Source: a virus
Virus record (IMG/VR): IMGVR_UViG_3300015360_000134
Span: 1 to 30,966 of that record
DNA: 30,966 nt
Direction: 5' to 3' (one strand)
Shown in pieces: positions 1 to 30,966 of the stretch (the first letter of the stretch is position 1; each line of letters begins with the position of its first letter). The position numbers and the translations under genes were made by a program. Under the pieces are notes generated by a model. It made no database searches, was not told the DNA's origin, and worked only from the letters and a program-made list of their open reading frames with translations.

Positions 1-415
1 ATTTACCCGTCAGATGATGTGTTACGGTTCGGATGAAATAGTTTTTACCTATTTGGTAGGGGTGACTCGTATTTGCACCCGACTTAAGTAAGGACCGCAG
101 ACGTTTAATTTCTTGAATTGTTAAGTTATCGATAGCCATTTTAAGTTCCTTTTTTGTTGAATTAATATGTAACTGAGACAATGCCCGCGCATTCACGTTA
201 AAAGCCTCTCTAATTTGATTAAAAATTAAGCTGCTATTACTAGTGAATGGCGCTAATTTTGATTGCACCAACTCTATAGTTTCCATGAGCCTCATCGCCC
301 TCGCTTCACTCTCAAAGAGTTGGGCTTTGACCTGATCCATTTGATTTTCAAACTGACTGGAAAATTCGCAAACATTTTTGCACTTCGATTTAAATTCGCC
401 GATTAGAAATTGCAT
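1..415 (-). CDS. Conserved phage protein with N-terminal coiled coil (partial, runs off the left edge)
   Basis: The frame is open from an ATG at 415 to the window edge, at least 138 residues, with no stop. Residues 1 to about 92 are polar and helix-like (many E, K, Q and heptad-spaced L, M and F). From residue 93 (a second ATG at 137-139) the sequence MAIDNLTIQEIKRLRSLLK, then HPYQIGKNYFIRTVTHHLTG, matches a small phage protein of unknown function that I know as a stand-alone gene. That internal ATG has a good ribosome site (AAGGA, 8 nt upstream), so the conserved domain could be made alone, as well as fused to the coiled coil. The gene starts 11 bases after the ERF stop, so it belongs to the recombination operon. 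The C-terminus is missing. No function is assigned. Confidence 0.75.
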   Translation of the reverse strand, partial: MQFLIGEFKSKCKNVCEFSSQFENQMDQVKAQLFESEARAMRLMETIELVQSKLAPFTSNSSLIFNQIREAFNVNARALSQLHINSTKKELKMAIDNLTIQEIKRLRSLLKSGANTSHPYQIGKNYFIRTVTHHLTGK

Positions 416-425
416 ATGATTGAGT

Positions 426-1160
426 TCAGCTAACTACCCCTTCTCCAATCGATCCCGGATTAAATAAACTCAGCGACTCAAGATACGACACCAAGAGATT
501 GAATTGCCCTTGATCGAGTTTCGACAAATGAACGTCAGGCATCTTCTGATTAAAGTGAGCGGCAATGTACTCTTTGAGTGCGTCCTTATCCATCCCGCCC
601 TCTTTAGCGAGAGCATAGACTCGCCTCACTTGAGAGTCAGAGATTTTCCAGGGTTGGGCTTCTTTCGCCGGGCTCCCAGTAACCGGCTTAACGGGTGACG
701 GTTTAGATGAGCCTTGAATTTTCACCGAAGGAGCGGATGCCGCAGCTTTTGAGCCCCTCTGTGTGGTCACAGCTCCGTTTCCATCATCATCCTCATCTGC
801 TACTAGTCCAAGCGCCGCCATCAAACCAAAACGCCTTGCGTAGGTCACAGCCGAACCCATCCCGTGAGCATCGTTCTTTTGAACGGGGATCGAAAAATAA
901 CCAGTCATCCACTCGCCCGCGTGCGCGAGCCGGGTCATTAGGTGAAGTCTCCCATCCGTAGAATGAATCGGCCACTGAGTGACGCTGATTTTATGTTTCG
1001 AAAGGGCCTCTCGACAAGCTTTCCACGCTCCAGCGAGATCCGCATACTTCGAATCAAAGAATTCGTTCTCCTTATCTTTCGTAGCAGGATAAATCTCACC
1101 CTGAGCATTAGCTAATGCCTCATCTAACTTTGCAGTCGTAGGACTAGATTGGAAACTCAT
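426..1160 (-). CDS. erf: ERF-family single-strand DNA annealing protein
   Basis: This 244-residue protein matches the ERF recombinase family, which anneals complementary single strands in phage recombination and genome circularisation. The family core is in residues 1-130: an N-terminal LDEALANAQGEI helix, the FFDSKYADLAGAW segment, a central VTQWPIHS strand region, and GSAVTYARRFGLMAALGL followed by the acidic run ADEDDDG, typical of ERF proteins. Residues 130-165 are a low-complexity S/P/K linker. The C-terminal 60 residues form a separate helical domain. Its start overlaps the stop of the upstream zinc protein by 4 bases (ATGA), which implies translational coupling. Family assignment is firm; the role in this phage is by homology. 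Confidence 0.9.
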   Translation of the reverse strand: MSFQSSPTTAKLDEALANAQGEIYPATKDKENEFFDSKYADLAGAWKACREALSKHKISVTQWPIHSTDGRLHLMTRLAHAGEWMTGYFSIPVQKNDAHGMGSAVTYARRFGLMAALGLVADEDDDGNGAVTTQRGSKAAASAPSVKIQGSSKPSPVKPVTGSPAKEAQPWKISDSQVRRVYALAKEGGMDKDALKEYIAAHFNQKMPDVHLSKLDQGQFNLLVSYLESLSLFNPGSIGEGVVS

Positions 1161-1381
1161 CGACTCTCTCTCCTTTTTACAGCCCGTTTAAATTCAAGGA
1201 TTGCTGACTCTATTGAAAAATCTTTTACATTCGGGCTCAAGGCTTTCGCTCGGTAAGTTCCACTTTGTCCGGACCCATGACAAGCTTGGCAGGTTCTCAT
1301 TTCAGTGGTTCCGCGATCGTTCACTTGCACCCAATAATCCCCATATCCCCCACAAGAAACGCAGATTACGGTGTCTGACAT
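1157..1381 (-). CDS. DnaJ-like zinc-finger protein, first gene of the recombination operon
   Basis: This 74-residue protein has two CxxCxGxG-type motifs, CVSCGGYG near residue 7 and CQACHGSG near residue 32, the signature of the DnaJ cysteine-rich zinc-binding region. Such small proteins are common in phages and are usually of unknown function. The tail is basic (KRAVKRRESR). It is the promoter-proximal gene of the minus-strand unit and overlaps ERF by 4 bases. No Shine-Dalgarno precedes the ATG; instead a TATAAA hexamer ends 9 bases upstream, so the mRNA may be nearly leaderless. A second protein of the same type is encoded at 4784-4954 on the other strand. Confidence 0.75.
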   Translation of the reverse strand: MSDTVICVSCGGYGDYWVQVNDRGTTEMRTCQACHGSGQSGTYRAKALSPNVKDFSIESAILEFKRAVKRRESR

Positions 1382-1390
1382 GAGGTTGCT

Positions 1391-1420
1391 TTTATAGGAC
1401 TACAGGAAAGAAATAAACAA
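1391..1420 (-). promoter_or_regulatory. Possible promoter of the recombination operon
   Basis: On the minus strand TTGTTT (1415-1420) is followed after 18 bp by TATAAA (1391-1396). The -10 box is good and the -35 is weak (3 of 6). The predicted start lies only 2-3 bases before the ATG at 1381, which fits the absence of a ribosome site and suggests a leaderless transcript. This is inferred from sequence only. Confidence 0.35.
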
Positions 1421-1435
1421 AAATGTGTATATGAA

Positions 1436-1457
1436 TAGTATTTACTATGTAATACTA
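1436..1457. promoter_or_regulatory. Operator-like inverted repeat upstream of the RHH gene
   Basis: A perfect 7-bp inverted repeat, TAGTATT-N8-AATACTA, lies 8 bp before the ATG of the ribbon-helix-helix gene and 55 bp from the start of the divergent zinc/ERF operon. Its place between divergent genes suggests an operator, possibly for autoregulation. Binding is inferred. Confidence 0.5.
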
Positions 1458-1464
1458 TGAAAAC

Positions 1465-1641
1465 ATGAAAAAAAATAATACACATAATCAGTATCATAAA
1501 AAAGACTTAAGTCTTGTTCAGGTGAGAATTCCAAAATCTCTAAAAACAGAGATGAGTCTAAAGCTTAAAGAAAAAAGAATGACCTGGGTTTTTTTCGTTC
1601 AAACTACCATTGAAACCTACATTAATAGTCATCCAACTTAA
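1465..1641 (+). CDS. Small ribbon-helix-helix (Arc-like) regulator
   Basis: This 58-residue protein starts at an ATG and ends TAA. Residues 16-53 fit the ribbon-helix-helix plan: a short strand (LSLVQVRIPKSL) whose alternating residues would contact the DNA major groove, a first charged helix (KTEMSLKLKEKRM), a T-W turn and a second amphipathic helix (FFVQTTIETYINSH). Such proteins bind as dimers to short inverted repeats and act as phage or plasmid repressors. The gene is divergent from the ERF operon and sits upstream of the replication operon, a classic regulator position. No clear ribosome site is seen. An upstream ATG at 1457 is closed by a stop after three codons. Fold assignment is from pattern; targets are unknown, candidates being the repeats at 1436-1457 and 1745-1767. 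Confidence 0.65.
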   Translation: MKKNNTHNQYHKKDLSLVQVRIPKSLKTEMSLKLKEKRMTWVFFVQTTIETYINSHPT

Positions 1642-1734
1642 GGCTACAGGTAAGCCGAACCACGGGCGCGGTGAGATGAACCTCTCTTGATAATTTGAAC
1701 GGTTTATTAACCTACCCGAGTTCGTAAGTTGGAT
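1631..1734. other. Possible structured RNA closed by a 10-bp stem
   Basis: ATCCAACTTA (1631-1640, overlapping the stop of the RHH gene) pairs perfectly with TAAGTTGGAT (1725-1734). Inside are the small hairpins GGCT-N7-AGCC (1642-1656) and GGTT-TATT-AACC, and the 20-bp repeat copy. CAACTTA can also pair with a second TAAGTTG at 1745-1751, so two exclusive structures are possible. It could be a 3' UTR element of the RHH message or an attenuator-like switch. Seen by eye only. Confidence 0.35.
1644..1663 (+). repeat. 20-bp direct repeat, left copy
   Basis: CTACAGGTAAGCCGAACCAC occurs here and again, identical and in the same orientation, at 30751-30770. Each copy lies next to one copy of the inverted 56-bp promoter-like element. 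Function unknown. Confidence 0.85.
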
Positions 1735-1748
1735 TGTACTGCTGTAAG

Positions 1749-1804
1749 TTGCACGCGATGCAATTAAATGAGTTTATTAAAATAAGAGTGAAAAGGGATT
1801 CTGT
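1749..1804 (+). promoter_or_regulatory. Early-operon promoter/operator element (56-bp, left copy)
   Basis: This 56-bp block matches 30677-30732 in inverted orientation at 54 of 56 positions. It contains a palindrome with 9-bp arms (1745-1767, one mismatch, core TTGCA-CGCGA-TGCAA) followed by an AT-rich stretch with TATTAAAAT around 1775-1783 that can serve as a -10 box. No convincing -35 box is found; the palindrome occupies that place, which suggests control by an activator or repressor. The conserved part continues into what would be the transcript. Just downstream, 1801-1820 is a nearly perfect 20-bp palindrome centred on GAATTC. The replication gene begins 45 bp later. Confidence 0.6.
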
Positions 1805-1848
1805 TAGGAATTCTTAACAGGGCTCAGAGGTATGCGGAGGGGGTTTCG

Positions 1849-2625
1849 TTGGCTCGATTAACAGATGGTTGGATTAAACTGCATCGCGATCTTTTAGAAA
1901 AAGAAGACATCATGAGCAAACCGAGCCGTTTGGCTGTCTGGATTTGGCTGCTCTTAACCGCTAACTACAAGCCGTCAAGAATCGATTGGAAAAGTAAGCC
2001 TCGGGACCTCCCTGCAGGGGCTGTTTTGTTTGCTGTAGAAGAGGTTAGCGTGACGCTCCATATCAATTCTCGCGTGATCAGAAATGAGCTGAAATACCTC
2101 GAATCCGCACGGGTAATTGAGTATAACACGTGCCGTCACGTAACTAAGGGTTCGCTTGTTTTGATAATAAATTGGGACACTTACCAGTTTGACGCTGACG
2201 CTCTGGTAACTAGAAGGGAACTAGAAGGTAACTACAAGGTAACTAGAAGGGAGTTAGAAGGTAACCTTATAAAAGAAAGTACAGAACATAAGAAAGAAAG
2301 AAACACATACAACCCCTTCAAATTTGAAATCGAAGAATGTCTTCAGGAATGGGAAAATACTTTACGGAAATTCGGGATTAATAAACCAGCTCAGTTGGAT
2401 GAAATTCCTATTGGTAGTTTGATCCAAAGATTTGGGTTTGAAAAAACTAAGCTTGCACTTTTGGGTGCAGGCTTCGAAGCAAGTTCCACAAACTTTGACC
2501 CAACTAAACACGTTACAATTACACGACTATCAAAGTCGGGTTTATTCGATAAGTTCGTCAACCTCGGTGCTCAAAACCAACCCAAAGATCGACATGTTCA
2601 CGGTCTCAACTCGGAGAACGTATGA
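1849..2625 (+). CDS. Replication initiator (lambda O-like), with iterons inside the gene
   Basis: This 258-residue protein begins at a TTG codon behind a strong GGAGGGGG ribosome site. Residues 6-110 match the N-terminal winged-helix domain of phage replication organisers: GWIKLHRDLLEKEDI, a tryptophan-rich LAVWIWLLLTANY, the LPAGAVLF turn, then SVTLHINSRVIRNELKYLESARVIEY as recognition helix and wing, ending with INWDTYQF. Residues 120-140 are a linker in which VTRRELEGN occurs twice, because the DNA carries 11-bp repeats there. The C-terminal half (from about residue 150) is a helical domain, probably the contact to the helicase. The next gene is a DnaB-type helicase overlapping by 4 bases. 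Role in origin binding and helicase recruitment is inferred from lambda O. Confidence 0.75.
   Translation: MARLTDGWIKLHRDLLEKEDIMSKPSRLAVWIWLLLTANYKPSRIDWKSKPRDLPAGAVLFAVEEVSVTLHINSRVIRNELKYLESARVIEYNTCRHVTKGSLVLIINWDTYQFDADALVTRRELEGNYKVTRRELEGNLIKESTEHKKERNTYNPFKFEIEECLQEWENTLRKFGINKPAQLDEIPIGSLIQRFGFEKTKLALLGAGFEASSTNFDPTKHVTITRLSKSGLFDKFVNLGAQNQPKDRHVHGLNSENV
2206..2260 (+). repeat. Five tandem 11-bp iterons: candidate replication origin
   Basis: Five consecutive 11-bp units, consensus GTAACTAGAAG, run at 2206, 2217, 2228, 2239 and 2250, with a half unit at 2261. They are followed by an A-rich, purine-biased stretch (about 2267-2310) suited to strand opening. They lie inside the initiator gene between its two domains, the same arrangement as the lambda origin in gene O. 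The repeats are seen directly; the origin role is inferred. Confidence 0.7.
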
Positions 2626-3500
2626 TTTTACCCTACGCAGATGCGTTCACTGCCTGGCTAGAATCAGCCCAAGAATTAGCAAAACCTCCAAAGGGCGTAG
2701 CTTTGCCTCTGTGGCCAAAGTTCAACGAATACCTAGGTACCATGCGCCCTCACGAGCTAACGCTGCTCTGTGCGCCCACTGGGGCCGGTAAAACGGCATT
2801 ATTAGCTTCGTTGTCGTCCCAACTTCTCACTTTAAGCATTCCGCACTTTGTCGCGCCTGTTGAAACCGGCCATCACGACTTCACAAATCGAGTCATGAGC
2901 TGTTTAGGAAAAACAGATCTCAATCACGGCGGATTAATTCAAAAAGAAGTGCTTCAAAAAATACATGAGCAATGTTCTCCGACACTAGGACGTGGGAATC
3001 TTAAGATTGGAACCTATGATAATCGGGTAGAGGTCGCCGACATGATCAACATGTTGAAGTATCAGCATCAAGAGTATGGATGCCGAGTTGCACTCCTTGA
3101 TAACCTGAATTTTTTCTTAAGGGTTGTTTCCTCTCAAAATGAGAAGCTTGAGATGGACAACACGGTCCATGAGTTTGTGATGCTTTCAAAATATCTTCCT
3201 ATGCATATCCTACTTATCGTTCATCCACGAAAAACAGATGGGGGCAGAGTGCTTTCGGAGTTTGATATTAAAGGCAGCTCTACCGCCGTTCAGGAAGCCG
3301 CCAACGTCATTTTATTTAATCGCCCATCGGAAGAGCAAATCAAACAAGGACACTACCCCACGGACCGGGAATTGGTGTTTAGGAAAATCCGTAAACGCGG
3401 AGCCTATGTTGGGAAACCAATTTGGTTGACCTACATTCATAACCAATATTTTGAGGTAGAGAATCATGAACATCAGCCAAGCCATAGAATCCCTAAATAA
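2622..3500 (+). CDS. DnaB-type replicative helicase, ATPase domain only
   Basis: This 292-residue protein carries the RecA-like core of replicative helicases: Walker A APTGAGKT near residue 51, catalytic glutamate in APVETG near 80, Walker B VALLDNLNFF near 155, the IKGSSTAVQEAANVILFNR segment (motif H3) near 210-228 and the basic RKIRKRGAYVGKP (motif H4, arginine finger region) near 250. It lacks the N-terminal primase-binding domain of full DnaB (about 450 residues), so priming must be done by another protein. It overlaps the initiator stop by 4 bases (ATGA). It acts at the phage replication fork. An ATPase of the DnaC or RadA kind is less likely because motif H3 is present. Confidence 0.85.
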   Translation: MILPYADAFTAWLESAQELAKPPKGVALPLWPKFNEYLGTMRPHELTLLCAPTGAGKTALLASLSSQLLTLSIPHFVAPVETGHHDFTNRVMSCLGKTDLNHGGLIQKEVLQKIHEQCSPTLGRGNLKIGTYDNRVEVADMINMLKYQHQEYGCRVALLDNLNFFLRVVSSQNEKLEMDNTVHEFVMLSKYLPMHILLIVHPRKTDGGRVLSEFDIKGSSTAVQEAANVILFNRPSEEQIKQGHYPTDRELVFRKIRKRGAYVGKPIWLTYIHNQYFEVENHEHQPSHRIPK

Positions 3501-3861
3501 AATCTATACACCTGGAGTCCTCGCTTTTTATCAAAATTTTCCGAACGACCCATGGCAAAAAGCGCACGATGATTTGAATGCCGTCGTGCAACTGCAAAAT
3601 TTAACCTTAACTTCGCTCGCGTGCGAGAACTTTCTAAAAACTTGTGTTGAACTCGTTCAACAATTTAAAAACAATCAGATTCCAACAAAAGGAATTAGCC
3701 CTCAAGACGCCTTCAATATTGGAACCGAGGACAGACTTAAGAAATGGAAGAGTATTAAATTTAAGCAGTGCTACCTTTGTGAGAATAAAAACAATCTGGC
3801 ACTTATTTCTAACCCTAATGATCGCACCTCGGCTTTGTTTATCTGTAAAAACTGTAGATAG
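3466..3861 (+). CDS. Hypothetical protein with C-terminal zinc site
   Basis: This 131-residue protein starts with MNISQAIESLNKIY, behind a GAGG ribosome site that lies inside the end of the helicase gene; the two genes overlap by 35 bp. Residues 1-100 are helical. The last 30 residues carry CYLC at about 104 and CKNC at the very end, a four-cysteine zinc ribbon. Given its place behind the helicase, a replication accessory role (loader or priming factor) is possible, but no family was recognised. Confidence 0.7.
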   Translation: MNISQAIESLNKIYTPGVLAFYQNFPNDPWQKAHDDLNAVVQLQNLTLTSLACENFLKTCVELVQQFKNNQIPTKGISPQDAFNIGTEDRLKKWKSIKFKQCYLCENKNNLALISNPNDRTSALFICKNCR

Positions 3862-3873
3862 GACAAATCTCAA

Positions 3874-4083
3874 ATGACTCATGACACAGATCAAGAAAAT
3901 CAGACATGGTGGGAGTCCTTTAGTGGTTTCGAGAAACTCGACGTTTTAGAGTTTTTCACTGAGCACTCAAAGATCGAGGACATATCCAAAAACTTTAAGT
4001 GCTACTACGGAGAGCACGGGGTCCTCACTCAAGGGCAGATCAATACGATTCGTGAGTTTTACGACTATATTGAGGCCGCATGA
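3874..4083 (+). CDS. Small acidic hypothetical protein
   Basis: This 69-residue protein (MTHDTDQENQTWWESF...) is acidic and aromatic-rich, with helices around FEKLDVLEFFTEH and the C-terminal INTIREFYDYIEAA. It starts 13 bases after the previous gene with a weak AGGA-type site. It is the last sizeable gene before the hairpin at 4200-4250. No family recognised. Confidence 0.6.
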   Translation: MTHDTDQENQTWWESFSGFEKLDVLEFFTEHSKIEDISKNFKCYYGEHGVLTQGQINTIREFYDYIEAA

Positions 4084-4166
4084 TGAACCGAGTTCAGACG
4101 AAAGCGCTAAACACACATAGTTTATAAAACACATTTAGATAAACAAAACTCGTTAAATTGAAGTTT

Positions 4167-4277
4167 ATGATAAAAAAAAACGATCTCAATCAAACAGATA
4201 AAGAAGAGTTCACAAGACGAATTGGAAACTCGATGATTGAACTCTTCTTTCTTACATTAATGCTATGTATTACATAA
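4167..4277 (+). CDS. Possible 36-residue peptide
   Basis: ATG at 4167 to TAA at 4275. It begins MIKKNDLNQTDKEEF and has a hydrophobic C-terminal stretch (IELFFLTLMLCIT). Its stop overlaps the likely start of the next gene (TAATG), as coupled genes do. Against it, there is no ribosome site and most of it overlaps the 13-bp hairpin. Weak call. Confidence 0.35.
   Translation: MIKKNDLNQTDKEEFTRRIGNSMIELFFLTLMLCIT
4200..4250 (+). terminator. 13-bp hairpin followed by a T-rich stretch
   Basis: AAAGAAGAGTTCA (4200-4212) pairs perfectly with TGAACTCTTCTTT (4238-4250), leaving a 25-base loop. CTT-rich sequence follows on the plus strand. The stem is AU-rich and the loop long, so it may be a weak terminator of the replication operon, an RNase site or an operator. 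Confidence 0.4.
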
Positions 4278-4492
4278 TGGATATTATTTCTACGGAACGA
4301 AAATTAAAAAGTCATGAACAGCTCTGCACGAAAAAATGCGGTACTCCTACCTCTCATCAATCGAGCATCTGCCGGAGCTGCCGCTCTCAAGTGTGTTCAA
4401 ATTCAGAATGTAAGGCCATCTATGTTCCTAATAACCTTCATCGTTACTGCTCGCCTTGTTTGAAAAAAGCGACTTGGACACGAAGCAATTAA
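4277..4492 (+). CDS. Small cysteine-rich zinc-binding protein
   Basis: I take the start at the ATG at 4277 (71 residues), which overlaps the preceding stop; an in-frame ATG four codons upstream at 4265 is also possible. The protein has eight cysteines in pairs: CTKKC, CRSC, CSNSEC and a final CSPC preceded by HRYC. This suggests two small zinc sites. Basic residues follow each knuckle, so nucleic-acid binding is plausible. No family recognised. Confidence 0.6.
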   Translation: MDIISTERKLKSHEQLCTKKCGTPTSHQSSICRSCRSQVCSNSECKAIYVPNNLHRYCSPCLKKATWTRSN

Positions 4493-4496
4493 AACG

Positions 4497-4565
4497 CGAT
4501 AGATCGAAGACTTCTGAGTGAACACTCCGCGCTTGAACTTTTTGAGTGAGCTAGTTAATCTATCG
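4497..4565. other. Inverted repeat ending at the next start codon
   Basis: CGATAGAT (4497-4504) pairs with ATCTATCG (4558-4565), enclosing a GAGTG-AA-CACTC hairpin (4516-4527). The right arm ends two bases before the ATG of the membrane protein gene, which has no Shine-Dalgarno. The outer structure could control translation or be a pair of operator half sites; the 10-mer ATCTATCGAT recurs at 5765-5774. Confidence 0.35.
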
Positions 4566-4567
4566 AT

Positions 4568-4777
4568 ATGGACCAAACTAAGAAATTGAATGAATGGAAA
4601 GCCGAACTTGTTCGGCAGATGAATGTTCCTAAAACTCCTAAAGCCTATTCCTGGAAAGTGCTCGGTCAATCCTTTTTTTCGGGCCTCTACCTGAGTCTGT
4701 CGGTTCTTCTTTTTATGTTTGGACTCAGCCCGGTAGGTTATGTGATTTACAAAATCATTCAAAAGATCTCAAACTAA
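4568..4777 (+). CDS. Small membrane protein, one transmembrane segment
   Basis: This 69-residue protein has a charged N-terminal part (MDQTKKLNEWKAELVRQM) and one hydrophobic segment at about residues 37-62 (FFSGLYLSLSVLLFMFGLSPVGYVIY), followed by a short basic tail. By the positive-inside rule both flanks are basic, so orientation is unclear. It is expressed with the early genes rather than the lysis cassette, so superinfection exclusion or host-membrane modulation is more likely than holin activity. No family recognised. Confidence 0.55.
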   Translation: MDQTKKLNEWKAELVRQMNVPKTPKAYSWKVLGQSFFSGLYLSLSVLLFMFGLSPVGYVIYKIIQKISN

Positions 4778-4783
4778 CCATCG

Positions 4784-4954
4784 ATGGATGACTGTAATTT
4801 TTGCGAAATCTGCGATGGCCGAGGGTTGATTGAAGAACTCAGGCGCTGCCTTATTTTACTGAGAGATGAGATGATCCTCGTTCGTTGCTTGGCCTGCTCG
4901 GGGCTGGGGTATCTTAACTTTGAAAAAGAGATTATGTGTGAAAAAATTAAATGA
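4784..4954 (+). CDS. Second small DnaJ-like zinc protein
   Basis: This 56-residue protein contains CEICDGRG near residue 7 and CLACSGLG near residue 38, the paired CxxCxGxG zinc motifs also present in the protein at 1157-1381. It starts 7 bases after the membrane protein stop and is the last gene of the rightward operon, ending just before the convergent hairpin. The spacer between the motifs is about 25 residues, as in its relative. No strong ribosome site. Function unknown. Confidence 0.65.
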   Translation: MDDCNFCEICDGRGLIEELRRCLILLRDEMILVRCLACSGLGYLNFEKEIMCEKIK

Positions 4955-4960
4955 CGGTTG

Positions 4961-4986
4961 CCCGGTGTATGGCCTCATAGATCGGG
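4961..4986. terminator. Hairpin between the converging operons
   Basis: CCCGGTGTATG pairs with CATAGATCGGG around a GCCT loop, an 11-position stem with one G-U and one G-G mismatch. It sits exactly between the plus-strand stop at 4954 and the minus-strand stop at 4991. TTT follows on the plus side. A bidirectional terminator is the simplest reading. Confidence 0.55.
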
Positions 4987-4990
4987 TTTG

Positions 4991-5197
4991 CTATTCACTC
5001 TCTTCACGCGACTTAATAAACTCCAGTACCTTGTGAGAGCGATTCTTTAAAACCATTTCCCTAGGGGATAGATTTCTAAAAAACGGGTTCTTCGTGCGAT
5101 ACCAAATCTTCCCACGACACTCAGTCCAACTCATATGCTTACACATGCGCGTCACTAAGATTTCTTCGATCTTGAGTTTTGATGAATCCAATTTCAT
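4991..5197 (-). CDS. Small protein resembling the C-terminal part of MbcA/ParS/Xre antitoxins
   Basis: At most 68 residues. The C-terminal half, WYRTKNPFFRNLSPREMVL then SHKVLEFIKS, resembles the conserved end of the DUF2384 antitoxin family (W-x-x-x-x-NP, L-x-G-x-[ST]-P, then a helix). The N-terminal HTH of complete antitoxins is very short here, and no toxin gene is next to it. The ATG at 5197 directly abuts an AAAGGA, too close to use; the in-frame TTG two codons later has correct spacing and may be the real start. It is the last gene of the late transcript, 12 bases beyond the tRNA-like gene. A phage-borne lone antitoxin is possible. Confidence 0.45.
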   Translation of the reverse strand: MKLDSSKLKIEEILVTRMCKHMSWTECRGKIWYRTKNPFFRNLSPREMVLKNRSHKVLEFIKSREESE

Positions 5198-5208
5198 TCC
5201 TTTGACTT

Positions 5209-5293
5209 TGGCACGCCAGCGGGGATTGAACCCGCGACCTCTCCAAGTGTGTTCCCCTTACTAAGAGCGCTCTGACCGCTGAGCTATGGCGCA
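5209..5293 (-). tRNA. tRNA-like gene, anticodon unresolved
   Basis: The minus strand shows a convincing tRNA frame: acceptor (T)GCGCCA pairing with TGGCGT(G), then TA, D-arm GCTC-AGCGGTCA-GAGC, T-arm GCGGG-TTCAATC-CCCGC, and an encoded CCA at the 3' end. Between D-arm and T-arm there are 33 bases instead of about 23. The best anticodon stems, CTCT with GGAG or CTCTT with GAGAG, leave a 17-19-base loop, and the alternative loop TTAGTAA (anticodon AGU) has only three pairs. So the amino acid cannot be assigned. It may be a class II-like, degenerate or unusually inserted tRNA. The 5' end overlaps the resolvase stop. Confidence 0.65.
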
Positions 5294-5763
5294 AATAACT
5301 TCTTGATCTCAATCTTAAGTGAACTCCCTAAGCTAAGCACGCCTGGAGATTCAGGCGTAATCGAACCCCTGACGTGTCTCCATGAATTCAATAACGGGGC
5401 CGGTACGTAAATCACGTGATCGATCTTTCGAAGCCAGATCACATAACCTGCAATCGTTCCGTTTTGGCAGTGGCCTAACATCTCATCCACTTGATGGGCC
5501 TCAATGGCTGAGTGAGGAAAATTCTCCGCGCACGTCTTCGTATCTAAGAGCGCCACTTTCCCCTGATGACTTAAGATCCAATCCCAGGGCGTGGGCACTC
5601 GCACGATCTTATGTTGACTGAGCTGCTTACAACCATCTGGAATTCGTGTGCACTTCACGCGCTGGATAAGGCACATGCGCCCAAAGAGAAGCTCAAAGCC
5701 CTGGCCCACGTGCTGAGCTTTTCTTCCGCTTAAACTGCGTTTCGCTTTCGTTAAAAGATTCAT
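5284..5763 (-). CDS. RecU-like Holliday junction resolvase
   Basis: This 159-residue protein fits the RecU/Hjc nuclease fold: GQGFELLFGRMC near residue 21 (catalytic glutamate in the first helix), DWI near 61, LLDTKT near 73 (the D-x-K catalytic pair), then the HQ motif in IEAHQVDEML and AGYVIWLRK as the following strand. The YVPAPLL end is like the RecU substrate region. Such enzymes cleave four-way junctions, and in phages they clear branched DNA before packaging, which suits its place late in the structural operon. Its last codons overlap the 5' end of the tRNA-like gene by 10 bases. Confidence 0.75.
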   Translation of the reverse strand: MNLLTKAKRSLSGRKAQHVGQGFELLFGRMCLIQRVKCTRIPDGCKQLSQHKIVRVPTPWDWILSHQGKVALLDTKTCAENFPHSAIEAHQVDEMLGHCQNGTIAGYVIWLRKIDHVIYVPAPLLNSWRHVRGSITPESPGVLSLGSSLKIEIKKLFAP

Positions 5764-5766
5764 GAT

Positions 5767-5973
5767 CTATCGATGCTGCTTTTCGTATAGAAGTTTCACA
5801 ATCGTATCTAAAGAGTTCTCGATGCGATCGAGTCTCTTTTCAAGGTCGATCTTTTTTTGAAACGAGTCTCCTTTGGTTTCGAAGTTTCCAAACACGAACG
5901 CAGATGCGTTCACTGCAGTCAAGAGAGCGGCGGCAAGCCAAGGAATCCAGTACTCCATCTTAAGAGCATTCAT
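5767..5973 (-). CDS. Small membrane protein with coiled coil (spanin- or holin-like)
   Basis: The start at 5973 gives 68 residues and overlaps the lipoprotein stop by 4 bases (ATGA); longer in-frame starts would run far into that gene. It has one transmembrane segment at about residues 9-30 (WIPWLAAALLTAVNASAFVFG), then a coiled coil (FQKKIDLEKRLDRIENSLDTIVKLLYEK). An N-terminal anchor plus periplasmic coil is the plan of inner-membrane spanins, and the upstream gene is a lipoprotein, so an Rz/Rz1-like pair is plausible. A small holin is the alternative. Confidence 0.55.
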   Translation of the reverse strand: MNALKMEYWIPWLAAALLTAVNASAFVFGNFETKGDSFQKKIDLEKRLDRIENSLDTIVKLLYEKQHR

Positions 5974-6305
5974 GGCCGATTCCCGGCCAGAAGACCTAGG
6001 AGTTTTTCGCGGCGTAAATAGCGGTAAACTTCCTGTATCCTCACCGCCTGTGCCCCTGGTTTCCATCGTTCACACCCTAGTACAAGGGTATCAAAGATTT
6101 TCTGGAGATCCGAGTGAGATAGACAAATATAATTCTCAACACGCGAGTCTGAGCAGAAAATCTCCTCGTTCTCTTGAGATCTTCGAAGGGAAGCGCGCGT
6201 GGAATCCGGTTGCCAGAATTTCACATCCACTGCAGGCGGCTTACCTCGACACGAAGTCAAGCTAACGCTGAGGAGGATCGCAATTTTGATTCGGGTTAAA
6301 GACAC
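5970..6305 (-). CDS. Lipoprotein of the lysis cassette (possible outer-membrane spanin)
   Basis: This 111-residue protein starts at GTG behind GAGGTAGAGC. Residues 1-19 are a lipoprotein signal peptide: basic start, hydrophobic ILLSVSL and lipobox LTSC with Cys19 as the lipidation site. The mature part has a proline (KPPAV), a WQPDSTRASLRR stretch and three further cysteines that could form a disulfide. Position between lysozyme and membrane-coil genes suggests an Rz1-like o-spanin fused to a larger domain, though it is longer than Rz1. The 44-bp overlap with the preceding gene is typical of compact lysis cassettes. Confidence 0.6.
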   Translation of the reverse strand: MSLTRIKIAILLSVSLTSCRGKPPAVDVKFWQPDSTRASLRRSQENEEIFCSDSRVENYICLSHSDLQKIFDTLVLGCERWKPGAQAVRIQEVYRYLRREKLLGLLAGNRP

Positions 6306-6492
6306 GCTCTACCTCACAGGTGTTCTTTTCGCGTCTGGACTTTTCAAGTGCCCGAGCGAGTTCCCCTTTAGCTCTCTCATCTAATATTATCTGGATCTCA
6401 GATTGAGCCAACTCAATGAGCTTCTTGAGAAATTCAAAAGCAGGAGGTAACGCCGAAAGCGCTTTAATGAAAAGCTGAATGAAGGCAGCCAC
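6262..6492 (-). CDS. Small helical lysis-region protein
   Basis: This 76-residue protein starts at GTG (6492), 6 bases after the holin-like stop. Residues 3-30 are hydrophobic to amphipathic (FIQLFIKALSALPPAFEFLKKLIELA) and are followed by a charged helix (LDERAKGELARALEKSRREK) and a proline/asparagine tail with two cysteines. The layout, a weak membrane helix plus coil, would suit an accessory lysis protein or inner-membrane spanin. It overlaps the lipoprotein gene. No family recognised. Confidence 0.55.
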   Translation of the reverse strand: MAAFIQLFIKALSALPPAFEFLKKLIELAQSEIQIILDERAKGELARALEKSRREKNTCEVERVFNPNQNCDPPQR

Positions 6493-6498
6493 AAGGGC

Positions 6499-6714
6499 TT
6501 ACTTCACTTCTTCAGTCGCAACTTCGTTCACTTCTTTTTTCTTGCGGCTGAATTTTCCAATCACATCGATAATCTTTTTTAGCGTCTTCTCAGGCTGGTC
6601 ACCTGGAATGAGCATAGCGATCATCATGACGACACCTAATGAGCCTGTGAATATTTGGAGAAGAAGGTCTGCATTAGCAATAACGAACCCGATTGCTTTC
6701 ATGATCATTTCCAT
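6499..6714 (-). CDS. Holin-like membrane protein
   Basis: This 71-residue protein has a strong ribosome site (AAGGAG, 5 bases from ATG). Residues 5-36 are strongly hydrophobic (AIGFVIANADLLLQIFTGSLGVVMMIAMLIPG), enough for one long or two short membrane segments, followed by a basic tail (KFSRKKKEVNE) ending in acidic residues. Size, charge pattern and position behind the lysozyme fit a holin that triggers release of the endolysin. The gene is directly downstream of the promoter-terminator unit at 6761-6868, so its expression may depend on read-through there. Confidence 0.6.
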   Translation of the reverse strand: MEMIMKAIGFVIANADLLLQIFTGSLGVVMMIAMLIPGDQPEKTLKKIIDVIGKFSRKKKEVNEVATEEVK

Positions 6715-6760
6715 ATGATCTCCTTATAAGTCTGATGTGTTAACTACCTAAAATGAGTTT

Positions 6761-6834
6761 AAAAAAAGGAGAGCGGCGCACTTCCGTGGACGCCCAGAGA
6801 TGCTGATAAAGCCCATCTCCATAGCTCTCTCTCT
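6761..6834 (-). ncRNA. Candidate small RNA / leader with three-way junction and intrinsic terminator
   Basis: Read on the minus strand, GAGAGC (6824-6829) pairs with GCTCTC (6769-6774) to close a junction holding two hairpins: GAGATG/CATCTC and a GGCG-CAC stem with a GGAA tetraloop. Immediately after the closing stem comes C then seven T (6761-6767), an intrinsic terminator. A good promoter starts just upstream (6841-6868), so a transcript of about 70-75 bases is predicted. The gap 6715-6900 holds no protein gene. Compare lambda 6S RNA from pR'-tR'. Not experimentally known. Confidence 0.55.
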
Positions 6835-6840
6835 CATTTA

Positions 6841-6868
6841 ATTGTAACAGTTATTTAAAATCTCTCAA
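6841..6868 (-). promoter_or_regulatory. Strong sigma-70-like promoter before the lysis cassette
   Basis: TTGAGA (6863-6868, 5 of 6) and TACAAT (6841-6846, 5 of 6) are separated by 16 bp, and an extended -10 TG precedes (TGTTACAAT). This is the best promoter seen in the window. The -10 box and start region share CAATTAAATGAG with the 56-bp early and late elements. Confidence 0.65.
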
Positions 6869-6900
6869 TGAACGGGGAAACCAGCAAGCTTTATTATTTC

Positions 6901-7341
6901 CTACGGGAAACAAACGTAGGTTCCGCTTCTCATCATAGATGCCAAATCCTGCGCGCGGTTCCCCACTTGCTTAGCCCAATTGGAGTCCAACATTTGATGG
7001 GCGGCTTCTACGTAGTTTTGAACCACGAGGCATGAGATCATCTTTTTAAACCCCTTGAACCGATGGATTCCTAGGTTAAAAAGCATATCTAAAACTACAT
7101 CCTGACGAACTATGCAGAGGCTTTTGAACCAAGGAAACGCGGAAACAGCTTCACGCTGAACCCGCTCGATATCATTCGTGAGAAGCTGCATAGCCTCAAA
7201 CTCAGTGATCCCTACGTCTTGCAGGTTCCTGCCCACTCCAATAGTGATTTTACCTGCAGAGCACACATAGGGCTTAAGCCTAATCCCCTCATGATGGATC
7301 AAAAGCTCTCGGAGTCTCCACATCTTTTCATTCAAAAGCAT
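6901..7341 (-). CDS. T4-type lysozyme (endolysin, GH24) with Cys in the catalytic Asp position
   Basis: I choose the ATG at 7341 (146 residues) because GGGAG lies 7 bases before it; a GTG six codons upstream is less likely. The enzyme cleaves the glycan strands of peptidoglycan. The catalytic signature is E18-x8-C27-x5-T33 in HHEGIRLKPYVCSAGKITIGVGRNL, the family pattern E-8-(D/C)-5-T with the rarer cysteine. TIGVGRNL, the helical DIERVQREAV region and VVLDMLFNLGIHRFKGFKKM match the rest of the fold. No signal peptide, so it needs a holin. The ribosome-site region is nearly identical to that of the gene at 20760-21494. Confidence 0.85.
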   Translation of the reverse strand: MLLNEKMWRLRELLIHHEGIRLKPYVCSAGKITIGVGRNLQDVGITEFEAMQLLTNDIERVQREAVSAFPWFKSLCIVRQDVVLDMLFNLGIHRFKGFKKMISCLVVQNYVEAAHQMLDSNWAKQVGNRAQDLASMMRSGTYVCFP

Positions 7342-7383
7342 CGAAGTACTCCCTCTCACTTAAGGTCCGATAGATGGAATCAT

Positions 7384-7779
7384 CTAAGTACGGTTAATCC
7401 ACTGAAGTTGATCTTCACTCCATACATAAGATTTTTCATCTAGCGGATAGGGAGCTGGACACACCCACAAGCACGTCTCTTCGTTCAAAATCCAACTTGG
7501 AAATGGCTGAGGAGGGATAAACGCGTCTCTCTCACGGTCATAGGTGAATCCAATTCCAGCAAAGTTCTTTCGAATGTTCCCATTATAACTCGTTTGAATC
7601 CACTCACCAGGAGAGTTGTCTGTGAACTGAACTTGAATCAGCTTCATCACAGTGATCATGTTTCCATTTTCGTCTCTCACGCGATTAGGAACTTCTACCA
7701 TATTCGGTTGGAAGAACTGAGGTTCAGCAACAATCACCTGAATCACTTTTCCGTCTAAAATTTTTGCAAAATGAGCCAT
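7384..7779 (-). CDS. Conserved phage protein found near tail fibres
   Basis: This 131-residue protein begins MAHFAKILDGKVIQVIV and contains WIQTSYNGNIRKNFAGIGFTYD, DAFIPPQPFPSWILNEETCLWVCPAPYP and YVWSEDQLQWI. I recognise this pattern from small proteins of marine and other environmental phages, usually near tail or fibre genes and without a known role. It is rich in aromatic residues and proline, suggesting a compact beta structure. It lies between the fibre and lysozyme genes. Confidence 0.7.
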   Translation of the reverse strand: MAHFAKILDGKVIQVIVAEPQFFQPNMVEVPNRVRDENGNMITVMKLIQVQFTDNSPGEWIQTSYNGNIRKNFAGIGFTYDRERDAFIPPQPFPSWILNEETCLWVCPAPYPLDEKSYVWSEDQLQWINRT

Positions 7780-7799
7780 ATCTCCGCGCCTCTTTATTT

Positions 7800-9068
7800 T
7801 TACAACAACATGCGAATGACAACTTTACCAGAGCCGCCAGCACCTGAAGCATAAGCAGTTCCTCCGCCTGGATTCGAAGCACCGCCACCCCCGCCCGTAT
7901 TGACCGTGCCACTGCGGCCAATCCCGCCCGTGCCCGAAGAACTTGCACCACCGCCACCACCGCCATGAGTCGCAGAGCCGTTAGTACCTGAGGTCTGAGA
8001 AGTACCACCACCGCCGCCTGAGTATCCGCTTGGAGCTTGCTCTAGAGTGGAATTCGACCCAGCGCCGCCATCACCACCAGTAGTTCCGTTGGGTGGCGCA
8101 GATCCTAAAGCACCAGCACCGCCACCACCGCCACCAGGAATATTCCCAACCGCAGAGCCCGCGCCGCCCGCGAATCCTTGCCCAACAGTTCCAGAGCCTT
8201 GTCCAGTGGTCATAGTACCACCGCCACCGCCACCACTTCCGCCTGAGGACGCATTGAATCCTAACCCTCCGCCCGCGCCGCCACCTAAAGAAGTATTGCC
8301 ATTAAAACTTGAGTTGCCTCCGGAAATTCCAGCTGCATAAGATCCACCGGCGACTGAAGCTCCACCTGCACCCACCACTACCGCGTAAGTCCCAGCCGAA
8401 AGAGCGATGCTGGTAATATTTCTAAAACCGCCCGCACCGCCACCCCCGCACCCTGCACCCGCGGCAGGAGAAGATCCGCCTGAAGCTCCACCGGCGACAA
8501 TCATGCAATCGACCGTAGGTGTACCCGTGACCAATAAATTATCTGAAGAGAGGAACGTATGATAAACATAAGTACCATCGTTGCTGATTGTACCTCCGGA
8601 AAGCGTCGGTGGAGTCACCGGTACACCCCACGCGGGCACGCCAGCGGCAATTGTCAACACATCCCCATTGTTTCCGTTTGCAATAAACGAAGCTTTCCCC
8701 GACGCGTTGGTAATCATGGCTGTGTTTGCACTCATGGTTCCAATTTGGTCTGTCTCGAGCCATCGTCCCGTGCCCGCATTCGGAGTGATAATATAAACAT
8801 CATCGCCCGTAGAAGCTGAACTCGTATCAAAGTAGAAAAGTTTTTTGAGAGACTCCACTAGTCTCACTTGTCGATCGGATCGATCGGCGGCCGATACCGC
8901 CTTTAGAGCGGCAACGTCTGCAATAGATCCACCCCAACTTGTTTTAATTGCATAGGTCGTGTCTGCGTAACCTTTATTCACTAAGTCTGCATCGACAGTA
9001 GGACTTTCAGCAGTAGGAAGCGTGCTTGTTTCTGGACCGTTAATAAACTGGTAGCTTCTCGTACTCAT
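7800..9068 (-). CDS. Glycine-rich tail fibre / adhesin
   Basis: This 422-residue protein has three parts. Residues 1-60 (FINGPETSTLPTAESPTVDADLVNKGYAD) resemble the attachment module of phage fibres. Residues 60-180 are beta-rich (DVAALKAVSAADRSDRQVRLVES, a common fibre segment). Residues 185-422 are a glycine-rich domain beginning MIVAGGASGGSS, with many GGGGG runs and ITSIALSAGTYAVVVGAGGA, ending GSGKVVIRMLL. Such domains form polyglycine helices that present receptor-binding loops in tail adhesins. The DNA is correspondingly rich in C-C-G runs on the plus strand. Role in receptor binding is by analogy. Confidence 0.8.
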   Translation of the reverse strand: MSTRSYQFINGPETSTLPTAESPTVDADLVNKGYADTTYAIKTSWGGSIADVAALKAVSAADRSDRQVRLVESLKKLFYFDTSSASTGDDVYIITPNAGTGRWLETDQIGTMSANTAMITNASGKASFIANGNNGDVLTIAAGVPAWGVPVTPPTLSGGTISNDGTYVYHTFLSSDNLLVTGTPTVDCMIVAGGASGGSSPAAGAGCGGGGAGGFRNITSIALSAGTYAVVVGAGGASVAGGSYAAGISGGNSSFNGNTSLGGGAGGGLGFNASSGGSGGGGGGTMTTGQGSGTVGQGFAGGAGSAVGNIPGGGGGGAGALGSAPPNGTTGGDGGAGSNSTLEQAPSGYSGGGGGTSQTSGTNGSATHGGGGGGASSSGTGGIGRSGTVNTGGGGGASNPGGGTAYASGAGGSGKVVIRMLL

Positions 9069-9084
9069 TCCATCCCCTTTATAA

Positions 9085-11178
9085 TCACCAACTCAGCTGG
9101 TTGTCTTCGATGCCCTTTTGATCCTCTAATTTGAGGGTCACCGCACGAAGACTTCGGTTTGATTCAACGAGTGTAAAATTACGTGTACGCTCGGTATTCA
9201 AATCAAACTCATAGCCTGGTAGTCTTGTCCTAGATAATTGCACAATATCTGTAAGCAGCGAATCAAAAAACCTGTTCTTCGTTCGGATCTCAAGCGTCCC
9301 CTTACGATCTCCTAAAATGTAACTCAGACGATTCGCTAATTGCTGAGCATCGGCTACTTTAAAGTGAAGAGATTTGAACGTCTCTTGTTTTTGAATGCCA
9401 TGCAAATAAAGCGCATTCGCACTCGTGGCACTCACCGTAGAAACTTGCACTCCAATGCGTCCCAATTGTAACGAGAATTCACTGAAAGCGTACTCAACAA
9501 TCGCATCTGAAACCACGTCATTATATTCAAAATCGTAAGACAAAGAGTTAGCTAAAATCTCATCATCGGCGATTGTTTTTAAAACTGCACCTTGCGGACC
9601 CACTTGAGAGATCTTCCATTTCCGATTATCGTCTAAGTAGATTTTGAGTAAAACAGTTTGTAGTAATGAACCGATCAACTCTCGAAAAGTTGGGAAGTTT
9701 TTCGTCGATTGATCCGGAATCGCAAATCCAACGGCTTCAGTCAACGTGCCTTGTAATGCAATAAAACTGGAAAGATTTATCTCCAATTCAGGGATAGATA
9801 AGCTTGATTTTAAAAGATCGTAAAAGATCACAATCGGGTGGGTGAGATTTCCAGACTCTGAATCATTACTTCCGAAAGCACCCCCGCCTAAGGTCACAGT
9901 GTTCAGTTTCCCATATACGCGAGCAGATAACCGATCATTGGGGGAAAGTGTACTCACCATCGAAAGATTGGCCTCTAGGGTCGTTGTAAATGAAAAGCCC
10001 GAGGTTCCGTCTGCAAAGGTCGCTTCTATATAATCTCGCCCATAAAGAGCCGTGTAGTTGATGTTGTTTTGAGAGAGCGTGACCACACCGACGAAAGATC
10101 TTTTCAAGAGATCCCCCGATGTCATCGCACTCACTAAGGCTGTGTGTTCAACATAGTTCGAGACGTAATTCACAACCGTTAAAATTTTATACTCATCTAT
10201 GCCTACCGCGCGATCAAACCAAACGCTATCACCGACCCTAAATCCTGCCGTAGAGTTCACATAAGTTCGAGTTGTCGTGCTCACGGGGGACGCCGATACC
10301 GTCCCAGTCTTTGACCCTAAGTCCGATTGACCTGAGAGTACTACCCAGTCGCGATTGTCTGAGGTCGTAATCGTTCCACTCGTATTATTAAAATCAATAT
10401 TGACTGGTACAAACCCGTCAACGACTCCGTAAACCTGTCTGATAGGTCGCCCATTGAAGTTCAAATCTAAGTTAGGGAAACTCGTTTTAGAAAAAAAGCT
10501 CACGCCTGAGTTACGATATTCTTTTTTGAAAAGATCCACGCGATCATAACACCGAATTACAACTTGATCGTCTTCATAGGCCACGTTACTCATCAATCCG
10601 TCAAAGACGAGCTTCACGTTGCCGACTTCTAGATTATCTAACCAATGGTACATTGAAATGGATGCTTGATTAAAACTCGAATCATACACATGATTTTGAA
10701 GAAATTGAGTCACGTTTGAGATCATGATGCTTGAGCTTTGAACTGGTACAAATCCGTAAAGTGAGTCCGTACTTGATGTATTGAGAACCGGCGATCTTCG
10801 AATGAGAGGTTCAAAATACACCACGCGAGAATTGGCATCGACCGGATCTCTAAAGTGATGAGCATCAAAGGTTGAAACATAAATTTCATAAGTAGTGACC
10901 ACAAATTTTGTGGAAGGATTCGAGCTATCGCTCATCCTAACGTAAAGTACTTTAGAATCTATGTCGTAGTAGAATTGGCCTGCAGACAAAAGAGCGCTTG
11001 TCCCTGCGACAAGTGATAAAGCGTTTTGTGTCACTTGTCGCACTTCTCCAAAACTAAACGAAGCCCGATAGACCGAACCTGCTTCCAGAGTCCAAGTCGT
11101 TACGGTTCTGCGTGGCTTTAATACCGCTAAGAACTGGGATGGAGCGGCTTCGTTCTGGAGTTCTGTTTGATAAACCAT
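9085..11178 (-). CDS. Large tail-tip protein
   Basis: This 697-residue protein lies between the other tail-tip genes and the fibre. It is beta-rich throughout with many S, T, V and Y, has no coiled coil or membrane segment, and opens with MVYQTELQNEAAPSQFLAVLKPRRTV. The middle region has repeated short strands (GSKTGTVSASPVSTTTRTYVNST). In siphoviruses this position is held by the baseplate hub or central tip protein to which fibres attach, so that is the likely role. I cannot name the family. Confidence 0.65.
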   Translation of the reverse strand: MVYQTELQNEAAPSQFLAVLKPRRTVTTWTLEAGSVYRASFSFGEVRQVTQNALSLVAGTSALLSAGQFYYDIDSKVLYVRMSDSSNPSTKFVVTTYEIYVSTFDAHHFRDPVDANSRVVYFEPLIRRSPVLNTSSTDSLYGFVPVQSSSIMISNVTQFLQNHVYDSSFNQASISMYHWLDNLEVGNVKLVFDGLMSNVAYEDDQVVIRCYDRVDLFKKEYRNSGVSFFSKTSFPNLDLNFNGRPIRQVYGVVDGFVPVNIDFNNTSGTITTSDNRDWVVLSGQSDLGSKTGTVSASPVSTTTRTYVNSTAGFRVGDSVWFDRAVGIDEYKILTVVNYVSNYVEHTALVSAMTSGDLLKRSFVGVVTLSQNNINYTALYGRDYIEATFADGTSGFSFTTTLEANLSMVSTLSPNDRLSARVYGKLNTVTLGGGAFGSNDSESGNLTHPIVIFYDLLKSSLSIPELEINLSSFIALQGTLTEAVGFAIPDQSTKNFPTFRELIGSLLQTVLLKIYLDDNRKWKISQVGPQGAVLKTIADDEILANSLSYDFEYNDVVSDAIVEYAFSEFSLQLGRIGVQVSTVSATSANALYLHGIQKQETFKSLHFKVADAQQLANRLSYILGDRKGTLEIRTKNRFFDSLLTDIVQLSRTRLPGYEFDLNTERTRNFTLVESNRSLRAVTLKLEDQKGIEDNQLSW

Positions 11179-11180
11179 AA

Positions 11181-11663
11181 CTAGAGTTCACTACCAATGA
11201 AGTAGAGCTGAAAGGGTGCAATCCCAATATCATTAGCACTTAAGGTGAGTCCTGTTCGATTCACGGGGTCAGGGAACGCCTTCTGCCATGCAATATGAGA
11301 ATCGGTCGTGCCCGTGTAGCCCGTTCCGCTTAAGACAAAATGATAAGTATCGTTTGCGCTAAAGACTGGGAAATCAAAATCGAAGTAAATCTCTTTCACT
11401 CCGTTGCTGAGCGTGATTATTTCTGCTTTCGTCGGGGAATTAGAAGACGTATGAAGCAGCTTCTTAGGCACCTGGCTTCCGCCTACTAACTCACTTGAAT
11501 AGATCTTCATTTGGAGATTGGTGAATACTGGATTGTTATAAATCACGACCCAGGTGCGACACGCTCTCAATACAATGTCGTCATGAAAGATGACCGGCTG
11601 ATGACGCGTAGTATTTGAAAGCTCACCAGTCAGGTAAGGGTTGCCCCACACTTCCCAAGCCAT
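11181..11663 (-). CDS. Small tail-tip protein, beta-sandwich type
   Basis: This 160-residue protein starts with ATG overlapping the previous stop (TAATG). It shows alternating hydrophobic strands such as ACRTWVVIYN, LQMKIYSS, KEIYFDFDFPVFSANDTYHFVLSG and ends with LYFIGSEL. This has the look of a carbohydrate-binding-like beta sandwich used in baseplates. Function is inferred from position only. Confidence 0.6.
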   Translation of the reverse strand: MAWEVWGNPYLTGELSNTTRHQPVIFHDDIVLRACRTWVVIYNNPVFTNLQMKIYSSELVGGSQVPKKLLHTSSNSPTKAEIITLSNGVKEIYFDFDFPVFSANDTYHFVLSGTGYTGTTDSHIAWQKAFPDPVNRTGLTLSANDIGIAPFQLYFIGSEL

Positions 11664-12805
11664 TATAGTTCCTCCCTAAATTCCATACGCATCGTGTAAT
11701 TATTAGGTGACGTTAAGCTCACCACCGGCTCTTTATCGAACTTCACGTAGCGCACGAAGTAGTTTACACTCGATGAAAAATTTGCCTCACTATCGAAGCT
11801 CATAAACATCGGGATCGAAACCCCAAACTTTGTAAAGATTTCATCAATCTCTTCTTTTTCAGTGACGGTCAGACCAAACCACTCCAGCGAAAATCGCTCG
11901 CTCTTAGGCAGGATGTCAGAAAAAGTCTGCCCCCCTTCGGAGAACACCGTAGTTGACCGGTCTATGTACTCGCTTTGAAATGGGAACTGAGGACTACCGC
12001 GCGTAGGCGAATAGTACTCGCCTAAGTAGACAGATCCAAACTCTACAAATCCAAGCGGGTTGGATGCGTCAATAATTTGTAACCTCCAGTACCGCAGTGA
12101 TTCCGTATGAAAACCGGCCTCTTTCATTTGTTGCAGAATCGCGTCGTTATAGGTGAGGGTTTGCTCATAACTCGGCGCAGTCCAGTTGTTCGTTTCATTA
12201 CCGAGAATCCGAATTATAGCGCTCGGCGAAATCTTAAGCGGAGTATTTCTAGGACCGATCAAAGCAAGGGCCCTGGGATTGCCGGATAAACCTAAATCCC
12301 ACATGAGCCACTCACTGGTATGGATCTTCAATACATCACTTAGATAGGCTAATGCACCGGTGTCGTCGGTGGAGGTGTCATATCCTAAGATTGCTGCGAT
12401 GCTTGCACTTGCTGCGTGCGACCATCGCAGTTGGAAGATTCCACCTCCGCCGACACCGTTGCATGTAACTTTGACCTTTTTCGTCGAGGTGTCAGAGACG
12501 ACCGTATAGGTCGAGGCACCCACGGCCTCGAATGCAGTTTTTAAAGCTGCAAAAAAGCTCGTCGATGATGTGTATTCTCCGGCTGGAATCGTGGCCGTTA
12601 AATCTACGCCCGTAGTCTCTTGAAAGACGATCGTATTTGCGCCCGATAAGACTTCCCAGAATCCCTGAGAGCGCCACACCTTAGATCTTCTTTGCTGATT
12701 GTAGATGTTACTCACCGGAAACGCGGCTTGCTGAGACGACACAAACGAACTACTCACCAAGTCCGTATCAATGAAGCTTTGATGAAAGAATCGTGTGCAG
12801 CTCAT
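11663..12805 (-). CDS. Distal-tail-like protein with an inserted domain
   Basis: This 380-residue protein is the first gene after the tape measure, where the distal tail protein usually lies. Residues 1-50 (SCTRFFHQSFIDTDLVSSSF) and 150-380 belong together: the latter has WLMWDLGLSGNPRALALIGPRN and LRYWRLQIIDASNP, a galactose-binding-like beta sandwich, and RMEFREEL at the end. Residues about 56-152 form an inserted module (NTIVFQET..., IPAGEYTSS, KKVKVTCNG, ILGYDTS) similar to one in the tail tube protein. Assignment by position and fold pattern. Confidence 0.65.
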   Translation of the reverse strand: MSCTRFFHQSFIDTDLVSSSFVSSQQAAFPVSNIYNQQRRSKVWRSQGFWEVLSGANTIVFQETTGVDLTATIPAGEYTSSTSFFAALKTAFEAVGASTYTVVSDTSTKKVKVTCNGVGGGGIFQLRWSHAASASIAAILGYDTSTDDTGALAYLSDVLKIHTSEWLMWDLGLSGNPRALALIGPRNTPLKISPSAIIRILGNETNNWTAPSYEQTLTYNDAILQQMKEAGFHTESLRYWRLQIIDASNPLGFVEFGSVYLGEYYSPTRGSPQFPFQSEYIDRSTTVFSEGGQTFSDILPKSERFSLEWFGLTVTEKEEIDEIFTKFGVSIPMFMSFDSEANFSSSVNYFVRYVKFDKEPVVSLTSPNNYTMRMEFREEL

Positions 12806-15652
12806 TTAGCCCGTCCTAAATCCGTTTTGTTTGATGTTGGTCATCACCTTCACTAGATCTTGTTCAGCAACGGAAACATTCACGGTTAATTCTTTTCCGC
12901 TATCCCTAGAGAGAATATCAATCAATGAGTCAAGTTTACGTTTCAACTCAGGGTCAGTCCCCGCTTCTGCACGCTCCGAGGAGTTCAGAAAATTAGCGAG
13001 ATCCGTCGTCAAGGATCGATCAATGATCAACTCGCCAGACGTCGCACGCATCGGAAAGTTATCATTCGGAAACCCAGACGGAACTACACCGCCCTCAGCA
13101 AACCCTAAGAGCTTTCCAATACCGCCTATGACTGGAATTTTACCTAAAAACCCACCCCCCTCACCGCCTCCTAAAATACCCTTAAAGATGTTTTTTATGG
13201 CCTCGAAGATTCCCGAAGCCAAAGCCGTAATGAAGCGCGGAGCCTCTGCGATTAAAGCAGTAATTAAGCCCACTGCTATTTTTGGTGCCTGAGCAACGAG
13301 TTGAGTTGAGAAATTCGTGATGATCGTAGGCAATTGTTGAATGATCGCTGCAATCAAAACTGGGAGCTGTTGGATGAATCCCTGAATGAGTTGAGGCAAG
13401 AGCAAGATCAATCCAAGAATGATGTCATCTAATCTCTCAACAAGTCCTGTTGTAAAAGACTCTATAATGTAAGGAAGATTTTCAATGAGAGCCGTCACAA
13501 ACCCGAGTACGATTTCAGGCAACATATCAATGATGGTAAACACCGCCTCGAGTACCGCTTGAGGAAGCGTGGTTAAAAGGCTGATTAAGAGCGGACCTAA
13601 ACTTTCGAGAATCGCTGAAACTAAAGCAGGGATTGCTGCAATGATGTTAATAATGATGTCATCAAGACTTGAAAAGAACGAAGTTACTAGTTCTTTTACC
13701 TTCTCAGGACCCTGAGCTAAGACACCAATAATCTCACCCGCAATTTTTCCAATGCCTGGCAAGATCGTTTCAGCAACTGAACCTAATATATTGGAAACGA
13801 GAGTCGTTGCACCTGCCGCGCCTTGGAGGATGCTCTTTGTAAGAGCAGTACCTTGAGCTACCGCCTCTTCCGTATTTGCTAATGGAGCCTGACCTTCCCC
13901 TGGATCTAGGTTTCGATTGATGAACGCACCTGGAGCGCTTCCTAAAAACTCAATTCGTTTAGCTAAAGCTTTACGATCCTTAAGCTCATCTTCGAGTTGC
14001 TTCTTACGGATCTTGTCTCGCTCATCGGCGATCTTTTTATCAAAGTCCATCTCTACTTTTGCTCGAAGCGATGCAGCCTCTTTAGCTGAAGTCAGAGAAA
14101 AATTAGCGCTATCCCCAATGATTTTTAGTCTCTCGTTGCGCTCTTTTTGTAAAATCTGAATTTGGCTTAATCCTACTTTTTCGAGATCTTTTTTAACTCG
14201 GTCCAACTGGCTTGCAAGCTCACTGGGAACTTCAGCGAGCTGATTCTTGGCTTCTTTTGCGGTTTTAGTGGTTTCCTTCAGCTTATCGTTTACTGAAGCA
14301 ATCGCGCGGGGAAGCTCATCGGGAACTTTCAGAGACTGAATCTCTTTTCCTAGTTGGCCTACTGTAGCGGTTGCCTCGTCCGCCCCTTTTCGTAAACCGT
14401 CTGCAATGCCCGTGAAGTCAAATCTTCCAGACAGAAATGGAATCGAAGCTAAGCGATCCGAAATAGCAGCGAGTCCCCCTAAGATGACCGCATAACCTTC
14501 ATTAAAACCAATGGCGATCTTCTTACCAATCACTGCAAAGGCGTTCGTGAAACTCCCCACTTCTTCTTTTAGATGAAGAAGAGAAGTAAGTGCAGCATCA
14601 AACGCAATGGCTAATCCCAGGGTAGCGACTGCTTTAAGAACTGTCAGCGCTACTTGAAGGCCTACTACTTTTACTTTCGCTAATGTGGCAGCGGTTCCAA
14701 GTAAACTAATCTGAGCAATGGCAGCTCGAATTCCAAATGATATAGCCTGAAACGCAGCGATTCCCGCACCGGCAATCGCGCCGAAATTTAACACCGCAAG
14801 CGCTGCGGCCATACTCACGGCAAAGGTTGCGACTCGTTTTGCGATCTCGCCTACGTGAGCAGAAATCGCCTCGGACTCTTTTCCAAATAATGCGATGGCG
14901 TCTTTGACTTGAAATAAAAACCCAGTGAGAGATTTAATACTCTCAATGACAAACGTGTTTTGAGTGACAAATCCACCTAACTCAGCAAGGACACTATTGA
15001 ATGCATTACCTGCTTGAGCAATCGCACCGGCAAACGTATTGACTTGGGCCGTGGCTCGGCCTCCTGCTTTTTCTTCGATCTTTCCTAGAGCGTTCGCGAA
15101 GGTTTCAGCGTCGTTTTTGCCCTTAACAACTTCAATCCCTAATTTCTTGAGTGCTTCTGTCTGACCGTTCGCAGCCTTAGCCACTAAATTAGCAGACGTA
15201 TTGAGATCTTTCCCCGTAGCCGCAGCAAGATCGAGGGTGGCTTGAGTGGCTAGCTTAAGATTCGTAGGGTCCAGCTGGGCTAAGGTTTGAATATATGCCG
15301 CAGTTTTTACGATCGTATCATCTTGAACTTTAGTCTGTCTTTGAAGCTGTTCCGCAAACTCCTGAAAGTCTTTTGAGACTTCTTCTGTGAATTGTCCAGA
15401 GGATCTCAGCGCCCCATTGAGTTCATTGATCGCTTCTTCTTGGTCAATCGCGGCTTGCGTGATTTCGTGAAAAACTTTTGCAATCCCTGCGGCTGCGATC
15501 AAACCACCAACAGTCTTGGCTACTGTTCCAATTACAGAAAAAGAACTTTGAACGGACGCAATCTGTTGGTTTGCGCTCTTCGTGAAGGATTCAATCCCCC
15601 TGAGAGCGTCTCTGATGTCTAATGAAAGCTTGGCTGAAATTTGCTCTGCCAC
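12806..15652 (-). CDS. Tail tape measure protein
   Basis: This 948-residue protein is the longest in the window and sets tail length; at about 0.15 nm per residue the tail would be near 140 nm. It opens with AEQISAKLSLDIRDALRGIESFTKSANQQ and has a long helical N-terminal half with the tape measure pattern ATQATLDLAAATGKDLNTSANLVAKAANG. Residues 455-570 are a charged coiled coil. Residues about 640-810 are hydrophobic with a recurrent LP-x-x-(I/V) pattern, likely the membrane-insertion region used in DNA injection. A GGGEGGGFLG linker and a C-terminal domain follow. It lies just behind the chaperone pair, as in lambda. Confidence 0.9.
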   Translation of the reverse strand: MAEQISAKLSLDIRDALRGIESFTKSANQQIASVQSSFSVIGTVAKTVGGLIAAAGIAKVFHEITQAAIDQEEAINELNGALRSSGQFTEEVSKDFQEFAEQLQRQTKVQDDTIVKTAAYIQTLAQLDPTNLKLATQATLDLAAATGKDLNTSANLVAKAANGQTEALKKLGIEVVKGKNDAETFANALGKIEEKAGGRATAQVNTFAGAIAQAGNAFNSVLAELGGFVTQNTFVIESIKSLTGFLFQVKDAIALFGKESEAISAHVGEIAKRVATFAVSMAAALAVLNFGAIAGAGIAAFQAISFGIRAAIAQISLLGTAATLAKVKVVGLQVALTVLKAVATLGLAIAFDAALTSLLHLKEEVGSFTNAFAVIGKKIAIGFNEGYAVILGGLAAISDRLASIPFLSGRFDFTGIADGLRKGADEATATVGQLGKEIQSLKVPDELPRAIASVNDKLKETTKTAKEAKNQLAEVPSELASQLDRVKKDLEKVGLSQIQILQKERNERLKIIGDSANFSLTSAKEAASLRAKVEMDFDKKIADERDKIRKKQLEDELKDRKALAKRIEFLGSAPGAFINRNLDPGEGQAPLANTEEAVAQGTALTKSILQGAAGATTLVSNILGSVAETILPGIGKIAGEIIGVLAQGPEKVKELVTSFFSSLDDIIINIIAAIPALVSAILESLGPLLISLLTTLPQAVLEAVFTIIDMLPEIVLGFVTALIENLPYIIESFTTGLVERLDDIILGLILLLPQLIQGFIQQLPVLIAAIIQQLPTIITNFSTQLVAQAPKIAVGLITALIAEAPRFITALASGIFEAIKNIFKGILGGGEGGGFLGKIPVIGGIGKLLGFAEGGVVPSGFPNDNFPMRATSGELIIDRSLTTDLANFLNSSERAEAGTDPELKRKLDSLIDILSRDSGKELTVNVSVAEQDLVKVMTNIKQNGFRTG

Positions 15653-15672
15653 AATTGAACCCGATCCTTAGG

Positions 15673-15909
15673 TTACTTTCTAGGTTTTTTCTTCTTCATC
15701 TCCTCAGCGTCCAACCGATTAAACTCAGAAGAAATCAAAGTCAGATATTCCACTTCAAACTGGCCGAGTTCGTCTCCATTGAAAGAGTATCCAAGCTTAG
15801 CCAAAGTTCTTCTACAGCTGTGTTCGTAAACCAGAAAAGCGGCTTCATTGAATCCTTGTTGACCTTTAAAAGCCCATCTCACTTGCTGCTTAATCGCAGA
15901 AGTTAAACC
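15673..15909 (-). CDS. Tail assembly chaperone frameshift extension (gpT-like)
   Basis: This frame has no ribosome site or good start and lies in the -1 frame relative to the upstream chaperone gene. A ribosome that slips on GGGAAAG at 15909-15915 reads on with GLTSAIKQQVRWAFKG and ends at 15673, adding 78 residues to 114 residues of the first gene (192 in all). The segment is helical with a basic end (EEMKKKKPRK). In lambda the gpGT fusion recruits the tail tube protein to the tape measure. A GTG at 15882 could open it alone but is not needed. Confidence 0.8.
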   Translation of the reverse strand, partial: GLTSAIKQQVRWAFKGQQGFNEAAFLVYEHSCRRTLAKLGYSFNGDELGQFEVEYLTLISSEFNRLDAEEMKKKKPRK

Positions 15910-16250
15910 TTTCCCAGCTTCACTCCTCCTACGAGCATATTACCCAAATCGTTGATGACCTGTGAGCCTTCTTGTGAATAGCCCAGGTCATCTAGACTGT
16001 TAATTACGGACTCATCTGAAAGTTGAACGAGATCGACTGAAATCACATGAGATTCTACAATCGTTAAAAGCTCGATCGCAGAATCAAATCTCTCACTGTG
16101 TGAGTTGACATCCCCAGAGCTATCGACGCCCAACTTTAAAGATTTAATCAACTCAAGCCGCTCTTTATAAGAAGGAAGCTTAATCTTAATTACGCCCTCA
16201 AAATATTTCTCGCCGCCCACTTGCTTAGGAATAAAATCGATTACTTTCAT
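15903..16250 (-). CDS. Tail assembly chaperone (gpG-like)
   Basis: This 115-residue protein (MKVIDFIPKQVGGEKYFEGVIKIKLPSYKERLELIKSL) has an N-terminal strand pair and a helical middle, the form of tail assembly chaperones that coat the tape measure before the tube grows. It stands between tail tube and tape measure, the fixed position for this gene. The 3' end holds the heptamer GGGAAAG four codons before the stop, giving the longer frameshift product. The family is inferred from position, size and frameshift; the primary sequence is divergent. Confidence 0.8.
   Translation of the reverse strand: MKVIDFIPKQVGGEKYFEGVIKIKLPSYKERLELIKSLKLGVDSSGDVNSHSERFDSAIELLTIVESHVISVDLVQLSDESVINSLDDLGYSQEGSQVINDLGNMLVGGVKLGKV
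15909..15915 (-). promoter_or_regulatory. Programmed -1 frameshift site GGGAAAG
   Basis: On the minus strand the codons CTG GGA AAG GTT TAA contain G GGA AAG in the correct phase for a -1 slip, the same heptamer as lambda G/T. The -1 frame stays open to 15673, whereas the zero frame stops two codons later. Confidence 0.8.
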
Positions 16251-16281
16251 TTCAGATGAGTCCTTTGATTGTTTTGTTTGA

Positions 16282-17793
16282 TTATAAGAAGCTCAAGTAA
16301 ACTTCACCAAGTGAAGAGTCCACATAAGCCTGAAGTGAAATCTCCATGGTAACTAAACCATCGGAGTCACCGAGTGTGAAGGCCGTGATGGTTGCAGTCG
16401 GAATATAAAGACATCCACACTTGCCAGCCACCCAGTTTCCACCAGATTTCACGCCAAAATTAAATGCCATTGAGGTCTGTGTATTTTCGCGGAATCGACG
16501 AAACTTATCTGCATCGTATTTCGAAAGATTAGCGACTATATCCACCGTCACAATTCGTTTTTTGATCAAAGATCCAGAGACTGCACTTGTAGCGCAAAAA
16601 CTTTTAATCTCTGTTCTTTCATTGCTCATGTTCATCGTTAAGCTCTGAACTGAGAAGCAAGAAGGATCTACGTCATTAGACCCACCAAGTAAAACTTGGT
16701 TATCCTTAGCTACGTTAGGATCTGAAGAGTCAAAACTCGGAGTGTAAGGAGCAGTTAACGTCACTGCGGTAGCTGACGTATAAGTCAGAGTACCCGTGCT
16801 GTTAGCTGCTACCGAAAATCCAAGCTTATCGCCGATCGTGTTTACCGCATTTACGCCCGTGTTCCAGAGCAACGAAAGAGTTGCGCCTGTTGAAGTGATT
16901 GTAAACTTTCCGGTTTTATCGTCATACACGCAAGTGAACGTGTTCGCAGAGCCGAGGTTGTTCATCGCTGAAGCGACTGCATCGGCTAATTCATGTGGAT
17001 CTTTATAGAATCCAGTAGCAATTGTAGCTACACGAGTTGTTGCGTTGTCTAAGAAATCAAGTTTCGTATCCGTCGCAGCAAGCTTGATAAAGTTGAAATA
17101 TGAACTCACCCCCGCCATCGAGAAGGACCCATTAATCAACTCGCCAGCCGAGGCTTCAATGCTCATTTCAGTGACACGAGAACCAGCAATCGTAACGACC
17201 GCCCCACCGTTAGCTCTGTAATCCCAAACAGTCATCGTTGGATGAGACTCGCCCGGTTTATAGAGAACAGATTTCCCTAAGTTCACACCCGAAGCAGGAG
17301 CCGTACCCGCACCGAGTTGGAAACCTAAATTCAGGTTATCGCTTGAGATCGAAAGCACGGGACGAATTTGAAATCCGTTCGTTCCGTCTTTAATCAGAAG
17401 GCCATCCCCGCGTTCAAAGGTTGCGCCCTCACCCGTATCTACCTTTACAACAGAGACGGTCGAGGAGGCCACGGTATCGTATTGAGTGGCACTGACTGAT
17501 TTCGCACCAAAAGCCGCTTCGACCATGAGGCCAAATTGAGGCTCTTGACCCTCAACACCGCTATGTTTGATATAGTGACTCACTTCAGCGGTAGGGCTTT
17601 CTTTCCCTTGAATCGGTTTTGATACGCCGATCGATCCCGTGAGTGAACCGTTGTCTAAAAGCTCACGTGCCGGGTTCGTAGAAAAACCCTCTTGAAGCGC
17701 GATGAACTGGGTTGTAGCCGAGGGTTCGACTGGGGTCCCTTCCGTGACTTCACGGACGATTGCCATTACAGACTTATTAGTTTGCTCAGCCAT
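16282..17793 (-). CDS. Major tail tube protein with an inserted domain
   Basis: This 503-residue protein starts MAEQTNKSVMAIVREVTEGTPVEPSATTQF, typical of phage tail tube proteins, and repeats their beta strands (TEMSIEASAGELINGSFSMAG, VQSLTMNMSNERTEIKSF, VTVDIVANLSKYDADKFRRF). Tube subunits are usually 150-350 residues; the extra length comes from an insert at about residues 238-350 (KLDFLDNATT, IATGFYKDPHELADAV, GKFTITSTG, KLGFSVAAN) that resembles one in the protein at 11663-12805. The tube is the DNA conduit. A 15-bp hairpin precedes the gene in the message and may stabilise it. Confidence 0.8.
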   Translation of the reverse strand: MAEQTNKSVMAIVREVTEGTPVEPSATTQFIALQEGFSTNPARELLDNGSLTGSIGVSKPIQGKESPTAEVSHYIKHSGVEGQEPQFGLMVEAAFGAKSVSATQYDTVASSTVSVVKVDTGEGATFERGDGLLIKDGTNGFQIRPVLSISSDNLNLGFQLGAGTAPASGVNLGKSVLYKPGESHPTMTVWDYRANGGAVVTIAGSRVTEMSIEASAGELINGSFSMAGVSSYFNFIKLAATDTKLDFLDNATTRVATIATGFYKDPHELADAVASAMNNLGSANTFTCVYDDKTGKFTITSTGATLSLLWNTGVNAVNTIGDKLGFSVAANSTGTLTYTSATAVTLTAPYTPSFDSSDPNVAKDNQVLLGGSNDVDPSCFSVQSLTMNMSNERTEIKSFCATSAVSGSLIKKRIVTVDIVANLSKYDADKFRRFRENTQTSMAFNFGVKSGGNWVAGKCGCLYIPTATITAFTLGDSDGLVTMEISLQAYVDSSLGEVYLSFL

Positions 17794-17825
17794 GAGCTTG
17801 GTCCTCCTATGACCTTGAGTTTTTA

Positions 17826-17862
17826 TTAGCCCGTCTAAGATATCTCAGGTCTTAGACGGCTA
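17826..17862 (-). other. Strong hairpin upstream of the tail tube gene
   Basis: TTAGCC-GTCTAAGA pairs with TCTTAGAC-GGCTAA, 14 pairs with one bulged C and a 9-base loop. No U-tract follows on the minus strand, so it is probably an RNA-stabilising or processing element rather than a terminator. The rest of the 135-bp gap 17794-17928 contains only a weak GTGTG/CACAC repeat and the tail tube ribosome site. Confidence 0.55.
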
Positions 17863-17928
17863 AGCCTTCCATCCTTCGTGTGAACTCATCCAAAGCCCAC
17901 ACCTAAAATTGATCTATGTACAGTGAGG

Positions 17929-18375
17929 TTAAGCCTCAAAGTACTCCACCGCAAATACCGCTTGAATCATCATGAAACTGTCATCCTCAGTTTGCACGTA
18001 CTCAATGCCCCCGTCACCGGCGTAATCGGACTTGATTGTTGCTTCAATTGGATTGGTCTTCTCCAAACTCGTTCGAACGAGTTTCAGGTCTTCGAGTAAC
18101 GCTTTTTCTGTGACAAACTTAGAAGCACCATCGTTCTCACGCGCGTAATACTTGCGAGCGATCTTAATTACAAAGGACCTAGAGGTACTCATTTGACAAG
18201 AAAGGCTTCTTCTTGTGTCGATGCCTGAACCAATGGCAACCCCATAAGCTTGCTTAAGATACAAAGAGGAGTTCTCTTCGGGCTTATAAGCGTTGGGCAG
18301 CCGCGTATGGGAGGGTAAGGCGGCGGCCAACCGAGTAATCAGAGCGTCACAAATCAAAGTGGGTGTAGTGCTCAT
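17929..18375 (-). CDS. Tail terminator / tail completion protein
   Basis: This 148-residue protein (MSTTPTLICDALITRLAAALPSH...) overlaps the connector gene by 4 bases and is followed by the tail tube gene, the usual place of the tail terminator that caps the finished tail and docks it to the head. Its pattern of an N-terminal helix, strand-rich middle (RSFVIKIARKYY) and C-terminal FMMIQAVFAVEYFEA agrees with the lambda gpU-like fold. Assignment is mainly by position. Confidence 0.6.
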   Translation of the reverse strand: MSTTPTLICDALITRLAAALPSHTRLPNAYKPEENSSLYLKQAYGVAIGSGIDTRRSLSCQMSTSRSFVIKIARKYYARENDGASKFVTEKALLEDLKLVRTSLEKTNPIEATIKSDYAGDGGIEYVQTEDDSFMMIQAVFAVEYFEA

Positions 18376-19214
18376 CGAGAGAAGTACCCCACGCTATTAG
18401 CCCGCTCTTTCGGGTCAATCGTTGCATTTAAATTCCCATCGAGATTAGAGGCCGATTCTAAAGCCGCTTTATAGGCCGCTTGAGCCGTCTTCAATTGATC
18501 TTTGTAATCGTCACCCATAGCTCGAAACACGATCTCGGCTGTCTTATGGACGGACGCCATTGCAAACTCTCGCCAATCTAAGATCTGGCTGGAACTCATG
18601 ATCACGCGTGACTTACGTAGATCTTGAATAATCATCTCTGAAGCGAGAATTGTTTGATCAATCCAGTTGGTTTTACCCGACTTAAAAGCCATTTTAAAGT
18701 TCGAGTCTGCAAAATCTGGATACTGGGCTTCGAGATCCGCATCGTTTGAGAACTTGTGACCCACATACTTGATTTCGGTGGTGACGCTGAGATTAGCTGA
18801 AAGGGTCAACTTCACCCAGTAGAGATTGTAGATCTTAAGGGTCGAGAGTTCCCCTTTCATGTTCTCAGTCGTATCTTCCCCAAACCAACTCTTTTGACGA
18901 TCAGGAGTCCAAGCCAAAATTCCGGATTGCCCTAACGTCGTGGTGCCTAAGGTCTTCGTGAGATCAATCACATCCACACACGGTATAAATAATGAACCAT
19001 TCCAACTAGAAACGCTCCAGTTTGCGATCTGAGCATTAGTGACCGTCATCTCAATGTGTCTATGGTTAAAGGGTAAATCTGATCCAATGTACAAAGCGTC
19101 TTCTAAAGAATTAAAAGGAATCACTTCAGTCCCTGCAAAAAGGTCATTCAAATGGATCGAGAGATCTCGAAACGTCGTGTTATCTCTCCAGAGGATTCGA
19201 TTATTGGTGAGCAC
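18372..19214 (-). CDS. Head-tail connector-like protein
   Basis: This 280-residue protein starts at GTG behind GGAG. Residues 1-150 form beta-rich sequence (MTVTNAQIANWSVSSWNGSLFIPCVDVIDLTKT), and residues 190-280 are helical (LDWREFAMASVHKTAEIVFRAMGDDYKDQLKTAQAAYKAALESA), like the helices of head-tail adaptor proteins, ending IDPKERANSVGYFSR. Position just before the tail terminator supports a connector role. The N-terminal part looks like an added surface domain. Confidence 0.6.
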   Translation of the reverse strand: MLTNNRILWRDNTTFRDLSIHLNDLFAGTEVIPFNSLEDALYIGSDLPFNHRHIEMTVTNAQIANWSVSSWNGSLFIPCVDVIDLTKTLGTTTLGQSGILAWTPDRQKSWFGEDTTENMKGELSTLKIYNLYWVKLTLSANLSVTTEIKYVGHKFSNDADLEAQYPDFADSNFKMAFKSGKTNWIDQTILASEMIIQDLRKSRVIMSSSQILDWREFAMASVHKTAEIVFRAMGDDYKDQLKTAQAAYKAALESASNLDGNLNATIDPKERANSVGYFSR

Positions 19215-19264
19215 GTTTCTATTCTCCTTATTTAACCCAATTAGTGAGCATAGGCATCAGACAC

Positions 19265-19705
19265 TTAAAGTAGGGCACCCCAGGTCATGTTCGCACATAA
19301 AGTATCTACTGATAGATCGCCCTTAGTTCCTATTGCTCGAATATAAAATCCACCCTGAATATACATTGGATTTACAGGCAACAAGGCTGTTAACTCGCCC
19401 GAGTGAATAGAGATGATTGAACCTTGATTTTCTATATTCACATCCAAATCATCAAAACTAGATAGAACAAAGCCTGAACCATAACCTAGAATGTTATCTT
19501 GATCGACTAAAGACATTGAAACGCTATCATTTTTATGTTTTGAGGCAGTAAACCAAGCCGAACCAGATCGAATATAGCGACCATCCGCTGGGATTTTAAT
19601 TAATATTGTAGCGACTCCGTTAATTGTATCAGCGGAAGCCTTAACTAAAAAAAACGTAATTGAGTTTTCATGGACTCCGTCTTTATAAATCATCGTGTGA
19701 CTCAT
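19265..19705 (-). CDS. Virion-associated beta-rich protein
   Basis: This 146-residue protein (MSHTMIYKDGVHENSITFFLVKAS) overlaps the previous gene by 4 bases. It is strand-rich (GVATILIKIPADGRYI, GGFYIRAIGTKGDLSVDTLCANMTW) with no helix or membrane segment. It sits in a block of five genes between the decoration protein and the connector that look like capsid surface or neck proteins. No family recognised. Confidence 0.55.
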   Translation of the reverse strand: MSHTMIYKDGVHENSITFFLVKASADTINGVATILIKIPADGRYIRSGSAWFTASKHKNDSVSMSLVDQDNILGYGSGFVLSSFDDLDVNIENQGSIISIHSGELTALLPVNPMYIQGGFYIRAIGTKGDLSVDTLCANMTWGALL

Positions 19706-20508
19706 TCACTGATACCTCCCCAATAAAGATCTAAAAAACGACTCGTAGTAGAGGCGCCCTGAACATAAACTCTAAAGTAAGGAAACACCTGATGTGTCAA
19801 ACTCTGTAAGATTGTAGAATTAATAGTAACCACAATATTACTAGTTACATCCACCCATAAAGCCCGATCGCTCGAAGATTGAATCTTGACACTGGCACTA
19901 CCCCCGCCCACCGTGACGGAGCTCATAATAAGTGAGATTGTCGATAAACCTGATGCCTTAAAAATTGAACTCGTGTTCGAGCCTGTCATTAAATTCACAT
20001 CTGAGTAACGAATGAAAGTTAAGGACCTATTAGGTAGATAGGCTTTTAAAGTCGTGGTCACTGTGAAAGATATTGAAGGAGTGGTGCCATTAATAAAGTA
20101 TTTAATCCGGTAGTACCATTCAGAAATCCTTACAGCTGTAAGGATAGTGGTGCCCGTCGTAGTGATTCTACCTGTTGAATGTATTCCATCCCAGTTTGTA
20201 CCGTCATTTGACGTCTCGATTTCAAACTGAATATTGGGTGAAGTCCCGCTGATTGTACTCACGCTAAATAAGAAGTCACCACAGGCCATTCCTTTTGTCT
20301 CAAGCGTGCCCGTGTTTCCCGTAGTAGTGACGGTAGAGCTTGCGTCAACTCGGTTTACCATGGGCGCTGAGATGGAACTATCAGAATGAACTGTGTTTAC
20401 ATTAAGCCTTCCACCCGTATTTTCAATCCGAGCGGCATCGGTTCCACCTAAAATTTTAAAAAAAGTGGTGTCGTCAGTATCGGTTAAGTTACTCTGGTTT
20501 AAACTCAT
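19702..20508 (-). CDS. Virion protein with two similar beta domains
   Basis: In this 268-residue protein two halves resemble each other: CGDFLFSVSTISGTSPNIQFEIETSNDGTNW near residues 75-105 and GLSTISLIMSSVTVGGGSASVKIQSSSDRALW near 185-215, each ending in a tryptophan followed by a further strand. These are Ig-like or jelly-roll pieces common in capsid decoration proteins. It overlaps the neighbours on both sides by 4 bases. Likely a surface protein; no named family. Confidence 0.6.
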   Translation of the reverse strand: MSLNQSNLTDTDDTTFFKILGGTDAARIENTGGRLNVNTVHSDSSISAPMVNRVDASSTVTTTGNTGTLETKGMACGDFLFSVSTISGTSPNIQFEIETSNDGTNWDGIHSTGRITTTGTTILTAVRISEWYYRIKYFINGTTPSISFTVTTTLKAYLPNRSLTFIRYSDVNLMTGSNTSSIFKASGLSTISLIMSSVTVGGGSASVKIQSSSDRALWVDVTSNIVVTINSTILQSLTHQVFPYFRVYVQGASTTSRFLDLYWGGISE

Positions 20509-20729
20509 CGCTTCTCTCGCTTCTTAGTGATTGAGGCAGGGACATCTGGAGTTACACTCGAAGACTTGGGCGTTAAAGATTCTTCGATCTTGAGTTTTAA
20601 CTCAGAGATCCACTGAACCGATAAGGCAACCGACAAAACTTCACCGCCGGTAAGATCTTTAAACGTGGCACGTTTTAAGATGGCACCTAAGTTTTGAATC
20701 TGTTTTAAATCTTCGGCTGTAAATTCCAA
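20505..20729 (-). CDS. Small hypothetical virion-region protein
   Basis: This 74-residue protein (MEFTAEDLKQIQNLGAILKRATF) is helical in residues 1-50 with a low-complexity T/S/P linker and a basic end (ITKKREKR). It overlaps the next gene by 4 bases (ATGA). No family recognised; small chaperone or neck component are possibilities. Confidence 0.55.
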   Translation of the reverse strand: MEFTAEDLKQIQNLGAILKRATFKDLTGGEVLSVALSVQWISELKLKIEESLTPKSSSVTPDVPASITKKREKR

Positions 20730-20759
20730 ATGTCCCCCCTTTATTTCCGCGAAGAGAAA

Positions 20760-21494
20760 TTAAGCCAACTCTACTACACGAACTGCGTTTCCAGCTCCGG
20801 CAGCGATCGCGAACCAATTGTGATTGGGTCCGCTTTCAACTTCCCAGTAATCACCTTTACCAACTCGAATACCATTGGTAGTCGAAACTCCGGTAGAACC
20901 TACGAAGATATCGTTGTTGGATGTATTTTGAACGATGAGCTTTCTACGGCCTGCTAAAGCAGCTACAGGAAGTGCGACTTCCAATACGCCTACCGTGACA
21001 ACAGCAGGTGAGGAAAGAGCGACGTTCGGACCCGTGTTGACGAATACTCTACGGTACAGATCCGAGATCAAATCCGCACGGTCATTTGTACTAGACACCG
21101 CAGATAAAGCTCCTAGCACGGCCCGAGATCCCACCTTAACAGGGTTCTCAGTATCAGCCTCATCATCGGCCACGCTTCCCACTGGTACAGACCAAAGGCC
21201 ACCACGAGCATTAAACTTCAAATGACCGTAGTCACCATCCGCACTCACGCTCGAGATCAAGGCGTCCTGGCGAACAGCCAAAATGCTTTGACCTTTGTCA
21301 CCGCTTGCCGCCGCGCTATCTTCACTAAAGATTCCGTCATCGGCATCACCAACGACGTTCACATCAAGTGTGACTTTTCCTGCGATTGTGGTCATCGTGG
21401 CAACTTCACCAGCTGCACCGATTAGAAATGCACCGACTTGATCACTTTGGGGCATATCGGTTGGATCAAAAATTAATCGATCTTTACTGAGCAT
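20760..21494 (-). CDS. Virion protein with the EDxAxxSGD module
   Basis: In this 244-residue protein residues 55-110 read ...FSEDSAAASGDKGQSILAVRQDAL..., then DGDYGHLKFNARGGLWSVPVG, a module I know from structural proteins of environmental phages. The C-terminal third (PVAALAGRRKLIVQNTSNNDIFVGSTGVSTTNGIRVGKGDYWEVE) is a second beta module often seen in capsid decoration or fibre proteins. Ribosome site GGGAG. The 28 bases up to the start match those before the lysozyme gene at 24 positions. Confidence 0.65.
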   Translation of the reverse strand: MLSKDRLIFDPTDMPQSDQVGAFLIGAAGEVATMTTIAGKVTLDVNVVGDADDGIFSEDSAAASGDKGQSILAVRQDALISSVSADGDYGHLKFNARGGLWSVPVGSVADDEADTENPVKVGSRAVLGALSAVSSTNDRADLISDLYRRVFVNTGPNVALSSPAVVTVGVLEVALPVAALAGRRKLIVQNTSNNDIFVGSTGVSTTNGIRVGKGDYWEVESGPNHNWFAIAAGAGNAVRVVELA

Positions 21495-21512
21495 AAAAGT
21501 ACTCCCTCTTCC

Positions 21513-21920
21513 TTAAGGTGTGGACCATTCTAAAATCTCAACTATTTGAGATGCTTTGTTCGTTTGAAAATAGAGTGTGCCAGTAAATGATATTGCTTCT
21601 TCGGAGAATGAACAGCCCCGTGGAATTCCGATAAAATTAGTACTGCTTTCATTCACAACAAACGCAATTTTCAAGGCTGATGTGTAGTCTCTTACTCGGA
21701 TTAAAAAGCGTTTGGTTTTATTTGAAAGCACTTGCGCGACTTCCGTGTCTGCAAAAGGAACGTTTATTACTCGAACTAATGGCTTAACTGAGTAAAGTGC
21801 ATCGGCATTAGCGATCTTTGAGAGGGTTTTAACCGTCTCGCCTAAGTCTGGATCGTCGATAAACTTCGCACGCTCTAGATCACTAATGTTTCGTTCCAAA
21901 ACCACCATCAGTTGGGTCAC
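21513..21920 (-). CDS. Hypothetical protein directly behind a strong terminator
   Basis: This 135-residue protein starts at GTG (21920) or at an ATG four codons later (21908); neither has a Shine-Dalgarno. The predicted U-tract of the upstream terminator ends 10 bases before the GTG, so expression needs read-through. Residues 5-50 are helical, the rest beta (VQVLSNKTKRFLIRVRDYTSALKIAFVV, ISFTGTLYFQTN). Its length and strand pattern resemble small fibre or decoration proteins. No family recognised. Confidence 0.55.
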   Translation of the reverse strand: MTQLMVVLERNISDLERAKFIDDPDLGETVKTLSKIANADALYSVKPLVRVINVPFADTEVAQVLSNKTKRFLIRVRDYTSALKIAFVVNESSTNFIGIPRGCSFSEEAISFTGTLYFQTNKASQIVEILEWSTP

Positions 21921-21929
21921 TTTCAGGCT

Positions 21930-21970
21930 AAAAAAAGAGCCCGGTTCGAATTGTGATTTGAACCGAGCCC
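21930..21970 (-). terminator. Rho-independent terminator behind the decoration gene
   Basis: On the minus strand GGGCTCGGTTC pairs with GAACCGGGCTC (two G-U pairs) over a 12-base loop and is followed at once by seven T. It is the clearest intrinsic terminator in the window. It separates coat/decoration genes from the downstream neck and tail genes and would make the coat messages more abundant. Confidence 0.85.
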
Positions 21971-21988
21971 TTTAACTTATATCGGTTA

Positions 21989-22387
21989 TTAGAACTTACT
22001 AACCTCTAGAATAACGATGACCTTACCTGCAGTCAAAGCAGCAGTTGCAATCGCGATTTGAACCACATCGTCAGCCGCTAGTTTATAAGCAGAGCCGAAA
22101 GATGCGCTATCGATTGCAGCTCCAGTTGTGAGTGAGGCTACGGCGGTTGCAGCTACAATGCCCGCTACATCGCCAGATTTACCGATAGATACTGTAGCAG
22201 ATCCGCCTGATGTACAGGCAGCTTTCACTTTTACGTGAGCGCTATGGATGACCATGGCGTCCTTGGCAATCATGAGATCCAAAGATCCTACTGCGCCCGC
22301 ATCTTTAGCAAAATCGTATTCAATTGCGATCATCTCTTTGGAACCGGAAAATAAACGCTCAGTCCTGTAAGCTTGTACTTGTCCCAT
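21989..22387 (-). CDS. Capsid decoration protein (probable)
   Basis: This 132-residue protein is rich in A, V, G, S and T with beta strands (KVKAACTSGGSATVSIGKSGDVAGIVAATAVASLTTG, VVQIAIATAALTAGKVIVILEV). This composition and the position close behind the coat gene are typical of small head decoration or stabilising proteins. It has a GAAAGG ribosome site inside the end of the 71-residue gene. It is followed by a strong terminator. No exact family named. Confidence 0.6.
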   Translation of the reverse strand: MGQVQAYRTERLFSGSKEMIAIEYDFAKDAGAVGSLDLMIAKDAMVIHSAHVKVKAACTSGGSATVSIGKSGDVAGIVAATAVASLTTGAAIDSASFGSAYKLAADDVVQIAIATAALTAGKVIVILEVSKF

Positions 22388-22574
22388 CGTCTTTTACCTT
22401 TCTTTTGATCTTTGCAGTCGTCTGAATCCAGGCATAATGCTTATTGCCCATTCCATAGATTGCAACAATGTGAACGGGGACTGTGATGCTTCGAATCTTT
22501 TCCTGGAGTTCACGAGCTGACCGTTCTTCCAAACAAATCAGCTTTTGATAACCATTCAGATTTTCAAACATCAC
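22359..22574 (-). CDS. Small basic protein after the coat gene
   Basis: This 71-residue protein (MMFENLNGYQKLICLEERSARELQEKIRS) has an amphipathic helix followed by strands VPVHIVAIYGMGNKHYAWIQTT and a basic stretch (KIKRKVKDD). Short proteins like this often follow coat genes in phages. It overlaps the decoration gene by 29 bp. Function unknown. Confidence 0.6.
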   Translation of the reverse strand: MMFENLNGYQKLICLEERSARELQEKIRSITVPVHIVAIYGMGNKHYAWIQTTAKIKRKVKDDGTSTSLQD

Positions 22575-22591
22575 AATCCCTCTCGGTTCAA

Positions 22592-23473
22592 TTAAGTGTT
22601 GTAGATTTGGATGTGTTTCTTAGAGCCTGCGATTCCAAGCTCAGCGCCAAAGATCAAGTCTACAGAGATCAAATATCCAAACTTGTTGTTTGAATGAAGA
22701 TCGGAGACTTTGAAGGTCGGTTGAGTTTGCATCACTAAGTGCAAGAAATCAGGATGAAAAGCCAAGCCACATTCAGCGCCTGCAGAGGCAGGACTGAGTG
22801 TTAAAATACCATCTGAGTTGTCTTCAATCATATTGAAGCCAAAACGTCGGGTCACGACTTGTCCACCTACGACTGCTTTGTCATCGACGTAGTCACCTGA
22901 GGTTAGTGTCGTCGCATTCAAAACGTCGTTGTAGTAACTAGGGTCCATCAATAGATACCAGCTGTCTTTGAGCCATTTTGCCTTAGAAGCCGCCATGCGG
23001 ATCTCAAGAATTTTAGAGGCATCCATGGTAGCTGAGCCGGACAAAATATGATCTGGAGCTGCAGACGATGGAGCCACTTTGCTGTAGAGATACGTGTTGA
23101 TTTGTTTCATAGCTCCGAAAAGCAAAGCTTCACGGATCTTAGATTGTTGGGCACCAATCTGAGATTGGAGATCCACCAATTGCTCCATCTGAAATGAAGC
23201 CACCGCACGCTTATTAGCAGAGACACCGATGCGGGATGTGGTGAGCTTCTCAGAAGTGAAGCTGTCCGCATCGACGCCTGCAGTGCGAAGCTCGCCTTCA
23301 GCTGCGTTAATCTGGGATACGTAAACCGTATCGTTTAATGCTTTGATTTCGCCTTGGTATTCCTTATTGACCAAAGAACCCAATAAAAGAGATTCACGGA
23401 GTTCATCCATGAAAATAGGGGACCAAAATTTTTGAACCTGTTCCGATACATCTGCCAATAGTGTTGCGCTCAT
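22592..23473 (-). CDS. Major capsid protein (HK97 fold, P22-like coat subgroup)
   Basis: This 293-residue protein has an N-arm (VSEQVQKFWSPIFMDELRESLLLGSLVN), a beta-rich E-loop region (DTVYVSQINAAEGELR), the central helix QLVDLQSQIGAQQSKIREALLFGAMKQINTYLYSKV, the AWYLLMDPSYY-type segment of the A domain, and a C-terminal LISVDLIFGAELGI. Together with scaffold before and decoration after, this is the shell subunit. Ribosome site AAGGAGG is the strongest in the head block, fitting high expression. Family by pattern; exact subgroup uncertain. Confidence 0.85.
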   Translation of the reverse strand: MSATLLADVSEQVQKFWSPIFMDELRESLLLGSLVNKEYQGEIKALNDTVYVSQINAAEGELRTAGVDADSFTSEKLTTSRIGVSANKRAVASFQMEQLVDLQSQIGAQQSKIREALLFGAMKQINTYLYSKVAPSSAAPDHILSGSATMDASKILEIRMAASKAKWLKDSWYLLMDPSYYNDVLNATTLTSGDYVDDKAVVGGQVVTRRFGFNMIEDNSDGILTLSPASAGAECGLAFHPDFLHLVMQTQPTFKVSDLHSNNKFGYLISVDLIFGAELGIAGSKKHIQIYNT

Positions 23474-23513
23474 TTGACCTCTTCCTCCTTGAGGTGGTTA
23501 AAAACTTTCTATC

Positions 23514-24143
23514 TTACTTTTTGACCTCATGTTGACGGGCTCTTTTTTCCTTCAATGGAAGTCTTAGCCAGTCTTCGTACAGGAGGCCTTGCCCAGGAGG
23601 TTTCGCAGCACCGTTTGGCATCTTTGATCCGCCCTTGGTTTGCACCACGAGAGAATATTTTTGCTCAAACTCTTTGGCAGCTCTTTGAACAGCAAGTAGG
23701 TCTGGCATTCCGTTAGACGGGTCCAGAGGAATCGCTTGAAGATCAATGAGTGACCAATACTGCTCGTCTACCGTGCCACTGACTTGATCCAAAAAAGCTC
23801 GAAGTTTTACGCTACTGACGATCTGAGAGTTAAGCTCGTTATATTTCTGCTCAATCTCAGCTTTTTCTTTATCGCGGATCTCGATGATTTTTTGAAGGTC
23901 GCCTTGCTCTTTAGCTTTCGCCTCAGAGGTTTCGGAGTCTTTCTTTTTGAAAGCTTCAATGATTCGATCTTTTTCCGCGATTTGTTCATCTCTTCTCTTC
24001 TTTTCCTTCAAGAGTTTTTCATGACTCTCATAGGATACGGTCGAGGGAGTTTCGCCAGCTACTGCATTGCTTTGAGTTTGATTCTCTATTGTCCCACTGG
24101 AACTTAGAGTGCCCCCGCCGGAGGCATTCGTTGGAATTGACAT
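23514..24143 (-). CDS. Scaffolding protein
   Basis: In this 209-residue protein residues 1-30 are low complexity (S, G, T, Q), and residues 40-105 form a long charged coiled coil (EKLLKEKKRRDEQIAEKDRIIEAFKKKDSE). The end has a basic helix after a GMPDLLAVQRAAKEFEQKYS segment and a tail of K, R and H that would contact the coat. The gene directly precedes the coat gene, the standard place for a scaffold. No protease gene or protease domain is seen. Confidence 0.8.
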   Translation of the reverse strand: MSIPTNASGGGTLSSSGTIENQTQSNAVAGETPSTVSYESHEKLLKEKKRRDEQIAEKDRIIEAFKKKDSETSEAKAKEQGDLQKIIEIRDKEKAEIEQKYNELNSQIVSSVKLRAFLDQVSGTVDEQYWSLIDLQAIPLDPSNGMPDLLAVQRAAKEFEQKYSLVVQTKGGSKMPNGAAKPPGQGLLYEDWLRLPLKEKRARQHEVKK

Positions 24144-24165
24144 TATTATGAATCTCCTTATCCAC

Positions 24166-24654
24166 TTACGTCAAGAGTCGCTTGATGAGCTTCCGTAATT
24201 CCTCTTCAATGAGAACGGAAACTCGTTTTACTTCTATCTTTGATAGTTCTAAAAAAGGTCGCCCATTTCTTGAAACAGATCCAGCTACTTCTACGTTTTT
24301 CAGCCCATCTTTTCTAATCCCTGTGGGTCTATAAATGGCTAATCCTTGAGTAGAGTAGGTTGTTTTGATCGAATCGAGCATCTGTCCTGTTTGGGTCAGA
24401 TTAGATTTTCCCACCGATGTTTGACTGGAAAGCTCCCCTCGAGAGGCAAGACGTTGACGGATTTTTTTATACCACGGGCTGAGCTTCTTTAGTGGGGTTC
24501 GTTCGGCTTCGGGTTGAGCTACCCCATAACCTAAACGAGTCCTGAGCTTCACAAGCTTGGCAGCTTCGTCCGCATACGTTCTCATGCGTGCTGTAGATCC
24601 CAATTCAAACATGAGAGCCTTTATTTTCTGTTCAAAGTCTTTCACTGAGCCCAT
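24166..24654 (-). CDS. Head-tail morphogenesis protein (HK97 gp10-like), second copy
   Basis: In this 162-residue protein residues 1-60 are helical and basic. The middle has TQTGQMLDSIKTTYSTQG and the end NGRPFLELSKIEVKRVSVLIEEELRKLIKRL, the layout of tail completion proteins of the gp10/gpG type (a tG-x-ML turn, beta hairpins, PFL motif, final helix). It begins one base from the end of the related gene at 24654-25175, suggesting an old duplication. Family membership by motif, moderate confidence. Confidence 0.6.
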   Translation of the reverse strand: MGSVKDFEQKIKALMFELGSTARMRTYADEAAKLVKLRTRLGYGVAQPEAERTPLKKLSPWYKKIRQRLASRGELSSQTSVGKSNLTQTGQMLDSIKTTYSTQGLAIYRPTGIRKDGLKNVEVAGSVSRNGRPFLELSKIEVKRVSVLIEEELRKLIKRLLT

Positions 24655-25175
24655 TAGGAGTCATCCTCCTCGTTGGTTCCAAACGCCGCCCTGACGAGAT
24701 CTCTTGCGCCCACTCGCTGGGTCGCTTCCTTGAGTTCCCCCACTGGGTACTTAGCTAAAATCTTCTCCAGGTCGTTCGAGGTTATGCCTAAGAAGTCGCG
24801 CGACTTAGAGGAGTTGGGTCTGCTTGAGCCATAGGTGCCTCGAATGTTTCCGTCAGCCTTAGCGTTATTCTCAGTTCCATTCTGATAGCCGATTCGAATC
24901 TCGCCTGACTTGTGGGTGAGTAATTCGAGATCCGCTAGCATATCGCCTGAGAGCTTGAGATTTACGGTGCCCTTGGACTTCCCGGCGATCCTAAAATCGA
25001 GGCTCTTCATGTACTCTTTCGAATACTTCGGGAACGCGCTGTTATTTTTATCAACGTTGTCCCGTAAGGTACGCTTTCGAATGTAATCAATCACGTCGAA
25101 AGCAATGGCTTGCCGCTCGGTCGGACCATATTCCTTCGAGATCTCTAGAGTGACTCGTTGCCATTTAGCACTCAT
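24654..25175 (-). CDS. Virion morphogenesis protein (gpG-like)
   Basis: This 173-residue protein contains FPKYSKEYMKSLDFRIAGK, VNLKLSGDMLADLELL, a beta segment GEIRIGYQNGTENNAKADGNIRGTYG and SRDFLGITSNDLEKILAKY. This sequence of motifs is that of phage virion morphogenesis proteins, which join head and tail or complete the tail. It overlaps portal by 4 bases. The presence of two such genes in a row between portal and scaffold is unusual. Confidence 0.65.
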   Translation of the reverse strand: MSAKWQRVTLEISKEYGPTERQAIAFDVIDYIRKRTLRDNVDKNNSAFPKYSKEYMKSLDFRIAGKSKGTVNLKLSGDMLADLELLTHKSGEIRIGYQNGTENNAKADGNIRGTYGSSRPNSSKSRDFLGITSNDLEKILAKYPVGELKEATQRVGARDLVRAAFGTNEEDDS

Positions 25176-26572
25176 TGAAATGGGGTTGCCTCTGAGGTGA
25201 GGGAGTCCATCTCAATCAAATTAAACTGGGAGATCTCAACTAGTTTTGCATCCAGTTCAGAATCAGTCCAATCTGGATTCAAAGCTTTGAGTGCCCCACG
25301 AGGGGATTCAAGGCCCTTTTCTATCTTCTTAATTTGATCATCGAGCATCTTGGATTCATCCACCATCGGACGCTGTTCAGGGAATTTAGTTACTACCTTA
25401 AGTCCAATCGTAGGTTTCATTTTCATTTCAAATTCAAGATCTCTGAACCACACGGGATGGAGGGAGTTGAAGACTAAGTCCCAAAGTCTGCATTCGGCTT
25501 CGACAAAGTACGCGATTTGCTTTTGACGATCTTCGCTTGTATCCATTTCATCGATGATCTTAGCCACACCACTTGCTGCGCTGTCTGCCGTGAGCTGCCC
25601 AATTGCTCCGGGACGAATGTTGCGAGAGTGAAGCCAGAGTGAGATTTGAGCTTGAAGAAGATTCAGCACTTTATCTGTATCCACCTCGGGCTTAATCACA
25701 CCGATCGAAGGAGTCGAGTCTGGCCTTGAAGGATCACTTTTGAATCTCCAAAACGCGTTAGGAGCAAACTTAAGATTCTCTTCATCGAGATCAATTCCAT
25801 AAATAATAGAGAAGCTCTGAAACATGACTGCAAAGTTAATATCGGAGAGTAAAACTGGGATGAGTTTTGTCATCGTGATGGTGTCAGTATCGATCGTGGG
25901 AATTAGATCATGCTTACTGCGGTTAACGTAAACGAAGGGAATTTTTCCATACGAATTGAGGCCGTCTAACTCCATAGAAACCATAAGATCAGTGAAGATC
26001 TCGCCTTCACTATCGATGATCAAAAACTCCTCATCCGTGTAGACGTAAAGAACGTCTACTGTTTTGTCCGCTCTTTTTTTCCTGCCCATGATCTTTATAA
26101 AATGGGTAACCGAGAGAGGATTCACGGGGTCGTCTGAGTACACTAAAAATCGATCGGACGGGACTACTCGAAGTTTTGGAACTCCGTTTTGCAAGAAGGG
26201 TTCAAGCGCGCAGTTTTTAAATAAATTAAAGAACTCGTTACTTATCCCCATCGAGCTATTGATCTCAAACGAGTCTTGATAAAACTCAAGCAATTCTTGA
26301 TCGCGATCGTTGCCGCCTAAGAGGACACGCTTCGGAGGTTTTGAATAGAGATTACTCAACTTTGAAATAATTCGTTTTAAGATGTTGATCGGAGCCACGC
26401 GATGCTTGACTTGATCGTAGCTCTTTTCAGAGAGCTGAGCCCTTAAGTCGGCCAACACATAGGTGAGGAGGTCACCTTCATAGATCTGAAAGAGCGCATG
26501 ATTGTGTTCTAGTGTGGGGTTGTTGTTTTTATAATGCTCGACCAGGCTTGGAAGATCGTCCTTGAGTGCCAT
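25172..26572 (-). CDS. Portal protein
   Basis: This 466-residue protein forms the ring at the capsid vertex through which DNA enters and leaves. It begins MALKDDLPSLVEHYKNNNP and contains YDQVKHRVAPINILKRIISKLSNLYSKPP, wing strands (VDVLYVYTDEEFLIIDSEGEIF), the stem/clip region SLWLHSRNIRPGAIGQLTADSAASGVAKIIDEMDTSEDRQKQIAYF and a helical C-terminus. The order terminase-portal and the SAASG-x-A-x-x-I-x-x-MDT pattern settle the call. It overlaps terminase by 1 base (TAATG) and the following gene by 4. Confidence 0.85.
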   Translation of the reverse strand: MALKDDLPSLVEHYKNNNPTLEHNHALFQIYEGDLLTYVLADLRAQLSEKSYDQVKHRVAPINILKRIISKLSNLYSKPPKRVLLGGNDRDQELLEFYQDSFEINSSMGISNEFFNLFKNCALEPFLQNGVPKLRVVPSDRFLVYSDDPVNPLSVTHFIKIMGRKKRADKTVDVLYVYTDEEFLIIDSEGEIFTDLMVSMELDGLNSYGKIPFVYVNRSKHDLIPTIDTDTITMTKLIPVLLSDINFAVMFQSFSIIYGIDLDEENLKFAPNAFWRFKSDPSRPDSTPSIGVIKPEVDTDKVLNLLQAQISLWLHSRNIRPGAIGQLTADSAASGVAKIIDEMDTSEDRQKQIAYFVEAECRLWDLVFNSLHPVWFRDLEFEMKMKPTIGLKVVTKFPEQRPMVDESKMLDDQIKKIEKGLESPRGALKALNPDWTDSELDAKLVEISQFNLIEMDSLTSEATPFQ

Positions 26573-27936
26573 TAGAAGTCCACCGTTCCTTGGGGTTTCC
26601 GTTCACGGATCAGCTGATCCCAGCAGACTCCATAGCCAGCAGCGGTCGTGATGTGTTGATAGTATTTTGAATCGTCTTCGATATATTGTCCACCCGCCTT
26701 GAGTTTGGTCAAGCGGAAGCCCTCATCTAAGACCTTACAAGGAGAGTAAACCTGAAGCCTGACCTCGCCCTTAGCGTTTTTCATCATGGCGTTCATGAGG
26801 TTGTGGCGGGTTCGTAGGGGTGGGTTCGATGGAAGCACCTCCATCACAAAGTTGAGATGGCGGCCTTGCCGGGTTTTATAGTTCGATAAGAATTGTCGGA
26901 TGATATCATAGTCTGACCGAACGGAGCGGGTATCTCGGTTCTTTCCGGAGGCGTCTCCATGGACTCGGTAAGTCGTCTCGTAATCAAAGAGCCCACGTCC
27001 TGCGCCTTCATCTAGGACGGCTTCCGTTCTCGTGCCTTCAACTACAACCTCCTCAAAGAAGTGGTAAGTATCCCCAATGAGTTGGTAAAAACAAACGGAC
27101 ATCGGTTTACCGACTCCAATATTGAAATCGAAACTGAAGTGGATAGGGAACCGGGGGTCCACGACATAAGAACGTTGGACAAAATGAATAGACGAGTCGT
27201 AAGCATAATAGAGATTATTTCCTGTGATCGACACCCACTGACCTTCGAGCATCCGCAGCGCCATCTTCGGATCTAGGTTCCTCTCCAGATCTTCTACATA
27301 ACTTTTAGGTAAGAAAGGGTTGTCTCTTGTTTTTGAGTAGTAGGTGTGGATTTGAGGATCTTTCGAGAGGATGAGATCTTTATAGGCCCAGTGAGATCCG
27401 GGGTCATCGGGGTTTGTGGCTGAGACTAAGAATTTTTCTTGAACGTGTTTCAGTCTCCCAATGCGCATGAAGATCTCAGTGTAGAACTCCTTCTCTTCGT
27501 TCTCAGTCAGCTCCTCAATGGCGAAGCCTGAGAACTCATAAGACCGGACCTTCTTGAAATGGCCGTCTGCCCAGCTGAAACTTAAGATCTGGGAGCCATT
27601 CGGAAACGTGACCGATCCCTTAACCTTGTTATGAGCGTAGCCCACCGAGCCGCCGATGTGATTCAAGATCACCCGAAGCAGTGTGTCTTTTAGAGAAGGC
27701 ATAGTGGCTCGCCCAATGCCGAAATGAGCACCTGGATTCAGTAGGCAATGCGTGACCGCAAGATGAGCCATCAAGATGGTTTTAGCAGATCCTACTGCGC
27801 CCGAGAGCAAGATCTGATGAACGCCTAGGGAGTAATCAAAGTTTTTGCGGACATCACGAATGACCTGATACTGATACGGGATCTTGCGCGGGTCAAACTC
27901 AGTCAATGTTGGGGTGGATGTTGCGAAACCCGTCAT
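26572..27936 (-). CDS. Large terminase subunit
   Basis: This 454-residue DNA packaging motor and nuclease has Walker A GAVGSAKT near residue 46, Walker B FAIEELTE near 135, coupling motif LVSATNPDDPGS near 172, and the RNase H-like nuclease with FSFDFNIG near 257, VHGDASGKNRDT near 325 and DDSKYYQHITTAAGY near 430 supplying the metal-binding aspartates. Length is normal. It is coupled to the small subunit by a 4-base overlap and to portal by 1 base. Headful or cos packaging cannot be decided from the sequence. Confidence 0.92.
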   Translation of the reverse strand: MTGFATSTPTLTEFDPRKIPYQYQVIRDVRKNFDYSLGVHQILLSGAVGSAKTILMAHLAVTHCLLNPGAHFGIGRATMPSLKDTLLRVILNHIGGSVGYAHNKVKGSVTFPNGSQILSFSWADGHFKKVRSYEFSGFAIEELTENEEKEFYTEIFMRIGRLKHVQEKFLVSATNPDDPGSHWAYKDLILSKDPQIHTYYSKTRDNPFLPKSYVEDLERNLDPKMALRMLEGQWVSITGNNLYYAYDSSIHFVQRSYVVDPRFPIHFSFDFNIGVGKPMSVCFYQLIGDTYHFFEEVVVEGTRTEAVLDEGAGRGLFDYETTYRVHGDASGKNRDTRSVRSDYDIIRQFLSNYKTRQGRHLNFVMEVLPSNPPLRTRHNLMNAMMKNAKGEVRLQVYSPCKVLDEGFRLTKLKAGGQYIEDDSKYYQHITTAAGYGVCWDQLIRERKPQGTVDF

Positions 27937-28253
27937 TCTATAAGGTATTTCAATTGAATCGAGTTATCTCTGAAATCCTCTAGGAGAGGTTCGTCTAACT
28001 TATCTTTCTGGCCTAAGAGTTGTTTACCCAGCCAGATCTGCATCGTGACGTTGCCTTTTTTTGCAGCTTGCCACTGGTAATCCCGCAGCGCCATTTTCCC
28101 TTTTGATCTTCCTTTGGCGATTATGCCCGCAAAACGACGCTCTAAGGTGTCGGCGGAGCATCCAAAGAAAAACGCCATTTCCTCGTTGGTGCAGTGAAGT
28201 TGGGCGAGCTTTTCAACTTGAGCGGGGTCAATTGCGATCCGGGGTCTCGCCAT
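27933..28253 (-). CDS. Small terminase subunit
   Basis: In this 106-residue protein residues 1-55 contain a helix-turn-helix (VEKLAQLHCTNEEMAFFFGCSADTLERRF) for recognising the packaging site. The end AAKKGNVTMQIWLGKQLLGQKDK is the typical terminase motif G-N-x-x-M-x-I-W-L-G-K-x-x-L-G-Q. It starts 23 bases after the methyltransferase stop and overlaps the large subunit by 4 bases. Confidence 0.85.
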   Translation of the reverse strand: MARPRIAIDPAQVEKLAQLHCTNEEMAFFFGCSADTLERRFAGIIAKGRSKGKMALRDYQWQAAKKGNVTMQIWLGKQLLGQKDKLDEPLLEDFRDNSIQLKYLIE

Positions 28254-28275
28254 TCCGTTGGCCTACCTTTGGGGA

Positions 28276-29523
28276 TTAAAGACTTAATCCTAGTGTATCG
28301 GACTCAGGGATTGGGTCAACTAAGGTTAAGAGTTCGGCTTTCTTCCCGGTGTAAAGTTCCCAACGTGTTACGATCACATCACAAAAATGGGGTTCAATTT
28401 CCATTAGAAATGCTTTTCTATTCGATTTTTCACAGGCGATCAGCGTTGAGCCAGAGCCGCCAAATGTATCTAATACTAATCCGCCCATGGCGGTGGAGTT
28501 TCCAATTAAATACACTAAAAGCTCTACCGGTTTTGTTGTTGTGTGAAGATCTGAGCTGTTTGGTTTATCAAACTCTAAAACAGAATCCTGTTTCCGGTCA
28601 GCGTACCACTCATGTGTCCCTTTCTTCTTCCATCCATAAAGAATGGGTTCGTGACGATAATGGTAATCAGATCGTCCGAAAACGAATCTGGACTTAACCC
28701 AAATAAGTTCGTGTCTCACCAGCCATCCCGCCTCACCCAGCATCATCATCATCATCATCATCATTTGATCTCCGCCTTGACAGGCAAACCAATAATAAGA
28801 AGATTTATCCTTAACCGCCATCAAAGCAGATGTAGCTACGTCTCTCCAAAATAGACTCATTTCCTCTATAGGTAATGAGTCATTCTGTATTTTTTTAAGT
28901 TTAATATTGGAGTTCTCAGATTCGTAGTTTACTCCATAGGGTGGATCGGTGAGCCAAAGATCCGCCAATTCAGAGTTCATTAATTTTTGTATATCAGATA
29001 ACTGAGTTGAATCCCCACACATGAGCCGATGTCTGCCGAGCTGGTAAATATCCCCGAGCTTTGTACGAGGCTCTACCTTTTCTGGTATCTCATCTTCATC
29101 GCATTGAGGATCGAGCTTCTCGAAGAGATCGAGCGTAAAGTCTTTGATCCCTAGAAGATCGATATTGAAGTCAGGACCTAAGTCCGCAAGATCCATGTTG
29201 ATGGCCTTGAGATCGAGTTCCGCCCAGGAAGCGACTGAGTTATCAGCGATGAGATCCGCGTACTCTTGCTCATCTGTTTCGTAGTCTTGATAGTTAACGG
29301 GAACGCCGTTCCATCCATTTTGATGAGCCGCCATGAGTCGCCCATGACCAGAGGTGATGTAGCCCGAACGTTTAGAGACTTTAATTGGGCAGCGCCAGCC
29401 TTGATACTTCAAAATCTGAGCTAAGCGCTCGATTTGATCGGGGGGATGGGTGTTTCGATTCTTTGGATGAGCTTTGAGTTCGGAAACCTGGACCATTTGG
29501 TCAAATTTGCAATGAACCTTCAT
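28276..29523 (-). CDS. ParB-like domain fused to a DNA methyltransferase
   Basis: In this 415-residue protein residues 1-100 are a ParB/Srx nuclease-like domain (VSELKAHPKNRNTHPPDQIERLAQILK and SGHGRLMAAHQNGW). Residues 140-400 are a beta-class N6-adenine or N4-cytosine methyltransferase: catalytic DPPYGV near 196, W-x-K-S-R-F near 275, TTKP near 325, and SAM-binding DTFGGSGSTLIACE near 352. Such fusions are common in phages beside terminase and may protect the genome or mark it for packaging. Near residue 258 it has a run of eight methionines from an (ATG)8 tract. No restriction partner is seen. Confidence 0.88.
   Translation of the reverse strand: MKVHCKFDQMVQVSELKAHPKNRNTHPPDQIERLAQILKYQGWRCPIKVSKRSGYITSGHGRLMAAHQNGWNGVPVNYQDYETDEQEYADLIADNSVASWAELDLKAINMDLADLGPDFNIDLLGIKDFTLDLFEKLDPQCDEDEIPEKVEPRTKLGDIYQLGRHRLMCGDSTQLSDIQKLMNSELADLWLTDPPYGVNYESENSNIKLKKIQNDSLPIEEMSLFWRDVATSALMAVKDKSSYYWFACQGGDQMMMMMMMMLGEAGWLVRHELIWVKSRFVFGRSDYHYRHEPILYGWKKKGTHEWYADRKQDSVLEFDKPNSSDLHTTTKPVELLVYLIGNSTAMGGLVLDTFGGSGSTLIACEKSNRKAFLMEIEPHFCDVIVTRWELYTGKKAELLTLVDPIPESDTLGLSL
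28741..28764 (-). repeat. Trinucleotide microsatellite (ATG)8 in the methyltransferase
   Basis: Eight perfect CAT units on the plus strand encode Met8. Length changes would add or remove methionines without breaking the frame. Confidence 0.95.
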
Positions 29524-29560
29524 GAAAATCCTTTTTCGTTAAGACTGGGTCCGAAGCCGT

Positions 29561-29800
29561 TCACGGTTGCCTCATCATATTTTCATGAATGAGGTTCAGG
29601 CAAATCGACTGGATATGCATAGAAATAGTGCTCCATATTTCCACCGGCATGTGTGAATCCCATGTGGTCACTTGTCCCTTGGCATCGATAGCCACTAGGA
29701 CGGCGTATTTCATGTCTTTTAACTCTTCGAGAGCATTTGAGACCATGACGTAGGGACTGAGGTCTTGAGGGCGAAGGGGAACTATTTTTTTATCTGACAT
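29561..29800 (-). CDS. Small conserved phage protein, function unknown
   Basis: The ATG at 29800 (79 residues) has a GGAG 10 bases upstream; an in-frame ATG seven codons earlier has none. Sequence MSDKKIVPLRPQDLSPYVMVSNALEELKDMKYAVLVAIDAKGQVTTWDSHMPVEIW resembles small phage proteins in which strands VLVAIDAKG and TTWD alternate with helices. It precedes the methyltransferase by 37 bases. No named family. Confidence 0.6.
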   Translation of the reverse strand: MSDKKIVPLRPQDLSPYVMVSNALEELKDMKYAVLVAIDAKGQVTTWDSHMPVEIWSTISMHIQSICLNLIHENMMRQP

Positions 29801-29950
29801 TTGAGCGTTACTCCAATCCATTCATTAGATCGTGCATGATTACGGAGCGAACTTTGATCCAATATTACACAGCGACAGTGAGTTCATGTCTTTGGGTGGG
29901 TGCTCAGGCTGGCGGGTGCGATCCTTTTTGAAACTCAGGGTCATATAAAC

Positions 29951-29986
29951 TCATCGGAACGTTGATATTTTCCTAACGTTCGATGA
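29951..29986. other. Bulged hairpin in the gap before the methyltransferase group
   Basis: TCATC-GAACGTT (29951-29963, one extra G) pairs with AACGTTC-GATGA (29975-29986), 12 pairs with one bulge. It stands downstream of the terminator 29995-30045 in the direction of late transcription. It may be a second terminator stem, a processing site or an operator. The rest of the gap 29801-29994 shows no gene. Confidence 0.45.
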
Positions 29987-29994
29987 ATTGGATT

Positions 29995-30045
29995 AAAAAA
30001 GAGCGAGTCTTCTCAATCTCTAGGAGTATACGAATAACTCGCTCT
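29995..30045 (-). terminator. Terminator behind the lysine-rich peptide gene
   Basis: On the minus strand AGAGCGAGT pairs with ACTCGCTCT (9 bp, loop about 28 bases), followed by a run of T (29995-30000). It begins 11 bases after the stop of the gene at 30056-30142. It would cut the late transcript soon after its start unless antiterminated. Confidence 0.65.
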
Positions 30046-30055
30046 CGTTACGTTA

Positions 30056-30142
30056 TTATTTCTTTTTGGTTGATTTCTTTTTGGTCGATTTAGCAACGGG
30101 TTTTTTTGTAGGAGCTTTCTTTTCTTTTGCTGAGTAAGCCAT
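30056..30142 (-). CDS. 28-residue lysine-rich peptide
   Basis: This small ORF (ATG at 30142, TAA at 30056) encodes MAYSAKEKKAPTKKP followed by VAKSTKKKSTKKK: 13 of 28 residues are lysine, with A, P, S and T, like histone H1 tails. It ends 11 bases before a good terminator and follows another small gene, so the placement is that of a real gene. The ribosome site is weak (GAAAGTGA). A nucleic-acid-binding or condensing role is only a guess. Confidence 0.5.
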   Translation of the reverse strand: MAYSAKEKKAPTKKPVAKSTKKKSTKKK

Positions 30143-30172
30143 GTCAATTCACTTTCATCGAGCTTGAGAAAG

Positions 30173-30370
30173 TTAATGGAGCACTTCATCTTTAGGAGCG
30201 CCTCGTGGTCGTTTGACCGTTTTGATTTCAAGCTCTTGCGACCCACTTTTCTCCAATCGATTGAAGAGATCAAGGAGAACTTGAAGCTCATCAGTGGAAA
30301 AGTTCTCAATTCTCCCTAGAACTTCGTGCAAAACGTCTTCGAAAGTGGGTGGGGGTTTAGGCTTTCCCAT
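30173..30370 (-). CDS. Small hypothetical protein
   Basis: I prefer the ATG at 30370 (65 residues); a TTG five codons upstream is also open. Sequence MGKPKPPPTFEDVLHEVLGRIENFSTDELQVLLDLFNRLEK: an N-terminal proline-rich start, two amphipathic helices and a basic end (KTVKRPRGAPKDEVLH). It follows the small membrane peptide by 5 bases. The helical pair could be a dimerisation or protein-binding unit. No family recognised. Confidence 0.55.
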   Translation of the reverse strand: MGKPKPPPTFEDVLHEVLGRIENFSTDELQVLLDLFNRLEKSGSQELEIKTVKRPRGAPKDEVLH

Positions 30371-30375
30371 GGGGG

Positions 30376-30462
30376 TTAATCCCAAAAGCTTTCGTAGTAA
30401 TGAACGACAGCAAAAAGAGCGATCACGCCCAGGACAAGAATCAAGGTCGGGCTATGTTCCAT
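30376..30462 (-). CDS. 28-residue single-span membrane peptide
   Basis: ATG at 30462 to TAA at 30376. It starts MEHSPTLILVLGVIALFAVV and ends HYYESFWD. Residues 6-20 are strongly hydrophobic, enough for one short membrane span with a charged aromatic end. There is no clear ribosome site. It stops 5 bases before the next start, in operon-like spacing. Membrane micropeptides are common in phages but this call is tentative. Confidence 0.4.
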   Translation of the reverse strand: MEHSPTLILVLGVIALFAVVHYYESFWD

Positions 30463-30572
30463 CGCTTTATTGTGAAGGAGCTTGAGAAGGGCGCAAGTTT
30501 TTTTGTTTCAAGTGAAAGATCGCAGCCTGGTAGGGGTTCATCTGTCTTGAGCTGCCCGATCACGGCGTTCAT
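30441..30572 (-). CDS. Possible 43-residue leader ORF of the late operon
   Basis: ATG at 30572, TGA at 30441. Starts MNAVIGQLKTDEPLPGCDLS. It overlaps the membrane peptide gene by 22 bases in another frame and has no ribosome site. The stretch 30573-30676 between it and the promoter-like element contains no better ORF. Weak. Confidence 0.25.
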   Translation of the reverse strand: MNAVIGQLKTDEPLPGCDLSLETKKLAPFSSSFTIKRWNIARP

Positions 30573-30676
30573 CTTGCGTTGTGTATAGTGATCCTCTCTA
30601 AGTCTTTTAAAGAAATCTCCGAAGTAAAGAATGAGGTGTATGACTACGAATACTCAGAAAATAAACGTGGCTCATT

Positions 30677-30732
30677 ACAGAATCCCTTTTCACTCTTATT
30701 TTAATAAGCTCATTTAATTGCAGCGCGTGCAA
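30677..30732 (-). promoter_or_regulatory. Late-operon promoter/operator element (56-bp, right copy)
   Basis: Inverted copy of 1749-1804 (54 of 56 identical) pointing leftwards into the late region. Here the palindrome is perfect: TTAATTGCA-GCGCG-TGCAATTAA at 30714-30736. The AT-rich TATTAAAAT follows at the same distance. First solid gene in that direction begins at 30370, so a leader of over 200 bases is expected. Shared control with the early operon is inferred. Confidence 0.6.
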
Positions 30733-30750
30733 TTAAGGCTTGTGTGATGA

Positions 30751-30770
30751 CTACAGGTAAGCCGAACCAC
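30751..30770 (+). repeat. 20-bp direct repeat, right copy
   Basis: Identical to 1644-1663. Here it lies 67 bp upstream of the TnpB-like gene and can be bracketed by GACT (30749-30752) and AGTC (30771-30774). A partial relative, GACTACAGGAAAG, is at 1398-1410. Confidence 0.85.
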
Positions 30771-30836
30771 AGTCGGAACATTTGCGTAACAGAGTGAGAT
30801 GTGTTTAAGAGAGTCACGACGGCGAACGGAGATAAG

Positions 30837-30966
30837 ATGCTGACTAGGGCCTTACATTTACAAGTGCTGCCTAACCCAGGGAAACTCGAAGACCTGCGGT
30901 ACTCCGCCGCGCGCTTTGGTTTATTCGTTCAGCACTTTATTACGCAACTATATTTTAATCGTCGGA
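30837..30966 (+). CDS. Gene with TnpB/OrfB-like N-terminus (partial, runs off the right edge)
   Basis: The ATG at 30837 has GGAG 7 bases upstream and the frame is open to the edge (43 residues). Sequence begins MLTRALHLQVLPNPGKLEDL and continues with ARFGLFVQHFITQLYFNRR. The pattern (basic residue, alternating hydrophobics, L-x-P-N, then a helix with RF and a further helix) is like the N-terminus of IS605 OrfB/TnpB RNA-guided nucleases and their phage relatives. The catalytic RuvC-like part is outside the window, so activity cannot be judged. It diverges from the late promoter. Alternative: an unrelated early protein. Confidence 0.4.
   Translation, partial: MLTRALHLQVLPNPGKLEDLRYSAARFGLFVQHFITQLYFNRR

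Follow-up and report, generated by a model that had tools for sequence, protein, structure and literature searches.

An 11-bp iteron array within a phage initiator gene and its probable role as an embedded replication origin

Where replication starts is hardly ever known for uncultured phages. In the 30,966-base window analysed here (the window being the whole stretch of viral DNA under study), an 11-bp tandem repeat lies within the gene for the replication initiator, and an initial annotation had read it as an origin of the lambda type. The question raised by this locus is whether the repeat is a set of DNA sites at which the initiator would start replication, or whether it serves some other purpose at the level of DNA, RNA or protein. 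If the former were the case, then origin, initiator and binding specificity could all be read from one gene.

The repeat and the gene that carries it

The initiator gene (1849..2625, plus strand; TTG start, 258 aa) encodes a DnaD-like helicase loader, or replisome organizer, the N-terminal domain of which was matched by profile to phrog_2514 (E=8.7e-15) and phrog_186 (E=1.8e-9). No Pfam family matched the initiator, its C-terminal domain included, and a fold search returned generic winged-helix regulators alone (MarR, ArsR, and CodY). AlphaFold2 predicted a winged-helix DNA-binding domain at residues 1-113 (GWIKLHR...NWDTYQ; 1849..2187), with block-mean pLDDT values of 83-98 for residues 11-110. 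In this model, helices span residues 63-70 and 74-86, and wing strands span residues 90-95 and 101-106; the helix-turn-helix codons (residues 63-86) are located at 2035..2106. The domain is followed by a linker predicted at low confidence (pLDDT about 44-55), the start of which is encoded by the array, and then by a helical C-terminal domain of medium-to-low confidence (2311..2622) that presumably recruits the helicase. The next gene encodes a DnaB-like helicase (2622..3500, plus strand; PF03796, E=1.2e-8; phrog_239, E=1.3e-29) and overlaps the initiator stop by 4 bp. The plan put forward in the initial annotation, in which an array between the two initiator domains is followed by an A-rich stretch and then by the helicase gene, holds in this window and across a large family of initiators. 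Upstream of the initiator, a 58-aa ORF (1465-1641, plus strand) resembles, by appearance, a ribbon-helix-helix regulator.

When the window was examined by TRF, the top-scoring tandem repeat was an array at 2205-2265 (plus strand; period 11, 5.5 copies, score 87). The 11-bp period within the initiator gene had been recognized correctly before, but the extent given then, 2206-2260, needs correction to these limits. The repeat unit is GGTAACTAGAA, or GAACTAGAAGG when written in the phase of the family motif described below. Units start at 2205 (GGTAACTAGAA), 2216 (GGGAACTAGAA), 2227 (GGTAACTACAA), 2238 (GGTAACTAGAA), and 2249 (GGGAGTTAGAA), with a partial sixth unit at 2260 (GGTAACCTTAT). The self-match score at lag 11 was 25, compared with a maximum of 12 at any lag of 7-30 when the whole window was Markov-shuffled 20 times, and with a best self-match of 16 when the codons of the initiator gene were shuffled (n=1000). 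These data confirmed that the 11-bp repeat within the initiator gene is real. No second array was found in the window, isolated unit matches elsewhere being at chance level, and a search for DnaA boxes gave loose matches only, none of them at the array. Cumulative GC skew, which had been suggested as a check, lent no support, as a local maximum rather than a minimum was found near 2250-2500; the skew of the window is governed mainly by gene orientation.

As the unit length of 11 bp is not divisible by three, the reading frame shifts from each unit to the next. Translation of an array of identical units would give VTRR*LEGN*KVTRR*LEGN*, with four in-frame stops, and the real array differs from it at all four (TAA to GAA, TAG to TAC, TAA to GAG, and TAG to CTT). 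The remaining changes, the end of the array aside, are confined to unit 5 and are synonymous (GAA to GAG and CTA to TTA). Given that each would-be stop unit departs from the repeat at that very point, the repeat is a DNA feature that the protein tolerates. The encoded repeat VTRRELEGN(YK) is present as initially described, and the alteration of all four would-be stops strongly supports the view that this peptide repeat is a secondary consequence of the DNA repeat. Among 76 family arrays, 33 contain units in which one of the frames would hold a stop, and it is at those sites that these arrays are broken. Such breakage follows from the open frame; it still shows that the repeated entity is the DNA unit and not the peptide.

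Conservation across the initiator family

Relatives of the initiator were found by tblastn in phages of Listeria, Staphylococcus, Pseudomonas, Shewanella, Pseudoalteromonas, and Anoxybacillus, and no close relatives of the window were recovered when viral and genome collections were scanned with degenerate peptides. Nearly all of eight distant phage relatives (N-domain identity 24-35%) had an array of 11-bp or 22-bp periodicity in the same place. As the nine-row alignment was too divergent to serve as a query, several hundred loci were gathered by using DNA patterns for the GWIKLHR motif, and were counted as clusters, that is, initiators sharing <60% N-domain identity; phrog_2514 was matched by 98 of 98 aligned relatives. 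Immediately 3′ of the N-domain codons, at a median distance of 15 nt, 76 of 128 clusters had a strong lag-11 array, compared with 3 of 600 control ORFs, and those three were antisense readings of family arrays. Mean autocorrelation in the linker was 0.52, 0.47, and 0.45 at lags 11, 22, and 33, respectively, and 0.40 at lag 12 (shuffled, 0.33); it was nearly flat over the N- and C-domains. When significance was assessed by per-gene shuffles (0.05), a one-turn repeat was detected at the array position in 152 of 166 clusters versus 16 of 250 control segments. Relatives that keep an intact initiator and lack the repeats had been named as evidence that would speak against an origin; 14 of the 166 clusters were without a significant phased repeat, several of these being truncated or doubtful homologs.

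The median copy number of the family arrays was 4.5, and several members (e.g., L352, L335, L211, and L223) have steps of 12 bp instead of 11 bp. A one-turn (11/12 bp) array after the N-domain codons is a feature found here in phrog_2514/phrog_186 loaders, the window initiator included. These loaders occur in phages of Bacillota and Pseudomonadota, as well as in contigs assigned to other groups. Their C-terminal domains are swapped between members, being of the DnaB_2, Phg_2220_C, or lambda O type, which fits a portable cassette composed of the N-domain and its iterons.

The family units align to the motif RAMCARCAARY in a single orientation, with 8.1 bits compared with 5.7-5.9 bits when positions were permuted. 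The window unit is a divergent fit to this motif, with T at position 5 and G at position 7; its phase score against the motif was 2.3, and that of the next phase was 0.0. An A-rich purine tract follows the array at 2266..2310 (plus strand), with AAGAAAG-type motifs at 2273, 2290, 2294, and 2298, and is a candidate unwinding element. As the initial annotation had stated, the sequence past the array is rich in A (50-54%, with A+T of 68-70%, at 2241-2330). In the 60 nt past the family arrays, A exceeded the gene mean in 70 of 70 cases and A+T in 69 of 70. A ACAAGAATGATAAGAATGTAAAGAA-type tract recurs downstream of the arrays in about half of the family, where it takes the form (AAGAATG)n with 9-bp spacing; two spaced AAGAA[TA][GA] motifs were found in 51% of family genes but in none of 532 A-rich controls. 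Moreover, Lys-Asn codons are AAGAAT in 84% of cases within the tract, compared with 21-22% elsewhere, and the constraint therefore acts on the DNA. The tract of the window has the looser AAGAAAG form (2273-2304), not AAGAATG.

Covariation of unit bases with the binding domain, and readings of the array

N-domain residues were compared with unit bases in 97 arrays through contingency tables and a partial Mantel test. Once overall similarity had been corrected for, columns 59, 71, and 75 alone exceeded every permutation; all three are in the helix-turn-helix and correspond to V63, R75, and N79 of the window. C4 was present in 46 of the 47 arrays with Arg-59, compared with 15 of the 50 without Arg (p=2e-13), and A1 in 18 of the 22 arrays with Gln-71, compared with 7 of the other 75 (p=1.5e-10); these p-values are on the optimistic side, as they assume independent clusters, but within the protein the columns of the helix-turn-helix still stand out. 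In loci fetched later, for which the unit phase was determined in a joint fit with the first set, C4 accompanied Arg-59 in 14 of 14 arrays versus 1 of 7 without it. The same pairing was seen in a subset of 25 sequences with <40% identity (12 of 12 versus 3 of 13), in which column 14, outside the helix-turn-helix, also ranked high, as expected with many tests. Since the unit bases covary with helix-turn-helix residues, the iterons are very probably bound by the N-domain of the initiator. The window itself is an outlier, having V at residue 63 where most C4 arrays have R, together with T5 and G7, and its contacts are therefore extrapolated from the family. That the repeats and the protein change together in distant relatives suggests that each gene records the recognition target of its own protein.

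We consider, with a probability of about 0.88, that this segment supplies the initiator-binding sites of a phage replication origin, the origin itself lying inside the gene for that initiator; it is from sequence comparison that we infer this function. The N-terminal winged helix would bind successive 11-bp units in head-to-tail order, so that each helical turn carries one monomer and all monomers lie on one face of the DNA. By analogy with lambda and plasmid origins, the resulting nucleoprotein complex would strain the adjacent A-rich tract and lead to its opening. The C-terminal domain would then recruit the product of the following gene, the DnaB-like helicase, as gene order and the domain swaps suggest.

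A different function at the DNA level, though improbable, is that of an autoregulatory operator, at which the initiator would control its own transcription or translation while replication starts elsewhere. Binding by the N-domain, as supported by the covariation, would look alike in an operator and in an origin. However, the array sits about 350 bp inside the gene, away from the promoter, and a conserved A-rich tract comes after it in about half of the family; moreover, embedded arrays already known from phages with this general layout serve as origins (80alpha, PMC5499656; Tuc2009 and TP901-1, PMC8965321). Even less credence is given to a repeat at the protein level only, that is, a flexible, fast-evolving linker grown by slippage and devoid of any function as DNA. 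The array does lie in the low-confidence linker, and linkers tolerate repeats, but a peptide repeat needs a period divisible by three, and a period of 11 crosses all three frames. Nor would such a linker account for stops that are avoided one by one, for spacing and motif that recur in 152 of 166 independent genes, or for bases that covary with DNA-binding residues. That the repeat acts at the RNA level, e.g., by controlling translation of the initiator mRNA, can practically be dismissed, as the region is transcribed but its folding energy is ordinary (z = -0.73) and no Rfam family was found at the array.

Relation to known embedded origins

The principle of an embedded origin is already known from lambda, SPP1, Tuc2009, 80alpha, and pSK41. 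The lambda origin lies in gene O and shares the layout seen in the window, with iterons between the DNA-binding and partner-binding domains, then an A-rich stretch, and a helicase-loading gene next. The lambda units had been said to be longer, and they are: the lambda annotation has four 18-bp iterons at steps of 20-24 bp, about two turns, in contrast to the 11-bp spacing of the window. By family profile, the N-domain of lambda O (Phage_rep_O, PF04492) was not detectably related to that of the family, and the C-domains of the window initiator and lambda O gave no alignment. The initial designation as a lambda-like origin is accordingly apt for layout but not for descent, the initiator being a DnaD-like winged-helix protein and no member of Phage_rep_O; the predicted origin is one that works like lambda ori, yet it is outside the lambda O family. 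The initiator of Pseudoalteromonas phage HS2 (L003:2501-3271) combines the family N-domain and 11-bp iterons with a C-domain of lambda O, 46% identical over 71 aa.

For the P335 lactococcal initiators Tuc2009 Rep and TP901-1 Rep, a repeat-rich origin inside the initiator gene, bound by the initiator, has been described (PMC8965321). The N-domains of the P335 replisome organizers (Tuc2009 Rep, r1t ORF11, and TP901-1 Rep) were not detectably related to the family by profile. Nonetheless, Tuc2009 Rep (L374:4097-4879) and r1t ORF11 (L375:4896-5630) have 11-bp steps, as does the window, and given this spacing despite the undetectable N-domain relation, one-turn spacing may have evolved on more than one occasion. 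The TP901-1 repeats, unlike those of the window, have 15-bp steps. Origins embedded in the initiator gene have also been reported for SPP1 (G38P) and for the staphylococcal phage 80alpha, the latter with genetic support, in that ORF20 could not be complemented in trans and ORF20-21 support the replication of a plasmid (PMC5499656). 80alpha ORF20 differs from the window initiator in its HTH_36-type N-domain and its 15/30-bp repeats. HTH_36-type N-domains and repeats in 15-bp steps or multiples were found in 80alpha (L372:4440-5210), TP901-1 (L373:3748-4566), and pPR9 (L371:23537-24562), and repeat pitch seems to follow the class of the N-domain. On the basis of 15-bp steps and HTH_36 N-domains, pPR9 and 80alpha were rejected as members of the same class as the window. 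Judged by sequence, the family belongs to none of the lambda O, Tuc2009/TP901-1, 80alpha, and pSK41 groups. Among other candidates, the DnaD of Lactobacillus phage phig1e was placed outside the class of the window, and the Vibrio VBR1 replicon was unrelated.

In RepA_N plasmid initiators (pSK41 and pTZ2162), the repeats occupy a central position in the initiator gene and are bound by the DnaD-like winged-helix N-domain that this gene encodes, and the C-domain is host-specific (PMC5703833). The RepA_N Rep boxes are longer and form semi-palindromes that flank an A tract (PMC7145576), whereas the window unit is not palindromic. No RepA_N proteins were among the matches listed in PDB profile and fold searches with the window initiator, nor was there a Pfam match.

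The present variant is distinguished by its one-turn class of iterons, by the AAGAATG tract, and by the code that links residues to bases. The freely searchable literature yielded no account of iterons with one-turn spacing, or of a recognition code, for this class, although priority is uncertain; a class of such iterons whose recognition code is readable appears to be undescribed in searchable papers. Because site and binder share one gene, a recognition code (e.g., Arg at helix-turn-helix position 59 with iteron C4) could be read from sequence alone. We regard it as somewhat more probable than the contrary that a large and widespread class of initiators shares a portable cassette made up of a winged helix, the one-turn iterons belonging to it, and an (AAGAATG)n tract for opening, with interchangeable domains for helicase recruitment attached to the cassette and a code readable in this manner. 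If true, origins and incompatibility groups would become predictable for thousands of uncultured phages, and predicted sites would be supplied for origin-based phage interference. It would also become testable how the binding specificity of an initiator evolves while its site stays under protein-coding constraint.

Two further observations were made elsewhere in the window. Its sole tRNA gene, a tRNA-Leu with anticodon AAG, is located at 5210-5293 on the minus strand. In addition, a (CAT)8 run at 28741-28764 lies inside a ParB-N/DNA methyltransferase gene (28276-29523, minus strand), where it encodes eight or more Met codons, and is possibly a phase-variable tract.
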